Positions 1 to 64,000 of a stretch of DNA of 64,000 bases are shown here, piece by piece (the first letter of the stretch is position 1; every line of letters begins with the position of its first letter). The notes under the pieces are model-generated. The model was not told the origin of the DNA. It saw only the letters and a list, made by a program, of their open reading frames with translations, and did not search any database. Both the position numbers and the translations under genes were made by a program. Source of the stretch: Gluconobacter potus (GTDB lineage: Bacteria > Pseudomonadota > Alphaproteobacteria > Acetobacterales > Acetobacteraceae); assembly GCF_015244705.1 (NCBI RefSeq), contig NZ_JABCQF010000001.1, positions 1-64,000 on the forward strand, written 5' to 3'.

Positions 1-45
1 ACACCAGTTCGTCGTACGGTAGCGGGTGGGCTTCGACTTGCTCAT
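1..45 (-). CDS. IS5-family transposase, first 15 codons only
   Basis: The minus strand from 45 reads MSKSKPTRYRTTNWC and runs off the window. The P-T-R-Y-R-T-T-N-W string is the usual beginning of IS5-family (IS1031/IS12528-like) transposases common in acetic acid bacteria. It sits just inside the IS terminal repeat, as expected. Too little is visible to say whether the copy is intact. Confidence 0.65.
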   Translation of the reverse strand, partial: MSKSKPTRYRTTNWC

Positions 46-115
46 GACACCCAGCTACCAGACTGGTTTCACGCCGTGAATCCGCTTTCACGCCATTTGT
101 GCAACAAAGCCCCGG
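1..115 (-). mobile_element. End of an IS5-family insertion sequence (cut by window edge)
   Basis: Reading the minus strand from about 113, a terminal sequence GGGGCTTTGTTGCACAAA is followed by a short leader and, from 45 leftwards, by the first codons of a transposase. This arrangement (terminal repeat, about 65 bp leader, ATG) is that of IS5-family elements. The terminal motif resembles inverted repeats of that family from memory; the other end lies outside the window, so the exact boundary and target duplication cannot be read. Confidence 0.7.
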
Positions 116-125
116 AAACCCTCAA

Positions 126-293
126 TCAAAGCGCTAAAAAACTAAAATCATCAGACAAGCGCATCAACAAACAGTTCTTCGATCCCTCCACCTCAAAATC
201 CACAGTCCGGGAAAATGCCTCGAGCTGATCACCAAGCCCGCTCAGCCGAGCAAGCCTCTCTTCAACATCAAAGAAACCAGACTGCTTCATCAT
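126..293 (-). pseudogene. Truncated IS5-type transposase remnant
   Basis: A 55-codon minus-strand frame starts MMKQSGFFDVEERLARLSGL and continues to about residue 34 like the N-terminus of a second kind of IS5-family transposase (consensus MKQSG-FD-E-RL--LS-LGDQLEAF--TVDFE). After VDFEV the family sequence stops and an unrelated tail of about 20 residues runs to a stop. It is therefore a dead 5-prime fragment abutting the IS end at 113, evidence of nested or successive insertions downstream of the glycosyltransferase gene. Confidence 0.6.
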
Positions 294-325
294 CCATTCC
301 GTCAATCAATGCAGGAGTAATGGAA

Positions 326-2212
326 TCACACAGAGAGTCTCAAAACCAGAGGGTTTTTCGAACCCTCCACCTGTTTTTGGCCTGTCGCGGGGTCCAGAAA
401 AGCGGCAATCCGTTCCGCGAAGTCGGAGGGCGTGTCTGCGATGGAGGCGTGCCATGCCGGGTCTGCCGGGTCCACCAGACCTTCGGCCGCAATCGGGGTC
501 ATGACGACGGGCAGGCCGACGGCCCAGGATTCAAGCACCTTGCCCTTGATCCCCGCACCAAAGCGGAGCGGCGCCACGCAGACGGACACGTCGGTCAAAG
601 CGTCCTGAAGATCCGGTACGGCGCCCACGATCTCCACGTCCTCCGCCGCCAGAGTATGGATGGCATGGGGCATGGCGCTTCCGATCAGGCGGCAGAGCAG
701 GCCCGGAATGACCTGGCGCAGACGCGGCATGATCGTCAGGACCAGCCATTTCGCTGCATCCAGATTGGGATCGTGGGCGAAATGCCCCACGAAGGCGATG
801 ACGGGAGCCTCTGGCGTGCGGCGCCGGCGGGAAGAGACCGGCACGGCCCAGGGCACGACATGGACATTGGCCGTGGGCACGGTCCGCGAGAGGCGCTGCG
901 CCTCGATGGCAGAATGCGTCAGAACAAAATCCGCCAGCCAGGCGCACATGTTCTCCCGGACTTCCAGACGGCTGGCGAACCGTTCGAGTTCGGGCCGGGA
1001 TTCGACAGCGGCCTGACGGTGCAGACGCAAGGAGGCCAGATCGGCCACGCTCCAGATCAGCGTGGCAGTCGGGGCGAAGGCGCGGGTCAGGGCGGAATAG
1101 CTCTCCGCATTGTTGAGGCGGTGCAGATAGACCACCTCAAGCCCGCTTCCGAGTTGCCGGAGTGCTTCTTCCGGACACGGAAAGACGGGCGGCATCAGAC
1201 ATTCGATGCCCTGCTGCTCCAGCCGCATGCGGTCGTCTTCGCCCGGAGAGAGACGCGAAGCCATGAAGCAGCACCGGTAACCGAGATTCCGGATGGTGTG
1301 GATATGGGACAGGACCGCAACCGAACCGGCATCCCGTTCGGGATCGGGAGCGCGGTCGTCAATGAAGAGGGCGACGGGGCGTGGTGCGGTCGTGGTCGCC
1401 GGATCGGCCCTGTCGGGTTCCGCTGGATGAAGGCGGCGCGCCTGCCGGGCCTGTTCCCGCTCGCGTTGCGCCGTCAGTTCCGCAGCGCAACGCGTCCTGA
1501 GCCGTTCGGCTTCACCCACGAGAAATGCCAGGGCTTCCGCCCGTTCGGGCGGGGCATCCAGTCCGCGCAGAATGCCGGAAAAATGGGTTTTCAGATCCAC
1601 CGACAGGCTGGCTGTGCCTGGGATCGTGAAGGGGGTGCCGAAACGCTCTTCGCCATGCCGGAGTTCGATCACGTGATCCGTCAGTGGATCGATCGGGGAA
1701 GAAAAGGCATGATGGAAGCCATGCCGCCCCGTCCCGAAACCCGCGTCCCGCAGGTCGGCGCGGAAACGGTTGGCGGCGATCCGTCCGGCGGGTTGTCCGT
1801 CTACCCAGACCGTCAGCCAGACTGTGCGGTCCGGGCAGGCCTCATCCCGGACCCATCCTGCAACGTGATACCGGTCCGCCACGTCGAACGCGCCCACCAG
1901 CGAGGAGGGCAGGGGCAGGATGCGGACCGGAGATCCGGTCAGCGGGCGACCTTCCCGCGCATCGGTGAATTCGACCAGCGCGCCTTCATGCGGCAGCGGA
2001 ACCGGCCACGCTTTCTGAAAGGCGTAGCTTCCGTGCCATTCCCCGCCGCGCAGATCGGCCCTGAAATGGTCAGCATCGACTTCGTCCACCAGTTCGCCGT
2101 CAACATGGACCTGAATACGGACCGGCATGTCCGGCCATGCCGGTTCGAGGGCCCATCCGGCAAACTGTTCGCGGTCACAGATATCGACATAGCCGACAAG
2201 GGAGACGGTCAA
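326..2212 (-). CDS. Group-1 glycosyltransferase with two N-terminal repeat domains
   Basis: The 628-aa protein has a C-terminal half (about 280-610) of GT-B type: a nucleotide-binding half with APVIAFVGHFAHDPNLDAA and a late segment VAPLRFGAGIKGKVLESWA, which is the usual GT4 donor-binding loop (G-G/A-G-x-K). The N-terminal 200 residues hold two copies of one unit, G-x-VD--D---x-GWA----P---v-v-V-VDG------A--FR-DLR, at about 7-95 and 107-190; these look like carbohydrate-binding or protein-contact repeats seen in large cell-surface glycosyltransferases. The gene lies 20 bp behind the SLS/Hint gene and is probably cotranscribed. Its last residues (VEGSKNPLVLRLSV) overlap a hairpin at 349-367 and resemble a tail in the adjacent IS remnant, so the C-terminus may have been altered by insertion events. 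Sugar and acceptor are unknown. Confidence 0.8.
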   Translation of the reverse strand: MTVSLVGYVDICDREQFAGWALEPAWPDMPVRIQVHVDGELVDEVDADHFRADLRGGEWHGSYAFQKAWPVPLPHEGALVEFTDAREGRPLTGSPVRILPLPSSLVGAFDVADRYHVAGWVRDEACPDRTVWLTVWVDGQPAGRIAANRFRADLRDAGFGTGRHGFHHAFSSPIDPLTDHVIELRHGEERFGTPFTIPGTASLSVDLKTHFSGILRGLDAPPERAEALAFLVGEAERLRTRCAAELTAQREREQARQARRLHPAEPDRADPATTTAPRPVALFIDDRAPDPERDAGSVAVLSHIHTIRNLGYRCCFMASRLSPGEDDRMRLEQQGIECLMPPVFPCPEEALRQLGSGLEVVYLHRLNNAESYSALTRAFAPTATLIWSVADLASLRLHRQAAVESRPELERFASRLEVRENMCAWLADFVLTHSAIEAQRLSRTVPTANVHVVPWAVPVSSRRRRTPEAPVIAFVGHFAHDPNLDAAKWLVLTIMPRLRQVIPGLLCRLIGSAMPHAIHTLAAEDVEIVGAVPDLQDALTDVSVCVAPLRFGAGIKGKVLESWAVGLPVVMTPIAAEGLVDPADPAWHASIADTPSDFAERIAAFLDPATGQKQVEGSKNPLVLRLSV

Positions 2213-2232
2213 GGCGTAGCGTTTCCTAAGGT

Positions 2233-3837
2233 TCAGGCCGCTGCGCCGGTCAGGTCCCTGTCGTCACGGGCTGGAGCAGAAGAACAGAGACGACGGTGGA
2301 TGGCTTCCAGTTCGGCGCCCCCTTCGAGACGGGGGGCACAGTACCGGGGCGCCCGGTCTGGCAGATCAGGGTAAAGGGTTCTGTACTCTTCGGCATTGTG
2401 GAACATGCCACGGGATCCGTCGTCGAGAAAACTTTCGGATGGCGCGCCTTCTGCCAGCAGAAGATCATGGCTTTCAAGTTCGACGTGAATGTAGCGGATC
2501 GTCTCCGGCCGTTCGATCTGGATAATCGATGTACCGTTCACGAGATGAAGAGCGGGGACCAGGAACCCGTCGATGAACATGGCATGCAGGGGGGAAATCA
2601 TCAGGTCCCGCCGGGGCAGTCCTTCCGCCAGGGCGCCGGCCCGGATCAGGATCGGGAGGATGTCACGGTTGCCATAGGTGAAGAGGGGATCATAGGCGCG
2701 GCGCCCGATCCAGTGCACCGGGCGGACCTGGCCACTCGCGGTCAGGACGGAATCGCCGATTTCCAGATCCTCGACCGGCCGCTCGCCTTGCGGGGTCGCG
2801 ATCAGGGTGCCCGGACAGTAACACGGCGTACCGAATCCCATTTCGAGGTAATTTCCGGCGGCAGCCTGGGTAAAATAGAGCGGAGAGGTAAAATCCCCCT
2901 GAACGGCGATATCCTTGACCATGGTCGTTCCGGAAAAGACTTCCAGTCTCCCGGTAACACCGTCCTCATCAGGGATGACAGTCGCACTGACTGTTCCCCC
3001 TGTGGCGCTGATATCGGTAAAAATAAGGGCTGCGGATGTCTGGACCGTAATGGGGCTTTCCAGGGATACGCCAGAATCGAGTTGCAGAATCCCGCCGCTG
3101 CTGACCGAGATATCGGACAGGATGGCGCCACTATGGGCGATCACCATGCCGCCATTGGATACCGTGGCATTCCGGACCGTGCCGTCAACCACAAGCAGGC
3201 CATCGGACTGGACGGACACATCCTCGCTCGTCCCTTCCACGTCCTGTTCTGCCCGGAAATGGAGTGTCTCGTAGTGCCAGGAATTGCTGTCATCCCCCAG
3301 GAAGAAAGTTGCGGATGAGCCCTGAATCACCGTGTCAGTAGCGGAGCCTCCTGCGGCAATCGTGGAAAGGGCGTCATTCCTGACCTGGACGCCGCTGACA
3401 TATCCGCCGCTTTCGACGGTCTGATACGCTTCCAGTTCTTCGTCATAGTACCGGCCGACGCCCACATAGGCATTCACGGCAGCTCCCTGGACCGTCGTGT
3501 CAAAGGCGCTGCCTCCATTCTGGACGATCTGGCTGGCAGGAGCCTCCAGCGCCGTTATGCCGCCCTCCTGATAATACAGATCGGACAGGATCTGGGTGTG
3601 ATCCGCGACGCCACCGGATTGCACGATCTGGGTTCCCGTCGTGGGGGGGACATACGAGTACGGGCCGTACTGAAAATTTTCATAACCGTGCACGACCGTA
3701 TCGACTGCCGATCCGAGCACATATTGCGTCACGCCATTGATGGTCAGTCCCGAGACCGTGGCACCCGCGATAACGGTGATGGAGCCATCTGCTCCGGTTT
3801 CAGTTCCAGACGAGGCCTGGGAGGACGTCGAGGACAT
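2233..3837 (-). CDS. SLS-repeat surface protein with C-terminal Hint domain
   Basis: The 534-aa protein has about 330 residues of short beta-solenoid repeats of the AIDA/strand-loop-strand type (for example V-x-S/N-GG-x-A--T-V, IVQNGGSAFDTTVQGAAVN), followed by a Hint (Hedgehog/intein) module from about residue 339: C-Y-C-P-G-T-L-I-A-T-P-x-G, then VEDLEIGDSVLTASG and SPLHAMFIDG. The Hint Cys and the block-B His are present; the extein junction residues of a splicing intein are not, so self-cleavage or anchoring is more likely than splicing. No Sec signal is evident at the N-terminus. Family members are typical of acetic acid bacteria; their function is not established. SLS repeats are known substrates of O-heptosyltransferases, and one is encoded at 49644-51083. 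Confidence 0.75.
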   Translation of the reverse strand: MSSTSSQASSGTETGADGSITVIAGATVSGLTINGVTQYVLGSAVDTVVHGYENFQYGPYSYVPPTTGTQIVQSGGVADHTQILSDLYYQEGGITALEAPASQIVQNGGSAFDTTVQGAAVNAYVGVGRYYDEELEAYQTVESGGYVSGVQVRNDALSTIAAGGSATDTVIQGSSATFFLGDDSNSWHYETLHFRAEQDVEGTSEDVSVQSDGLLVVDGTVRNATVSNGGMVIAHSGAILSDISVSSGGILQLDSGVSLESPITVQTSAALIFTDISATGGTVSATVIPDEDGVTGRLEVFSGTTMVKDIAVQGDFTSPLYFTQAAAGNYLEMGFGTPCYCPGTLIATPQGERPVEDLEIGDSVLTASGQVRPVHWIGRRAYDPLFTYGNRDILPILIRAGALAEGLPRRDLMISPLHAMFIDGFLVPALHLVNGTSIIQIERPETIRYIHVELESHDLLLAEGAPSESFLDDGSRGMFHNAEEYRTLYPDLPDRAPRYCAPRLEGGAELEAIHRRLCSSAPARDDRDLTGAAA

Positions 3838-4042
3838 GGCGCGTGCATTCCTTGGCGGGAAAGGACAATACTCACGCCGCGTCAGGTGCGACCGGATGTC
3901 CGGATTTCAAGACTGTTGCTGTGGCAACCATAAACAGTCCGGTCCGGGAGGTGTTGCAAATAAATCGTTAAAGATGATCAGTACAAATGGACGGGAACCA
4001 AGCGTCGTTCCCTATTGTTTACTTTGGCTTTGCTCCGGCTAT

Positions 4043-5446
4043 TCACGATTCCGTTTTTTCCGTGAACAGTCCGACCAGGTCCGTCAGATGTCCGATCTCA
4101 CGAAGTTTCAGCCCTGCGGGCGGTTTGACCCGCGCCGAGGCGGCCGAAACGCGCCGGGGCAGGATCGCTTCGCCGAAGCCCAGCTTGGCCACTTCTTTCA
4201 GGCGCAGATCGGACTGACTGACCTGCCGGATCTCACCTGACAGCCCCACTTCGCCAAAATAGGCCGCGTTGGGCGATGTAGGCGTGCCCGTCGCTGCGGA
4301 CACCAGCGCCGCTGCCACGGCCATGTCGGCCGCAGGCTCGTTTATGCGCAGGCCGCCTGCAATGTTGAGATAGACATCCATGTTTGCCAGCTTGAGGCCG
4401 CAGCGGGAGTCCAGAACGGCCAGCAGCATGTTCAGTCGCGACGTGTCCCAGCCCACGACAGCACGACGAGGCGCGCCATCTCCGGCTTTAGGGGACAGCA
4501 GGGCCTGGATTTCCAGCAGGACGGGACGCGTGCCTTCCAGCCCGGCGAACACGGCTGATCCCGCGATATTGCCGCGGCGTTCGGCAAGGAACAGCGCGGA
4601 GGGATTAGGCACTTCGGTCAGGCCGATATCGGTCATGGCAAAGACGCCGATTTCGTCCGTCGCGCCAAAGCGGTTTTTGGCCGCACGCAGGATGCGGAAC
4701 TGGTGCCCGCGGTCGCCTTCGAAATACATGACGGCATCGACCATGTGTTCCAGAACGCGTGGCCCGGCGAGGGCGCCTTCCTTCGTGACATGTCCGATCA
4801 GGATCAGCGCGAAACCGAGCGTCTTGGCCAGACGGATCAGTTCGAACGCACTCGCCCGTACCTGCGAGACAGATCCCGGGGAGCTTTCCACGCTTTCCAG
4901 CCACATCGTCTGGATGGAATCGATGACCACGACCGTATGGGCCCGGTCCTGCTCAAGCGAGCCGACGATTTCACCCACATTGATGGAAGCCGCGAGATCC
5001 AGTGAGTCCAGCATTTTCGGGTCGCGGTCCAGGCCCAGCCGCTGGGCACGGATGCGAATTTGGTCCACCGATTCTTCGCCCGAGACATACAGGACGCGAT
5101 GCCCCGACCGCGCCAGCGCACAGGTCGTCTGGAGCATGAGCGTGGATTTGCCGATACCCGGATCACCGCCGACCAGCACGACGGAGGCCGGAACCAGGCC
5201 TCCGCCTAGAACGCGGTCCAACTCGGCAATGCTTGTCGTGATGCGCGGGGGCGGCCGCGTTTCGCCATCCAGCCGGACGGTCTGAAGGCGTCCAGCGCTC
5301 AGTTTTCCGGCCTTGCGGGCCGTGGGTTCAACCGTTTCCTCGGCCAGCGTGTTCCACTCGCCGCAGGCTTCGCATCGGCCATTCCATTTCGGATAGGTGG
5401 CGCCACAGTTCTGGCAGACGTAACGGCTAGTCGGCTTTTTGGCCAA
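4043..5446 (-). CDS. radA: DNA repair protein RadA
   Basis: RadA/Sms is a RecA-like ATPase that drives branch migration in recombinational repair. From the TTG at 5446 the protein is 467 aa, the normal size. It has a zinc finger (Cys 11, 14, 25, 28), Walker A GGDPGIGKST near 93-102, the RadA signature KNRFG in the middle, and a C-terminal Lon-protease-like domain. The frame is open back to an ATG at 5530, but the extra 28 residues do not belong to the family, and MAKKPTSRYVCQNC is the usual N-terminus. A weak ribosome site (AAGAGA) precedes the TTG. The start choice is therefore an inference. Confidence 0.93.
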   Translation of the reverse strand: MAKKPTSRYVCQNCGATYPKWNGRCEACGEWNTLAEETVEPTARKAGKLSAGRLQTVRLDGETRPPPRITTSIAELDRVLGGGLVPASVVLVGGDPGIGKSTLMLQTTCALARSGHRVLYVSGEESVDQIRIRAQRLGLDRDPKMLDSLDLAASINVGEIVGSLEQDRAHTVVVIDSIQTMWLESVESSPGSVSQVRASAFELIRLAKTLGFALILIGHVTKEGALAGPRVLEHMVDAVMYFEGDRGHQFRILRAAKNRFGATDEIGVFAMTDIGLTEVPNPSALFLAERRGNIAGSAVFAGLEGTRPVLLEIQALLSPKAGDGAPRRAVVGWDTSRLNMLLAVLDSRCGLKLANMDVYLNIAGGLRINEPAADMAVAAALVSAATGTPTSPNAAYFGEVGLSGEIRQVSQSDLRLKEVAKLGFGEAILPRRVSAASARVKPPAGLKLREIGHLTDLVGLFTEKTES

Positions 5447-5510
5447 GACGGATCTCTTCGGTCTGAGGGGAACAAAGCCAGTATATAGGGAGTGCGCTGA
5501 CACTGATCCA

Positions 5511-5615
5511 GACGGGGCTTTGCCCCGCACCCCACCAAAGGTCTCGACTTTTGGAAACCCTTGGAATCAGGGTGCAGGGATCAGGATCCCTGCCGGGTCC
5601 GGGCAGAGCCCGGGT
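5511..5615. repeat. Intergenic repeat, copy 1 (about 105 bp)
   Basis: This segment has three parts: an opening hairpin (GGGGCTTTGCCCC), a middle with ACCAAAGG--CTTTTGGAAACCC, and a closing part GGGTGCAGGGATC..GATCCCTGCCGGG followed by GGGCAGAGCCCGG. Copy 2 at 46866-46976 has the same order of blocks with mostly identical sequence. Both lie between genes and are rich in dyad symmetry, so they look like a REP/MITE-type genomic repeat. Here it occupies the space between the radA start and the end of the transporter operon. Confidence 0.7.
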
Positions 5616-5617
5616 GC

Positions 5618-5824
5618 TTACTTGTCGGTCCGCAGGATCAGGCGGGCCAGAAGGCGGGACACCATGATGATCAGCAGAAAGCCCAGAAGCTGGATCAGCA
5701 TGTTCGGATGGGCCGGCGGGTAGCGGAACATGAGGAACAGCAGGGGCAGCGCGATCAGATAGCTCAGCCCGATGCGCTTCCAGATAATGGGATCGGTTTT
5801 GGGGAAGCGGGGCAGCAGGCTCAT
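5618..5824 (-). CDS. Small two-helix membrane protein, third gene of the MlaEF-type operon
   Basis: The 68-aa protein has two hydrophobic segments (about 18-34, IGLSYLIALPLLFLMF, and 42-60, MLIQLLGFLLIIMVSRLLA) and a basic end. It starts inside the stop region of the ABC ATPase gene (ATGA overlap at 5821-5824), so it is translationally coupled to it. No family was recognised. The position suggests an accessory subunit of the lipid transporter, which otherwise lacks a substrate-binding (MlaD-like) partner nearby. Confidence 0.7.
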   Translation of the reverse strand: MSLLPRFPKTDPIIWKRIGLSYLIALPLLFLMFRYPPAHPNMLIQLLGFLLIIMVSRLLARLILRTDK

Positions 5825-6624
5825 TTGCGCAGTTCCATGGTGATGGGGCCTTCGCGTCGGCCGTGGGTGAACTGATCGACCATGGCATTACCGGAGTTCA
5901 TCAACTCAGAAGCCTCGCCCTGCCAGATCAGGCGCCCGTGATAAAGCATGGCCGCACGGTTTCCGATCCGCTGGGCCGAGGCCATGTCATGGGTGATGGC
6001 GATGGCCGTGGAGCCAAGCTTCTGCACGCAGTCCACGATCAGCCCGTCGATCACCGCACCCATGATCGGGTCGAGCCCGGTCGTGGGTTCGTCGAAGAAC
6101 ATGATGTTGGGGTTGCCCGCAATCGCTCGCGCCAGACCAACGCGCTTCTGCATGCCACCCGAGAGTTCGGACGGGCTGAGATCCCCGACGGACGGGTCCA
6201 GCCCGACCTGTTTAAGCAGGTCTCCGGCCATTTGCAGGGCCTGGGCGCGCGAGGGCGGCGGCCCGTTGCGATCGGAATGCTTGGCGCGGATGCCGAAGGC
6301 CACGTTCTCGCCGACGCTCATGCTGTCGAACAGGGCGGCGTTCTGGAACAGCATGCCGATCTGCCGTCGCAGGGCGTCCTGCCGGGAGCGGGGGGCCGTC
6401 AGGACATTCTCCCCGTCGATCTCGATCGTGCCAGCGTCGGGTTCGATCAGGCCGAGGATACAGCGCAGCAGGACGGATTTGCCGGAGCCGGACCCGCCGA
6501 TGATGACCATGGACGTGCCGGTCTCGACATCAAGGTCCACGCCATCGAGCACGATCTTGGAGCCGAAGGCCTTATGTAGGCCGCGGATGCGGATCTTGGG
6601 AGTACTTACGGGAGGAGTGCTCAT
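5821..6624 (-). CDS. mlaF: ABC transporter ATP-binding protein, MlaF type
   Basis: The 267-aa cytoplasmic ATPase has Walker A GGSGSGKS at 43-50, Q-loop FQN near 93, ABC signature LSGGMQKR at 154-161 and Walker B IMFFDEP at 174-180. The LSGGM-x-KR signature and the partner gene identify the MlaF/Ttg2A/Mkl subgroup, which powers phospholipid movement between inner and outer membranes. It overlaps the permease gene upstream and the small membrane protein gene downstream by 4 bp each, so the three form a tight operon. Confidence 0.88.
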   Translation of the reverse strand: MSTPPVSTPKIRIRGLHKAFGSKIVLDGVDLDVETGTSMVIIGGSGSGKSVLLRCILGLIEPDAGTIEIDGENVLTAPRSRQDALRRQIGMLFQNAALFDSMSVGENVAFGIRAKHSDRNGPPPSRAQALQMAGDLLKQVGLDPSVGDLSPSELSGGMQKRVGLARAIAGNPNIMFFDEPTTGLDPIMGAVIDGLIVDCVQKLGSTAIAITHDMASAQRIGNRAAMLYHGRLIWQGEASELMNSGNAMVDQFTHGRREGPITMELRK

Positions 6625-7406
6625 TGTGAGAAGAACAGGTCCGTCAGAAGATAGTCGAACAGCAGCAGCAGGATGGAGGCGCCAACGACGGCCGCCGTCG
6701 TGGCAGAGCCCACGCCTTCCGCGCCGCCCCGGCTGTTATAGCCGTTGTAGCAGCCCAGCAGCGCGATCAGGAATCCGAATACCGCCGCCTTTACGAGGCC
6801 CACGACGACATCCATCGTCTTGAGCGAGTCCAGTGTGGCCGTGATGTAGGTCGAGGGCGAGAAGCCGAGCTTGGCGACCGAAACCGTGAAGCCGCCCATC
6901 ACGCCGAGAATGTCGGCCACCAGCACGAGGCAGGGCAGCGCGAGCGTTCCGGCCAGCAGGCGCGGCGTCACGAGATATTTCATCGGGTTGGTGGAGAGCG
7001 TGGTGAGCGCGTCGATCTGGTCGGTCACGCGCATGGTGCCGATCTGTGCGGACATGGCCGCGCCCACACGCCCGGCGACCATCAGCCCGGCCAGAACAGG
7101 CCCGAGTTCGCGGGTCACGGCGAGGACGACGATCCCGGCAATGGCGCTCTGAACGTGATACTGTCCGAAGCCCACATAGGACTGGAGCGCGATGACAGCG
7201 CCGGAAAACAGGGCCGTTAGTGCTACGACGGGCAGGGAAAAGAACCCCGTCTCGATCAGGCTGGAAAAGAAGATCCGCCAGTAGAAAGGCGGTCGCACCA
7301 GATGCGACAGAGCCTCCAGCGCGAACAGGGCGAGAGCACCTGCCTGCTTGATAAGGCCGAGAGCGGCACGGCCAAGGGCCGCTATGGGGTCAAGAACGGC
7401 ATTCAC
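6621..7406 (-). CDS. mlaE: ABC transporter permease, MlaE/YrbE type
   Basis: The 261-aa integral membrane protein carries the MlaE-family core: SGAVIALQSYVGF, the stretch TRELGPVLAGLMVAGRVGAAMSA and IGTMRVTDQIDAL, with five or so hydrophobic helices. It is the first gene of a three-gene operon with the MlaF-type ATPase. No MlaD (MCE) or MlaC gene is seen next to it, so the periplasmic part of the system must be encoded elsewhere or be replaced. Confidence 0.9.
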   Translation of the reverse strand: MNAVLDPIAALGRAALGLIKQAGALALFALEALSHLVRPPFYWRIFFSSLIETGFFSLPVVALTALFSGAVIALQSYVGFGQYHVQSAIAGIVVLAVTRELGPVLAGLMVAGRVGAAMSAQIGTMRVTDQIDALTTLSTNPMKYLVTPRLLAGTLALPCLVLVADILGVMGGFTVSVAKLGFSPSTYITATLDSLKTMDVVVGLVKAAVFGFLIALLGCYNGYNSRGGAEGVGSATTAAVVGASILLLLFDYLLTDLFFSQ

Positions 7407-7477
7407 TCTTCAGCCCCTACCCTGCCAGCATCCGGACGTCAAAGTTTCCGTCGTCGGTGCCCTTTGCCCAGGGTGAT

Positions 7478-8848
7478 TCAGGCGCGGCGTCCGTCGGTCC
7501 GTTCAAGGTCCCGGAACTGCCGCTCCAGACTGAAATCGGGCGATGTGACGAACTGCTCCATCAGGCCGAGCCGGCGCTCCATCCGGACCAGCCGGTCCTG
7601 AAGCCGTGCCAGCGGATGACCTGGCGGGACGGAGCGGGAGAAATCCTCGGCCGGTTCCGGCGGCTGGCGACGGAAACCCGTCACGGCATCCCGCACCGCG
7701 GCCGTGGCGCTGGCAGCCGGAGTGTCCCGCCATGCGGCCCGGTGCCGGGACCAGCTTCGCACGCCTTCGGCATATCCTGCCGCAGCTTTGTTCAGCGTGC
7801 TCCTGAACGGCAGGACGCCCGTCCGGCGATAGCGCCGGAAGAGACGCACGGCCCAGACGATCAGGGCAATTTTCAGCAGAAGGCCGATCAGGCCGTGGCC
7901 ACCGGAATGAGGGCTTCTGGCATGGACAGGGGGTTCTGAATCCTCATCCGAATTTCCGAGCTGGACATGGAAGCTGCCGAGGACTTTCCGCGCCGTATCA
8001 GACAGGATCGCGGACGGATCGGGTGTGGTTGAGGTCGTGATCCGCGCGCCCGAGCTTTCGGTAACGGAGATCGTGCCGGAGCCGAGCGGGCGCTTCTTCA
8101 GCATCTCGCTCACCCTCTGAAGCGTGATGTCGCCGCTGCCCAGGAGCGTCACATCCGCATCCCGTGTGCGCGTGTTCAGCACGATATCGGCCGAGCCATA
8201 ATCCCGGACCGTCAGGACGTCCGTATCGCCCTGGCCAATCCGGATGTCGCCCGAGGACATGGCTGTCAGGCTCGCCCTGGCGGCGGCGATACTGTCGATA
8301 TGCAGGTCACCGCTGGCAAGGTTCTGCACGGTCAGCCGACCCGTGACATGCCGGACCGAGACCGTTCCCGAACCTTCCATGTTCAGGGTCAGGCCAGCGG
8401 CCTGATCAACCTCCAGATCGCCCCGGCCTGTGACGGCCGTCACCTCACCGTTGACGCCGCTGATGCGATACGTCGTCAGGTTGTTCCGGGGAGACAGGAT
8501 CTCGATACCGGTCTGCGCGGGGACCATGACGACGGCATTGTCCTGGCTTGAGCAGTCCCGTGCGGATGTCGTGAAGGTCAGCCGGTCACCGTGTTTTTTC
8601 AGGCGGCCGCTTCCCGAAACGATATGGGCGTCTTCTCCACCCACGACGGACAGGTGGTCCAGGCATGTTGCGGGAATCACGAGCGTGCCGGAAGCAGCCA
8701 GCGGGACTTCCAATAACGGCGGCATGGGGGGAGCAGGAGGCGCTGGCGGCATGACCACCGGCTCTGCGCAGGCTGAACCGGGAAGGGCCGCGATGCCGCA
8801 TCCCAGAAGTGCGATCAGGGCAAGACGCACAGGCAGAAGCTGGCGCAT
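7478..8848 (-). CDS. Exported toast-rack-like protein with a PspC-type C-terminal tail
   Basis: The 456-aa protein has a signal peptide (1-28), a Pro-rich linker, a repetitive beta domain of the head-GIN/toast-rack (DUF2807-like) kind at about 50-270 (GSGDI, GRGDL, SSGDIRIG, GSGTISV turns), one transmembrane helix at about 319-337 (GLIGLLLKIALIVWAVRLF), then a cytoplasmic region. The last part, ERRLGLMEQFVTSPDFSL then RQFRDLE (about 424-449), lines up with the end of E. coli PspC (ETRLREMERYVTSDTFTL then RFRQL). The typical PspC N-terminal membrane domain is absent. It is the last gene of the pspAB operon, 3 bp after the previous one. The inference is that it senses the envelope through the beta domain and contacts PspA through the tail. 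Confidence 0.7.
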   Translation of the reverse strand: MRQLLPVRLALIALLGCGIAALPGSACAEPVVMPPAPPAPPMPPLLEVPLAASGTLVIPATCLDHLSVVGGEDAHIVSGSGRLKKHGDRLTFTTSARDCSSQDNAVVMVPAQTGIEILSPRNNLTTYRISGVNGEVTAVTGRGDLEVDQAAGLTLNMEGSGTVSVRHVTGRLTVQNLASGDLHIDSIAAARASLTAMSSGDIRIGQGDTDVLTVRDYGSADIVLNTRTRDADVTLLGSGDITLQRVSEMLKKRPLGSGTISVTESSGARITTSTTPDPSAILSDTARKVLGSFHVQLGNSDEDSEPPVHARSPHSGGHGLIGLLLKIALIVWAVRLFRRYRRTGVLPFRSTLNKAAAGYAEGVRSWSRHRAAWRDTPAASATAAVRDAVTGFRRQPPEPAEDFSRSVPPGHPLARLQDRLVRMERRLGLMEQFVTSPDFSLERQFRDLERTDGRRA

Positions 8849-8851
8849 GTC

Positions 8852-10192
8852 TTATTCTCCCTGTGAGCCGTTTCCGGCAGCCGGGGGCGTGACCGTTGCG
8901 GGGTTTGCCGGTGTTGGAGTGACTGGCGCTGGAGTGACCGGTGTCGGGGTTGCAGGCGCCGGGGTGACGGGAGCCGGCGTGCTTTCCGGCGCGGGCGTGC
9001 CAGTCGGCTTTGTGGGCGTTTTGCTGTCCTGTGGTGCAGGAGCCGCAGGCGACGTCTGAGGCGCGGTTGGCGATGCGGTCTGCGGTGCCGTGACTGGTGT
9101 GGATGCACTGGCGGATGTCGAAGGCGTTGCAGGCGCTGCCGTAGCGGGCGCGTTTGCGGCCGGAGGTGTTGTAACCGGTGCATTGTCCGGCTGCGCGGCT
9201 TTCGCGGAAGGCGTAACGCTGGGGGCCTGTGGTACGGCAGGGCTTTCAGGTACCGACGGCGCCGTCGGTGCGGGAACCGGTGCAGGCGTTGGAGCGACCG
9301 GTGCCGGGACGGCTGCTTCCGTTCCCGTTGCGGGAGCCTGAACCGGGGTGGACGGCAGGGGAGCAGGTGTTGCGGGGACAGGCAGCGCGGCGGGGGGCGG
9401 CGGTGTCGGGCGGTAGATCACGCCGTTCTGCGCGCCGACACGCACGGTGCCTTTGCCCGAGCGCACCATCGGCCCTGAAACTGCTTCGATATTGACCTCG
9501 CCCGTTCCGTTGGCTGCGACGGTCGCGACGGTTGCATGACCTAGGATGGTGGCACTGGCCTGATCGGCCGTCACCAGCGTCAGGGCATCAATACTGCTGC
9601 CCGAAAGCGTCATGGTCGCATTCTGCGTCAACTGCGCGGAAAGGGCCGCGAGCTGGGCGGTGTCAGCAGTCAGGGTCGAGGCTCCCGACGCCACGATCTG
9701 GGCCGCGCGTTCCAGGGACTTGATATGGACGCTGGACGCGCCCTGCATGTTCAGGTCCAGCGACTGCGTGTCCTCGATGTCCATGGTCGTGGAATCGAGG
9801 CTGGCGTCCAGCGAGGCGAGCTTTCCCGTGATGACGAAATGCGTGTCGTGGCTGTCATGAATGGTCAGGCCGGTGCTCGGGGAAATGCTGATCGTCAGCT
9901 TTCCGTTCGGAGCGCAGGCTTTCGTGGCGATGGAAATGCGGCTTTCCGCCTCTTCCTTGCCGGTGTGCATCGCGACCTGGGCCATGCTGCTCGAATCAAG
10001 GGTCGCCCCGTCCTTCATGGCGGGATCGACCACGACCCTGACCTGTCCGGTGCAGGGAACGGACAGATCCAGGTCTTCTCCGGACAGGGTCATCCGTGCG
10101 GCATGGGCCGCAGGCGCCAGCAGGGCCACGCCCGCCAGCAGGGCCAGAAGCGCCGGGCGGGGGCCGGAAAAGAAGACGGGGCGGCGTGTCAT
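8852..10192 (-). CDS. Exported toast-rack-like protein with long Pro/Ala/Thr-rich tail
   Basis: The 446-aa protein has an N-terminal signal (MTRRPVFFSGPRPALLALLAG..AHA, about 1-31). A beta-solenoid domain at about 35-258 has the D-x-x-G-ASS-x-x-I and TGEV-IEAVSG turn pattern of the DUF2807/GIN type. From about 262 to the end it is an extremely Pro-, Ala- and Thr-rich extension with degenerate TPAPVTP repeats, which could span the periplasm or cell wall. No transmembrane helix follows, so it is probably periplasmic or outer-membrane-associated. It overlaps pspB by 4 bp. It shares the fold class of its downstream neighbour and so may be a paralogue. Function is inferred only from its place in the Psp operon. 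Confidence 0.65.
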   Translation of the reverse strand: MTRRPVFFSGPRPALLALLAGVALLAPAAHAARMTLSGEDLDLSVPCTGQVRVVVDPAMKDGATLDSSSMAQVAMHTGKEEAESRISIATKACAPNGKLTISISPSTGLTIHDSHDTHFVITGKLASLDASLDSTTMDIEDTQSLDLNMQGASSVHIKSLERAAQIVASGASTLTADTAQLAALSAQLTQNATMTLSGSSIDALTLVTADQASATILGHATVATVAANGTGEVNIEAVSGPMVRSGKGTVRVGAQNGVIYRPTPPPPAALPVPATPAPLPSTPVQAPATGTEAAVPAPVAPTPAPVPAPTAPSVPESPAVPQAPSVTPSAKAAQPDNAPVTTPPAANAPATAAPATPSTSASASTPVTAPQTASPTAPQTSPAAPAPQDSKTPTKPTGTPAPESTPAPVTPAPATPTPVTPAPVTPTPANPATVTPPAAGNGSQGE

Positions 10193-10425
10193 CGTGCGTT
10201 CCTTGCTCTCCAGCCCGGGATATCCTCATCAAGGATGCGTTCGAGCTGGTCGATCCTTTCTTCCAGACGCGTAGCATGGGCTTCGGCCTGTGTCAGTGCG
10301 GCCTGAAGCATGGGATCGGGCTGGCTGGCCGACTTATCTTTTGCGATGGATTTTATCGCGCCAACGACGAGGGCGACCATGGGCAGACCAAAGATAAGCA
10401 GAATGGCGAGTGTGTCGTTATTCAT
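10189..10425 (-). CDS. pspB: Phage shock protein B
   Basis: The 78-aa protein has one N-terminal transmembrane helix (about 5-25) and a cytoplasmic amphipathic part with HATRLEERIDQLERILDEDIP and GWR, matching the PspB pattern RERIQSLESILDAEHPNWR. PspB and PspC normally relieve PspA inhibition of PspF under membrane stress. The gene lies 27 bp downstream of pspA and overlaps the next gene by 4 bp. Family length is about 74-80 aa. Confidence 0.85.
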   Translation of the reverse strand: MNNDTLAILLIFGLPMVALVVGAIKSIAKDKSASQPDPMLQAALTQAEAHATRLEERIDQLERILDEDIPGWRARNAR

Positions 10426-10452
10426 TCCGGAGTTCCAGTGGCGGATGAATGA

Positions 10453-11136
10453 TCAGCCTGCATTTTTCTTTTCAGCAACACGGCGCTTGAGGGCCTCGAA
10501 CTCGTTTTCCACGACAGCATCGGTTTCAAGGGCAGCGAGTTCCTCCTGAAGTGTCGGATGGCCGGTGCGGCGTCCCAGATCATAGGCCTCTGCCTTGCCT
10601 TCAAGCTCATCAAGAGCGCGTTCCACCTGATCGAAGCGGTTCAGTGTGTCGTCGATGCGGGTGTCGTAGAGCTTTTCGCGGGTTTTCAGGCGGCCCTGTG
10701 CGGTCCGAGCGCGGATGGACAGCGCCTTTTCGCGGGATTTGGCATCCGCGAGCTTGGCCTGAAGTTTGGAGATGTCGTCGTTCTGCTGGTCCAGCCCATC
10801 GGAAATCTGGGCGATCTGCTGCTCCAGCGCCTCGCGGGACTGTTCCACGCTATGGCGGGCGGCGAGGGCGGCCTTGGCGAGATCGTCACGGTCGCGCTCA
10901 ATGGCGAGGCTGGCCTTCCGGTGCCACTCGTCTTCCTCATGCATCATGGTACGGACGCGGCGTTCAAGCTGCTTGCGCTCGGCAATCGTGCGGACGGCCT
11001 GACTGCGGACCTCGACCAGTGTGTCTTCCATTTCCTGGATGACCAGGCGGATCATTTTCTGCGGATCTTCGGCGGTGGCGAGAATCGCATTGAGATTGGA
11101 GTTCACGATATCGGCGAGGCGAGAGAAAATACCCAT
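10453..11136 (-). CDS. pspA: Phage shock protein A
   Basis: The 227-aa protein is coiled coil almost throughout and starts with MGIFSRLADIVNSNLNAILATAEDPQKMIR, the amphipathic helix that binds stressed membranes, continuing LVIQEMEDTLVEVRSQAVR as in PspA/IM30. PspA is an ESCRT-III-like membrane-stabilising protein and inhibits PspF. A good ribosome site (GGAAGGAA) precedes the ATG. It is the first gene of the operon and diverges from pspF. Confidence 0.95.
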   Translation of the reverse strand: MGIFSRLADIVNSNLNAILATAEDPQKMIRLVIQEMEDTLVEVRSQAVRTIAERKQLERRVRTMMHEEDEWHRKASLAIERDRDDLAKAALAARHSVEQSREALEQQIAQISDGLDQQNDDISKLQAKLADAKSREKALSIRARTAQGRLKTREKLYDTRIDDTLNRFDQVERALDELEGKAEAYDLGRRTGHPTLQEELAALETDAVVENEFEALKRRVAEKKNAG

Positions 11137-11166
11137 GATGCTTTCCTTCCTGTTGGAGAGACTTAG

Positions 11167-11182
11167 GACAGAATGCCTGCCC
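11167..11182 (-). promoter_or_regulatory. Possible sigma-54 promoter for pspA
   Basis: Read on the minus strand, GGGCAGGCATTCTGTC resembles the -24/-12 consensus TGGCACG-N4-TTGCW. The -24 GG is present, but the -12 GC is GT. It ends about 30 bp before the pspA start, a suitable distance. Because PspF has the sigma-54 contact motif GAFTGA, a -24/-12 promoter is expected in this interval; this is the best candidate, but the match is imperfect. Confidence 0.35.
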
Positions 11183-11235
11183 TTGTCAGCGATGCTGTTT
11201 TGAGGGTGTTATGAACTGAAGACCGGAACAGGGGC

Positions 11236-12303
11236 GTGAGAGACCAGAAAATGGCGAGAAGCACCGATATGGACGAGGTGCCGACCCCGATCGGGCGGGC
11301 TCCGGCATTTCTGGGAATGCTGGATCAGGTTTCCCGCCTTGCGCCGCTGCGCCGTCCGGTTCTCGTGATCGGCGAGCGCGGGACGGGCAAGGAACTGGTG
11401 GCCGCTCGTCTGGCCCTGCTGTCGGATCGCTGGGACCGTCCGCTGGTGAAGCTCAACTGCGCTGCGCTGCCCGAGGCGCTCCTGGACAGCGAACTGTTCG
11501 GCCATGAGGCGGGTGCGTTCACGGGCGCGCAGAAGCGTCGCCTGTCCCGTTTCGAGCGGGCGGATGGCGGCACGATGTTTCTCGATGAGATCGGAACCGC
11601 GTCCCAGGCTGTGCAGGAAAAGCTGCTGCGGGTGATCGAATATGGCAGTTTCGAGCGCGTGGGCGGCAGCGAGACCATTCGCGTGGATGTGCGGCTGATC
11701 GGGGCCACCAATGCCGATCTGCCGGCCATGGCGCGGGAGGGGTGCTTCCGGGCGGATCTGCTGGACCGGCTGGCCTTCGATGTCGTGAACATTCCGCCGC
11801 TGCGCGCCCGTCCCGAGGATATTCCCTTGCTGGCCGGGCATTTCGCGACCCGCATGAGCGCGGAGCTGGGGCGGAAGGTTTTTGCGGGCTTTACGGACCG
11901 GGCGCTGGAGCGCCTGCAGGCTTACGACTGGCCCGGCAATGTGCGCGAATTGCGCAACGTGGTCGAGCGCAGTGTCTATCGGATGGACCGTCCGGAAAAG
12001 GCCTTGGACGAGATCGTGCTGGACCCGTTCGTGACGCCGGACTGGCAGGATATGGGCGTGCCGGTTGCTGGTCCTGCGGTGAGTGTGGACACAGGCGAGG
12101 CGCTGACATTTCCGCGGGATTTCGGAGCGGATGTCCGGGCGCATGAACGCAGCCTTCTGGAAGCTGCCCTGCGTGAGGCGCAGTTCAGCCAGCGGCGTGC
12201 GGCCGAGCTGCTCGGCCTGACCTACTACCAGTTCCGCCATCATCTGCGGCTGCATGGTCTGGCGGACAAGGAGGCCCGCAAGGCGCTGGGTGCAAAAGGG
12301 TGA
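11236..12303 (+). CDS. pspF: Sigma-54-dependent activator PspF
   Basis: The 355-aa protein begins directly with the AAA+ domain (Walker A GERGTGKE near 46-53, sigma-54 contact loop GAFTGA near 93-98, Walker B TMFLDE near 113-118, arginine-finger region VRELRNVVERS). It ends in a Fis-type helix-turn-helix (RRAAELLGLTYYQFRHHL). The absence of a receiver or sensor domain is typical of PspF, which is held off by PspA. It is divergent from pspA with 99 bp between. The start is uncertain: GTG 11236, ATG 11251 and ATG 11269 are all in frame. Confidence 0.92.
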   Translation: MRDQKMARSTDMDEVPTPIGRAPAFLGMLDQVSRLAPLRRPVLVIGERGTGKELVAARLALLSDRWDRPLVKLNCAALPEALLDSELFGHEAGAFTGAQKRRLSRFERADGGTMFLDEIGTASQAVQEKLLRVIEYGSFERVGGSETIRVDVRLIGATNADLPAMAREGCFRADLLDRLAFDVVNIPPLRARPEDIPLLAGHFATRMSAELGRKVFAGFTDRALERLQAYDWPGNVRELRNVVERSVYRMDRPEKALDEIVLDPFVTPDWQDMGVPVAGPAVSVDTGEALTFPRDFGADVRAHERSLLEAALREAQFSQRRAAELLGLTYYQFRHHLRLHGLADKEARKALGAKG

Positions 12304-13060
12304 GAGCATGTCCATGAAATCCCATGATGCATGAACCGTGCCAGATGTCGTTCAGAGGGATTTTCATGCTGTCGAAGAGGCTTTTTTCAGCTCCAATAAT
12401 GGTGCATATGGCCATTATATGGGTTGCGGTGCCATTTCTTCCGGAGTGCCAGGGCATGTCGGCATTGACAGGTCTTTAACCGGCTTTCCATAGCTTTCCG
12501 GGCGGATGTGCCCGTGATTGTCAGATTCGCCATATTATGTGGATGTGCATTGCTGGATGCTTACGCTGCGGCATCTTGCGGACTGATGATCCTGCGGGTG
12601 CGGAATGGTGTTCTGGATCTGGCCTGAGTGGGGTTTGAGGATACGCTGCCGGGGTTTGAAGTCAGGGTCTTTTTCCGGGTCGAGCCGGATGTTCGCCTGC
12701 GTGTGGAAAGCTGGGAGCGCATGTGGAGTGGCCCGGCAGGGGGAAGCAAAGCGGGCAGAAGAGCCTTGTGTCCCACAAGACGAATCCCTGCCCGGACAGC
12801 CCGAGCTGGCGGAAGCGTCTGCGGGGTCTGCTGGGAATGGTGCGGCTCCGGCGGTCCGTGGCCTGGCGATATATTGTGCCAATGATACTGTATCTGTGTG
12901 GCGGAGATTGTGCTGAAAAGACGTGCGTTCAACGTGATATAACAACGAAATAGAAAAGTTATATCAAATAAAATAGTTTATTTTTGCGGATGATGCGCCT
13001 ATGTCTCGGGGCGTGCCGCTCAGGTGGCATGACTGATCTGGACACAGGTAGGTGCAGCGC
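12304..13060. other. Long gene-free stretch between pspF and cysH
   Basis: No frame in these 757 bases has convincing coding character; the open frames are short, Arg/Pro/Ser-rich and overlap one another on both strands. The right end (12930-12990) is A+T-rich and holds the inverted repeat listed next, so it probably contains the cysH promoter. The central part (12600-12900) has coding-like composition and could be a decayed gene, but I could not recognise one. Confidence 0.4.
12935..12966 (+). promoter_or_regulatory. Inverted repeat upstream of the cys operon, candidate operator
   Basis: TGATATAAC and GTTATATCA form a perfect 9-bp inverted repeat with a 14-bp spacer, in a short A+T-rich island about 95 bp before cysH. 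TAAAAT nearby could serve as a -10 element. CysB-type LysR regulators bind A+T-rich ATAA/TTAT dyads upstream of cys genes, so a sulfur regulator is a reasonable guess, but no regulator gene is adjacent. Confidence 0.4.
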
Positions 13061-13741
13061 ATGCCTCTCTCACGGACGGAATTGGATCATCTCCGCCAGA
13101 TCCCCGAGGACCGGGTGCTGGGGGAGACTCTGGATCTGCTGCGGGGACGCGTGGCCGTGATTTCGTCTTTCGGGGCGGAGTCGGCTGTTCTGCTGGATCT
13201 TGTGGCGCAGGCTGACCCTTCGGTTCCGGTGTTTTTCCTGGATACGAAGCGGCATTTCCCGGAAACGCTGGAATACCGTGACAGACTGTCCCGCAGGCTG
13301 GGGCTTTCGGATGTCCGGACCCTGTCTCCTACGCCGAAAGCGCTGCATGACCGTGATCCACAGGATCAGCTCGCGGATTTCGATCCGGATGCGTGCTGTG
13401 CGCTGCGCAAGGTCGAGCCGCTGGATCTGGTGCTCCCGGATTTCGATGTCTGGATTACAGGGCGCAAGCGCAGTCAGTCCGCGACGCGGGCGGCGCTGCC
13501 GCTGGTTGATCCGCAGCCCGATGGCAGCGTGAAGCTCAACCCGCTGGCGGGCTGGGGCCCGGAGAAAATCGAGGCGCAGATGCAGCGCCGGGACCTGCCA
13601 CGGCATCCTCTGGTTGCAAAAGGTTACACCTCGATCGGTTGTGCTCCATGCACAAGGGCGGTCAAGGATGGTGAAGATGGACGGGCGGGCCGCTGGGCCG
13701 GTCTGGCCAAGACGGAATGCGGCATTCACAGGCCGGCATGA
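13061..13741 (+). CDS. cysH: Assimilatory APS/PAPS reductase with 4Fe-4S motif
   Basis: The enzyme reduces adenylyl sulfate (or PAPS) to sulfite with thioredoxin. From ATG 13061 (AGGTAGG about 9 bp upstream; an in-frame GTG lies at 13052) it has 226 aa. The nucleotide-binding part is SSFGAESAVLLDL. It has Cys-Cys at 112-113 (DACCALRKVEPL), Cys-x-x-Cys at 194/197 (GCAPCTRAV) and the catalytic Cys at 220 (ECGIH). The CC plus CxxC set ligates a [4Fe-4S] cluster and marks the APS-reductase type. First gene of cysH-cysD-cysNC. Confidence 0.92.
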   Translation: MPLSRTELDHLRQIPEDRVLGETLDLLRGRVAVISSFGAESAVLLDLVAQADPSVPVFFLDTKRHFPETLEYRDRLSRRLGLSDVRTLSPTPKALHDRDPQDQLADFDPDACCALRKVEPLDLVLPDFDVWITGRKRSQSATRAALPLVDPQPDGSVKLNPLAGWGPEKIEAQMQRRDLPRHPLVAKGYTSIGCAPCTRAVKDGEDGRAGRWAGLAKTECGIHRPA

Positions 13742-13755
13742 CTACGGAGCGGATA

Positions 13756-14613
13756 ATGACGCAAACACGGATCCTGTCCCGGGATCAGTCCACCACCGGT
13801 TTGGCACAGCCGCGTATCATGGATGATCTGGACCAGCTCGAGGCCCAGAGCATTTTCATCCTGCGCGAAGCCTATCGCAAGCTGAAGCCCCTGTCCCTGC
13901 TGTGGTCACTGGGCAAGGACAGCAACGTGATGGTCTGGCTGGCGCGCAAGGCGTTCATGGGGCATGTCCCGTTCCCGGTCATGCATGTCGATACCGAGAA
14001 GAAATTCCCGGAAATGTATGCCTTCCGCGACGAATACACGAAGAAGTGGAACCTGGACCTGCTGCTGGGCTACTGCCCGCCGGTTGAGGAAATCGACCCG
14101 TCCCTGCCGCCGGCTGCCCGCTCCGCTGCGCGCAAGACGGCTGGCCTGGCCGCGATGATCGACAAGCACAAGTTCCGGGGCGTCATTGCTGGCATCCGTC
14201 GTGACGAGCAGGCGACCCGTGCGAAAGAGCGCGTGTTCAGCCCGCGTGGTGCGGGGCATCGCTGGGACGTGCGCAACCAGCCGCCCGAGTTCTGGGACCA
14301 GTATGCCACGCCGTATGAAGATGGCATGCATATCCGCGTCCATCCGCTGCTGGCGTGGCGGGAGATCGACATCTGGCGCTATATCGAGCGCGAGGGCATT
14401 CCGCTGGTGGACCTGTATTTCGCCAAAGACGGCAAGCGTTACCGCTCGCTGGGCGATCAGGACATCACCAATCCGATCGAGAGCAATGCCTCCACCGTGG
14501 CGGAAGTAATTGCCGAACTGGAAACCAGCCGGACATCCGAGCGCGCCGGCCGTGCGATGGATCATGAGTCCGAGGACGTGTTCGAGCGTCTGCGTGTAGC
14601 GGGATATCTGTGA
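13756..14613 (+). CDS. cysD: Sulfate adenylyltransferase subunit 2
   Basis: CysD is the nucleotide alpha-hydrolase half of ATP sulfurylase, making APS from sulfate and ATP with CysN. The 285-aa protein shows the PP-loop [32 protein letters not shown], and the C-terminal end [14 protein letters not shown]. The ATG at 13756 is preceded by GGAG. An alternative in-frame ATG at 13738 overlaps the cysH stop (ATGA) and would add six residues, so coupling to cysH is likely in either case. Confidence 0.95.
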
Positions 14614-16496
14614 AAATGGGTGACAACATCGTGACCGAGAGCTTTTCGGAAACCCACCGCGCCGCAGCGACGCCCATCGTCATTGTCGGGCATGTCGATC
14701 ATGGCAAGTCCACGCTGATCGGACGCCTTCTGTACGACACTGACAGCCTGCAGGACGGCAAGCTGGCGCAGATCGTCGAGAGCAGCCGTAAGCGTGGGCT
14801 GGCGGTAGAGTGGAGCTTCCTGCTCGACTCTCTTCAGATCGAGCGTGATCAGGGTGTGACCGTCGATTCCACGCGCATTCCGTTCCGTCTGGGATCGCGT
14901 GAGTTCGTGATCGTCGATGCGCCGGGTCATCGCCAGTTCCTGCGCAACATGATTACGGGTGCGGCCGACGCGGAAGCTGCCGTGCTGGTCGTGGATGCCA
15001 AGGAGGGCGCGCAGGAGCAGACGCGGCGTCATGCCATGCTGCTGCGTCTGATCGGCATCCGCCATGTGATCGTGCTGCTCAACAAATCCGACATTCTGGG
15101 CTTTGACGAGGCGCAGATCGTCAAGGTCGAGTCCGATGTGCGCCAGCTTCTGGGCCGTCTGGAAATCGAGGTCGAGGCCGTTGTTCCGGCCTCTGCCCGT
15201 GATGGCGACAACATCGCCAGCCGCTCCGAGCGTTCGCTCTGGTACAAGGGCCCGACGCTGGTCGAGGCGCTCGCCAATGTCCCGCCGCCGGCTTCGCGTG
15301 CGGCGCTGCCGTTCCGGATGCCGGTGCAGGACGTCTATCGCTTTGACGGTATCCGCTACGTCGCGGGCCGGATCGAGCGTGGCACGGTTCGTGCGGGTGA
15401 TCGTCTGAGCATCGGGGCGCAGGGACAGGTTGCGACCGTAGCGGAAGTCTGCCGCTGGCATGCGCCGGAACTGCCGGTCGCGGGTGCAGGTGAGTCCATT
15501 GCCCTGCGTCTGGAGCCGGATCTGGTGCCGGATCGTGGTGATCTGCTGTTTCCGGCCGATGACAAGGCTGCGGCCCCGGAGCGTTCGGCCCGGATCCGCA
15601 CGCGTCTGTTCTGGCTGCGTGGCGAGCCTCTGCGTGTGGGCGAGAGCTTTACGCTGCGTCTGGCCACGGCCGAGCATGATGTGACGGTGGCCTCCATCGA
15701 CGCTGTGGTAGATCTGGAAGATCTGACCCTGCGTGAAGGCGACAGCGTCCCGCCCGACGGGTTTGCGGAAATCACGCTGGCAGCGTCCCATGCCGTGCTG
15801 TTCGATCCGTTCTCGCCGGGATTTGGCGACGGGCGAGGCGTTCTGGTGGATCGTTACCAGCGCATTGTTGGTGGTGCGCCGCTGATCGGTCCGGCTGAAC
15901 TGGCGGACGGTGAACATGCTATCCATCCGACGGCCAGCCGCGTTTCCGCCGCCCGTCAGGTACAGGCACGCGGTCACAAGAGTGGCGTGTTCTGGCTGAC
16001 GGGTCTGCCGGGTTCGGGCAAGAGCACGGTCGCGCGTGCGGCTGAACTGGCGCTGTCCGAGCAGGGGATCAATGCCACCGTGCTGGATGGAGACACCCTG
16101 CGCGCCGGGCTGTGCAGCGATCTTGGCTTCTCGCCGGAAGATCGTCACGAGAACATCCGCCGTGCGGCGCATGTTGCGAAGATCCTGGCCGAGAGTGGGC
16201 AGGTCGTGATTGTGGCGCTGGTCTCCCCGCTTCAGGCGGATCGGGCACAGGCGCGGCAGATCGTGGGCGAGAACTTCCATGAAGTCTTTGTCGATACGCC
16301 GCTGGAAACTTGTGAAAAGCGGGATCCGAAGGGGCTGTACGCCGCGGCGCGTGCTGGAAAGATCCCGGAATTTACCGGCATTTCCGCGCCTTACGAAGCG
16401 CCGGTTTCCCCGGAACTGCGTCTGCCTGCAGACCGGCCGGAACAGGAGGCCATCAACACCCTGACGGCGTTTATCCTGCGGATTGTTCAGCCGTAA
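14610..16496 (+). CDS. cysNC: Bifunctional sulfate adenylyltransferase subunit 1 / APS kinase
   Basis: The 628-aa fusion carries a translation-factor-like GTPase (G1 GHVDHGKST at 27-35, G3 DAPGH, G4 NKSD, beta-barrel domains to about 440) that stimulates CysD. From about residue 455 it has an APS kinase domain (GLPGSGKST, then DGDTLRAGL and a short lid region). The start overlaps the cysD stop by 4 bp. CysNC fusions are common in alphaproteobacteria. Its presence beside an FeS-type CysH means both APS and PAPS can be made. Confidence 0.95.
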
Positions 16497-16526
16497 GACG
16501 GGATTTCCCGGCGGCAATGACGTCAG

Positions 16527-16556
16527 AACCCCCTTTCCTTACGGGAAGGGGGTTTT
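16527..16556 (+). terminator. Rho-independent terminator of the cys operon
   Basis: AACCCCCTTTCC and its complement GGGAAGGGGGTT form a strong stem with a short loop, followed by TTTTTT. It lies 30 bp after the cysNC stop. Confidence 0.85.
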
Positions 16557-16720
16557 TTCATGTCTGCCGTCTCAGGGATATGCCGAATGGCACACGAGAA
16601 AGTTCACGATAAAAACGAAAACCATAACTTTTGTGATGTTACTTTCCTGTTGTGGAGCGTTAACGCAGGCAGATTGTCTCACGAATAACGGCCTGCGGCT
16701 TCGCGGTGGAAGGTTTCACG

Positions 16721-18127
16721 ATGCAGAACAGGAACGCGCCCGGACGGTTGAGCGGACATGCCCTGACGAATTTCATTGCGACCATTTCGGCAACGGGAGG
16801 GCTGCTGTTCGGGTATGATACCGGCATTATCTCTTCCGCCCTGCTCCAGCTTCGCAACCAGTTCCATCTGGATACGCTTGGGGCGGAAATCGTGACATCG
16901 GCCATCATTCTGGGAGCGCTGATCGGGTGCCTCGGGGCCGGGAGCATTTCCGACCGGATCGGGCGCCGGCGCACGGTCATGATCGCGGCGGCGCTGTTCC
17001 TTCTGGGGACGGTCGTTGTGTCCTCGGCGCAGAGTGTGGCCGTTCTGGTCATTGCCCGTCTGATCCTTGGCCTGGCCATCGGTGCGGCGTCGCAGATCGT
17101 TCCGATCTATATCGCGGAAGTCTCGCCGCCGGAGCGTCGGGGGCGGCTTGTTGTCGGCTTTCAGCTGGCGGTGGTTTTCGGCATCACGAGTTCTTTCGTG
17201 ACCGGCTATCTGCTGCGGGATTCGAGCTGGCGGCTGATGTTCGGGATCGGGATGCTGCCTGCGCTGATCCTGTTCGTGGGCATGGCGTTCCTTCCCAACA
17301 GCCCGCGCTGGCTGGCTCTTAGCGGTCAGATCGAAGAGGCCCGTGCGGTTCTGCGGCGTGTGCGTCTGTCCGATGAGGCGGCGGACCGGGAGCTGGAGGA
17401 AATCATTGAAAACCATGATGTGCAGGCGCCGTGGTCTGAACTGGCGAAGCCCTGGGTGCGGCCTGCGCTGACGGCTTCCGTGGGGATTGCGCTCCTGTGT
17501 CAGTTCACGGGCATCAATGCCGTCATGTATTACGCGCCGACGATCTTTGCCGATGCCGGTTTCGGGCAGGATTCCGCCCTGCTGACCTCTGTGGCCGTTG
17601 GTGTGGGCATGGTTTTTGCGACAGTGTTCGGGGGCTGGGCTGTTGATACCTGGGGGCGGCGGACGCTGCTCCTGCGGATGCTGCCAGGCGCCGTGGTGGC
17701 GCTGGCGGTTCTGGGAACGACGTTTGCGATGCATCTGACCGGCGGGATCGGGGCATGGATCACGGTTGCGGCCGTCATGGCCTATACCATTTTCAATACA
17801 GGCAGCCTCTCGGTCGCCATCTGGCTGGTGGGGGCGGAAGTCTATCCGCTGTCCTGCCGTGGCAAGGGCATGAGTCTCGTGGCCGGAAGCCACTGGGGGG
17901 CGGATCTGCTGATTTCCCTGACCACGCTGTCGCTTGTGCAGAGGCTGGGTGCGGGGTGGACGTTCTGGCTGTTTGCTGGCGTTAACGCCTTCGCGTTCTG
18001 GTTCGTGCTGCGTTACGTCCCCGAGACCAAGGGCCAGTCCCTTGAAGAGCTGGAGCGGCGGCTGCGCAACGGGACGTTTGCGCCGGTGGATCGTGCGGTG
18101 GCCCGGTCCGAAGCCCGGGCCCGGTAA
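16721..18127 (+). CDS. MFS sugar porter (proton-sugar symporter family)
   Basis: The 468-aa, 12-helix transporter has the sugar-porter marks: GGLLFGYDTGIISSALL in helix 1, DRIGRRR after helix 2, PIYIAEVSPPERRG at helix 4-5, a central QFTGINAVMYYAPTIF and the end RYVPETKGQSLEELE. This is the family of XylE/GalP/AraE. The ATG at 16721 has GGAAGG upstream; an in-frame GTG at 16706 is the alternative. The substrate is probably a hexose, pentose or polyol but is not readable from sequence. Confidence 0.9.
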   Translation: MQNRNAPGRLSGHALTNFIATISATGGLLFGYDTGIISSALLQLRNQFHLDTLGAEIVTSAIILGALIGCLGAGSISDRIGRRRTVMIAAALFLLGTVVVSSAQSVAVLVIARLILGLAIGAASQIVPIYIAEVSPPERRGRLVVGFQLAVVFGITSSFVTGYLLRDSSWRLMFGIGMLPALILFVGMAFLPNSPRWLALSGQIEEARAVLRRVRLSDEAADRELEEIIENHDVQAPWSELAKPWVRPALTASVGIALLCQFTGINAVMYYAPTIFADAGFGQDSALLTSVAVGVGMVFATVFGGWAVDTWGRRTLLLRMLPGAVVALAVLGTTFAMHLTGGIGAWITVAAVMAYTIFNTGSLSVAIWLVGAEVYPLSCRGKGMSLVAGSHWGADLLISLTTLSLVQRLGAGWTFWLFAGVNAFAFWFVLRYVPETKGQSLEELERRLRNGTFAPVDRAVARSEARAR

Positions 18128-18136
18128 GGTGCTCTC

Positions 18137-19462
18137 TCAGGGACGCCCGATCGACCGGTAATCGAACCCGGCCTCGCGCATGAGGTCGGGGCTCCAGATG
18201 TTGCGCAGATCCGCGATGGCGTTGCCGCGCATGGCGCTCCGAAGGCGCGTCGGGTCGAGGGCGCGGAACATGTTCCATTCCGTCAGAACGACCACGATGT
18301 CGGCGTCCTGTGCGGCGGCCAGCGCGTCCTCGCAATAACGCACGTTTTCCGGCAGGAGTGCGCGGGCCGCCTCCATGCCTTCGGGATCGAACACCTGAAG
18401 GACGGCGCCTGCTTCATGCAGGCGGGCCAGAATGGGCAGGGACGCCGCTTCGCGCATGTCGTCCGTGTCTGGCTTGAACGTCAGGCCCAAGATGCCGACG
18501 GTCTTGCCTTCAAGGCTGCCGCCCGCCTGCGCGATAATGCGTTCGGCCATACCGGTCTTGCGGGCTTCGTTGATCGCGACCGTAGCTTCCACGAGCCTTG
18601 TAGGTGCGCCGGCATCCTGTGCGATGGCGGTCAGGGCGCGGGTATCCTTGGGGAAGCAGGAGCCGCCATAGCCCGGGCCGGGGCTGAGGAAGCGGCTGCC
18701 GATCCGCTGGTCGAGGCCCATGCCGCGTGCGACGTCGTGGATGTTGCCGCCGACTTTCTCGCACAGATCAGCCATCTCGTTGATGAAGGTGACCTTCATC
18801 GCGAGGAAGGCATTGGCGGCATATTTGGTCAGTTCCGCCGTTTCCAGATCCGTCAGGACGATCGGGGCCTGAATGGCCATCAGCGGACGATAAAGCTGTT
18901 CGATAAGGGCTTGGGCGCGGGCGCCTTTATCCGGTCCCGAACGATCGATCCCGACGATGACGCGGTCGGGACGCATGAAATCGTCGATCGCGTTGCCTTC
19001 GCGGAGGAACTCGGGATTGGAGGCGACGTCGAAGGTCAGGTCCGGGCGTGTCTGGCGCAGGATGCGGGCGACTTCGCGGCCTGTGCCGACGGGTACGGTG
19101 GATTTCGTGACGACCAGAAGATCCGTTCTGGCGGCGCGGGCAATTTCCCCGGCCGCGGCATAGACATAGGTCAGGTCGGCATGGCCGTCGCCGCGTCGGG
19201 TGGGGGTGCCGACGGCGATGAAGACGGCATCGGCGTCGCTCATGGCGGCGCCGAGATCATCCCCGAATGTCAGGCGACCGGCGTCGACATTGCTGCTGAC
19301 GAGAGTGTCCAGCCCCGGCTCGTAGATGGGAATGCGACCGGCATTGAGGGCCTCAAGCTTTCTGGGGTCCCGCTCCACGATGGTGACGTCGGCTCCGAAC
19401 TCGGCGAAGCAGGCGCCTGAGACAAGACCGACATATCCGCCACCGACCATTGCAATACGCAT
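18137..19462 (-). CDS. ugd: UDP-glucose 6-dehydrogenase
   Basis: The enzyme oxidises UDP-glucose twice to UDP-glucuronate for polysaccharide synthesis. The 441-aa protein has an N-terminal Rossmann motif GGGYVGLVSG, GTPTRRGDGHADL, NPEFLREGNAIDDF and the catalytic Cys in YGGSCFPKDTRAL, with a C-terminal UDP-binding domain (FKPDTDDMREAASL). Length is standard. It converges on the sugar transporter with only 9 bp between stops. Confidence 0.96.
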   Translation of the reverse strand: MRIAMVGGGYVGLVSGACFAEFGADVTIVERDPRKLEALNAGRIPIYEPGLDTLVSSNVDAGRLTFGDDLGAAMSDADAVFIAVGTPTRRGDGHADLTYVYAAAGEIARAARTDLLVVTKSTVPVGTGREVARILRQTRPDLTFDVASNPEFLREGNAIDDFMRPDRVIVGIDRSGPDKGARAQALIEQLYRPLMAIQAPIVLTDLETAELTKYAANAFLAMKVTFINEMADLCEKVGGNIHDVARGMGLDQRIGSRFLSPGPGYGGSCFPKDTRALTAIAQDAGAPTRLVEATVAINEARKTGMAERIIAQAGGSLEGKTVGILGLTFKPDTDDMREAASLPILARLHEAGAVLQVFDPEGMEAARALLPENVRYCEDALAAAQDADIVVVLTEWNMFRALDPTRLRSAMRGNAIADLRNIWSPDLMREAGFDYRSIGRP

Positions 19463-19537
19463 ATCTGGACCCTCTTCCTACGGTGCGACGTGCATAGCCG
19501 GGGGCTGGATGGGGTGCAAATCCCGGGGACGCAATGG

Positions 19538-21505
19538 CTAGCGTGTAGGGCGGGCGCAGGCGTTGGAGGCCGCGAAACCCTGCAGGGTGGGAGGAAGGTT
19601 CGTGACCTCGTTTGAATCCGCGAGCATGTTCCGGCCTTCCTTCGACCATCTTGCGAGGGAAAGGACCGGCGCATCGAAACGGCCGCTGACGCGGACGGGA
19701 ACGTCCAGGGCAAAGAAGCTGGTCGAGAAGGGGCGGCTGGCAAAGACGAGATCAAGCCATCTGCGGTTGAGGTCGAAATCCGCCTTGGCCGCGATCGTGC
19801 CCGCGCCGGTGCGCAGACGCAGCGGTACGACGACACCGATGCCCTGATGCATCTGCAGGACGCCGAGCAGGCAGGTGATGGGGGTGACGCCCTTGGCGTG
19901 GCGGAAGAGCAGGCGCAGATCCATCGAGGCGGCCTCGACGATCTCACGCGCGATCTCGCCCTTTTCCATGCTGACGGCTGCGGTGAGGTCGGCGCGGCTC
20001 ATGGCCTCGTTGAGGGTGTGGACGTTGTTTGCGCTGGCGATGATGCGAAAGCTCAGACTGCCATTGACCGGAACGGGAGCGAGGCCCGCGACGCGGCGCA
20101 GGCGGTCGATGTCGCCATGGGTCAGGGCGAGTTCGGCGGCGATGCGGGAGGATTTCCCATCGGCTTCGATATGTCCGTTGGCGCTCAGGGAGGCGCCGAC
20201 ATAGCCGAGGCGCAGGACAGGAATGTCGATGCGGTTGGGGATCTGGGCCGCCTGGATCTTCAGGTTTGCGAAGTCGAGCTTGTTGTAGACCAGTTGACGG
20301 GCCGCGAGGTCGAAATGGACCAGAGGGTCGGGATCGGGTGGTGTCAGAAGCAGCAGGTCCGCGTGGAGCGTGGAGGGGCTTTTCTTGCTGCCTTTGGCGC
20401 CAGGGGGCGCGAGGATCGGCATCAGGCCGTTGATGTCGAGGCGGCCGAAACCGATTTTGGCCGTCACGTCATCGGGTTTGCCATGGCTGCCTTCGACAAG
20501 CGTGAAGTCGCCGTCTTCCATCGTGCTGGTCTGGATGGTGCCGTTCGCCTTGCTGAAATGCCAGTCATTGCCGGAATGGCTGAAATCGCCGGACAGGGTC
20601 AGTTTGACCGGGGCATGATCGCCCTTGATTCCAGCGACGCTGAACAGCGTGTCGGATGTGGGTGTGGTGACGGTGGTATGGCCTTCGACGCCGTCGAAAT
20701 TTGTCGGGTCCGTCAGGGTGCCGGTGAAGTCCGAGGTCATGTCACCGGATGTGACATGAGCCTTGGTGCCGTAGGGGCGCTGTGGCGTTTTGCGGAGGTC
20801 GCGGATCGGCTCCATTTCGGCGGAAATTACGATCGGGGTGCCGTTATAGGCGCCGCTCAGGGTCATGGTGAGCGGGCTTGTATCGCTGGTTGAGGCGAGT
20901 TCGACCTTCCCGAGTGTGGCTTTGTAGGATGCGCCGTTGGCCGAGCGGTAGGTCACGTCGCTGTCGAGGATCGTGACGTTGCGCAGGCCCGGAGCGCTGT
21001 GCAGATCGGGCGGTGCGTCCGCTTTGGCCTGTTGCTCGGGCGTGAGCGGGGGGCGCGGGTCGTTCTGATGGGGACCGAAGCGCCAGTTGGGCAGATGCGC
21101 CGGCGTGCGCTCGAACAGGCCCGAGAACTTCGAGATGACGATGTTGCGGGTCTCGGGCGGACCCCAGATCAGGGAGGTCAGGCGGACCTGTGCGCCGAGA
21201 TGACCGAGCGTCATCATCTGCGGGCGCGTGCCGCTGGCGATGTTGGCGACGGAGACGTCATCCGCCTCGATCGTCAGCCAGGTTCCGGGATGGATGTGCA
21301 GGGCGCCGATATGGACGGGGCGGTCCAGCTTCTTTTCCAGCTTCGCGGTGGCGAAGGCGGCGAGGTCCTTGTGGTCGATCCAGATCCCTCCTGCGCCGAA
21401 CAGGGCCAGGAGAAGAACGGTAAGGGACAGGATGGAAACCAGAAACCAGCGCAGCAAGAGACAGTCTTTCAGGAAGCCTTCAGTGTGGCCGGACAATACC
21501 GGCAT
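19538..21505 (-). CDS. AsmA-family envelope protein
   Basis: The 655-aa protein has one N-terminal membrane anchor (about 17-42, LLLRWFLVSILSLTVLLLALFGAG) and a long periplasmic beta-rich body starting LDRPVHIGALHIHPGTWLTIEADDVSVAN, the AsmA N-terminal pattern. A C-terminal AsmA_2-like part (SMDLRLLFRHAKGVTPITCLLG and ARWSKEGR) is present. AsmA-like proteins form bridges that help phospholipid transfer to the outer membrane. The first 15 residues lack a good ribosome site, so the start may be a little downstream. Confidence 0.85.
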   Translation of the reverse strand: MPVLSGHTEGFLKDCLLLRWFLVSILSLTVLLLALFGAGGIWIDHKDLAAFATAKLEKKLDRPVHIGALHIHPGTWLTIEADDVSVANIASGTRPQMMTLGHLGAQVRLTSLIWGPPETRNIVISKFSGLFERTPAHLPNWRFGPHQNDPRPPLTPEQQAKADAPPDLHSAPGLRNVTILDSDVTYRSANGASYKATLGKVELASTSDTSPLTMTLSGAYNGTPIVISAEMEPIRDLRKTPQRPYGTKAHVTSGDMTSDFTGTLTDPTNFDGVEGHTTVTTPTSDTLFSVAGIKGDHAPVKLTLSGDFSHSGNDWHFSKANGTIQTSTMEDGDFTLVEGSHGKPDDVTAKIGFGRLDINGLMPILAPPGAKGSKKSPSTLHADLLLLTPPDPDPLVHFDLAARQLVYNKLDFANLKIQAAQIPNRIDIPVLRLGYVGASLSANGHIEADGKSSRIAAELALTHGDIDRLRRVAGLAPVPVNGSLSFRIIASANNVHTLNEAMSRADLTAAVSMEKGEIAREIVEAASMDLRLLFRHAKGVTPITCLLGVLQMHQGIGVVVPLRLRTGAGTIAAKADFDLNRRWLDLVFASRPFSTSFFALDVPVRVSGRFDAPVLSLARWSKEGRNMLADSNEVTNLPPTLQGFAASNACARPTR

Positions 21506-21618
21506 GATTCACAAAAGGAAACTCCACCAGAAAGACTGGAACCGCCTGAAAGGATCGACAGAAAGAGCCCTGTTCTCAAAACTCCTGTAACTTCCGGATT
21601 TCAGTAAGAGAGGCTGTG

Positions 21619-22158
21619 TTACTGGAAGGTATTCCTGAGTTTTTCGACGGCATGCAGGGCGCAGGCTTCGTCCTTGTCTCCGCCGGGGGCGCCGGATACG
21701 CCCAGCCCGCCAAGAATGGCGTGGTCACTTGTGCGGCGCAGGGTGACGCCACCGGGAACGAACAGGACTTCGGGGATCGTGTTCAGGGCGCCGTTTGCGG
21801 GGCCGGTGACACCTGCGGCGATCAGTTCGCTGGTCGTGTTCTTGTTGAAGGCCAGACCATAGGAATAGGCCGTATAGGCCTTGCGGTAGGCGACGGAGAG
21901 CGATTGCAGGGGGACGGTGTCACCCTTGATGACGGCCTGTTCATGCCCACTCGTATCCACGACGGTGGCGGTCACGGAATAGCCCTGTGCGGCGCAGATG
22001 CGGACGGCTTCGGAGGCCAGAGCCGCAGCGGTGGACCAGTCGAGTTTCTGGCTTGTGACGATGTGGGAGCCGGCAGCGGGCTGGGCAAAGGCGGCGGGAC
22101 AGAGGAAGGCCACTGCGAGTGCTGCTGCGGGAAGGAGCGGTTTTATGTTGGGGAGCAT
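21619..22158 (-). CDS. Exported GlcG/HbpS-like protein
   Basis: From ATG 22158 (GAGAG upstream) the protein has 179 aa with a signal peptide ending AFA-QP near 25. The mature part is a GlcG/HbpS (DUF336) domain: LDWSTAAALASEAVRICAAQGY, TATVVDTSGHEQAVIKGD, AYRKAYTAYSYGLAF and the glycine-rich GGLGVSGAPGGDKDEACA end. Members bind haem or act with glycolate/diol enzymes; the exported form is common in acetic acid bacteria with unknown role. The frame is open to 22374, but that extension lacks a signal sequence. Confidence 0.85.
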   Translation of the reverse strand: MLPNIKPLLPAAALAVAFLCPAAFAQPAAGSHIVTSQKLDWSTAAALASEAVRICAAQGYSVTATVVDTSGHEQAVIKGDTVPLQSLSVAYRKAYTAYSYGLAFNKNTTSELIAAGVTGPANGALNTIPEVLFVPGGVTLRRTSDHAILGGLGVSGAPGGDKDEACALHAVEKLRNTFQ

Positions 22159-22257
22159 CAGCTGGTTCTCTCGTTGTGGAACGGGAAGCATGCTGTCTGC
22201 GGGGTGTAGGCCGCAATCGGGAATGCGGGCGTGCACGCAATGGTGTTGAGCAGATGA

Positions 22258-22287
22258 CCCTCTCCCGGATCTGGATCCGGGAGAGGG
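22258..22287 (-). terminator. Strong hairpin behind the porin gene
   Basis: CCCTCTCCCGGATC and GATCCGGGAGAGGG make a perfect 14-bp stem with a 2-base loop, 14 bp past the porin stop. No T-tract follows on the minus strand, so it may be a processing or Rho-assisted end rather than an intrinsic terminator. Confidence 0.5.
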
Positions 22288-22300
22288 GGCTGGGAGGTCT

Positions 22301-24016
22301 TTAGAAGGCGGCCTGGATACGGGCAGCGAAGGAGTTGCCCGAGCGACCCGAAACGTTGGTTGCTGAGGCCACACTGCGGGATGTGACGAAGTGGCTGTAG
22401 TCCACCATGAAGCGGAAGTGGCGGTTCGGGTACCAGTTCAGTCCGCCGGTATAGACATTCTGCATGCCGCCACGCACGTAGCTGACGCCGTTCTGGCTGG
22501 TGATCCCTGCCGTTGCCGCGTTGAGGTTGCTGTTCAGATCCAGGCCGCTGTACTGGGCGACAGCTTCAAGGGCACCCCAGTGGTTGAGGGTCGGGTTGAA
22601 TTCCTGGTCAGCGCCAACACCGGGTGCACCGAAAGCGCCTTCCTTGATGTTATACATGCGGGGTTTGCCGAAGATTGTATAAGCTGCGGCACCATACCAG
22701 CCCTGGAAGTTGAACGCAGGCAGGTTGGCCTGCGAGCGCTGGACGCCAACATGATAATACTCGCCCTTGACTAGCAGGCGATCCCAGCGGAAGCCAAGTT
22801 CCGGACCAGCGGCCCAGACCTGTGCGGCCTTGGTGATCGTACCCGTGGAGACAAGGCTGGCTTCACCGATATCGAATTCCGGACGCTGTCCGAATGACGT
22901 CGTGCGGGTGCAGTAATCGGCGTTGGTTCCAGTGTTACAAGCGAGGCGGAAGGCTGCAATCGCCGAGACACCGACGTGAAGGTCGACGTCCTTGGTGGCG
23001 ATCGGACGGCCTGCAGCGCGGATCATGCCGCCCGTCTGGCTGTCGAGCGTGGCGCCGCTGCCGCCTCCATAATAGGTGGAGCTGCTGTCAGATGCGTTGC
23101 GATGACCCCATTCCTGTCCCGTGAAGTAACCGGCAACCCACCAGCGCTTCTCGTAATGCAGGCCGCCAACTACGAAGCGGGCGTCACCGGCCGCGATGTT
23201 ACGCACCATATCGGTGATGCTGGGACGTTCCAGCGTCATGAAGTCGTTGGAGCTCTCGGCGTCTTCTTCCGTCACGCGCGGCTGGAAGTAACCGACCGTC
23301 AGGATGGTGTTACGGAAGCCGGTATAGTTCAGGTTGCCTTCATACAGGCCGACATAACCGTCGTTATGGTTGGCACCGAAATCGGGCGTGACGGCTGCAA
23401 CCCAGTTCTTGTAGCGGAACATGAACGGAATACGCAGACGACGCTGATTGGTCGTAAAACTGTTGAAGGCGCCACGGGTGTCGCTGCCGCGCGGTCCGGA
23501 ATTGAAGAAGCCGCCGAAGTCTTCATGATAGGCGAGGCCGATCGACAGGGCGTAGGCTCCGTCGGAGGACTGGATCGTCGGGCGACCGCCCGGGAAGCCC
23601 ACCTTGATGCCGCCGACCGTGACTTCCTCGTCCTGCGCGGTGGCGCGCTGGAAGTCGGACCAGGAAGAGACGTCTGCGCGGTCTGACGGCGGACGGCCAT
23701 CATCGGCGCCGGCCTTTGCCGGACGGACGCTGATCAGTGGCTGCGCGGCAGGGCGCGGCTGGCCGATATAGCGGCCACGCTGGGCGTAGGGGTTGTTTTC
23801 GGCTTCTTCCCGCTGGCGGGCCAGAACGGCACGGGCGCGTTTGATTTCCTCGGCATGCTCTTTCTTCATGCTGGCGAGCTGTGCCTGCATGGCCTGGATC
23901 TGCCGTTCCATGATCTGCATCTGGTCGGCGGCCCGGGCATGGCCACAAAGAGGAAGAAGTGAAACCAGGGTCGTTGTGGCCAGGAGGGCCGTGGTCCGGC
24001 GGAAAGAAAAAACCAT
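22301..24016 (-). CDS. Phosphate-selective porin (OprO/OprP family)
   Basis: The 571-aa protein has a signal peptide (about 1-29), a short coiled coil with MQIMERQIQAMQAQLASMKKEH used for trimerisation in this family, and a beta-barrel of O/P porin type (VGGIKVGFPGGRPTIQSSDG, WVAAVTPDFG, terminal FAARIQAAF ending in Phe). It is divergent from pstS, and its upstream region has three Pho-box-like repeats. Both facts support phosphate or polyphosphate uptake under phosphate limitation. Confidence 0.88.
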   Translation of the reverse strand: MVFSFRRTTALLATTTLVSLLPLCGHARAADQMQIMERQIQAMQAQLASMKKEHAEEIKRARAVLARQREEAENNPYAQRGRYIGQPRPAAQPLISVRPAKAGADDGRPPSDRADVSSWSDFQRATAQDEEVTVGGIKVGFPGGRPTIQSSDGAYALSIGLAYHEDFGGFFNSGPRGSDTRGAFNSFTTNQRRLRIPFMFRYKNWVAAVTPDFGANHNDGYVGLYEGNLNYTGFRNTILTVGYFQPRVTEEDAESSNDFMTLERPSITDMVRNIAAGDARFVVGGLHYEKRWWVAGYFTGQEWGHRNASDSSSTYYGGGSGATLDSQTGGMIRAAGRPIATKDVDLHVGVSAIAAFRLACNTGTNADYCTRTTSFGQRPEFDIGEASLVSTGTITKAAQVWAAGPELGFRWDRLLVKGEYYHVGVQRSQANLPAFNFQGWYGAAAYTIFGKPRMYNIKEGAFGAPGVGADQEFNPTLNHWGALEAVAQYSGLDLNSNLNAATAGITSQNGVSYVRGGMQNVYTGGLNWYPNRHFRFMVDYSHFVTSRSVASATNVSGRSGNSFAARIQAAF

Positions 24017-24094
24017 TGCTGCGGTGCGTCCTTCTGGGGAGGGCGTGTGTTCCGCAGTTCAGGTATCTGATTCGCATCTTGGAATAATGGGAAG

Positions 24095-24127
24095 GTTTCA
24101 TGACGGGAACATGACAGTTTCATGACA
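24095..24127 (-). promoter_or_regulatory. Pho box array (three 11-bp repeats) upstream of the porin
   Basis: On the minus strand the sequence reads TGTCATGAAAC, TGTCATGTTCC, CGTCATGAAAC in tandem, exactly 11 bp apart. This is the PhoB direct-repeat pattern (CTGTCAT-type units spaced 11 bp) and lies 79 bp before the porin start. Confidence 0.75.
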
Positions 24128-24258
24128 CTCCGGGCTGGAGGGCGCAGGAAACTGGGGATTTCGAAGTGTGTATGTCAGTTTTGTTGCGAAAGCCGGGTGG
24201 ATCGGCGGCTTACGGACGCAGGAGTGTGACATTTCGGCACGCTCCGATGTCTGAACAG

Positions 24259-24280
24259 TGTCATGAAACTATCACGTATG
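24259..24280 (+). promoter_or_regulatory. Pho box upstream of pstS
   Basis: TGTCATGAAAC followed by TATCACGTATG gives two 11-bp units, the first identical to the leading unit of the divergent porin array. It lies about 70 bp before the pstS start. The 332-bp interval between the porin and pstS holds these two boxes and nothing else recognised. Confidence 0.7.
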
Positions 24281-24348
24281 GCCTACTGTTTCTGTTTTCT
24301 GGTCGGCGTTACTAAGGGCGCAGTTTTCACGCCCCATAAGGGATTCCC

Positions 24349-25377
24349 ATGATCAAGAGCAGAGCTCCGCTATTCGGTCTTCTTGTCGCCACGGCCCTTG
24401 GCACGGCTGTCATGACCCCGTTCGTGTCGTCGGCGCAGGCTGCGGACATCACGGGCGCAGGGTCCAGCTTCGCCGCACCGATCTATGGTGCATGGGGCAT
24501 GGCGGCCAAGAGCCAGGCCGGTGTCGCCGTGAACTACCAGAGCGTGGGATCCAGCGCCGGTCAGGATCAGGTGGTCGCCCGCACCGTCGACTTTGGCGCG
24601 TCCGACAAGCCGATGAGCGGTGACCGTCTGGCGAAGGAAAAGCTGTACCAGTTCCCGACCGTCATGAGCGGCATCGTGGTCGTGGCGAACGTGCCGGGCA
24701 TTGCTCCGGGCCAGCTCCGTCTCGACGGCCCGACCCTGGCCGGTCTGTATGACGGCGAGATCACGACCTGGGATGACGACCGCATCAAGGCCCTGAATCC
24801 GGGTCTGAACCTGCCGGACACGGATGTTGCGCCGATCCACCGCGCCGACGGTTCGGGCACGAGCTACGTTTTCACGTCCTATCTGTCGCAGGTTTCCCCG
24901 ACCTGGAAGCAGAAGCTCGGCGCCGGCACGTCCATCGCCTGGCCGGGCGGTTCGGGCGCACGTGGCAATGATGGCATTGCCGCCATGGTGCGTCAGACCG
25001 AAGGTGGCGTGGGTTACGTCGAGTATTCCTATGCCGCGCAGAACCACCTGAACATCGCCCAGATGAAGAACCACAGCGGTGCCTTCGTTGCCCCGACGCT
25101 GGCCAGCTTCGCGGAAGCCGCCAAGGCTGCTGACTGGGCCCATGCCGATCACTATGCGGTGAACCTGCTGGACACGGATGGCGCATCGTCCTGGCCGATC
25201 GTGACGGCAACATTCGTTCTGGTGCCGGTCGATGCCGCCCAGAAGGAATCCGGCAAGGCTGTGCGCAACTTCTTTACATGGGGTTTCCAGCATGGTGACG
25301 CGGACAATGCCCGCCTCGACTATGTCGGTCTGCCGCAGAACGTGAAGACGGATATTCTGGCCAACTGGCCGAAGTAA
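24349..25377 (+). CDS. pstS: Phosphate ABC transporter substrate-binding protein
   Basis: The 342-aa periplasmic protein has a Sec signal cleaved near VSSAQA-AD (about 32). The mature start DITGAGSSFAAPIYGAWG is typical of PstS, with phosphate-contact motifs GSSAGQDQV, FGASDKPM and HRADGSGTSYVFTSYLS. Ribosome site AAGGGA. No pstC, pstA, pstB or phoU follows; instead a terminator comes directly after, so this pstS is monocistronic. It may serve a pst transporter elsewhere or be a second high-affinity copy. Confidence 0.95.
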   Translation: MIKSRAPLFGLLVATALGTAVMTPFVSSAQAADITGAGSSFAAPIYGAWGMAAKSQAGVAVNYQSVGSSAGQDQVVARTVDFGASDKPMSGDRLAKEKLYQFPTVMSGIVVVANVPGIAPGQLRLDGPTLAGLYDGEITTWDDDRIKALNPGLNLPDTDVAPIHRADGSGTSYVFTSYLSQVSPTWKQKLGAGTSIAWPGGSGARGNDGIAAMVRQTEGGVGYVEYSYAAQNHLNIAQMKNHSGAFVAPTLASFAEAAKAADWAHADHYAVNLLDTDGASSWPIVTATFVLVPVDAAQKESGKAVRNFFTWGFQHGDADNARLDYVGLPQNVKTDILANWPK

Positions 25378-25457
25378 GGTCTGCGTCCCTGTCCGGAATG
25401 AGGAATGGCTCCTGAATTCGGGGCTGGTCAGTCCGGACAAAAAGGCGTTGAGTATGG

Positions 25458-25490
25458 AAACGGGCTTCTCCAGCAGGGGAAGCCCGTTTT
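25458..25490 (+). terminator. Rho-independent terminator of pstS
   Basis: AAACGGGCTTC and GAAGCCCGTTTT pair around a short loop, followed by a T-rich run, about 80 bp past the pstS stop. Confidence 0.8.
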
Positions 25491-25523
25491 CGGTTTTCTG
25501 CTCTGTCCAGTCATGGTGCCTGC

Positions 25524-26771
25524 GTGTCCGTTACGTCGCTGTCCGAAGAGACCTCCCCCGCGGGGATGAATGCCCTGACCCGTGTGCTGATCGGTGTGAT
25601 CTTCATTCTGGGGCCCGTCTCGACAGACATGTATCTGCCGGCCTTTCCGGCTCTGGAGCATGATCTGGGGCATGGGCCCGGATCGGCGCAGCTGACACTG
25701 ACGGCGTGGCTGGCGGGGCTGGCGATCGGACAGTTCACCCTGGGGCCGCTTTGTGACCGCTATGGGCGTAAGCTGCCGCTTCTGTGCGGGCTGGTGGTGT
25801 ATGCCCTCGCCTCGGTCGGGCTGGCCCTGACGACCAGTTTCCACATGTTCTGTGCGCTGCGTTTTGTCGCAGCTCTGGGCGGCGCGATCAGCTCGGTTGC
25901 GCCGCGCGCGATGGTGCGTGATGTGGCGACCGGGGCGGCGGGTGTGAAGCTCATGTCGCAGTTGATGCTGATTTTCGGGCTGGGGCCGCTGCTGGCGCCT
26001 TCGATCGGAAGCTTTCTGCTGGATATGGGGAACTGGCGGCTGATTTTCTGGGCGAATGTCGTCTTTGGCGTCGTGATGTTCCTCGGCACGCTGTTTCTGC
26101 TGCCGGAAACACTTCCGATGGAGCGACGCTTTGCCCTGCCGGTCAGCGGCATGGCGGCGCGTTATCGGGATCTGTTGCGGGAGCCGCTGTTCTGCTCCGC
26201 GGTGATGGTCGTGAGCTTCGGGACGTTCACGATGTTTGCCTATCTGTCCAATGCACCGGCACTGTTCGAGAACATCCTGCATTTCTCGCCGCATCTGTTT
26301 GCCATTTTCTTCGGGCTGAATGGTGTGGGCTTCATTCTTGGCTCGCAGATCAATGCGCGGCTCGCCAACCGGTTCCTGTTCACGCGGGTGATGGAAATCG
26401 GGATGCTGGCGGTGCTGGTGTTCTGCGTGCTGGCCGTGGCGGTGTGTCTGAGTGGACTGGCAGGACCGCAGGATCCGTGGATCCTGTGCGCGCTGATCTG
26501 GTGCACGACATTTTCGCTGGGCTTCATCGGGCCGAACGCGGGCATTCTGGCGCTGACGCATCATGGGCATCAGGCGGGCGCGGCTTCGGCGCTGATGGGA
26601 ACGATGAACTGGACGATCGCCGGTCTGGCGGGGGTCATGATGTCGTTTCTGCCGACGCACTGGGTCGGGTCGACATCGATCGGAATGCTGGTCGGGATCA
26701 GCTGTTGCTGGCTGTGCGATCTGTGGCGTCGCCGGCTGGATCCGGACTCCTATCTCTCTGTCCGGCACTGA
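25524..26771 (+). CDS. Bcr/CflA-type MFS drug efflux transporter
   Basis: The 415-aa protein has 12 hydrophobic helices and the marks of the DHA1 Bcr/CflA group: GPVSTDMYLPAFPALEHDL in helix 1, LAGLAIGQFTLGPLCDRYGRK between helices 2 and 3, and RFVAALGGAISSVAPRAMVRDV in helix 4-5. It exports bicyclomycin or other drugs, or amino acids; the substrate is not predictable. The start may be GTG 25524 or ATG 25566, the latter beginning just before helix 1. Confidence 0.88.
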   Translation: MSVTSLSEETSPAGMNALTRVLIGVIFILGPVSTDMYLPAFPALEHDLGHGPGSAQLTLTAWLAGLAIGQFTLGPLCDRYGRKLPLLCGLVVYALASVGLALTTSFHMFCALRFVAALGGAISSVAPRAMVRDVATGAAGVKLMSQLMLIFGLGPLLAPSIGSFLLDMGNWRLIFWANVVFGVVMFLGTLFLLPETLPMERRFALPVSGMAARYRDLLREPLFCSAVMVVSFGTFTMFAYLSNAPALFENILHFSPHLFAIFFGLNGVGFILGSQINARLANRFLFTRVMEIGMLAVLVFCVLAVAVCLSGLAGPQDPWILCALIWCTTFSLGFIGPNAGILALTHHGHQAGAASALMGTMNWTIAGLAGVMMSFLPTHWVGSTSIGMLVGISCCWLCDLWRRRLDPDSYLSVRH

Positions 26772-26798
26772 GCGCGGTTCGCGTCAGCCGGGAGAGGG

Positions 26799-26838
26799 GA
26801 AAAGCGGGACGCCCGGCACGAAGGCCGGGCCTGTCCCG
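26799..26838 (-). terminator. Rho-independent terminator of the 45-aa membrane protein gene
   Basis: Minus strand: GGGACAGGCCCGGC, a short loop, GCCGGGCGTCCC, then GCTTTTCCCC. It lies directly after the small gene. It may also end the convergent efflux gene. Confidence 0.65.
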
Positions 26839-26850
26839 AGATAACTGGGA

Positions 26851-26988
26851 TCAGCTCTCGGAAACGCGGTCGGAAGCAACCGTAGCAATCATCAGCGCGC
26901 CGATCATCGGAACGAAAGCAACCATCGAGAACTGAGCGAGCAGGCTGGTGGGAAGGCCGATCAGGTGGATCAGGGTCATGGACGTCAT
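26851..26988 (-). CDS. 45-residue membrane protein, unrecognised
   Basis: The minus strand reads MTSMTLIHLIGLPTSLLAQF, then SMVAFVPMIGALMIATVASD, then RVSES and a stop. The central 25-30 residues are hydrophobic and would span the membrane once. It has preferred codons, GGAG upstream and its own terminator downstream. The gene stands alone between a convergent efflux pump and a 283-bp upstream region with two short palindromes. I recognise no family; it might be a small subunit of a membrane complex or a stress peptide. Confidence 0.6.
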   Translation of the reverse strand: MTSMTLIHLIGLPTSLLAQFSMVAFVPMIGALMIATVASDRVSES

Positions 26989-27077
26989 TTGGAAAATCTC
27001 CGTGTGGTTCTGTTTGCCGTCTTGCGGCGTGCAGCGGGAGAAACTCCAGAATCGGGGTCCAAAGCAACAAATACAGA

Positions 27078-27112
27078 TGCAGGGTCAGCCCTGCATTCCG
27101 TGCATAAATGCA
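27078..27112. promoter_or_regulatory. Paired palindromes upstream of the 45-aa gene
   Basis: TGCAGGG-TCAG-CCCTGCA is followed 5 bp later by TGCAT-AA-ATGCA. Both share TGCA ends and lie about 90-125 bp upstream of the small gene start. They could be operator sites; the first could also be an RNA hairpin. Confidence 0.35.
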
Positions 27113-27271
27113 TTTTAAACTTTTGCCGTCTTTGCGGAGACGTCGTTTTTGTTCCTGTCAGGCGATTATTTCGCTTTTGTTAAAGTAAAGCGGGATGCGC
27201 TTGCAGATCGGCGTTTCTTGCGGGAAAGAGTACCGTCCCGGGTGGTTTTTGAAATAAAATTGCGCGAAAGG

Positions 27272-27769
27272 CTATTCCGCGTCGAGGCTCAGATCGGTGT
27301 CGCGACGCAGTCCGTGCCAGCTCAGCAGGGTATCGGCGAGGAAGAACATGAGCGATCCGACGGTGCAGGCGAGAGCTATGCCGAAAAGTGCGAGCAGCCA
27401 TGCTGACGTCGAAGCATCCCGGATCGAGCCGACAAACAGTGCCATGGCCGCGCCGCAGGTCGAGGCCCCCCCGATGGCATTGAGGAGAATCGCGGCATCC
27501 AGCACGAAGACGCGGCGGTGCAGGCGAGTCTGCTGGGTTTTGAGGCGTTCGGGGCTGTCGACGGGATCGACCGGGGTGTCGTCCGTTTTCGGGCTGCCGA
27601 GTTTCTTGCGCACGTCTTCGAGATGATCGGCGACGCGGGCCAGGCGCGTGTTGAACACGTTGATGAGGGTGCCGATGCCCGACAGCATGAAAACGGGGGT
27701 GAGCGCGACCTGGATCAGGTGTGCGGCGCTGTCGACGGGATCGGGATCATAGGAAATCGGGAAAGCCAT
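27272..27769 (-). CDS. DUF2721 family membrane protein
   Basis: The 165-aa protein begins with the DUF2721 pattern: AAHLIQVALTPVFMLSGIGTLINVFNTRLARVADHLEDVR. It has three hydrophobic helices (about 18-40, 88-108 and 118-150) separated by a charged loop with a Pro/Asp-rich insert. The function of the family is unknown. It is alone on this strand. Confidence 0.8.
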   Translation of the reverse strand: MAFPISYDPDPVDSAAHLIQVALTPVFMLSGIGTLINVFNTRLARVADHLEDVRKKLGSPKTDDTPVDPVDSPERLKTQQTRLHRRVFVLDAAILLNAIGGASTCGAAMALFVGSIRDASTSAWLLALFGIALACTVGSLMFFLADTLLSWHGLRRDTDLSLDAE

Positions 27770-27890
27770 AAGGTCTTATACTGCATGATCCGTTTCCGGA
27801 AAGACCGGAAGGCTGCAATCCCGGCTCTGGAAAAGGCGGCCCAAGATGGAGTAGGGAAGGGCAGCCATTGCCAGAGGTGTTCCGGCCCGG

Positions 27891-28748
27891 ATGTTCAACC
27901 TGTCTCGCCTGTCCCGTCATATCGTCCTGTTCTGCGCCGGGATGGGTCTGTCTGTCCCGGTTGTGCAGGCGCAGGGTATGGCCGGTGAAGGCGCGCATTG
28001 CAGCGGTTTGGCGCTTCAGGCCGAGTTCGCCTGCCGGAGCTGGACCGAGGTGGCGCAGGATGTGAAGGCGGGGACGGATACCGTCATCATTCCCGTGGGC
28101 GGAACCGAACAGAGCGGGCCTTACATGGCTGTCGGCAAGCATAATGTGCGGGCGCAGGTTCTGGCCGACGCAATTGCGGTTCAGGCCGGGCATACGCTGG
28201 TGGCCCCTGTCGTGGCCTATGTACCCGAGGGTTCGACGAGTCCCCGCACGTCCCACATGAAGTTTCCAGGCACGATTTCCGTACCGCCTGCCGTGTTCGA
28301 AGGGCTGCTTAAAGGGGCTGCGGAGAGTTTCCGCGTTCAGGGCTTCAAGCGGATCGTGCTGCTGGGCGATCATGGAGGATATCAGTCTTTCATGGCGCAG
28401 GTGGCGCAGGAGCTGAACCGTGCCTGGAAGGGTCAGGCCGCCGTGCTTTATCTGCGCGATTATTATGAAGTTGTCCCCCACCAGTATGCCGAGGCCCTGC
28501 GTGCGCAGGGTTATGGGGCCGAGGTGGGGCTTCATGCGGAGCTGAGCGATACGTCGCTGATGCTGGCGGTCGATCCGTCGCTTGTGCGTCAGGATGCATT
28601 GCGTACGGCTCCGAAACCGGGTGCGGCCGATGGCGTCTATGGTGGCGATCCGCGGCGTGCATCGGCCGGGCTCGGCCGGATCGGCACGGAAATGCAGATC
28701 CGGACCGCGGTTGCGGCAATCCAGTCTTTCCAAAGGAGCCATCCATGA
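27891..28748 (+). CDS. Exported creatininase-family amidohydrolase
   Basis: The 285-aa protein has a signal peptide (about 1-28, ending VVQAQG) and a creatininase fold: VIIPVGGTEQSGPYMAVGKHN with the metal-binding Glu and His, VPEGSTSPRTSHMKFPGTIS, LLGDHGGYQ and HAELSDTSLML. Most family members (creatininase, MftE) are cytoplasmic, so a secreted form is unusual. It overlaps the following beta-propeller gene by 4 bp, so the two are translationally coupled and probably act together in the periplasm. The substrate is unknown. Confidence 0.82.
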   Translation: MFNLSRLSRHIVLFCAGMGLSVPVVQAQGMAGEGAHCSGLALQAEFACRSWTEVAQDVKAGTDTVIIPVGGTEQSGPYMAVGKHNVRAQVLADAIAVQAGHTLVAPVVAYVPEGSTSPRTSHMKFPGTISVPPAVFEGLLKGAAESFRVQGFKRIVLLGDHGGYQSFMAQVAQELNRAWKGQAAVLYLRDYYEVVPHQYAEALRAQGYGAEVGLHAELSDTSLMLAVDPSLVRQDALRTAPKPGAADGVYGGDPRRASAGLGRIGTEMQIRTAVAAIQSFQRSHP

Positions 28749-29971
28749 CATTCAAGACTCCTCTTCTGGTGGCGATGACGCTGCTGGGAGCTGCCGCGGC
28801 CCATGCGCAGGAATACTCCCCGAGTGCGCCGATGGTGCCGGTGCCGGCCGATGCGTCCGCTCCTGTCGCCGCAACGGCGCCTGTGGCTGCGTCCGGTATC
28901 CAGACGATTCCGGGCATGCCGCCGGTCATCGACCCGAAGAACATCTATAGCGAGACGACTCCCTCCCATATCTCGCCGGCGATCGCGCATGATCCGGCCC
29001 GCGTCTATGTGCCGAACCTGCGTGGGGACAGCGTGTCCGTCATTGATCCGGTGTCGTTTCAGGTGGTGGACACGTTCCCGGTCGGGCATTCGCCGCAGCA
29101 TGTGGTGCCGTCCTGGGATCTGCGGACGCTGTGGGTGACGAATAACAGCGAGGGCCGTCCGGACGGTTCACTCACGCCGATCAATCCGGCGACGGCCAAG
29201 CCCGGTCCGTCCATTGCCGTGGATGATCCGTACAACATGTATTTCACGCCGGACGGGAAATACGCGATCACGGTCGCCGAAGCGCACAAGCGTCTGGACT
29301 TCCGCGATCCGCATACGATGGAGCTGAAGGGCTCGGTCGAGACGCCGGAATGCAAGGGCGTCAATCACGCCGATTTCTCCATCGACGGGAAATACGCGAT
29401 CTTCACCTGCGAGTTCGGCGGTTATGTCGCCAAGGTCGATACGGTAGATCTGAAGATGATCGGGATGTTGAAGCTGTCCAAGGGCGGGATGCCGCAGGAC
29501 ATCCTGACGGCGCCGGATGGTCACAAGTTCTATGTGGCGGACATGATGGCGGACGGCGTGTTCGTCGTGGATGGGGACTCCTTCAAGGAGACCGGCTTCA
29601 TCCCGACGGGCATCGGCACGCATGGTCTGTATCCGAGCCGTGATGGCAAGCTGATGTATGTCGCCAATCGAGGGTCACATCGCATCCATGGTCCGAAGCA
29701 TGGACCGGGTGGCGTGTCGATCATTGATTTCGCGACGGACAAGGTCATCAAGACCTGGATGATCCCCGGTGGCGGCAGCCCGGACATGGGCAATGTCAGC
29801 GCGGATGGCAAGCTGCTGTGGCTGTCGGGGCGGTTCGATGATGTGGTTTATGCGATCGATACTGACACGGGGGCGATGCGCAAGATCCCGGTGGGTGCGG
29901 AGCCGCATGGCCTGACGGTCTGGCCGCAGCCGGGACGCTATAGCGTCGGGCATACGGGGATTTTGCGGTAA
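28745..29971 (+). CDS. Periplasmic YVTN/cytochrome-d1-like beta-propeller protein
   Basis: The 408-aa protein has a signal peptide (about 1-22), an Ala/Pro-rich stretch, then seven or so propeller blades with repeating pattern (VYVPNLRGDSVSVIDPVSF, TLWVTNNSEG, YFTPDGKYAITVAEAHKRLDF, SVDGKLLWLSGRFDDVVYAID). It matches YncE/YVTN and haem-d1-type propellers by pattern, without a visible haem c motif. It is coupled to the creatininase-like gene. Such propellers often bind substrates or partner with periplasmic dehydrogenases. Confidence 0.82.
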   Translation: MTFKTPLLVAMTLLGAAAAHAQEYSPSAPMVPVPADASAPVAATAPVAASGIQTIPGMPPVIDPKNIYSETTPSHISPAIAHDPARVYVPNLRGDSVSVIDPVSFQVVDTFPVGHSPQHVVPSWDLRTLWVTNNSEGRPDGSLTPINPATAKPGPSIAVDDPYNMYFTPDGKYAITVAEAHKRLDFRDPHTMELKGSVETPECKGVNHADFSIDGKYAIFTCEFGGYVAKVDTVDLKMIGMLKLSKGGMPQDILTAPDGHKFYVADMMADGVFVVDGDSFKETGFIPTGIGTHGLYPSRDGKLMYVANRGSHRIHGPKHGPGGVSIIDFATDKVIKTWMIPGGGSPDMGNVSADGKLLWLSGRFDDVVYAIDTDTGAMRKIPVGAEPHGLTVWPQPGRYSVGHTGILR

Positions 29972-29994
29972 GGTCTGCGCGATTGATGGATCGG

Positions 29995-30029
29995 GAAAGG
30001 GAGGCAGGTGTTCTGTCTCCCTTTTTTTA
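29995..30029 (+). terminator. Rho-independent terminator of the creatininase/propeller operon
   Basis: AAAGGGAG and CTCCCTTTTTTT pair around a 13-base loop and end in a T-tract. Confidence 0.75.
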
Positions 30030-30038
30030 GGTGCGGCT

Positions 30039-30596
30039 TTACAGGCAGTTGGGGCGGCAGACGTCGAGGGCCTGTAGGGCGACCTCTCCGAACTCCTGAT
30101 TGCTGGCATTGAACGACGCGTGGAAGACTTTTCCTTCGTTTTCGTTCGTGTACCAAGCTGAATGACTGGTTCCTCGTCCCTTTGAAGCGGCAAACCGCAC
30201 CTGATCTGTCTGTTCGCACTCCCATTTGACAAAGACCAGGGCCGACTTGGTTTGCGCATCGCGCCAGTCCTTGAAGCCGTATTTTTCCCAAACCCGGCCC
30301 CAGAATTCCATGTAGAGTGGGCCGGATTTCTTCTTTTCCGCATCAATCTTGTCTTGCGGAAGCGGGTACCCACCCCATTCCATGACAAGATCCCGACTTG
30401 TCTTGAGGGCTTTGCGGAGATTTTCGCCGATCCATTCCGGCGTGGCGTCCTTGCGGTCAATGAAGGTTGACCATCCGGTGACCGAGAAGAAACTTCCTCC
30501 CCGTCTGTCCATTGAAATCACCGCGACGTACTTCCGGGTCCGGATCAGGTGAGCCCTTGCCTCTCGCACATCCAGTTTCGGATCGGCCATGCTCAT
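30039..30596 (-). CDS. Hypothetical protein, resembles CdiI/DUF1436 immunity proteins
   Basis: The 185-aa soluble protein reads WIGENLRKALKTSRDLVMEW in its first half, then WGRVWEKYGFKDWRDAQTKSALVFV, and near the end FNASNQEFGEVALQALDVCR. The pattern of two 'xxxGxxLxxALxxSR/CR' segments flanking a KYG-KS-like region is that of the DUF1436 family of contact-dependent-inhibition immunity proteins. The match is by eye and moderate. No CdiA toxin or CdiB gene is nearby, so it would be an orphan immunity gene. No signal peptide. Confidence 0.45.
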   Translation of the reverse strand: MSMADPKLDVREARAHLIRTRKYVAVISMDRRGGSFFSVTGWSTFIDRKDATPEWIGENLRKALKTSRDLVMEWGGYPLPQDKIDAEKKKSGPLYMEFWGRVWEKYGFKDWRDAQTKSALVFVKWECEQTDQVRFAASKGRGTSHSAWYTNENEGKVFHASFNASNQEFGEVALQALDVCRPNCL

Positions 30597-30668
30597 CCTC
30601 CTGAAATCGGTGACTCTCCCGGTGTCAGAAACAGAGCTGCCTGAACAGCCGCTCCGGTCCTGCGTGCT

Positions 30669-30902
30669 TTACGGTCTGTTGGCGCTGGAGGATTTTCTGG
30701 AAAAAAGGCGATCGATCGCGGGGCCGATGAAATAGCCGATGATCCCGGTGATCAGGACCGAGGGCCAGGCCCAGCCGGCGTAATCCTTGAAGAAATCCTG
30801 ATTTTCCAGATAGGTCATGACGGCGATGTCGATCAGGACGAGGGTCCACAATGTCGTGGACAGGAAGGGCTGGAGCCATGCGTGGCGGACGGTACGGGTC
30901 AT
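30669..30902 (-). CDS. Small two-helix membrane protein
   Basis: The 77-aa protein has two hydrophobic segments (about 13-32, FLSTTLWTLVLIDIAVMTYL, and 44-64, AWPSVLITGIIGYFIGPAID) and a basic tail. GGAGAGG lies ahead of the ATG. It follows the 103-aa membrane protein gene by 15 bp, so they are likely cotranscribed. No family was recognised. Confidence 0.65.
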   Translation of the reverse strand: MTRTVRHAWLQPFLSTTLWTLVLIDIAVMTYLENQDFFKDYAGWAWPSVLITGIIGYFIGPAIDRLFSRKSSSANRP

Positions 30903-30917
30903 GGGTGCCTCTCCGGG

Positions 30918-31229
30918 TTACGAGATCGAGACGTGGAAGACGAAGATCATCCCGCAGATGAAGGCCCCGAGCAGCGGAAGCCAGCAGGTGTGCAGGTGGT
31001 TGTGGTCGTCCATGTAGGAATAGGCCAGCGCAAGCGCCACGTAGACATGCGCGAACACGAGGCCGAGGACCATGCCGATGAAACGCTTTTTCAGGACCTG
31101 CTCTTCCTGGCGGTTTTTTTCGGCCAGGGTGGCAGGATCGGGCGTGGTCATGGGGGTATCGGTGGGGGCGGCCGTGACGGTCTTCTGATCGGGTTCGGAC
31201 GACTCTGATGAGACCAGGACTAGAGACAT
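30918..31229 (-). CDS. Small two-helix membrane protein
   Basis: From ATG 31229 (AAGGAA upstream; an in-frame ATG at 31247 has poor spacing) the protein has 103 aa. A soluble Ser/Thr/Glu-rich first half with EKNRQEEQVLKKRF precedes two hydrophobic helices (about 54-74 and 83-101). First gene of a two-gene unit whose promoter region contains a perfect palindrome at 31345. Unrecognised. Confidence 0.65.
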   Translation of the reverse strand: MSLVLVSSESSEPDQKTVTAAPTDTPMTTPDPATLAEKNRQEEQVLKKRFIGMVLGLVFAHVYVALALAYSYMDDHNHLHTCWLPLLGAFICGMIFVFHVSIS

Positions 31230-31344
31230 CGCTGGATTCCTTGGCATGATCCTCGCCGTTTGGCGGGCGATGCGGGGCCACAGGAAAATCGGGCCGGGAA
31301 ATCGTCTGCGTGGCAGCGGTGAGGAGGGTTCTCGATAATATGGA

Positions 31345-31361
31345 GACAGGATGATCCTGTC
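31345..31361. promoter_or_regulatory. Perfect 8+1+8 palindrome, candidate operator
   Basis: GACAGGATGATCCTGTC is perfectly symmetric around the central G. It sits 116 bp upstream of the two-gene small membrane operon, next to an A+T-rich patch that could hold the promoter. No adjacent regulator gene is seen. Confidence 0.4.
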
Positions 31362-31454
31362 GGAACCTTAAATCAAGACTTTATTTAATTGATTAACAAT
31401 TATGGGCGAAGCATGCCGGAATGGCATCGCCTCGCCCATGGGCCGGTCTGGAGG

Positions 31455-33962
31455 TCAGGCCGGTGCGTTGCCGTCCGGCTTGCCGTTGTCCTGGGCCGTT
31501 TCTGGCACGGGCTTCTGGGCTGCTGGTGGCGTTGGCGTGGCAGGAGCGTCGTTGGCCGGGGCCGGCAGGGTAACGTCTGCGGTGATGCACATGGCGTTGC
31601 CCGGCGGCGTCGTGAAGTAGGACGTGCCGGTGTAGAACTTGACGTTTTCTACGGCCAGCAGGTTGGTGATGCGGCGGTAGAACTCGCGCTTGACCTTCCA
31701 TTTCATCATCGGAGTCGTGCGGAAGCTGCCAAGCAGGGTGGCGCCGCCGCTGTCGCTGTTGTCCACGCCCAGATCGTTGTAGTCCGACAGGATCATGGGG
31801 CCGAAGACCGGGTCGTCGCGCATTTCCTTGAGCGTTTTCGCCATGATGGCCGTCACGCGCGGCAGGTCCTCGGAGAGGTCGAGCTGCTGCTTGACGATGA
31901 CTTGGTTGTAACCGCGGGCCGTGTTGGCGATCGAGGAGACGGACGAGAACGGGATGATGTGAAGGTCGCCGTTGATGTCGCGGACCTTCACGGTGCGGAT
32001 CGAGAGGTTTTCCACCGTTCCCGAGACGCCGCCGGTCGTGACCCAGTCCCCCACCTGGATGGCGTCTTCGACGAGCATGAAGAAGCCCGTGATGAAGTCC
32101 TTGACTAGGCTCTGCGAACCGAAGGCGATGGCGGCACCCATGATGCCCGCACCGGTAAGCAGCGGGGTGACGTTGATGCCGATCTGCGAGAGCGTCGTGA
32201 CGGCGACGATGATGATGATGATCGCCAGCAGGACGGTACGGATGATGGGCAGGACCGTGCGCAGGCGGGTGGCGCGGGAAAGCTGGTCCGACTTTTCAAA
32301 ACGGCTGAGCTGCTGGCTGAGAAAGGCGTTGATGATTTCCCAGAGCGTGACGGCCACGCTGAGGGCGACCAGCATCGTCAGGACAGCGTCCATCAGGTGA
32401 CGGCCGACAGCGTTGTGCAGGAAGAAGCCGAAAGTGGGCAGGCCCCAGGCTTCGGTCATGGCGATCAGGGTCAGGAACAGGAGAACGCCGGTCAGGATCC
32501 TGCGGGCGAAGGGATAGTAGCGGTCGGCGCGCTTCTGGAGGTCGGGGAAGCGTTCGGTCAGGGCCGGGTTGATGCGGAAGAAGCGGTCCTGCAGGCCGTA
32601 GGCCATGACCGCGACCAGCCGCGAGGCGACCAGGATGCCGATGGTGATGCCGGTGGTGTCGAGGATCCAGCGATAGCCGCCGGGCAGGTGCGCGGCCCAG
32701 ACGACCCAGAGGGACACGTCGAGGAACATGGCCGGGACCCACCACAGACGGGTGATGGCGACGATGAAGGTCCACATCGCGGTATTGGGAACGGCGCGGG
32801 GCTGGAGCGCGCGGCTGACGAGGTGCCGTATGCGCCAGATGAAGACGGCGATCAGGATGTGTTCGATCAGGACCACGCCGCGGATCATGGCGTCCGTGCC
32901 GCGCGGAGACAGGTTGAACTGGCTGCCCAGTGTAGAGAGGCAGAAAATGATGGCCGGCGCTGCCACCAGTACGTTCCACCAGCGGGTCAGCAGGAAGGCC
33001 GTTGCATCCGTTGCAGGTAGCAGACGGATGGTGGGGGAGCGCGGTGCGAAGCCGGTCTCGACAAACAGATACAGGCAGCGGGCGGCGGCGTAGCAGTTGG
33101 CGAGCGTTGTGATGACGTTGTCGGTCTTCTCGCTCCAGGGCAGGACCAGAACAGCGAGATAGGCGACGGCCAGAAAGGCCAGGACCGGAATGGCCTTCAG
33201 CGCGAAATGCCCCAGTGCATAGGGAACGCGGGCGAGGAACCGCAGGGTTTCGACCTGTCGCCGCTGGTCGGCGGCGCGGGTCTGGCTGGAGCCGTCGACG
33301 ATGGGTTCCGCTGGCGTGGTGGCATCGGTTTCGGTTGTGTTGCGCTGTTCCCTGTTTTCAGCGTTCTGTGTGAGCTGGTGAAGGGGTTTGCGCAGGCTGA
33401 GGGAGACGATCCGTTCCAGTGCGATGCCGCAGATCATGGCGGCTAGGCCACCCGCGAAGGCGTGGAGAATCGTGGTGCGGGTATCCGCCGAGGCGAGGGT
33501 TGTGTGCGCCCAGCGGCCGACGATCCCGAGATCACTGAACAGGCCAAGGAAATTGTGCAGATAGCCTAGCGCCTGAAGGCGGATGCTGCTCAGGCCGGTA
33601 TGGATGTCGGGCGGGACTTCGGCGACCGGCTTGGCGGCGGCCGCTTTGGCCGGTGCGGCTTTTGCCGGCGCTGCGGTCGCAGGTGCCGGGGCTGCTGCAG
33701 GAGCGGTGGCCGGGGTCTCGACCTGAAGGCCGCGGGCCATCAGGGACAGGGTGTGGGTGAAGGCGTCCCGCTCCTTCGGGTTGTTCAGGACGTTGAGGAG
33801 CTGCTGTGCTTCCTGCTGGTTCAGCGGGGTGGTGGTGTCGGCCGCCCGGGCCGGAAACAGCGCCAGGACACCGAGGAGCAGGAAGAGGAAGATGCCGGGG
33901 ACGGCGCGTCCGGTTCGTATGGGAGACGATGGAAACGGGTCGGGACGGGGGATCGACGGCAT
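31455..33962 (-). CDS. Large MscS-type mechanosensitive channel
   Basis: The 835-aa protein has a signal-like N-terminus (about 18-41), an Ala/Pro-rich periplasmic segment, about nine transmembrane helices and a C-terminal MscS domain. In that domain are the pore helix region LLTGAGIMGAAIAFGSQSLVKDFITGFFM and the beta domain VEDAIQVGDWVTTGGVSGTVENLSIRTVKVRD. It belongs with multi-helix MscS relatives rather than the three-helix MscS, and would gate under membrane tension or ion cues. The last 40 residues are Pro/Ala-rich. No neighbour is obviously cotranscribed. Confidence 0.88.
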   Translation of the reverse strand: MPSIPRPDPFPSSPIRTGRAVPGIFLFLLLGVLALFPARAADTTTPLNQQEAQQLLNVLNNPKERDAFTHTLSLMARGLQVETPATAPAAAPAPATAAPAKAAPAKAAAAKPVAEVPPDIHTGLSSIRLQALGYLHNFLGLFSDLGIVGRWAHTTLASADTRTTILHAFAGGLAAMICGIALERIVSLSLRKPLHQLTQNAENREQRNTTETDATTPAEPIVDGSSQTRAADQRRQVETLRFLARVPYALGHFALKAIPVLAFLAVAYLAVLVLPWSEKTDNVITTLANCYAAARCLYLFVETGFAPRSPTIRLLPATDATAFLLTRWWNVLVAAPAIIFCLSTLGSQFNLSPRGTDAMIRGVVLIEHILIAVFIWRIRHLVSRALQPRAVPNTAMWTFIVAITRLWWVPAMFLDVSLWVVWAAHLPGGYRWILDTTGITIGILVASRLVAVMAYGLQDRFFRINPALTERFPDLQKRADRYYPFARRILTGVLLFLTLIAMTEAWGLPTFGFFLHNAVGRHLMDAVLTMLVALSVAVTLWEIINAFLSQQLSRFEKSDQLSRATRLRTVLPIIRTVLLAIIIIIVAVTTLSQIGINVTPLLTGAGIMGAAIAFGSQSLVKDFITGFFMLVEDAIQVGDWVTTGGVSGTVENLSIRTVKVRDINGDLHIIPFSSVSSIANTARGYNQVIVKQQLDLSEDLPRVTAIMAKTLKEMRDDPVFGPMILSDYNDLGVDNSDSGGATLLGSFRTTPMMKWKVKREFYRRITNLLAVENVKFYTGTSYFTTPPGNAMCITADVTLPAPANDAPATPTPPAAQKPVPETAQDNGKPDGNAPA

Positions 33963-34099
33963 CGGTCTGGTGAGTCCTTGAAATTACGCGGTCTGGTCCG
34001 CGGTCTGGCGTTCGCGCGGGGTGGTCCGCCGGGGGCGGTCTGGTGCTGTAAACATGGCACAGGGCGGCGGCCCTGTCCTACCCTCTTCATGCGGCTGTT

Positions 34100-34489
34100 T
34101 CATTCGGAAGGGGGGACCTCGTTCCGTGCGAGCCGGTCGAGTGCATCGGCGTTGCGGATGGCCCAGTGATAAAGCAGCTCGACGGGCTCCACGAAGGTCT
34201 GTCCGAGTTCCGTCAGGCTGTAATCGACATGGGGTGGCATGATCTGCCGGACGTTGCGGCGGATGAGGCCCTGCGATTCAAGATCACGAAGAGTCTGGGT
34301 CATCATTTTTTTCGACAGATCGGGGATGCTGCGCTGGAGCTTTCCGGGGCGGGCCGTACCGCCCAGAAGATGCAGCGTGTGCAGGATCATGGTGGTCCAT
34401 TTGCCGCTGAAAAGCCTCAGAATCCGTCGCGGCGCACAGTCTTCGGCGAAAGGTGCCTGACGGTAGTGATCGGGCAGCGGCGATGTCAT
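34100..34489 (-). CDS. HxlR-family transcriptional regulator
   Basis: The 129-aa winged-helix protein has the HxlR layout: a Cys near the N-terminus (FAEDCAPRRILRLFSGKWTTMIL), the recognition part GKLQRSIPDLSKKMMTQTLRDLESQGLI, and the wing QIMPPHVDYSLTELG. Many family members respond to electrophiles or disulfide stress through that Cys. It is divergent from the PRISE-type reductase gene with 109 bp between, and most likely controls it. Confidence 0.9.
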   Translation of the reverse strand: MTSPLPDHYRQAPFAEDCAPRRILRLFSGKWTTMILHTLHLLGGTARPGKLQRSIPDLSKKMMTQTLRDLESQGLIRRNVRQIMPPHVDYSLTELGQTFVEPVELLYHWAIRNADALDRLARNEVPPSE

Positions 34490-34508
34490 GGAGTGGGAAC
34501 CTTCTGGT

Positions 34509-34538
34509 CACCAAGGCACGAAAAGGTGCCGTCTGGTG
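34509..34538. promoter_or_regulatory. Dyad-symmetric site between HxlR regulator and reductase genes
   Basis: GGCAC..GTGCC (34515-34530) is nested inside CACCA..TGGTG (34509-34538). The nested symmetry in the short divergent interval makes it a candidate HxlR operator, though the two dyads are offset by one base. Confidence 0.4.
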
Positions 34539-34598
34539 GAATTGGGGATGTCGTATCAGATGTGGAGCAGACCCCGTTTTCTGCAAAGGAAAAATCCC

Positions 34599-35690
34599 AT
34601 GACCTCTTCTGTTCCTGCTGTGACACCGAGCCGGACCGCCCTGGTGGTCGGGGCGACAGGTATCGTCGGCCAGAATCTTGCGGCGCGTCTCGTGGCCGAG
34701 GGGTGGACGGTGCATGGTCTGGCGCGTCAGCCGCGCTATGACGTGGCGGGCGTGCTGCCGGTGGCGGCTGATCTTCTGGATCCGCCGTCGCTCACCGGGG
34801 CGCTGAAGGATATGCAGCCGAGCCATGTGTTCTTCTGCTCCTGGATGCGTCAGGCGACCGAGGAAGAGAACTGCCGCGTCAATGCGGCGATGGTGCGCAA
34901 TCTGTTCGCAGCCCTGCCGGAGCCGGGACTTCTGGTTCATGCGGCGCTGACGACCGGCATGAAGCATTATCTTGGCCCGTTCGAGGCCTATGCGTCGGGT
35001 GAGCCGCCCGTGACGCCGTTTCGGGAGGAAGTGCCCCGGCTGGATCTGCGGAACTTCTATTACGATCAGGAAGACGCGCTTTACGAAGCAGCCGAGCGAC
35101 ATGGTTTTTCGTGGAGCGTACATCGTCCGCATACGGTGATCGGTTATGCGGTTGGCAATGCGATGAACATGGGCAGTACGCTGGCGGTCTATGCGACGAT
35201 CTGCCGTGAGACCGGGCGGCCTTTCGTGTTTCCGGGATCGCCGGTGCAGTGGGATGGGCTGACCGATCTGACTGATGCGCGGCAACTGGCACGGCAGCTG
35301 CTCTGGGCATCTACGTCTGCGGCGGGCCGGAACGAGGCGTTCAATATCGTGAATGGCGATCTGGTGCGCTGGAAATGGCTGTGGCCGCGTCTGGCGGCGT
35401 GGTTCGGGATCGAGGCGGCACCCTATCCGGGCCATGCGACCTCGCTTGAGGAAACGCTGTCTGGTGATGCTGAACTCTGGGAGCAGATTGCCGCGAAATA
35501 CGGTCTGACGGAGAGCCGGATCGGGCGGCTGGCCTCGGCCTGGCATACGGATGCGGATCTGGGACGGCCGGTCGAATGTGTGACGGATATGAGCAAAAGC
35601 CGCCTCGCCGGGTTTGTGGATTACCAGTACACGCCGGACTCTTTCACCGACCTGTTCACCCGTCTGCGGGCGGAACGACTGATCCCGTAA
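34599..35690 (+). CDS. PRISE-type short-chain reductase (progesterone 5-beta-reductase/iridoid synthase-like)
   Basis: From ATG 34599 (AAGGA upstream) the protein has 363 aa. The Rossmann motif is GATGIVGQNLAARL (about 18-31). Motifs of the PRISE family follow: TTGMKHYLGPFEAY, LRNFYYDQEDALYE, WSVHRPHTVIGYA and NEAFNIVNGDLVRWKWLW. Lys122 and Tyr154 are 32 residues apart, the same spacing as the catalytic Lys147 and Tyr179 of plant progesterone 5-beta-reductase. Known members reduce activated C=C bonds of enones with NADPH. The frame is open upstream to 34488 without a better start. Divergent from an HxlR regulator, so it may be an electrophile-detoxifying enone reductase. Confidence 0.85.
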   Translation: MTSSVPAVTPSRTALVVGATGIVGQNLAARLVAEGWTVHGLARQPRYDVAGVLPVAADLLDPPSLTGALKDMQPSHVFFCSWMRQATEEENCRVNAAMVRNLFAALPEPGLLVHAALTTGMKHYLGPFEAYASGEPPVTPFREEVPRLDLRNFYYDQEDALYEAAERHGFSWSVHRPHTVIGYAVGNAMNMGSTLAVYATICRETGRPFVFPGSPVQWDGLTDLTDARQLARQLLWASTSAAGRNEAFNIVNGDLVRWKWLWPRLAAWFGIEAAPYPGHATSLEETLSGDAELWEQIAAKYGLTESRIGRLASAWHTDADLGRPVECVTDMSKSRLAGFVDYQYTPDSFTDLFTRLRAERLIP

Positions 35691-35753
35691 GGGACGGTTT
35701 TCAGGGCTTTTGCGGTTTGGCTACCGTAAAGGTCCTGTTTTCCGTTTCAGTCA

Positions 35754-37925
35754 GTGGTATGGTCGCGGTTCTGTCCTGATTGTTGGAATGAGCCTGTCTT
35801 GCATCGAGTGTTCAGCATGTCCGCCCTGCTTCTGGCAGGGTTTCTTGGCCTGGGGTCTGCGGCCGCGCTGGCAGCGGAGAGCGCGCCTGTCACGTCTGCG
35901 AACGATACCGCAACCCTTGTCACGGATCGCGATGCGGTCGGGCCGGACCGGCATCTGCGTGTCGGGCTGCGGCTTCAGCTCAAGCCGGGCTGGCATACCT
36001 ACTGGATCAATCCGGGCGATGCCGGGGATACGCCGACGCTGGATGTGACCGCTGATGGTGGCGCGACGGGCAAGGGCGGTTCGATCCACTGGCCGGTGCC
36101 GGTGCGGATCAGTGAGGGCGGCCTCATGTCCTACGCCTATGTCAATGAGGTGACGCTGCCGGAGGATCTGGTTCTCAAGGGTTCGGGTGGCACGACGCTT
36201 CATGCGCATGGGGAATGGCTTGTCTGTGCGCAGGTTTGCATTCCGGAAAGCGGTGATTTCACGCTGACGTTGCCCGCTGCAGCTCAGGATGCTCCGGAAG
36301 GGGCGCAGGCTGCTCTGTTCCATAAGGCGGATGCGGCCATGCCGGTGGCGTCGCCATTTGCGGCCAGTGTTTCTGCTGATGGCGTTTTGATGCTTTCGGG
36401 CAAGGGGCTCTCTGCAGCGTCCGTGTCGCAGGCGTGGTTCCTGCCGCAGGATGGGGGCGTGATCGATCAGGTGGCGGACCAGAAGCTGCATGTGTCGGAC
36501 GGGCAGCTGACGCTTGGGCTGAAATTCCTGAAATCGGCGCATCGGGACAGGCCGCTGGTCGGTGTTGTCGTGCTCAAGGATGCGGCGGGGCAGGAAAGCC
36601 CGCTGCAGATCGAGGCGCGTCCGGTTGGGGGAGCGGCTGTGGCGGTTGCCCCTGTGCAAACTGCTTCGGCCCCGGGTCAGGTCTCGGGTGCGGACGTGCC
36701 GACAGGCGCGGGATGGCTGCGGGTTCTGCTGTTTGCCTTTGTGGGCGGGCTGATCCTGAACCTGATGCCCTGCGTGTTTCCGGTTCTGGCGATGAAGGCG
36801 CTGTCTTTGGCGAAAATGGGCGGTGCCGGACGGGGCGTGCAGCTTCAGAGCGCGTTGTTCTACACGCTTGGCGTGACGGGGGCGTTTGCGGCTCTGGGGA
36901 TCGTCATGATCGGGCTGCGTCTGGCCGGGTCTGCGGCCGGATGGGGCTTTCAGTTCCAGTCGCCGGGATTTGTGGTCGCGGTCTGCTGGCTGCTATTCCT
37001 CATGGGCCTGAATCTGCTGGGCGTGTTTGAAGTCAGCGCCGGGCGTTTGGGGCAGGTCCAGACCGGGAGCGGTCGCGGCGGAGACATGATGACGGGTCTG
37101 CTGGCCGTTATTGTGGCGACGCCATGCACCGCACCGTTCATGGGTGTTGCCATTGCAGGCGCACTGGGTGGGCCGCCGGTGATGGGTGTTCTGGTGTTCC
37201 TGGCGATGGGGCTGGGGCTGGCTTTTCCGTATATTCTCGTGGCCGGGCTTCCGGGCGTGGCGTCGCGGATGCCGAAGCCGGGAGCCTGGATGGGGATTCT
37301 CAAGCAGGTTCTGGCGTTTCCGCTGTTTGCGACCTGTGTGTGGCTGCTTTGGGTCGCGGCGATCCAGCGGGGCGTGACGTTCGTGGCGCTGACGGCCGGG
37401 GGCGTTGTGCTACTCGGCTTTGCGGGCTGGATCTATGGCGTCGGACAGCGGCGGTCCATGCTGGAAGGTGGCCGGGGAACAGTAGCGTTCTGCCGGGTCG
37501 TGGCAGTGCTATGCGTCGTGGTTTGCGGTGCGGCGCTGGCGCAGGGATTGCGGGCCGCGCCTGCTCCTGTGGCGGCCGGGGCAGTGGAAGCGGGTGTCGA
37601 GCCGTTCTCCGAGGCGCGTCTGGCGGAGCTTCGGGCGCAGGGCAAGCCGGTGTTCATCGACATGACGGCGTCGTGGTGCATCACCTGCATGGTCAATGAG
37701 CGTGTGGCGCTGGATGTGCCGTCCGTTCAGGAGGCTTTCCGGTCCCGCGGGATCGTGTTCCTCAAGGGTGACTGGACGAACCGAAATGCGGCGATCGGTG
37801 CGTTCCTCAAGGCGCATGGGCGTGATGGCGTGCCGTTCTATATCTATTATGCGCCGCATCAGGAGGGCGTCGTGTTGCCGCAGATCCTGACGCCGGGCAT
37901 TGTGATCTCAACGATCGGGAAATAA
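35754..37925 (+). CDS. DsbD/ScsB-like thiol-disulfide transmembrane reductase
   Basis: The protein (723 aa from GTG 35754; a TTG near 35799 or ATG 35818 would give a cleaner signal peptide) moves reducing power from cytoplasmic thioredoxin to the periplasm. An exported N-terminal domain with Cys pair WLVCAQVCIPES lies at about 160. Eight central helices carry the CcdA-type cysteines in LMPCVFPVLAMKAL and VATPCTAPFMG. A C-terminal thioredoxin domain has WCITC. The large N-terminal domain is of ScsB rather than classical DsbD type. A strong terminator follows. Confidence 0.88.
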   Translation: MVWSRFCPDCWNEPVLHRVFSMSALLLAGFLGLGSAAALAAESAPVTSANDTATLVTDRDAVGPDRHLRVGLRLQLKPGWHTYWINPGDAGDTPTLDVTADGGATGKGGSIHWPVPVRISEGGLMSYAYVNEVTLPEDLVLKGSGGTTLHAHGEWLVCAQVCIPESGDFTLTLPAAAQDAPEGAQAALFHKADAAMPVASPFAASVSADGVLMLSGKGLSAASVSQAWFLPQDGGVIDQVADQKLHVSDGQLTLGLKFLKSAHRDRPLVGVVVLKDAAGQESPLQIEARPVGGAAVAVAPVQTASAPGQVSGADVPTGAGWLRVLLFAFVGGLILNLMPCVFPVLAMKALSLAKMGGAGRGVQLQSALFYTLGVTGAFAALGIVMIGLRLAGSAAGWGFQFQSPGFVVAVCWLLFLMGLNLLGVFEVSAGRLGQVQTGSGRGGDMMTGLLAVIVATPCTAPFMGVAIAGALGGPPVMGVLVFLAMGLGLAFPYILVAGLPGVASRMPKPGAWMGILKQVLAFPLFATCVWLLWVAAIQRGVTFVALTAGGVVLLGFAGWIYGVGQRRSMLEGGRGTVAFCRVVAVLCVVVCGAALAQGLRAAPAPVAAGAVEAGVEPFSEARLAELRAQGKPVFIDMTASWCITCMVNERVALDVPSVQEAFRSRGIVFLKGDWTNRNAAIGAFLKAHGRDGVPFYIYYAPHQEGVVLPQILTPGIVISTIGK

Positions 37926-37948
37926 GCGCATCGCTTTCCTGAGTTTTG

Positions 37949-37985
37949 AAAACCCTGTTCCCGGTCCGGGAGCAGGGTTTTTTCA
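37949..37985. terminator. Bidirectional terminator between DsbD-like and cupin genes
   Basis: AAAACCCTGTTCCCGG and CCGGGAGCAGGGTTTTTT form a long stem with T-runs on both strands, between convergent genes. Confidence 0.8.
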
Positions 37986-37998
37986 TATCCTGCGGCTT

Positions 37999-38529
37999 TC
38001 AGCGGCCCGTGTTTCGGGGATCGTCCTGCGGGTTCACATACGTCATGCTGAACGGCCCCATGCCTGAGACCTGAAGCACCGCGCCCTGGCTGCCGGCCTT
38101 GATGGCGTGAGGGACATTGACCGGCAGATGAACGAAACCACCCGGGCCCATATTGCGCTGCTGTGTTGCGGAAAAATCCTGTCCCACGAAATGCTGGATG
38201 TCGCCGCTGATGACGGTGAGCATTTCATCCAGATTATGGGTGTGGGGCGGGATGAACGATCCCGAGGGCATCATGACGCGCAGGGTGAACGGGCCCGGCT
38301 TGCTGGTATCGCCGGTCAGGATGGCCATTTTTGTTCCATGCGGGAACATGACGGGCGCTGGCTGCCATTTCACGGCGTCCGAGCCCGGAATGATGGTGAC
38401 GGCGGACTGGTCCGGCGCGGGTTCCGTCGGCACCGGGGCGCTGTGCGCGAGCGGTGTCACAATTAGCGTTGTGCAGAGCAGCAGGGCTGAGCTGGCGAAA
38501 TGCTTCCTTGAAATGTTGCCGGGGGGCAT
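37999..38529 (-). CDS. Exported cupin-domain protein
   Basis: The 176-aa protein has a signal peptide (about 1-31, cleavage after AHSA) and one cupin barrel with motif 1 SFIPPHTHNLDEMLTVISGD (two His and a Glu for metal) and motif 2 GGFVHLPVNVPHAI. GGAGGAG precedes the ATG. Enzymatic role unknown; such proteins include dioxygenases, isomerases and simple ligand binders. Confidence 0.82.
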   Translation of the reverse strand: MPPGNISRKHFASSALLLCTTLIVTPLAHSAPVPTEPAPDQSAVTIIPGSDAVKWQPAPVMFPHGTKMAILTGDTSKPGPFTLRVMMPSGSFIPPHTHNLDEMLTVISGDIQHFVGQDFSATQQRNMGPGGFVHLPVNVPHAIKAGSQGAVLQVSGMGPFSMTYVNPQDDPRNTGR

Positions 38530-38642
38530 GGGGGTCTCCTCCGTCCCGTAAGGGCGTATGCGTGCCGTCTTGCGGCAACGCGCTGGAGGAGAGCCGGTTT
38601 GGAACGCGGAGGCAGGAACCGGTGGGGTCCTGCCCCATAGAA

Positions 38643-40970
38643 TCAGAAGGCGGTGGAGACCGTTCCGGTCATGGTGAAGCGCGGGGCGACCATGAAGGAG
38701 TTTCCGTAGCCGGTATAGGACGTCATGTTGCCGCTGTAGACGGTGCTCGGGTCCTTGGCGCTGTAGACCGCGCCCATGGCGCCCGTGCGGACGACGGAGC
38801 CTGTGAGGTTCGTGAAGTTCAGGCGGAAGGTCGGGGACTGCGCGAACATGAACGGCTTGAAGTGATAGCCCATCGAGAGCGTATCGGTGACGTAGCCTGG
38901 AATGCGCTGGTCGCCGGCGACACTGACGGACTGCGGCCCGGTGTAGTGGACGGAGCCATTCGCGAAGAAGCCCTTGTAGGTGTAGGTCAGGCCGAAATTC
39001 GCGATGACATGCGGGGCCATGACGGCCTGCGTGCCCTTTGAGTGCAGCATCGTGTTCAGATACGGATCGAAGACGTTGCTGTCCTGAGTGGCATGCAGGT
39101 ATTCGACCGAGGCGTATGGGCTGAAGCCATGGATCGGGCGTGCCGCGACCATCACGTCAAAGCCTCGCATCTGCTGGCTGCCGATATTGAACGGCTTGTA
39201 GCTGTTCATGCCGACATACTGGTCCACGATGCGGTTCGTGACGTTGTAGTTGAAGAAGGCGACGTCCGCGATGATGTGGTCGTCATGATAGCGGTAGCCG
39301 AGTTCTTCCTTGATGGAATACTGGTTCTTGGGGATCGCGACGCTGGTGTAGAGCCAGCCGAGATCGACCGCGCTGGGCTGACGGTAATCACCTTCCACGT
39401 TCAGGTAGACCTGGCTGTGGTTATCGATGCGGTAGCCGATCGAAAGCTGGGGCAGGGGGGCCGTGCGGTTGGCTTCCTGGCGGCCGTAATAGTCCTTGTT
39501 CCAGATGTTCGTCATGACGAACTTGAAGCCGGCATCGACCGTCAGGTGATCGTTGAAATACTTGGCCGTGTCATGAACGAACAGCGAGTGGATCTCGTAA
39601 CCCGCCGTCTGTTTGTCGCCGGCGGAAATCAGATAGGCCGCGTTGTTCGGGCTGGCCGCATTGCCGTCCGGCATCTGGTAGCTGGTGGGATAGGACTGGA
39701 TCGTCTGGGTGTTTTCATACCAGTAGCCGACCGAGAACGTGTTGTGACGGTCGATCTCCCAGTTGAGTTTCGCGACTGTACCGACCGAGCGGTATTCGTT
39801 CTGCAGGAAGTAGCTGGTCAGGCCGCGCGTGGCGCCGCTTGAATCGGTTGTGGTTCCGTCAGGCGAAGCGTCCCAGCCCTGTCCGAAGCTGAAATAGGGG
39901 TGGATGTCGAGCGACAGGCGGGACGGCAGAGCGATATGAACCGGAGCCGAGATGAAGATCTGGTTCCAGTGATCGTTGTTGTTGCCCCAATAGTTGTTGC
40001 TCGTCTTGTCGTTCGTACGACCGTAGCCCTGTCCGGTGTGCTTGTAGCGGAAGAACTGGTCGGAAGTCGGGTAGTTGTCGATGATGAAGTCAGCCGAGTT
40101 CCAGGACAGGAAGAACTTGGCATTGGAGCCGTTCTTCCAGTCTTTCTGCAGACCGAAATCGATATGTTTGCGCTGGTTGATGCCAGCACCCATCCACGAC
40201 CGGGCATGCGTGTTGGAGAACGAGAAATAGCCGCGCACACCACTATGGCCGATCTCGCCGGATTCGAGGCGGATGAACTCGCGCGACAGGTTGTTGGTGC
40301 CGTAGGAGAAGTCGATCAGGCCGCCGCGCTTCTGCGACGGGGTGCGGGTTTCCTCGGCCATGACGCCACCGGCGGCCGACATGACGGGAAGATCCGTTGC
40401 GGAAGAGCCCGGTGTGACGCTGACGCTTTCAAGGTTCTCGGAATCGACGTTTTCGCTCAGATACTTGGCGGCTGCGGCGGGGGCACCGTCCACCATCAGG
40501 CCCATATCGAGATCCGTCAGGCCGCGGGACTGGATCTGGCCGCCTTCCATACCCGACGAATCCGGGGTGGTGACGTTGAGGCTCGGCAGGTTCTGGATCA
40601 GGTCAAGCGCGGTGCTGGTCGGCGCGCGCATGTCGATGAATTCCTTCGTGACAGTCTGCACGGCATGTGGTGCGGTTTCGACGCGCATCATGCCGCCGCC
40701 GCCGTTCAGGGCGCGGCGCGAGGACGTAACGGAGACTGTTTCGGCCGCGGCGGCATCAAGCGCATGGGCGCGTGGCTTGGCTGCCGGCCGGGCCGGTGCT
40801 GCGGCGCTGCGGGCTGTGCTATGGGCGGGAGTATGATGGCGCGAAACGGGGTGTTTCGTGGTCTGTGCGGCGCGGGCACCTGTACCGAAAGCCACGAGGG
40901 CGCTGCCGGCAAGACAGGTTACGGCAAGGAGCTGGCGTCGATAGCCCGGTGACCAACGGTTGTCTTTCAT
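38643..40970 (-). CDS. TonB-dependent outer-membrane receptor
   Basis: From ATG 40970 (AGGAG upstream) the protein has 775 aa with a signal peptide (about 1-36). A plug domain includes VQTVTKEFIDMRAPTSTALDLIQN and GGQIQSRGLTDLDMGLMVDG. The 22-strand barrel ends in the aromatic FTMTGTVSTAF. There is no N-terminal STN signalling domain. It would import a scarce ligand with TonB energy. It lies just behind the LysR regulator of the purine region on the same strand, but a link to purines is only positional. Confidence 0.9.
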   Translation of the reverse strand: MKDNRWSPGYRRQLLAVTCLAGSALVAFGTGARAAQTTKHPVSRHHTPAHSTARSAAAPARPAAKPRAHALDAAAAETVSVTSSRRALNGGGGMMRVETAPHAVQTVTKEFIDMRAPTSTALDLIQNLPSLNVTTPDSSGMEGGQIQSRGLTDLDMGLMVDGAPAAAAKYLSENVDSENLESVSVTPGSSATDLPVMSAAGGVMAEETRTPSQKRGGLIDFSYGTNNLSREFIRLESGEIGHSGVRGYFSFSNTHARSWMGAGINQRKHIDFGLQKDWKNGSNAKFFLSWNSADFIIDNYPTSDQFFRYKHTGQGYGRTNDKTSNNYWGNNNDHWNQIFISAPVHIALPSRLSLDIHPYFSFGQGWDASPDGTTTDSSGATRGLTSYFLQNEYRSVGTVAKLNWEIDRHNTFSVGYWYENTQTIQSYPTSYQMPDGNAASPNNAAYLISAGDKQTAGYEIHSLFVHDTAKYFNDHLTVDAGFKFVMTNIWNKDYYGRQEANRTAPLPQLSIGYRIDNHSQVYLNVEGDYRQPSAVDLGWLYTSVAIPKNQYSIKEELGYRYHDDHIIADVAFFNYNVTNRIVDQYVGMNSYKPFNIGSQQMRGFDVMVAARPIHGFSPYASVEYLHATQDSNVFDPYLNTMLHSKGTQAVMAPHVIANFGLTYTYKGFFANGSVHYTGPQSVSVAGDQRIPGYVTDTLSMGYHFKPFMFAQSPTFRLNFTNLTGSVVRTGAMGAVYSAKDPSTVYSGNMTSYTGYGNSFMVAPRFTMTGTVSTAF

Positions 40971-41155
40971 GCTGCCGGGCTCCTGTCGAAACGAAAGGTT
41001 CACTTTGGGAACGGTATTTATTCGAAATGTGGATGTAAAACGGATGGCCTATCCGCACCAAAGATAAAATGCAGGGCAGGCCATTGCCTTTTTTAGGGTG
41101 GTGCAAAAATGTGACAGTCTATGTCTCCCAATGGACGCACAGGTCAGGGGCCGAC

Positions 41156-42067
41156 CTATGGCTGTGGCTCGGGGGACAGGAACTCCTTTTCGAGCTCCGA
41201 AATCACGAGCCGCGCGGCGCCGGAAAGCTGGCGGGAATGATCCACGCAGAGCGCGAGTGTCAGGGGGGCAAGATCGTGATTGGAAATCGGAATGAAAGCC
41301 AGTTCGCCTCGTGTGACCTCTTCCATGACGTCAAGTGCGCTAAGGATTCCGAGGCCGACGCCTTCGCGGACCAGAGACTTGATCATCTGGATGTTGTCGG
41401 ATGCTGCGGCGGCCTGGATGTCGAGATTGCTGTCGATTTCCAGGATCTCGATCTGGCGTTGCAGGGCAAGCGGGGCCTGGGGCATGATCATCGGGTAGTT
41501 CATGGCCAGGCTGAAGCGGGCACTCTTGCGCTCGGCGACGGGATGGTTCGGCAGGCAGATGAAGCCGAGCGGGAAGTCCTTGTGGGCGCGGACCAGAAGC
41601 CCGCGCGCATGGGTTGGATTGAGAAGCAGGGCGACATCGACCGCACCGTCGATCAGGGTGCCCTGGATGCGGCTGTTGTCCAGGACGTGGGTGCAGATGG
41701 TGATGCCGGGATGAGTCGTGCGCAGGGCGCGGAGCAGGCGCGGCAGGAATCCGCGGGTCAGGGCGTCGGGGACGGCGATGTCCACCTGCCCCCGGCGCAG
41801 ACCGCGCATGTCTTCGATCTGGACGCACATATTGGTCAGGTCCCGCGACCACTGTTTGCCATGGGCGTAGAGGAGTTCGCCTGTTGCCGTCAGGCGAAGA
41901 CCGGTGGGGAGGCGCTCGAACAGGGGGGTGCCGAGGGACTCTTCGCCCTGCAGGATCTGCCGGTCGATGGCTGAGGCGGCGATGCGCAGGTGTTCGGAAG
42001 CCCGGCGGATCGATCCGTGCTGGGCCACGGCAAGAAAGTAACGCAGGAAGCGTGAGAAGACAGGCAT
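41156..42067 (-). CDS. LysR-family regulator, probable controller of purine catabolism
   Basis: The 303-aa protein has an N-terminal winged helix (FLRYFLAVAQHGSIRRASEHLRIAASAIDRQILQGEESLGTPLFERL) and a substrate-binding domain with a typical co-inducer cleft (VREGVGLGIL). It is divergent from the flavoprotein-puuE-uraD-uraH-permease operon with 173 bp between, the standard layout for a LysR regulator and its target. A purine intermediate such as urate is the likely co-inducer, by inference. Confidence 0.9.
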   Translation of the reverse strand: MPVFSRFLRYFLAVAQHGSIRRASEHLRIAASAIDRQILQGEESLGTPLFERLPTGLRLTATGELLYAHGKQWSRDLTNMCVQIEDMRGLRRGQVDIAVPDALTRGFLPRLLRALRTTHPGITICTHVLDNSRIQGTLIDGAVDVALLLNPTHARGLLVRAHKDFPLGFICLPNHPVAERKSARFSLAMNYPMIMPQAPLALQRQIEILEIDSNLDIQAAAASDNIQMIKSLVREGVGLGILSALDVMEEVTRGELAFIPISNHDLAPLTLALCVDHSRQLSGAARLVISELEKEFLSPEPQP

Positions 42068-42115
42068 GGAAGAACTGCTCTCTTTTTGCGAACGGGAGAT
42101 GCGTTTTTATGGAGT

Positions 42116-42135
42116 ATACGCCCTTACAACGGTAT
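42116..42135. promoter_or_regulatory. ATAC-N12-GTAT dyad, possible LysR binding site
   Basis: The sequence GTATACGCCC..ACGGTATG places ATAC and GTAT in inverted orientation in the interval between the LysR gene and its presumed target operon. LysR sites often have a dyad with a T-N11-A core; this fits loosely. Confidence 0.35.
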
Positions 42136-42240
42136 GAAACTATCCCGACCGACAGGTGACCTGTCATTTTGTTGCGGAAAGACGGTCTGGCGGCGTCCGG
42201 ATGCTGCTTTGTCCGTACCGGTTTTTTGGGATTTGACCAC

Positions 42241-43686
42241 ATGACATCCACCGTTTCCCCCGTCGATGCTCTGGCTGCGCTTTCGGAGCGTGTGCGGGAG
42301 GATCTGGCGAAAATCCGCTATGCGACCGGCAACTGGAGCCTGACGCAGGAGCGGAACGGGAAGGCGGTTCTGGATGTGGCCATCATCGGCGCGGGACAGG
42401 GTGGTATCACGTCCTGCTTCGGTCTGCGCCGGCAGGGTGTGACCAATGTGGAAGTTTTTGAAAAAGCTTCCAAAGGTGGCGAAGGTCCGTGGGTGACGTT
42501 TGCGCGCATGATTACGCTGCGCACGCCCAAGCATGTGACGGGACCGGATCTAGGGATCCCGAATCTGACGCCGCAGTCCTGGTTCGAGGCGCGCTATGGC
42601 GCGAAGGCCTGGGAGGATCTGGACAAGATCTCCCGCCATGACTGGCAGGCCTATCTGGACTGGGTGCGGGAGACGCTCGATATCCCGGTCGTGAATGATC
42701 AGGAACTGGTGCATGTGGGCTGGGACAATGGTCTGCTGCGGCTGACGTTCCGTAACGCGGCCGGTCAGGAAACGGTGCGGCTGGCGCGGCGGATGGTGCT
42801 GGCGACGGGCATTGAGGGCGGCGGGACGTGGCATGTGCCGTCCTTCATTTCCGATACGCTGCCGAAATCCGTTTATGCGCACACGCATGAAGACATTGAT
42901 TTCGATGCTCTGAAGGGCAAGCGGATCGGTGTTCTGGGCGCGGGGGCTTCGGCGTTTGATAATGCGGCGACGGCTCTGGAAAAGGGTGCGGGACGGGTGG
43001 ATCTGTGCCTGCGTCGGGCAAAGATCCCGGCGATCAATCCGTATCGCTGGATGGAAAATGCGGGCTTTCTCGCGCATTTCTCGGAACTGCCGGATCTGAC
43101 GCGCTGGCGTTTCATGCGGCAGATCTACAGCCTGAACCAGCCGCCGCCGCAGGACACGTTCTGGCGCTGCCGTCGTCATGAAAACTTTGCTTTCCATCTC
43201 GGAACACCCTGGACGGCGACACGGATGGACGGGGACGAAGTCGTGGTGACAACGCCGCAGGGCGAGATGCGCTTCGATTTCCTGATCATCGGGACGGGGT
43301 TCTCGATCGACCTGTCGCAGCGGCCGGAGACACAGGATTTTGCGTCTTCGGTCATGTTGTGGCGTGATCATTTCACACCGCCGGCCGGTGAGGAAAGCGA
43401 GCTTCTGGGCAGCCATCCCTATCTGGGCGCACGGTTCCAGTTCCTGCCGAAGGATGCGGCTGATCCGAAGGCGCCGATGCTGGCGGCGATCTACAACTTC
43501 ACGTTCGGTGCCATGCCGAGCATGGGGCTTTCCGGCGCCTCCATCAGCGGGATGCGTTTTGGCGTGGAGAAGCTGGCGCGGGGCATTGCGCGGGATCTGT
43601 TCGTCGAGGATGGCGAGAAGCATCTGGCGAGCCTCTTGGCCTATGACACGGAAGAACTCGTCAGCCTCGATCCGCCAGTGCTTTGA
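42241..43686 (+). CDS. FAD/NAD(P)-binding monooxygenase-like protein, candidate urate hydroxylase
   Basis: The 481-aa protein has an FAD-binding fingerprint near residue 45 (VAIIGAGQGGITSCFGL), a second dinucleotide motif (IGVLGAGASAFDNAA) and FLIIGTGFSID before the C-terminus, as in flavin-containing monooxygenases of the FMO/BVMO class. It is the first gene of an operon with allantoinase, OHCU decarboxylase, HIU hydrolase and a purine permease. These act just after urate oxidation, yet no Uox, HpxO or PuuD gene is in the region. I infer that this flavoprotein hydroxylates urate to 5-hydroxyisourate, perhaps as HpyO does in Xanthomonas; homology to HpyO was not tested. ATG 42241 chosen because the family fold starts soon after. 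Confidence 0.75.
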   Translation: MTSTVSPVDALAALSERVREDLAKIRYATGNWSLTQERNGKAVLDVAIIGAGQGGITSCFGLRRQGVTNVEVFEKASKGGEGPWVTFARMITLRTPKHVTGPDLGIPNLTPQSWFEARYGAKAWEDLDKISRHDWQAYLDWVRETLDIPVVNDQELVHVGWDNGLLRLTFRNAAGQETVRLARRMVLATGIEGGGTWHVPSFISDTLPKSVYAHTHEDIDFDALKGKRIGVLGAGASAFDNAATALEKGAGRVDLCLRRAKIPAINPYRWMENAGFLAHFSELPDLTRWRFMRQIYSLNQPPPQDTFWRCRRHENFAFHLGTPWTATRMDGDEVVVTTPQGEMRFDFLIIGTGFSIDLSQRPETQDFASSVMLWRDHFTPPAGEESELLGSHPYLGARFQFLPKDAADPKAPMLAAIYNFTFGAMPSMGLSGASISGMRFGVEKLARGIARDLFVEDGEKHLASLLAYDTEELVSLDPPVL

Positions 43687-43700
43687 GAAGGGAGACGCCC

Positions 43701-44600
43701 ATGACGCAGGACAGCTATCCGCGGGACATGATCGGCTATGGCCGCACGCCGCCTGATCCGAAATGGCCGAATGGCGCGCGCATCGCCGTGCAGTTCGTCA
43801 TCAATTACGAGGAAGGCGCGGAAAACTCGGTTCTGCATGGTGATGCGGGATCCGAAGCATTCCTGTCCGAAATGGTGGGCACGAAATCCATCATCGGGGC
43901 GCGCTGTGCGCAGATGGAGAGTCTGTACGAATATGGAAGCCGGGCCGGGTTCTGGCGTCTGCGTCGTCTGTTCGATGAAGCCGGGATGCCGGTGACGGTG
44001 TTTGGCGTGGCGAAGGCGCTGGCCCGCAATCCGGATGCCGTGGCAGCCATGAAGGAGAGCGGCTGGGAGATTGCGTCCCATGGTCTGCGCTGGATTGATT
44101 ATCAGGATTTTCCCGAAGACGTGGAGCGCGCGCATATCCGCGAGGCGATTGCGCTGCATACCGAAGTCACGGGAGAGCGGCCGCTGGGCTGGTATCAGGG
44201 GCGCACGAGCCCGAACACGGCGCGTCTGGTCGCGGAAGAAGGCGGCTTTGTTTACGACGCCGATTCCTATGCGGATGATCTGCCGTATTATGATCGGACC
44301 AATGGCCGGGCGCAGTTGATCGTGCCCTATACGCTTGATGCCAATGACATGAAGTTCGCAGCGCTGAACGGGTTTACGGAAGGCGAGCAGTTCTTCGTCT
44401 ATCTGCGTGATGCGTTCGACATGCTGTATCACGAGGGCAGACGGATGATGTCGGTCGGGCTGCATTGTCGTCTGGCGGGCAAGCCGGCGCGTGCCATGGG
44501 GCTGCTGAAGTTTCTGGAGCATATCCGTAAGCATGAGGATGTGTGGGTGGCGACGCGGCTGGACATCGCGCGGCACTGGCTGTCTGTGCATCCGGCATGA
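43701..44600 (+). CDS. puuE: Allantoinase, polysaccharide-deacetylase type
   Basis: PuuE hydrolyses allantoin to allantoate. The 299-aa protein starts YPRDMIGYGRTPPDPKWPNGARIAVQFVINYEEGAE, then SEMVG, YEYGSRAGFWRL, ASHGLRWIDYQD and a C-terminal SVGLHCRLAGKPAR, all typical. It is unrelated to the metal-dependent AllB amidohydrolase. GAAGGGAG precedes the ATG. The stop overlaps the uraD start by 4 bp. Confidence 0.95.
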   Translation: MTQDSYPRDMIGYGRTPPDPKWPNGARIAVQFVINYEEGAENSVLHGDAGSEAFLSEMVGTKSIIGARCAQMESLYEYGSRAGFWRLRRLFDEAGMPVTVFGVAKALARNPDAVAAMKESGWEIASHGLRWIDYQDFPEDVERAHIREAIALHTEVTGERPLGWYQGRTSPNTARLVAEEGGFVYDADSYADDLPYYDRTNGRAQLIVPYTLDANDMKFAALNGFTEGEQFFVYLRDAFDMLYHEGRRMMSVGLHCRLAGKPARAMGLLKFLEHIRKHEDVWVATRLDIARHWLSVHPA

Positions 44601-45121
44601 AGATTTCGGACGTCAATGCGCTGTCGGATAAGGCGTTTGTTGCGCAATTCGGTGGGCTTTACGAACATTCACCCTGGGTGGCGGAAGGGGCGCTGAAGGC
44701 ACGGCCTTTTGCGGATGTGGACGCGATGCTGTTCGCGTTTGCGCAGACTGTGCGCTCTGCCGGAGCGGTGGCGCAGCTTGCGTTGGTGCGGGCGCATCCG
44801 GAGTTGGGGCACCGGGCCGGGATTGATCCGGATCTGACGGAACATTCCGCTTCGGAACAGGCGTCGGCGGGTCTGGATCGTCTGACGCCTGCGGAATATG
44901 AGCGTTTCCGGGGGTTGAATGATGCGTATCGCGCGCGGTTTTCCATGCCGTTCGTGATCTGCGTGCGCAAAGTAGCCGCACCCGGAAAAGCTGCGAAGAC
45001 CGTCATTATGGATGAAATGGAGCGCCGTCTGGCTGGCACTCCCGAAAAGGAACTGACCGAGGCGCTGATGCAGATTGATGCGATTGCAGCGCTCCGTCTG
45101 AAGGATCTGGTTGCGTCATGA
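44597..45121 (+). CDS. uraD: 2-oxo-4-hydroxy-4-carboxy-5-ureidoimidazoline decarboxylase
   Basis: UraD decarboxylates OHCU to S-allantoin. The 174-aa helical protein has FVAQFGGLYEHSPWVAE, the region LVRAHPELGHRA with the catalytic His, and FSMPFVICVRKVA. ATGA overlaps couple it to puuE before it and to uraH after it. Confidence 0.95.
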   Translation: MKISDVNALSDKAFVAQFGGLYEHSPWVAEGALKARPFADVDAMLFAFAQTVRSAGAVAQLALVRAHPELGHRAGIDPDLTEHSASEQASAGLDRLTPAEYERFRGLNDAYRARFSMPFVICVRKVAAPGKAAKTVIMDEMERRLAGTPEKELTEALMQIDAIAALRLKDLVAS

Positions 45122-45450
45122 GTTCTCTGTCCACGCATGTTCTTGATACGGTTTCCGGCAAGCCGGCTGCGGGCGTGAAGCTGCGTCTTCTGCAAGGAGA
45201 GCAGGTTCTGTTCGAAGGGCAGACGAATGCAGACGGGCGTTGCCCGGAACTGCGGGATGTTGCAGTTTCGAAAGGGACGTACTGTCTGGAATTCCGGATT
45301 GGCGATTACTTCAGAAAAGGCGGACAGGTCCTGTCCGATCCGCCATTCCTGGATGTGGTGCCGATCGTGTTCGGACTGGCGGCGGAGGCTCATGCGCATG
45401 TGCCACTGCTGGCGGCGCCGTTCGGATATTCCACCTATCGCGGAAGCTGA
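45118..45450 (+). CDS. uraH: 5-hydroxyisourate hydrolase (transthyretin-like)
   Basis: UraH opens 5-hydroxyisourate to OHCU. The 110-aa protein has LSTHVLDTVSGKPAAGVKL at the start with the active-site His, a middle Arg, and the signature C-terminus FGYSTYRGS. Its overlap with uraD (4 bp) matches the order of the reactions. Confidence 0.96.
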   Translation: MSSLSTHVLDTVSGKPAAGVKLRLLQGEQVLFEGQTNADGRCPELRDVAVSKGTYCLEFRIGDYFRKGGQVLSDPPFLDVVPIVFGLAAEAHAHVPLLAAPFGYSTYRGS

Positions 45451-45459
45451 GGGCTTTTC

Positions 45460-46863
45460 ATGACTGCCGAGAACGCCGCGACGACCGGTCTGCATCCCGT
45501 TGACGAGAAACTGCCGGTCTGGCGGCTTGGGGCCTATGGGTTGCAGCATGTGCTGGCGTTCTATTCGGCGGCGGTCATCGTGCCGATCCTTGTTGCGGGT
45601 GCGCTGCACCTGCCGCGCGAGACGCTGATCCATCTGATTGATGCAGATCTGTTCACCTGCGGGATCGCATCGCTGCTTCAGGCGGTGGGGTTCGGGCCGG
45701 TCGGGGTTCGGCTGCCGCTGTTGCAGGGTGTGACATTCACGGCCGTGGGGCCGATGATTGCCATCGGCTCTGCTGTCGGGGGCGGGACGCCGGGGCTTTT
45801 GTCCATTTACGGCTCCGTCATCGTGGCGGGGTTCGTCACGTTGCTGATGGCGCGGCATTTTGCCGGGCTGGTGCGGTTTTTCCCGCCGGTTGTGACGGGG
45901 TCCATCATTCTCATCATCGGTCTGGCGCTTTTGCCAGTGGCTGCGAATGACATTGTCTCGGGTGCCAGTCCGTCGGTGATGCAGGACCATGTTCCGCTGC
46001 GGAGCATCTGGTACGGGCTGGGGACACTGGCGTCCATTCTGGTAATCCAGCGCCTGTTCCGCGGGTTTATTGCCACGATTGCCGTGCTGATTGGGCTGGT
46101 TCTGGGAACACTGGTGGCCTGGATGCTGGGGGATGCGAATTTCGGGGATGTGGCATCTGCGCCGCTTTTGTCCATCACGCATCCGTTCTATTTCGGGATG
46201 CCGACATTTCATCCGGTCTCGATCCTGTCGATGGTGATCGTCATGACGATTTCCATGATCGAGACGATTGGCAACGTCTATGCAACGGGGGAAATTGTCG
46301 ACAAGCCGATCACGTCAGAAGACATTGCCCGCACTCTGCGCGCCGATGGCATCGCGACCATGCTCGGTGGCGTGCTCAATTCTTTTCCCTATACGTGCTT
46401 TGCCGAAAATGTTGGTCTGGTACGGATGACGGGAGTGAAGAGCCGGTGGGTCGTGGCTGCTGCCGCGATCATCATGATGATGCTCGGCTGCCTGCCGCGT
46501 CTGGGCGCGCTGGTGGCTGCGGTGCCGCTGCCGGTTCTGGGTGGTGCGGCACTGGCGATGTTCGCGACTGTGGCGGTCGTGGGTGTGCAGACGCTGTCGC
46601 GGGTGGATTTCAACCGGCAGAGCAACGTCATTATTGTGGGCACCAGCATTGGGTTGAGCATGCTGGCGACGGCCCAGCCGCATATCTCCGATACGTTTCC
46701 GATGTGGGCGAAGATCGTGTTCGGCAGCGGGATTACGCTCGGTTCCCTGTCAGCGATCCTGCTGCACCTGATTTTCAACGTGAAGCGGACGATTCATGAG
46801 GTGGCTCATGCGACAGACGTGCCACGCGAGGCGCTGATTGACGAACGTATCCGGGAAGGGTGA
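45460..46863 (+). CDS. NCS2-family purine (xanthine/urate) permease
   Basis: The 467-aa inner-membrane protein has about 14 helices and the NCS2 marks: YGLQHVLAFYSAAVIVPI with the key Gln-His, GVTFTAVGPMIAIG, a motif ETIGNVYATGEI carrying the conserved Glu, and LNSFPYTCFAENVGLVRMTGVKSR. This matches xanthine/urate carriers (PucJ/PucK, UacT type) rather than uracil UraA. It ends the purine operon, so it most likely imports urate or xanthine. Confidence 0.9.
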   Translation: MTAENAATTGLHPVDEKLPVWRLGAYGLQHVLAFYSAAVIVPILVAGALHLPRETLIHLIDADLFTCGIASLLQAVGFGPVGVRLPLLQGVTFTAVGPMIAIGSAVGGGTPGLLSIYGSVIVAGFVTLLMARHFAGLVRFFPPVVTGSIILIIGLALLPVAANDIVSGASPSVMQDHVPLRSIWYGLGTLASILVIQRLFRGFIATIAVLIGLVLGTLVAWMLGDANFGDVASAPLLSITHPFYFGMPTFHPVSILSMVIVMTISMIETIGNVYATGEIVDKPITSEDIARTLRADGIATMLGGVLNSFPYTCFAENVGLVRMTGVKSRWVVAAAAIIMMMLGCLPRLGALVAAVPLPVLGGAALAMFATVAVVGVQTLSRVDFNRQSNVIIVGTSIGLSMLATAQPHISDTFPMWAKIVFGSGITLGSLSAILLHLIFNVKRTIHEVAHATDVPREALIDERIREG

Positions 46864-46865
46864 GG

Positions 46866-46976
46866 TTCAGGGCTCTGCCCTGAAACCCGCCAAAGGCCGG
46901 GGGCCTTTGGAAACCAATTCATAAAATCAGGGTGCAGGGATCTCGATCCCTGCCGGGCGCGGGCAGAGCCCGGCAC
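46866..46976. repeat. Intergenic repeat, copy 2 (about 110 bp)
   Basis: The order of blocks is the same as at 5511-5615: CAGGGCTCTGCCCTG hairpin, CGCCAAAGGCC..GGCCTTTGGAAACC, then AATCAGGGTGCAGGGATC, a dyad GATCCCTGCCGGG and GGGCAGAGCCCGG. The stems are conserved while some loop bases differ, which suggests a structured element. It sits between the convergent purine permease and DUF3034 genes. Confidence 0.7.
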
Positions 46977-46982
46977 GTCACG

Positions 46983-47963
46983 TCAGAACCCTGTCTGGGC
47001 GGAAAAATAAAAGCCCGTCTGATCCTTGTAGGTCGCGATCGTCCCCAGTGACACATAGGCGAGCGTAACGTTCAGGTGCTTGTTGACGAAATAGCTGGTG
47101 TAAACGTCGAACCAGTTGCTTTCGTCGGTGAAGCGCTGGTTGCGGGGTTTGGTGCGGTATTCGACGCCGACCACCAGGCCGGGAATGAAAGACGGCAGAT
47201 AGCCGAGTGAACCCTCGAACTGGGCGTGATAATTGTTGTCCTTGTCACCGCCGAAACCGAGGATGCCCCACTGGTTGCCCTTGGTGAAGCGGACGGTGGT
47301 GTCGATCAGGATGCCGATTTTCGGGAACAGCTTGGTGACGGCGAGATAGGCGTCTCCGCCATCCGTGTGCATCGAGCCGACTTCGTGAATGACTTTGCCG
47401 TCACTGTCATGCTTGTACATGCCGCCGATGGCGACCTGCGGGATCAGGGTATTGTCCGCGACATGACCGAAGAGACGCACCTTCGCACCTGCGACATCGA
47501 GATCGAACTGGTAGCCGTTGCCAATGCCGAGTTTCGCTCCGGTGCCGCGGGTCTGGAAGAAGTTGTGGGTATAGGAAATCTCGACACGGTCGAAGAAGCC
47601 CATCGAGGCGCCGACATTCTGGTCCCAGTAGCTGGTAAGGTTCACATAGCTGTAGTGCATGGCCATGCCGGCGCTCTTGTTGGAGCCATAGCCGCCGATT
47701 GTGGCCCAGCTCGCGATGCCGCCGCCGCTCGCGCCTTCGAGTGAGGACAGGCCGCTGGTGCCGAGGGCGCGCTGTCCGTCAAAGAGGGTGCGGAACATGG
47801 ACTGTCCGTTGCTGTTTCCGTCATCGCCCAGCGTGACCTGGGGTGTGGTGGTGCTGGTAGCGGCTTTGGCGTCCTGCCCCGTGATGAGGGTGCCGAGGGA
47901 CAGAAGGGCTGTCATGGATGTCAGGATACGGAAAGACTGAGCAGCGGTTGGGAAACGGTGCAT
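46983..47963 (-). CDS. DUF3034-type outer-membrane protein
   Basis: The 326-aa protein has a signal peptide (about 1-34) and a beta-barrel with the DUF3034 pattern: SWATIGGYGSNKSAGMAMHYSYVNL, FFDRVEISYTHNFFQTRG, NQWGILGFGGDKDNNY, VGVEYRTKPRNQRFTDESNWFD and a C-terminal aromatic (AQTGF). Family function is unknown; a porin-like role is probable. Its place between the purine operon and guaD suggests passage of purines through the outer membrane, by inference. Confidence 0.78.
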   Translation of the reverse strand: MHRFPTAAQSFRILTSMTALLSLGTLITGQDAKAATSTTTPQVTLGDDGNSNGQSMFRTLFDGQRALGTSGLSSLEGASGGGIASWATIGGYGSNKSAGMAMHYSYVNLTSYWDQNVGASMGFFDRVEISYTHNFFQTRGTGAKLGIGNGYQFDLDVAGAKVRLFGHVADNTLIPQVAIGGMYKHDSDGKVIHEVGSMHTDGGDAYLAVTKLFPKIGILIDTTVRFTKGNQWGILGFGGDKDNNYHAQFEGSLGYLPSFIPGLVVGVEYRTKPRNQRFTDESNWFDVYTSYFVNKHLNVTLAYVSLGTIATYKDQTGFYFSAQTGF

Positions 47964-48153
47964 GATTCCTGCTTTTAAGTCGCGCGCCCGAAGAGGAGCT
48001 GGAGTATTCTCGCAGATGAAATACCTCTTGCTGTATTTACTGCCGCGAGACTGAAAAAATAATTAAGACAACCCTAGAGTTCAAAAATTTTCCCGTGTCA
48101 AAGAAAAACGGCACTCGATGCCACTTTAGAATTTGAGGTGTGTTCCAGAAACT

Positions 48154-49482
48154 TCAGACCGTGCTGCGTTTGTGCAGGAGTTCGCCGGCGACATAGGTGG
48201 CGGCGATGCTGCGGTCGTCCCCGAGCATGGTCAGGGCGAAGAGGCGGTCGGCGAGGGTTTCGGCGGTCCGGGCGCGGATTCGTCCAAGCGGCGTGGCAGC
48301 TGGATCGAAAACGCAGAGATCGGCGTAAAGACCGGGCCTGATACTGCCGATCCGGTCTTCGAGGCCGAGGGACTGCGCACCGCCAGCCGTGGCGAGCCAG
48401 AGCCCCTGTGCGGGATGGAGTTTTGTTTGAAGGCCCTGTGCGACCTTGTAGGCATCGGACAGGACCTGAAGCAGGGACAGGGCAGGCCCGGCGCCGATAT
48501 CGCTGCCGATCCCGACATGGACGCGGTGTTCGGGGTTGAGAGCCTTGAAGAGCGGGAACGAGCCGCTGCCGAGGAACTGGTTCGAGCCGGGGCAGTGCGC
48601 GATGGAGCAGCCTGTGTCGTGGCAGCGCTGGAAATCGACTTCTTCGGCATGAACGGCATGGGCCAGGATCGCGCGTGGACGCAGGAGACCGGCCTTGTCG
48701 TACACGTCCAGATAGGAGGTGCGGTCGGGGAAGAGTTCGCGGACCCAGGCGATTTCGGAGCGGTTTTCCAGCAGGTGAGTCTGCATGAACAGGTCGGGTT
48801 TCGTGGCGAGCAGGGCGCCTGCGAGATCGAGCTGTTCGGGTGTGCTGGTGGGCGCGAAGCGCGGGGTGACGGCATAAAGCTGCCGCCCGCGATTGTGCCA
48901 GCGGGCGATGAGTTCGGCGGACTGGTCATAGCCGCTCTGGGCGGTGTCGCGCAGGTTTTCGGGGGCATTGCGGTCCATCAGGACCTTGCCGGCGATCATG
49001 CAGGTGTTGAGGCGTTCGGATTCCTCAAAGAAGGCGTCCACGGACTGGGGGTGGACGGTGCAGTACACGGCGGCCGTGGTGGTTCCGACGCGCAGGAGTT
49101 CGGTCAGGAACTGCCGGGCGACAGCGCGGGCATAGGTGATGTCGGCGTAGCGGGCTTCTGCGGGGAAGACGTAGTTTTCCAGCCATTCCAAAAGCTGCTC
49201 GCCGTAAGACGCGATGACCGGAAGCTGCGGGTAGTGGACATGCGTGTCGATCATGCCGGCGGAAATCAGCATGTCGGGATAGTGGTCCACGGCTGTTCCG
49301 GCGGGGATGGTGGCGCGCAGACTGTCCCAGGAGCCGGCTGCGGTGATGCGGCCGTTTTCGGTCAGGATCAGGCCATCGGGCTCGTGGTGCAGGGCGTCCA
49401 TGGGATCGGTGGTGAACGGATCGGCATGGAAGGTCAGGAAGGGGCCGCGGATGGCCCTGCGGGGAATGCTGCTCTGGGTCAT
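48154..49482 (-). CDS. guaD: Guanine deaminase
   Basis: GuaD converts guanine to xanthine. The 442-aa zinc amidohydrolase shows the metal site DTHVHYPQ near 80, QTHLLEN, a later HAVH, the guanine-deaminase signature SIAHCPGSNQFLGSGSFPL, and GSDIGAGPALSLL with the metal Asp. The C-terminus (GSIRPGLYADLCVFD) is standard. It supplies xanthine upstream of the urate branch. Xanthine dehydrogenase is not in the window. Confidence 0.95.
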   Translation of the reverse strand: MTQSSIPRRAIRGPFLTFHADPFTTDPMDALHHEPDGLILTENGRITAAGSWDSLRATIPAGTAVDHYPDMLISAGMIDTHVHYPQLPVIASYGEQLLEWLENYVFPAEARYADITYARAVARQFLTELLRVGTTTAAVYCTVHPQSVDAFFEESERLNTCMIAGKVLMDRNAPENLRDTAQSGYDQSAELIARWHNRGRQLYAVTPRFAPTSTPEQLDLAGALLATKPDLFMQTHLLENRSEIAWVRELFPDRTSYLDVYDKAGLLRPRAILAHAVHAEEVDFQRCHDTGCSIAHCPGSNQFLGSGSFPLFKALNPEHRVHVGIGSDIGAGPALSLLQVLSDAYKVAQGLQTKLHPAQGLWLATAGGAQSLGLEDRIGSIRPGLYADLCVFDPAATPLGRIRARTAETLADRLFALTMLGDDRSIAATYVAGELLHKRSTV

Positions 49483-49643
49483 GCGAGTACCTTACGCAGG
49501 GATTTCGGTGCGGGGAACGGGTTTGTGGGGCTGCGACCGATTGGCGGCCGGCATTGGCAGTCGGTGCGGGGCTGGCTTACAACACTGGCAGGAAGAACCG
49601 GCTCCTGGCGCGTTCTTCAGCATGAGCTCTGGAGTATCCGCCA

Positions 49644-51083
49644 ATGATGCCGAATGATCCTGTTTTACCGCCTGTTGCGCTGGATGTGCCGGAAGGGCTT
49701 GCCGTTTCCGTGGACGGAAAGATGAGCGGTATGGATGCCGTGCCCGTTCCGGAAAAGGCGGATGTGACGGATTCAGGCACCGGCGGCGATGATGGTTCAG
49801 CGCCGCCGGCGTCTGGCAGCATCGAAGGACCTTATCTGGCTCCGCCGCGTGTGCCGGTTCTGGAAGGTGCGCGGGGTGTGTGGTTCGATTTCAATGATGG
49901 GGCGCGTGTCATGGTGCCGTCCCTGGAGCGCGATGGTGTGCCGTCGGGTTCGCAATGGCATGTACGGCTTTCGGACCATGTGACTGGAAATGTGCTGTTC
50001 GATGCGCGTCTGAAGGGCGGCACGGTGGCGTCCACCAAGAAGTTCTTCGTGCCGTTTCGGGTGGATGTCTGGCTGGAGCAGCCGGGCGAGACGCCGGAGC
50101 AGGTGCTGCATCATGATCTGGCGCTGTCGGGGCGGCCGGTTCTGGTGCAGCTTCCGGTCGGAACGCTGGGGGATACGCTGGCCTGGCTTCCTGCGGTGCG
50201 GCGTCTGGCGCAGGAGAGCGGGGCGCAGGTGACGTGCTCGGTCTCCGAAGCGATTTTGCCGCTTGTGATGGACGCCAATCCGGAACTGACGCTCGTGGGG
50301 CATGACCGCCTGAAGGCGGAACTGGATTTCACGGCCCGGTTCTATGCAAGCTACAATATCGGGCTGTTTTTCGCGGATAAGGACCATACCCGCCAGCCGA
50401 CGGATTTCCGTCATGTCGGGCTGCACCGGACGGCGGCTTACATTCTTGGCGTGGATCCCTGGAACGATGCGCCGCCGGGCATCACCATTCCCGATGGCGA
50501 ACTACCGCCCGTTGCGGAGCCGTATGTGGTCATCGCCACGCAGGCCAGTACACAGTGCAAGTACTGGAACAATCCCGGCGGCTGGCATGAGGTGATCGCG
50601 TTTCTGAAAAAGGCGGGATATCGCGTCATCTGCATCGATCAGAAGCCGTATCACGGCACGGGTTATGTCTATAACCATATCCCGCACGGGGCCGAGGATC
50701 AGACCGGCAGTCGGCCGCTGACCGAGCGTGCACGCTGGCTGAAACATGCGAGCTTCTTCATTGGTCTGTCGAGTGGGCTGGCGTGGCTGGCGCATGCGGC
50801 GGGAACGCCGGTGGTGATGATTTCAGGGTTCACGCATCCGGACAACGAGTTCGCCACGCCTTATCGGGTCATCAACTGGCACACCTGCAATTCATGCTGG
50901 AATGATCCGGCGTTCCAGTTCGATCACAAGGACTTCTTCTGGTGCCCGCGGCACAAGGGGACGGACCGGCAGTTCGAGTGCTCCCGCCTGATTACCGGGA
51001 CGCAGGTTATTCACACCATCAGGCGGCTGATGACGGATCGGGGACTTGCGGGCGCAGAGCGTTGCGCGCCCGTAGCGGTATGA
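49644..51083 (+). CDS. Autotransporter strand-loop-strand O-heptosyltransferase
   Basis: The 479-aa protein looks like the Aah/TibC group of O-heptosyltransferases: PRVPVLEGARGVWFDFNDGARV at about 70, VLVQLPVGTLGDTLAWLPAVRRLAQ at the start of a GT9-like fold, ASTQCKYWNNPGGWHEVI, and a C-terminal metal finger with Cys in NWHTCNSCWND, FFWCPRHKG and FECSR (spacing C-x2-C-x15-C-x11-C). TibC-type enzymes add heptose to Ser in SLS repeats of adhesins. The SLS/Hint protein at 2233-3837 carries such repeats. The 3-prime end overlaps the facing membrane gene by 65 bp. Confidence 0.85.
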   Translation: MMPNDPVLPPVALDVPEGLAVSVDGKMSGMDAVPVPEKADVTDSGTGGDDGSAPPASGSIEGPYLAPPRVPVLEGARGVWFDFNDGARVMVPSLERDGVPSGSQWHVRLSDHVTGNVLFDARLKGGTVASTKKFFVPFRVDVWLEQPGETPEQVLHHDLALSGRPVLVQLPVGTLGDTLAWLPAVRRLAQESGAQVTCSVSEAILPLVMDANPELTLVGHDRLKAELDFTARFYASYNIGLFFADKDHTRQPTDFRHVGLHRTAAYILGVDPWNDAPPGITIPDGELPPVAEPYVVIATQASTQCKYWNNPGGWHEVIAFLKKAGYRVICIDQKPYHGTGYVYNHIPHGAEDQTGSRPLTERARWLKHASFFIGLSSGLAWLAHAAGTPVVMISGFTHPDNEFATPYRVINWHTCNSCWNDPAFQFDHKDFFWCPRHKGTDRQFECSRLITGTQVIHTIRRLMTDRGLAGAERCAPVAV

Positions 51084-52474
51084 GCAGGGCTTCGATCAAG
51101 GCGCAGACATAGACCACCAGACCGAGTTCCATCACGAGCAGGATGCGGTGGCTGGAGGCATAGATCGTGGGGGAAAGGCCTGTCAGAAAGGTCACGGCGA
51201 ACCCGCCCACCAGGAAGGACAGGACGGTGGGGGAGTCTTTCAGGGACAGGGCGCACCACAGGATCGAGACGATCATGCACAGCGTCAGAAAAAACGCGAC
51301 ATAGGTATTCAGATACACCCAGTTCAGATCATAGATGAACCGGTCGCAGCGCAGGGCGGTGAGCATTTTCTGAAGACCCGGACCGAAAGGCAGCATGAGC
51401 AGGATGTTGAGCAGCATCACGCCCATGGCTGCCACGTCCTGAACGCCCCTGTTCCGTTTGACGACAGCTAGGAAGCAGATGGACAGGATCAGGGCTGCGA
51501 GCAGGATATGATTGTCTGTGCTGACGCAGGCGCGATGGATGCGGTCGATCGCCAGCGAGAGTTTCTGGATCATGCCGAACTGGGGAAATTCGGGCAGCCA
51601 GTTGCTGATTTCCGCGACGTAACGGCGGCCATTTCCGGGGGCAGCCAGAACGGTTGCGGAAATGGCAGCGGCGATCGTCAGATAAAGGCCGCCATACAGG
51701 GACATGGTTCGGCGTCGAAGAGTGGAGACGGCCGTGCAGAAGAGCAGAAGCAGCGAGGACTGTTCGATTGAACAGCCGATGGGCAGCGCCGCGATGGACA
51801 GGATGCGCAGGGTTTTGCCTGCATCGTCCTGGCGCAGGAAAACGCTGATCGAGAAGAAGGCGAAGGAAATCGGGAAAAGGTAATTGTAGAAGCCCGAGAG
51901 CCAGTACACCGACTCTTCACTTACCTCGTGGGGCAGCAGCAGGAACAGGCCCATGACCAGCGGAATTCCCATGCCGGACCGGAGGGCGGGGCGCAGGGTG
52001 CAGGACCAGATCGCATAGGCCAGTAGAATGGCACAGAACGGGATGAGGGCTCGCCAGAAGAGGGGATACCGGATGGTTTTCAGCTAGAGCGCCTTCGATA
52101 AAGATCCTGCCGGACCAGGTCATGTATCGCGTGTGGAGAAAGGACAGCAGGCTGGTGTGATCCAGGGCATGCCGGAACATGTCATTGTCGATGAAGATCG
52201 ACCTGTTGATCAGGGCGGTTCCGTCGCCGGGCCAGATGTCTGAATGGATCCAGCCGGAAACCGAAATGGTGTTTCTCGCGATATGGCATTCTTCCATGAG
52301 GAATTTCATGGAAGGGTCATTTGCGGGCGTGAAACTGTCCGGGTGGAAGAGGTTGTGCGCCGTCCAGGCATGGCAGCAGGCGAGTGTCACGACCAGTGAC
52401 AGGGCTACTCCGCACAGGAAGGCATATTTCCTCAGAAGCAGGAGCATCTGATCCAGTGTGGAAGGGTGTTTCAT
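51019..52474 (-). pseudogene. Polytopic membrane protein (GtrII/DUF6056-like) broken by one frameshift
   Basis: The gene starts at ATG 52474 (MKHPSTLDQMLLLLRKYAFL) and reads through TRYMTWSGRIFIEGA, then changes frame near 52085. In the other frame it continues LLKTIRYPLFWRALIPFCAI, then ..GFYNYLFPISFAFFSI.. and about ten helices to the stop at 51019. The total is 1456 bp, one more than a multiple of three. Removing the T at 52085 (an A on the coding strand) turns CTAGCTG into CTGCTG and restores a 484-aa protein. Either a real null mutation or a sequencing error. The WSGR and WLSGFYNY motifs resemble membrane proteins linked to surface-glycan modification; the family assignment is tentative. 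Confidence 0.72.
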
Positions 52475-52678
52475 GGATCTGCTGCGCTGTTCGGGGAGGG
52501 GGTATTTCTGCCATTGGGGCTGTACGCTGTCCATCATGCCTTTCGGATATGGGGGAAAGGTTATGGTCCTGCGATGAAGCGGGGCTGGCATGACGGCTTT
52601 GGCCCTGATATCTGCGGGGCTGTCTTTTTCATCCGATCGCGGCTGTGTCTGCGGTCCCGGTAGCCGGATGCCTGCCTC

Positions 52679-53620
52679 ATGTCCGATACTTTCGAGCCGA
52701 TCCGCATTGTCGCGCTGTATCATTTCACGCCGTTCGAAGATCCGGCCGCATTGCGCGGGTCCTTGCTTGAGCTGTGCGAAAAGGAAGGGATCAAGGGGAT
52801 CCTGCTTCTGGCGCGCGAGGGAATCAACGGGACGATTGCCGGGACGGATGAGGGCATGGAGCGCGTGATGGCGCATATCCGCGCGTTGCCGGGCTGTGCG
52901 GAACTGGAGAGCAAGGACTCGCGGGCTCCGGAATTGCCGTTTCGTCGCATGAAGGTGCGGCTGAAAAAGGAAATCGTCACGATGGGGGAGCCGGATATCG
53001 ACCCGCGTCAGGGCGTGGGGCGGTATGTGGCGCCGGAGGACTGGAACGCGCTGATTTCCGATCCGGACACGATCCTGATTGATACGCGCAACGATTATGA
53101 AGTGGCGATCGGGACGTTCAAAGGCGCCGAAGATCCCAAGACGAAATCATTCCGCGAATTTCCCGAATGGTTCCGCAAGCGTCGGCAGGAACTCGAAGCG
53201 AAAGGGCGTCTGCCGAAGATCGCGATGTTCTGCACGGGTGGCATCCGCTGCGAGAAATCGACGTCCTTTGCGCGGGCGGAAGGGGTGGACGAGGTTTATC
53301 ACCTCAAGGGCGGCATCCTGAAATATCTGGAGACCGTGCCGGAAGAGGAAAGCCTGTGGGAAGGCGAGTGCTTCGTGTTCGACCAGCGTGTTTCGGTGAA
53401 GCATGGGCTGGAAATCGGGACGCATGATGTCTGCCATGCCTGCCGTCGGCCGCTGAACGCGCACGACAAGGCCTCGCCGCTGTTCGTGCAGGGTGTGTCG
53501 TGCCCGCATTGCCATAACGAGCGCACGGAAGAGCAGCGCCACCGCTATGCCGAGCGTGAGCGTCAGGAAGCGCTGGCACAGGCACGGCGGGCCGGCCATC
53601 TGGGCGTTCGTCAGAAGTAA
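52679..53620 (+). CDS. trhO: tRNA uridine(34) hydroxylase
   Basis: TrhO (YceA) makes 5-hydroxyuridine at the wobble position of tRNAs, using O2. The 313-aa protein has an N-terminal acylphosphatase-like domain ([23 protein letters not shown]), a rhodanese domain (about 120-220, [16 protein letters not shown], active Cys in [11 protein letters not shown]) and a C-terminal zinc-like segment (CHACRRP..CPHCHNE). Length and order are standard. Confidence 0.93.
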
Positions 53621-53819
53621 GAGGAGCGGCTAGGGGTAAAGGTACTCTTTGTTTTTTGGTCGTTCCTCATCATGGGAACGGTCTGAGGTTCCGTGCCCAA
53701 ATCATTGTCGGTCTCTTTCGCCCTTATTCCGGACATATTACGAAGTTAAATTTTCCGTGTAAGAAACCATCATTTGTAAACCTCAATATACTCGTTCACC
53801 ACAAAGCGGAATTTCAAAA

Positions 53820-55172
53820 TTGCGGTCCATTTTTGCATGTTTAATCGCGATGTCTCTTGTGAAACCCGCATTTTCCAGTTCAATACCTGGTTCTGGCTTT
53901 GAGGTAAAAAAATACACCCTGAAAGTGAAGCCCGATATAATGAACGGGACTATTTTAGGTTCTGAGACAATTCTGCTTCATATGACTGATAACCATGCCA
54001 ATAGCATCGTATTCTCAGGCAACGCGCTGGTCATAGACAGGGCGACATTAGACGGCATACCTGTCATACCAGTTTCAGATGCTGATCGCATCGTTTTTCC
54101 TATGCCGAGGACGCTTGCAAAGAATAGTCCTGTCACGATTGAGCTTACTTATCATGGCCGTCCCGAGCGAGGTTTCGCACGCTCGGTTACCACGCTTTAT
54201 ACAAGTTATTTTGCCTGCGACTGGATGGTCTGCCTGCAAGACAAGTTCAGCAATAAGGCAGCGTTTTCCCTCGCACTTCAGGTTCCGGCCGGAATGCAGA
54301 CTGTATCAATCGGAAAGCTTGTTTCAAAAAGAGCGGGACCTGAAGGAAGCGAAATACAGAGTTGGGAGGCGCCGAGACCTTACTCATCCTATTTGTATGG
54401 TTTTGCCGTCGGTCAGTTTGCCAGAACCAGCGAAAATGTCGGATCAGCAAAGTTAACCTATCTCAGTGATACCGTCGATAAAATCATATTAAAGCGGCAG
54501 TTTGCAGCAACACCTGAAATGGTCCGCTTCTTATCAGACAAGGCGGGCCTGCCACTCCCGGTTACGGAATATACGCAGCTACTGGTCAGCGGAAACGAAG
54601 CACAGGAAGCCGCAACCTATTCAGTTATCGGGACGGACGAGCTCCCAAAAAATCAAAATGATCCTGCCGAGGAGTGGGTTATCGTTCACGAATTAACCCA
54701 TGAGTGGTGGGGAAACCTCGTCACATGTGAAACCTTGAACGATTTCTGGCTCAATGAAGGAATTACGACCTTCATGACAGCCGCGTGGAAAGAGTACCGC
54801 TACGGTCACGCGGCTTATGATGCTGAACTCGCAGTTTCGCAGCGTCGATGGGATACAGTAAAATCTGAAGGCTTTGATAAGCCTCTTACATGGAGCGGAC
54901 CTTATCCAAGTTTAAGCATCCGTCGCGCAATACAATACAACAAGGGAGCCATCTTCATGGCGTACCTGAGAGATACCTTAGGGGACGCTGCTTTCTGGAA
55001 AGGTCTGCGGAATTACACTCGGGCTCATGCCGGTGGAACCGTTACCAGCATCGACCTGGAACGGGCGATGGAAGCTGCGAGCGGCAAAAATTTGCATAAT
55101 ATTTTCGCTCAATGGGTTTTTGGAAAGGGAGACAATACCACCCGACAGTCAATTCATCCAGAAACCGAATAG
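53820..55172 (+). CDS. M1-family metallopeptidase homologue, probably acquired
   Basis: The 450-aa protein starts at a TTG with a signal peptide (RSIFACLIAMSLVKPAFSS). It has the M1 beta-sandwich domain and the zinc site HELTHEWW (His290, Glu291, His294) with Glu313 in LNEG, the HExxH-18-E pattern. The exopeptidase motif GxMEN should lie just before; here the place (about 259-263) reads EAQEA, keeping the Glu but losing the Gly and Asn. It lacks most of the C-terminal armadillo domain of full-size aminopeptidases. The gene is clearly richer in A+T than its neighbours and has a different codon use, so horizontal transfer is likely. About 200 bp of A+T-rich sequence without a gene precedes it. 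Confidence 0.82.
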   Translation: MRSIFACLIAMSLVKPAFSSSIPGSGFEVKKYTLKVKPDIMNGTILGSETILLHMTDNHANSIVFSGNALVIDRATLDGIPVIPVSDADRIVFPMPRTLAKNSPVTIELTYHGRPERGFARSVTTLYTSYFACDWMVCLQDKFSNKAAFSLALQVPAGMQTVSIGKLVSKRAGPEGSEIQSWEAPRPYSSYLYGFAVGQFARTSENVGSAKLTYLSDTVDKIILKRQFAATPEMVRFLSDKAGLPLPVTEYTQLLVSGNEAQEAATYSVIGTDELPKNQNDPAEEWVIVHELTHEWWGNLVTCETLNDFWLNEGITTFMTAAWKEYRYGHAAYDAELAVSQRRWDTVKSEGFDKPLTWSGPYPSLSIRRAIQYNKGAIFMAYLRDTLGDAAFWKGLRNYTRAHAGGTVTSIDLERAMEAASGKNLHNIFAQWVFGKGDNTTRQSIHPETE

Positions 55173-55301
55173 AACACTCCCAGATATGACGCCTGTCAAA
55201 TTATAGCAGGCCTCCCGCTTTCCCCCTGACCAGTCTTTGCGGCTGGTTATGGCATCATTATCTGTTGTCCTATCAATGGGTTCTGAAGTACCGGACCGGG
55301 T

Positions 55302-58346
<3,045 letters not shown>

Positions 58347-58447
58347 GGGGACTCCGGAATGTGGAGAAAAGGCAGTTGTGAGATCGAACGCGCTTGAATG
58401 GCGTTGGATTGTTCCCCATTAGATGGGAACTTACGTACGTATGAAAA

Positions 58448-58462
58448 GAACAATTCGAGAAA
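58448..58462. promoter_or_regulatory. LexA-like box between uvrA and ssb
   Basis: GAAC-N7-GAAA matches the alphaproteobacterial SOS box GAAC-N7-GAAC with one mismatch. It lies 17 bp before the ssb start. The same interval also has GTTCCC..GGGAAC (58411-58430) and the 10-bp palindrome TACGTACGTA (58432-58441), so more than one protein may bind here. Confidence 0.5.
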
Positions 58463-58478
58463 ATTGGTTGGGACGGGA

Positions 58479-59057
58479 ATGGCAGGCAGCGTCAACAAGG
58501 TGATTCTGGTCGGAAATCTGGGCAAGGACCCGGAAGTCCGCAACACGCAGTCGGGAACGAAGATCGTCAACCTGACCATTGCGACATCCGACACATGGAA
58601 TGACCGTCAGACCGGCGAGCGCAAGGAGCGCACCGAATGGCATCGTGTCGTGATCTTCAACGAGCGCACGGCCGACGTGGCCGAACGGTTCCTTCGCAAG
58701 GGCCGCAAGGTTTACATCGAGGGTGAACTCCGCACCCGGAAGTGGACCGATCAGTCCGGTCAGGAAAAGTATACGACGGAAGTGGTGATCGACCGTTTCC
58801 GTGGAGATCTGGTGCTGATCGACAGCAATCGCGGCGGTGGTGGCGATGATGGCGGTTTTGACAACGGTGGCGGCTATGGCGGGGGCGGCAATGGTGGCGG
58901 CTTTGGCGGTGGAAGTCGGGGCGGCTCGGGCGGTTTCGGTGGAGGATCCCGTGGAAGCGCCAGTGGTGCAGCGGGTGGTGGAAACCGCTCGGGTGGCAGC
59001 AATGGCGGTTGGGATGCCCCGCCGGACAACGATCTGGACGACGAAATCCCGTTCTGA
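58479..59057 (+). CDS. ssb: Single-stranded DNA-binding protein
   Basis: From ATG 58479 (GGGACGGGA upstream) the protein has 192 aa. An OB fold at 1-110 (SVNKVILVGNLGKDPEVRNT, FNERTADVAERFLRKGRKVYIEGELRTRKW) is followed by a Gly/Asn/Ser-rich linker. The conserved acidic tip DNDLDDEIPF binds partner repair proteins. The frame is open to 58398, but the family start is clear. Confidence 0.97.
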   Translation: MAGSVNKVILVGNLGKDPEVRNTQSGTKIVNLTIATSDTWNDRQTGERKERTEWHRVVIFNERTADVAERFLRKGRKVYIEGELRTRKWTDQSGQEKYTTEVVIDRFRGDLVLIDSNRGGGGDDGGFDNGGGYGGGGNGGGFGGGSRGGSGGFGGGSRGSASGAAGGGNRSGGSNGGWDAPPDNDLDDEIPF

Positions 59058-59082
59058 TCCTGTCAGGAAAACATGGGCCAAT

Positions 59083-59110
59083 AAAAATGGTGGATGTCAG
59101 CCGACATCCG
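59083..59110 (-). terminator. Terminator of the small lipoprotein gene, also near the ssb end
   Basis: Minus strand: GGATGTC-GGCT-GACATCC then ACCATTTTTATT. It lies between the convergent lipoprotein gene and ssb and may serve both. Confidence 0.7.
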
Positions 59111-59147
59111 CCATGATTTCGTTCTCTGGGGTGCTGTAGATAAAGTC

Positions 59148-59324
59148 TTAGAAAATTGCGCGGTCCGGAATACTGGTCGGGTCGGGAGTCGTGACAGCAA
59201 TGGCATTCGCAAACTGGCTGCGTCCGTCCATTCCGCTGACAGTGCCGTTTGAACAGGCGGACAGGGTAAGTGCGCAGGATAATAACACTGCGTCGAATGC
59301 CAGAACTGATTTCCTGATCATCAT
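59148..59324 (-). CDS. Small lipoprotein, 58 residues
   Basis: The minus strand reads MMIRKSVLAFDAVLLSCALT, then LSAC as a lipobox (Cys24), then SNGTVSGMDGRSQFANAIAV and a short end TTPDPTSIPDRAIF. AAGGAAG lies 7 bp before the ATG and a terminator follows. The mature part is only about 35 residues, so it is an entericidin/small-lipoprotein-like peptide by layout. No homologue recognised. Confidence 0.7.
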   Translation of the reverse strand: MMIRKSVLAFDAVLLSCALTLSACSNGTVSGMDGRSQFANAIAVTTPDPTSIPDRAIF

Positions 59325-59441
59325 TTTTATTCTTCCTTTTCTGATCGTGACGACCTTACGATTGGGAAAAAGAAGAGTGAAATCTTATGTTTCTATCTTT
59401 TCATAAGCGCTGCTTATGATGCGCGTTTCTGGAAAACGGCA

Positions 59442-59474
59442 TAAAAAAGCCGGTGCATTCCTGCACCGGCTTTC
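59442..59474 (-). terminator. Rho-independent terminator of ppiB
   Basis: Minus strand: AAAGCCGGTGCA, loop GGAA, TGCACCGGCTTTTTT. It lies 26 bp after the ppiB stop. Confidence 0.88.
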
Positions 59475-59499
59475 GCAGTATTCCGCGTTTCAGCGAAAA

Positions 59500-59985
59500 T
59501 CAGGCTTCGACATAAGCCTTGACGATAGTGTCGGGGTCCTTGACCACGCCGCCTGCGCCCGAACCGCGCTTGAGCTGATCCACATATTCCATGCCTTCGA
59601 TCACCTTGCCGACGATCGTGTACTGACCGTTCAGATGCGGACTGTCGGCGAACATGATGAAGAACTGGCTGTTGGCGGAGTGTGGGGCCATCGTGCGGGC
59701 CATGCCCACCGTGCCGCGCTCGAACTTGGCCTTGTCCGTGAATTCGGCCTTGAGGTCCGGATAGGAGCTGCCGCTCGTGCCGGTTCCCGTCGGATCGCCA
59801 CCCTGGGCCATGAAGCCTTCGATCACGCGATGGAACGCCACGCCGTTATAGAACCCTTCGGTGGCCAGGAGCTTGAGGCGCTCGCACGCCAGCGGGGCCA
59901 GGTCAGGGCGCAGATCGATGACGACCTTGCCAGTCTTGAGCTCGAAAACCAGCTTGTTGCCGTCGGGCACTGCAGTATCGGACAT
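59500..59985 (-). CDS. ppiB: Cyclophilin-type peptidyl-prolyl isomerase
   Basis: The 161-aa cytoplasmic cyclophilin catalyses proline isomerisation in proteins. The motifs FYNGVAFHRVIEGFMAQGGDP with the catalytic Arg, GTVGMARTMAPHSANSQFFI and GKVIEGMEYVDQL are all present. No signal peptide, so it is PpiB-like rather than PpiA-like. Confidence 0.94.
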   Translation of the reverse strand: MSDTAVPDGNKLVFELKTGKVVIDLRPDLAPLACERLKLLATEGFYNGVAFHRVIEGFMAQGGDPTGTGTSGSSYPDLKAEFTDKAKFERGTVGMARTMAPHSANSQFFIMFADSPHLNGQYTIVGKVIEGMEYVDQLKRGSGAGGVVKDPDTIVKAYVEA

Positions 59986-60016
59986 CTTGGAACCTTCCAG
60001 AAATCATTGAAGGCTC

Positions 60017-60526
60017 TTATGTCGGCCCTCGGCCCAGTTTCGACAAGACGATACGTGCAACATCTTCGCTGACGAAGGGAGAAATATCGCCCCCCAGCCG
60101 TGCGATTTCCTTCACGATCCTGCTGGCCGTGCTGCGATGTTCTTCAGAAGACAGCAGGAAGACCGTCTCGATTTCCGGAGCCAGACGACGCAGCGCACCG
60201 GAAAGCTGGCTCTCATAGTCGAAATCCCCGCCGGATCGCAGCCCGCGCACGACTGTGCCTGCGCCTGCCTGCCGGACGGCATCGACCAGCAGCGTATCGA
60301 AGCCGACGACCTCGATCCGATCACCATGTGGCAGCCTGTCCACTTCATGCCGCAAAGCGGCAAGGCGCGCGTCCAGATCCAGCAGCGGCTGCTTGCCTTC
60401 ATTGACCGCTACGCCGACCAGAAGCCGGTCGAACAGGGCCGAAGCCCTGTGGATGATGTCGAGATGCCCGAACGTGACCGGATCGAACGTGCCGGGATAG
60501 AACCCGACACGGGGATCGGTCGGCAC
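60017..60526 (-). CDS. coaD: Phosphopantetheine adenylyltransferase
   Basis: CoaD makes dephospho-CoA from phosphopantetheine and ATP. From the GTG at 60526, directly after the gyrA stop, the protein has 169 aa: RVGFYPGTFDPVTFGHLDII (nucleotidyltransferase T/HxGH), VVRGLRSGGDFDYESQL, and VFLLSSEEHRSTASRIVKEIA. The frame extends to 60601, but the extra residues do not fit. It is probably cotranscribed with gyrA. Confidence 0.94.
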   Translation of the reverse strand: MPTDPRVGFYPGTFDPVTFGHLDIIHRASALFDRLLVGVAVNEGKQPLLDLDARLAALRHEVDRLPHGDRIEVVGFDTLLVDAVRQAGAGTVVRGLRSGGDFDYESQLSGALRRLAPEIETVFLLSSEEHRSTASRIVKEIARLGGDISPFVSEDVARIVLSKLGRGPT

Positions 60527-60527
60527 G

Positions 60528-63371
60528 TCAGGCCTCAGGTGCAGCATCGTCACCAGCGGGGGGCGCTTCGGAAGTGGTTTCGGAGGCGCCTGCCTCGCCA
60601 ATCACCCTGGCACCAGCTTCGGAGCCTTCGTCGGTATCACCCTCTTCCGTGTCGTCTTCCAGAACCGGGAACACGCAGATGACCGTCTCGCTGTCATTCA
60701 GGCGGAACAGCGTCACACCGCTGGCCTGACGGGCCATGACGCGGACCTGCGAGACCGGCAGGCGGATCAGGCGACCCGTATCCGTAACCAGCATGACGTC
60801 CGTTCCATCGAGCGTCGGCAGCGTGCCCACCACTTCCTTGCCGCGACGGTTCGCGGAGAAGGTCATGTTGGTGATGCCCTGACCACCACGGCCCGACACA
60901 CGGTAGTCATAGGCCGAGGAGCGGCGACCGAAGCCGCCATCCGTCACGGTCAGGAGGATTTCTTCCTGCTGTTCCAGTTCCTCGAAACGCTCCTGCGTCA
61001 GATCACCCGTGATCTCGACGGTTTCCTCATCACCGGAAACGGTTTCGTCCTCGGTGCTGTCATCCAGGGCGGCGTTTTCGGCGCGGCGCTTGGCATTGGC
61101 CATGCGCAGATAGGCCGCACGCTCCTCGACGCTGGCATCCACGTGGTTGAGGATGCACAGCGAAATGACAGCATCGCCGTCACCCAGACGGATGCCGCGC
61201 ACGCCCGTGCTGCCACGGCCGGCGAACACGCGCAGGGTCTCGTCCGTGATCTGGAAGCGGATGCAGCGCGCATTCTTCGTTGCCAGGAACACGTCCTGAC
61301 CTTCACGGCAGGTTGCCACGCCGATGAGGGAGTCGCCCTCATCCAGCTTCATGGCGATCAGGCCGGAAGCGCGGATGTTGCGGAAATCGCTCAGGCGGTT
61401 GCGGCGCACATTGCCGCTGGCCGTGGCAAAGGCAAGGTGCAGGTCTTCCCACAGATCCTCGTCCTGCGGCAGCGGCAGAACAGCCGTGATGGAGTCCGTA
61501 CCCAGTTCCGGCAGCAGGTTGACCAGCGCGCGGCCCTTGGCGGTCGGTGCGGCTTCAGGCAGATGCCAGACCTTCATCCGGTAGGCCTTGCCGCCCGAGG
61601 AGAAGAACATCACCCACTGATGCGTGTGCGCATTGAAGCTGCGGACGATGATATCGTCTCCACGGCGTCCGGAAGCCGTGCGGCCACGGCCGCCACGGTT
61701 CTGGGAGCGGAAGACCTCCAGCGGCGTGCGCTTGATGAAGCCGTCGCGCGTGATGGTGACAACCATCTGGCCTGGCTCGATCAGGCTCTCATCGGTCTGG
61801 TCACCGAGTGCGTCGGAAATTTCCGTCACGCGCGGTGTGGCGACTTCCGCACGGGCGGCCAGAAGCTCTTCGCGCATGACTTCCATCCGGCGCGGGCGGC
61901 TCTCGATAATGGCCAGAAGTTCGCCGATCTTCTGCGCGACTTCGCCCAGTTCGCCCTGGATCTTCTCGCGCTCCAGTCCCGTGAGGCGCTGCAGGCGCAG
62001 TTCGAGGATGCCACGGGCCTGGGCTTCCGTAAGGCGGACTTTGCCATCAATGATGACATTGCCCTCGTCATGGATCAGTTCCAGCAGCGGGATGACTTCC
62101 GAAGCGTCCCACTCGCGGGCCATCAGCGATTCACGGGCCGTGGCGGCGTCCGGGGCGGCGCGGATCAGCGCGATGACTTCGTCGATATTGGCAACGGCCA
62201 GAACCAGACCGACCAGCAGATGTCCGCGGTCGCGGGCCTTGTTCAGATCGAAGCGGGCGCGGCGCAGGATGACTTCCTCGCGGAAACGCAGGAAGGCTTC
62301 CAGGATGTCCTTGAGCCCCATCGTCCGCGGCTTTCCGTCATCAAGCGCCAGCATGTTGGCGCTGAAGGATGTCTGAAGCTGCGTGAAGCGGTAGAGCTGG
62401 TTCAGAACCACATCCGGGGTCGCATCGCGCTTGAGCTCGATGACAACACGCATGCCCGAGCGGTCGGACTCGTCGCGGATGTCGGAAATGCCTTCGATTT
62501 CCTTGGACCGCACCAGATCGGCGATCTTTTCCTGCAACGTGGCCTTGTTTACCTGATACGGGATCTCGGTGATGATGATGGCCTGACGGTCTTTGCGGAT
62601 CTCCTCGATCTCGGCGCGGGCGCGCACCGGGATGGAGCCGCGACCCGTCTCATAGGCGCGACGGATGCCGCTGCGGCCCATGATGATGCCGCCCGTCGGG
62701 AAGTCCGGACCCGGGATGATCTGCATCAGTTCGTCGAGTTCGATGGCCGGATTGGCGATCATGGCCAGTGTAGCGTCGATGACCTCACCGGGATTATGCG
62801 TCGGGATGTTGGTCGCCATGCCGACGGCAATACCGGCCGCTCCATTGACGAGCAGGTTCGGGAAGACTGCGGGCAGGACCTTCGGTTCGTTCTCGCTCTC
62901 GTCGTAGTTCGGCTGGAAATCGACGGTATCGCGGTCGATATCGTCCAGCAGGAAGGACGAGGCCTTGGCCAGGCGGGCCTCGGTGTAACGCATGGCGGCC
63001 GGGCTGTCGCCATCGACCGAACCGAAATTACCCTGACCGTCGATCAGCTTGACGCGCATGGACCAGTGCTGCGCCATCCGGACCATGGCGTCATAGATCG
63101 AGCTGTCACCATGCGGATGGTATTTACCCATCACGTCACCGACGGCACGGGCTGACTTGCGGTAGGGCTTGTCGGCCGTGAAGCCGCTTTCGCGCATGGC
63201 ATAGAGAATACGGCGATGAACCGGCTTCAGACCGTCCCGCACATCCGGCAGCGCACGCGATATGATCACGGACATCGCATAGGCCAGATAGGAGGAGCGC
63301 ATTTCCTCCTCGATCGTCACAGGAAGACGGCCGGAAGGGGTCAGATCAGTCGGCTCGGTCAGCTCGGTCAA
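60528..63371 (-). CDS. gyrA: DNA gyrase subunit A
   Basis: GyrA cuts and rejoins DNA in the supercoiling gyrase. The 947-aa protein starts at TTG (a stop lies three codons upstream) and has the winged-helix core with catalytic Tyr in [10 protein letters not shown]. The quinolone-determining region [15 protein letters not shown] keeps the sensitive-type Ser and Asp. The GyrA-box equivalent is QNRGGRG, and the C-terminal pinwheel blades follow. Two acidic segments stand out: an insert at about 770-804 ([20 protein letters not shown]) inside the pinwheel domain and an acidic tail from about 903. Confidence 0.97.
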
Positions 63372-63600
63372 GACAGGTCACCACGCTAGAATTCAGTTGT
63401 CCCAGCATACCGCATGCATCGCCGACACGCCACACCCGCCTCCCGGAGGAGGCTCTTCCGTCGCGGAAGCCCTGTTCCCTCATGAGACAGGAAATGTCAC
63501 GCGCCCGTAAAGATTCACGAATGTGCGCAGAATGTGGATTTGTTTGTATATTATTAACTTGCACGGCTTATTTGAAAAAGTTAGCAATTAACAAACACGC

Positions 63601-63620
63601 TCCGGCGAGTCTCTGCCGGA
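63601..63620 (+). other. Hairpin in the leader of the right-end surface gene
   Basis: TCCGGC-GAGTCTCT-GCCGGA forms a 6-bp stem followed by AATCTTTTT, 20 bp ahead of the ATG at 63640. It could be an attenuator or simply a leader structure. The rest of the 268-bp interval from gyrA holds an A+T-rich stretch (63535-63600) that probably contains the promoter, and nothing else recognised. Confidence 0.35.
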
Positions 63621-63639
63621 AATCTTTTTGGAAGATCTC

Positions 63640-64000
63640 ATGATGGCCGATACGACCAATGGAACCGACGACGTTACCTGCAGCAGCGAAACCAGCTTTC
63701 ACCAGCACGATTATGCCTGGCGCTGGGTCGGTCCCGCCACGGGTGGCGACTGGTCGGATCCAAACAATTGGGTTCTGACCGATGCCGGCAAGACGGTGGA
63801 CACGACGGACGGATCTTTCAGCGGCGATGCCATTCCGCAGAGCGAGCAGAACGCTGACGTCAATGTTGGTTATTCCGGCAGTACTACGCCGAGCGTGGTT
63901 GTCTCGAATGCCGTACTTTACAATCAGATCCGCAGCCTCAGCGTCTGGCAGAACAGCACCCTGAAGATCACCGCACAGGGTGGAAATGGAAACGTTTTCG
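63640..64000 (+). CDS. Probable Hint-type surface protein, N-terminal part only
   Basis: An open frame from ATG 63640 (or 63643; GGAAG upstream) runs to the window end, giving 120 residues: MMADTTNGTDDVTCSSETSF.., then YAWRWVGPATGGDWSDPNNWVLTDAG, then a beta-rich stretch VVVSNAVLYNQIRSLSVWQN and STLKITAQGGNGNVF. The W-x-G-x-x-GDWSDPNNW motif is a common opening of acetic-acid-bacterial surface proteins that end in a Hint domain. The C-terminus is outside, so the Hint domain is inferred. Confidence 0.65.
   Translation, partial: MMADTTNGTDDVTCSSETSFHQHDYAWRWVGPATGGDWSDPNNWVLTDAGKTVDTTDGSFSGDAIPQSEQNADVNVGYSGSTTPSVVVSNAVLYNQIRSLSVWQNSTLKITAQGGNGNVF

Follow-up and report, generated by a model that had tools for sequence, protein, structure and literature searches.

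The psp operon of Gluconobacter potus encodes an exported toast-rack protein, here called gene 4, which is probably an envelope-facing replacement of PspC that signals to PspA through a PspC-type C-terminal tail. The window, i.e. the whole stretch of 64,000 nucleotides that was analysed, carries this operon next to a divergent pspF gene (Table 1). PspA, PspB and PspF equivalogs and a sigma-54 factor were detected in the genome by profile searches, as is characteristic of PspFAB operons, and PspF has retained its GAFTGA motif. As originally predicted, pspA and pspB are normal, with both products scoring above their model cut-offs. Searches of viral contigs returned no relative, and searches of Rfam no match.

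Alphaproteobacterial PspFAB operons in which multiple Toastrack proteins replace PspC, e.g. ANQ40502.1, have been described, with the same gene arrangement as here (Ravi 2024, PMC11237479). The available part of the main text of that study mentions neither a PspC tail on these proteins, nor a distinct PspB lineage, nor the promoter position. The original prediction of a distinct sensor architecture holds for the tail on an exported toast-rack protein, but not for the operon arrangement, which was already published in 2024.

Table 1. Features of the psp region in the window.
Feature	Position	Strand	Evidence
Gene 4, tail-bearing exported toast-rack protein (456 aa)	7478..8848	-	DUF2807, DUF4097, AF2
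PspC-type C-terminal tail inside gene 4 (residues 403-448)	7505..7642	-	TIGR02978 and tail HMM
Gene 3, second exported toast-rack protein with long Pro/Ala/Thr tail	8852..10192	-	AF2, HMM
pspB (4 bp overlap with gene 3)	10189..10425	-	TIGR02976, 60.8 bits (cut-off 51.7)
pspA	10453..11136	-	TIGR02977, 284.5 bits (cut-off 242.95)
pspF (divergent to pspA)	11236..12303	+	TIGR02974, 502.7 bits (cut-off 443.55)
Sigma-54 promoter-like site TGGCACGGTTCATGCA, past the pspF 3' end	12328..12343	-	11/12 consensus positions
Activator-site-like palindrome TGG(C/T)-N7-(A/G)CCA, upstream of the sigma-54 site	12400..12414	-	Pattern count
Antisense frame of 368 codons, spanning all of pspF	11209..12315	-	ORF; ends 72 nt before pspA

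An exported toast-rack protein with a PspC-type tail

Gene 4 consists of an N-terminal signal-like stretch, a toast-rack β-solenoid, one transmembrane helix and a predicted cytoplasmic end. The toast-rack assignment rests on Pfam matches to DUF2807 (33 bits, cut-off 24.2) and DUF4097 (28.4 bits, cut-off 22.9). AF2 predicts the solenoid (residues 55-272) with confidence, most blocks having a pLDDT above 90, followed by helices at residues 319-343 (transmembrane), 412-435 and 437-455. Toast-rack 'adhesins' lead the Foldseek results, but with weak E-values (best 4.1e-3, none at or below 1e-3). Among 29 gene 4 homologues, the flank after the transmembrane helix is more positive than the flank before it in 26, and a cysteine pair within the solenoid region is present in all. 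The agreement between the N-terminal hydrophobic stretch, the flank charge and the cysteine pair predicts an orientation with the solenoid outside and the tail inside, as had been proposed from the sequence; Toastrack domains have been argued to be intracellular on the basis of other architectures (Ravi 2024, PMC11237479).

The last part of the protein matches the PspC model TIGR02978 (E=6e-6) over about 46 residues, corresponding to model positions 76-121 of 121. This match, the only one to TIGR02978 in the genome, amounts to 26.1 bits, covers the tail part only and lies below the full-length equivalog score of 104 bits. Against an HMM built from real PspC tails the tail scored 51.4 bits, while the best of 2,500 shuffled controls reached 12.8 bits, which rules out a chance or compositional match. 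As in PspC, the tail carries a VTSxxFxLxRxF segment. Judged by these profile comparisons, it is homologous to the C-terminus of PspC, and the tail similarity noted at the outset is significant. A tail tree of 49 columns did not show where the tail originated.

Gene 4 thus shares with PspC (TIGR02978/PF04024) the helical C-terminal tail, the slot beside pspA-pspB and a predicted cytoplasmic C-terminus, but the membrane domain is replaced by an N-terminal signal, a β-solenoid of about 220 residues and one transmembrane helix. It belongs to the same domain family, and apparently to the same fold type, as the solved toast-rack proteins (DUF2807/DUF4097; 3pet, 3jx8, 4opw). In contrast to these, it is exported, predicted to be membrane-anchored and ends in a PspC tail. 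A detached tail behind another transmembrane segment is also found in small proteins encoded beside a second PspB gene in Azospirillum, Niveispirillum and Aerophototrophica; unlike gene 4, these are 80-81 amino acids long, lack a periplasmic domain and co-occur with a full PspC in the same operon.

In gene 3, AF2 places strands at residues 34-252 and no helix after the solenoid. Its DUF2807 match in Pfam is weak (E=0.36), and its homologues are matched by a toast-rack HMM. Searches of viral contigs returned no relative, and searches of Rfam no match.

Absence of PspC and co-inheritance with PspB

The PspC domain PF04024 was not found in the genome by profile search, in line with the predicted loss of the PspC membrane domain; gene 4 had no PF04024 match listed in Pfam at E≤10, and searches with PF04024 and TIGR02978 revealed no hidden PspC elsewhere in the genome. 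The proposed survey of acetic acid bacteria detected the tail-bearing protein in 18 of 249 sampled Acetobacteraceae genomes, and PF04024 was absent from all 12 surveyed carriers outside three genera that possess two systems.

In a tree of PspF and PspA, 15 PspC-less loci formed a single clade (100/100), and the branching order of the PspC-less, two-system and PspC-plus-toast-rack groups was weakly supported (81/64). The PspB partners of the tail-bearing protein formed a clade of their own (99/99) in a tree of 41 rows, to which locus L142 contributed no pspB row. Of the members of this clade, 16 are of the PspC-less type and 6 belong to split loci, whereas the PspBs of PspC-type loci in the tree fall outside it. 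Split loci consist of pspB and a toast-rack gene without pspA, and all six contain a sigma-54 site and an activator-like palindrome at the pspB-toast-rack genes.

In four two-system genomes, the VT(S/T)xxF motif is gone from the PspC tail and kept in the toast-rack tail, so that by sequence the function was apparently passed from PspC to the envelope sensor. Tail decay alone does not prove such a hand-over, because the PspC tail in genome g96 (locus L142) has decayed likewise and no tail-bearing toast-rack protein was found there. The separate PspB lineage, together with the coexistence with a tail-decayed PspC in four genomes, points to a take-over by the tail-bearing toast-rack protein rather than to erosion of pspC. 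The claim that only the PspC tail survives is therefore correct as to tail homology, but the protein is not a simple pspC remnant.

Proposed signalling through PspB and PspA

On the input side, the periplasmic toast-rack domain of gene 4, probably together with gene 3, would supplant the membrane-embedded domain of PspC and respond to an envelope-side input, while the single transmembrane helix would carry the tail into the cytoplasm. The E. coli and Yersinia systems serve as the model for the proposed contacts of the tail with both PspB and PspA: at rest it would be held by PspB, and upon stress it would capture PspA, thereby freeing PspF for sigma-54-dependent transcription. The cytoplasmic C-terminal domain of Yersinia PspC is reported to bind PspA in the on state (PMC5596341), and the same has been reported for E. 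coli PspC. The transmembrane region of E. coli PspC was reported to touch PspB, and the lack of this region in gene 4 speaks against a replacement of PspC.

The tail could instead be a structural or PspB-stabilising remnant without a role in PspA signalling, with the toast-rack proteins acting as envelope-protecting effectors. The shared PspB lineage and the split loci without pspA do show the link to PspB more directly than a link to PspA, and Yersinia PspB and PspC alone are reported to prevent secretin killing (PMC5596341). However, the tail accounts for a considerable proportion of the positions that are invariant in this fast-evolving protein, including the C-terminal VTSxxFxLxR beyond the coiled coil, and we regard a mere remnant as improbable. 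That the likeness to PspC arose by convergence, as a coiled coil or a PspB-like helix, is extremely improbable: the tail is indeed short, helical and rich in Arg, Glu and Leu, and PspB contains a similar helix, but the match far exceeds the shuffled controls and extends to the very end of the PspC model. The PspB of the window reaches only E=4 on the tail HMM, which also excludes that the tail is a copy of PspB.

A far-side sigma-54 site and a frame antisense to pspF

Each of the 24 PspC-less loci examined has a sigma-54-type site past the pspF 3' end, oriented towards pspA through pspF in antisense. Within 450 bp upstream of pspA no above-chance sigma-54 site was found in 19 of 19 PspC-less loci, including the window, which lacks the canonical sigma-54 promoter between pspF and pspA; PspC-type loci had a site within 450 bp of pspA in 16/16 cases tested. 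Locus L132 has a second, more distant site directed towards pspA, and L120, L125 and L129 each have one 10/12 site facing the opposite way. The palindrome occurs at 17 of 22 PspC-less loci, at 11 of 16 canonical pspA promoters and, as noted above, at all six split loci, compared with 0-9 of 300 shuffles per set, the pattern having been chosen after inspection of the sequences and counted afterwards. Locus L065, where no pspA start was found by pattern, was left out of the palindrome count and the pspA-proximal test. Judging from these positions, the stress promoter of the operon appears to have moved, and a transcript from it would traverse the gene of its activator in reverse.

An ATG or GTG near the expected sigma-54 start opens a frame antisense to all of pspF in 24 of 24 PspC-less loci tested, a spacing first noticed in the sequences and then counted; in the window, an ATG lies at the expected start point. 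The frames span 356-434 codons and end 12-106 nt before pspA, as measured without L104, L110 and L111, which yielded no pspA, and L124, which yielded no pspA start. No stop interrupts 350 codons in 22/22 loci. The window pspF contains no TTA, CTA or TCA in its last 330 codons, and these codons are likewise missing over 330 codons in 21/21 pspF genes of PspC-less loci versus 17/89 other genes of at least 330 codons at the same loci; the loci are related by descent, and many genes in the set of 89 are orthologues from sister genomes. The comparison genes were picked mechanically, with a codon-position filter that passed pspF itself in only 13/21 loci. Among PspC-type pspF genes, 3/8 also lack these codons, 8 of the 16 loci having yielded no pspF by pattern; L129 was not entered in the codon count. 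With these limits, a mere GC effect is not sufficient to explain the open frame.

A conserved protein product was rejected, because pspF, with a mean four-fold-site divergence of 0.44 (91 pairs from 14 Gluconobacter loci), does not stand out from eight neighbouring genes (range 0.36-0.57) and the chorismate lyase match of the window frame in Pfam is sub-threshold (E=0.024). Since synonymous sites in pspF vary as in its neighbours, the open frame seems to be maintained for the act of translation and not for its product; antisense translation may protect the 1.2-kb antisense leader against Rho. From the placement of site and frame, we tentatively infer, at somewhat short of even confidence, that the PspC-less clade makes one (near-)leaderless sigma-54 transcript that starts beyond the pspF 3' end, is translated antisense through pspF and continues into pspA, pspB and the two toast-rack genes. 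It is doubtful that the far-side site yields nothing more than a short RNA antisense to pspF while the operon has a separate promoter near pspA. Some 50 nt upstream of pspA, 14/14 aligned Gluconobacter loci conserve a CTGACAAG block, which would fit such a promoter, but the pspA-proximal region lacks a sigma-54 site above chance, a short RNA needs no frame open across the whole of pspF almost to pspA, and simple consensus scans of the antisense strand (7300-12700) detected no terminator-like and no sigma-70-like site.

Two open questions in the Psp field concern the signal that PspB and PspC perceive and the portion of PspC that serves as a portable output. Evolution seems to have swapped domains here, keeping the output tail and the matching PspB and exchanging the membrane sensor for a periplasmic one; the tail-PspB pair is therefore testable as an interchangeable signalling module. 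This also suggests a way for operons described as PspC-less to retain a connection to PspA. Should the antisense promoter prove real, transcription and translation of a stress operon across the gene of its own activator, on the opposite strand, would be a conserved regulatory design, and synonymous-codon choice in a regulator gene would then serve the other strand. If a single transcript is indeed made, psp activation would silence its own activator gene and create a built-in pulse, and, together with the exported tail-bearing sensor, the Psp system would have been rewired at both input and output.

Operon structure and topology of the tail-bearing protein

In the Gluconobacter potus window, pspF is followed by pspA, pspB and the genes of two exported toast-rack proteins (genes 3 and 4), where pspB and gene 3 overlap by 4 bp and a spacer of 3 bp separates gene 3 from gene 4. 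The original prediction described PspA and PspB as normal, and both indeed score above the NCBIfam equivalog cut-offs, as does PspF. Gene 4, which carries a PspC-type C-terminal tail, exceeds the Pfam toast-rack cut-offs (DUF2807, DUF4097), and its nearest named relative is found in Gluconobacter oxydans NBRC 14819 (93% identity).

Features of the psp region (window positions)
Feature	Position	Strand	Remarks
pspF	11236-12303	+	followed by pspA, pspB, gene 3 and gene 4, all on the minus strand
pspA	10453-11136	-	
pspB	10189-10425	-	
gene 3	8852-10192	-	second exported toast-rack protein; ~190-residue Pro/Ala/Thr tail; AF2 strands 34-252
gene 4	7478-8848	-	exported toast-rack protein with PspC-type tail
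Cys17 of gene 4	8798-8800	-	in LLGC/LLSC-type signal
putative sigma-54/activator-type control region, and antisense frame open across the whole of pspF	12343-11137	-	24/24 PspC-less loci tested
CTGACAAG block	11160-11200	-	~50 nt upstream of pspA

The 29 gene-4 homologues share a hydrophobic stretch at the N-terminus (highest 19-residue hydropathy 1.1-2.2), and each has a cysteine pair towards the N-terminal side of the solenoid region. The hydropathy of the C-terminal transmembrane segment exceeds 1.6 in 27 homologues, and in 26 the flank after this segment is more positive in net charge than the flank before it. These features favour a predicted orientation with the solenoid outside and the tail inside, in line with the periplasmic solenoid and cytoplasmic end originally proposed. 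Ravi et al. (PMC11237479) argue from other architectures that toast-rack domains are intracellular, and the present one looks like an exception. LLGC or LLSC is present in the signal of 8/29 homologues, that of the window included, and was not seen in the signals of the other 21; it could be a lipoprotein signal.

Distribution and origin of the PspC-type tail

Within the genus, the tail-bearing protein was detected in 21 of 26 sampled genomes (own included) and is absent from five small genomes among these 26. Three small-genome members of the genus (L058, L059, L060) keep a gene-3 homologue, which adjoins an mlaE-like gene in L058 and L060; pspF, pspA and pspB were not found in the 9-11 kb fetched around it. 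Across the family, a tail on such a toast-rack protein occurs in 18 of 249 Acetobacteraceae genomes from 11 genera, the tail being detected by search of the 249 genomes and the toast-rack part seen separately in all except G149; the G049 frame is interrupted by a stretch of unread bases, and toast-rack domain and tail were there read in different frames. The PspC domain (PF04024) is present in 26/249 genomes. It accompanies the tail-bearing protein in four two-system genomes (G043, G049, G080, G225) and, outside the three genera to which these belong (g44, g50, g80), is absent from 12/12 protein-bearing genomes. At locus L124 (genome G022), the order is pspB, gene 3, toast-rack with tail; neither pspA nor pspF was found in the 10 kb retrieved, and pspB has no good sigma-54 site in the 450 bp around it.

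Class-wide, the tail was matched in 38/385 genomes at E<=1e-5, and the sole open frame of at least 330 codons among these matches is the window's own. A PspC N-domain is in frame with the tail in 26 of the 28 loci opened, and L162 and L164 show neither this domain nor a toast-rack; no toast-rack match was found in the ~1.5-kb flanks of any of the 28.

In related genera (L051, L067-L069), the operon order is pspA-pspB-pspC-toast-rack, and the toast-rack protein is N-anchored and without tail. A tree of PspF and PspA (32 rows) unites the 15 PspC-less loci with support of 100/100 and separately unites the four two-system genomes (100/99), the order between the groups being weak (81/64). In the two-system genera, the gene of the tail-bearing toast-rack protein and a pspB of its own form a second locus that lacks pspA, where the neighbours, at the loci looked at, are presumably gltX-like and cysS-like genes. 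In the PspB tree (41 rows), these second PspBs (6) and the PspBs of the PspC-less type (16) form one group with support of 99/99, from which the PspBs of PspC-type loci are separate. The PspC tail of the four two-system genomes lacks the VT(S/T)xxF motif, which is kept in the toast-rack tails of those genera. The simplest reading is that duplication placed a PspB/tail pair on a toast-rack protein, that this pair took over the PspA contact, and that PspC was then lost. Contrary to such a take-over, lineage g96 (L142) has a decayed PspC tail, but a tail-bearing toast-rack protein was not found in the genome; the tail alignment is too short for its tree to show where the tails came from. The same locus (genome G096) has two PspB-like matches. 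In Azospirillum-type operons (L121, L122, L123), a small protein combining a PspB-like transmembrane segment with a PspC tail precedes a second PspB, beside a full PspC, and short tail frames also occur in L148 and L154.

Promoter position and the frame antisense to pspF

Each of the 16 PspC-type loci tested has a sigma-54 site no more than 450 bp from pspA, matching 10-12 of 12 positions (equalled by at most 8/200 shuffles), and one precedes pspB in 6/6 split loci, which have pspB and toast-rack genes without pspA (at most 10/200). No above-chance site was detected within 450 bp of pspA in 19/19 PspC-less loci. In all 24 PspC-less loci whose sequence reaches far enough, a site (10-12 of 12) lies past the 3' end of pspF, aimed at pspA through pspF antisense, and its distance from the pspF stop codon, which could be placed in 21 of 22 loci, is 15-32 bp. 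The genome contains rpoN. Matches to the sigma-54 consensus are fairly frequent in the genome as a whole (allowing one mismatch, 57+57 sites vs 43+48 for the reversed control), and the weight of the far-side site is therefore its fixed position and conservation, not its consensus match. An activator-like palindrome, TGGY-N7-RCCA, is located upstream of the far-side site in 17/22 PspC-less loci and also at 11/16 canonical and 6/6 split promoters (0-9/300 shuffles per set), the pattern having been picked after inspection of the sequences and then counted. Judged from sequence, the psp promoter appears to have moved in PspC-less loci. The CTGACAAG block, conserved in 14/14 aligned Gluconobacter loci, may be a second promoter.

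A start codon follows the -12 TGC of the far-side site by 12-13 nt in 24/24 PspC-less loci (ATG 23, GTG 1), which is about where sigma-54 transcripts start. This spacing is found at 0/16 canonical and 1/6 split promoters, with two more at 14 nt. The antisense frame of 356-434 codons spans pspF and stops 12-106 nt short of pspA (24/24 loci). It is in register with pspF, and its stops therefore correspond to the pspF codons TTA, CTA and TCA. These codons are entirely missing from 21/21 pspF genes of PspC-less loci (330 codons each), where ~47 are expected from codon use at the same loci, which are related by descent. PspC-type pspF has 11 across 8 genes, of which three have none, and 17/89 other long genes of the same loci are free of them. 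The two other antisense frames contain 4-14 stops per 350 codons (22 loci). Because pspF and its neighbour genes show similar divergence at four-fold sites, the antisense product is not visibly conserved; what is conserved is the openness of the frame and its start. Antisense translation might shield this long leader from Rho, and transcription of psp might repress pspF.

Relation to published systems and a possible signalling route

The replacement of the PspC of PspFABC by multiple Toastrack proteins in some Alphaproteobacteria is already published (Ravi et al. 2024, PMC11237479), and the words 'antisense' and 'sigma54' are absent from the main text of that study. Our searches of the open-licence literature (toastrack/PspC, Gluconobacter PspA/phage shock, pspF antisense/leaderless) returned no report of a toast-rack PspC tail or a moved promoter. 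As far as these sources extend, the PspC tail on the toast-rack proteins and the promoter position would be the new part. Binding of PspA by the PspC tail in the on state is reported for E. coli and for Yersinia (the latter in PMC5596341), and the leucine-zipper region is reported to be needed in E. coli (PMC3068692); the tail segment retained on gene 4 thus corresponds to the known Psp output module. The solenoid, together with gene 3, would then act as the input, and on stress the tail would pass from PspB to PspA.
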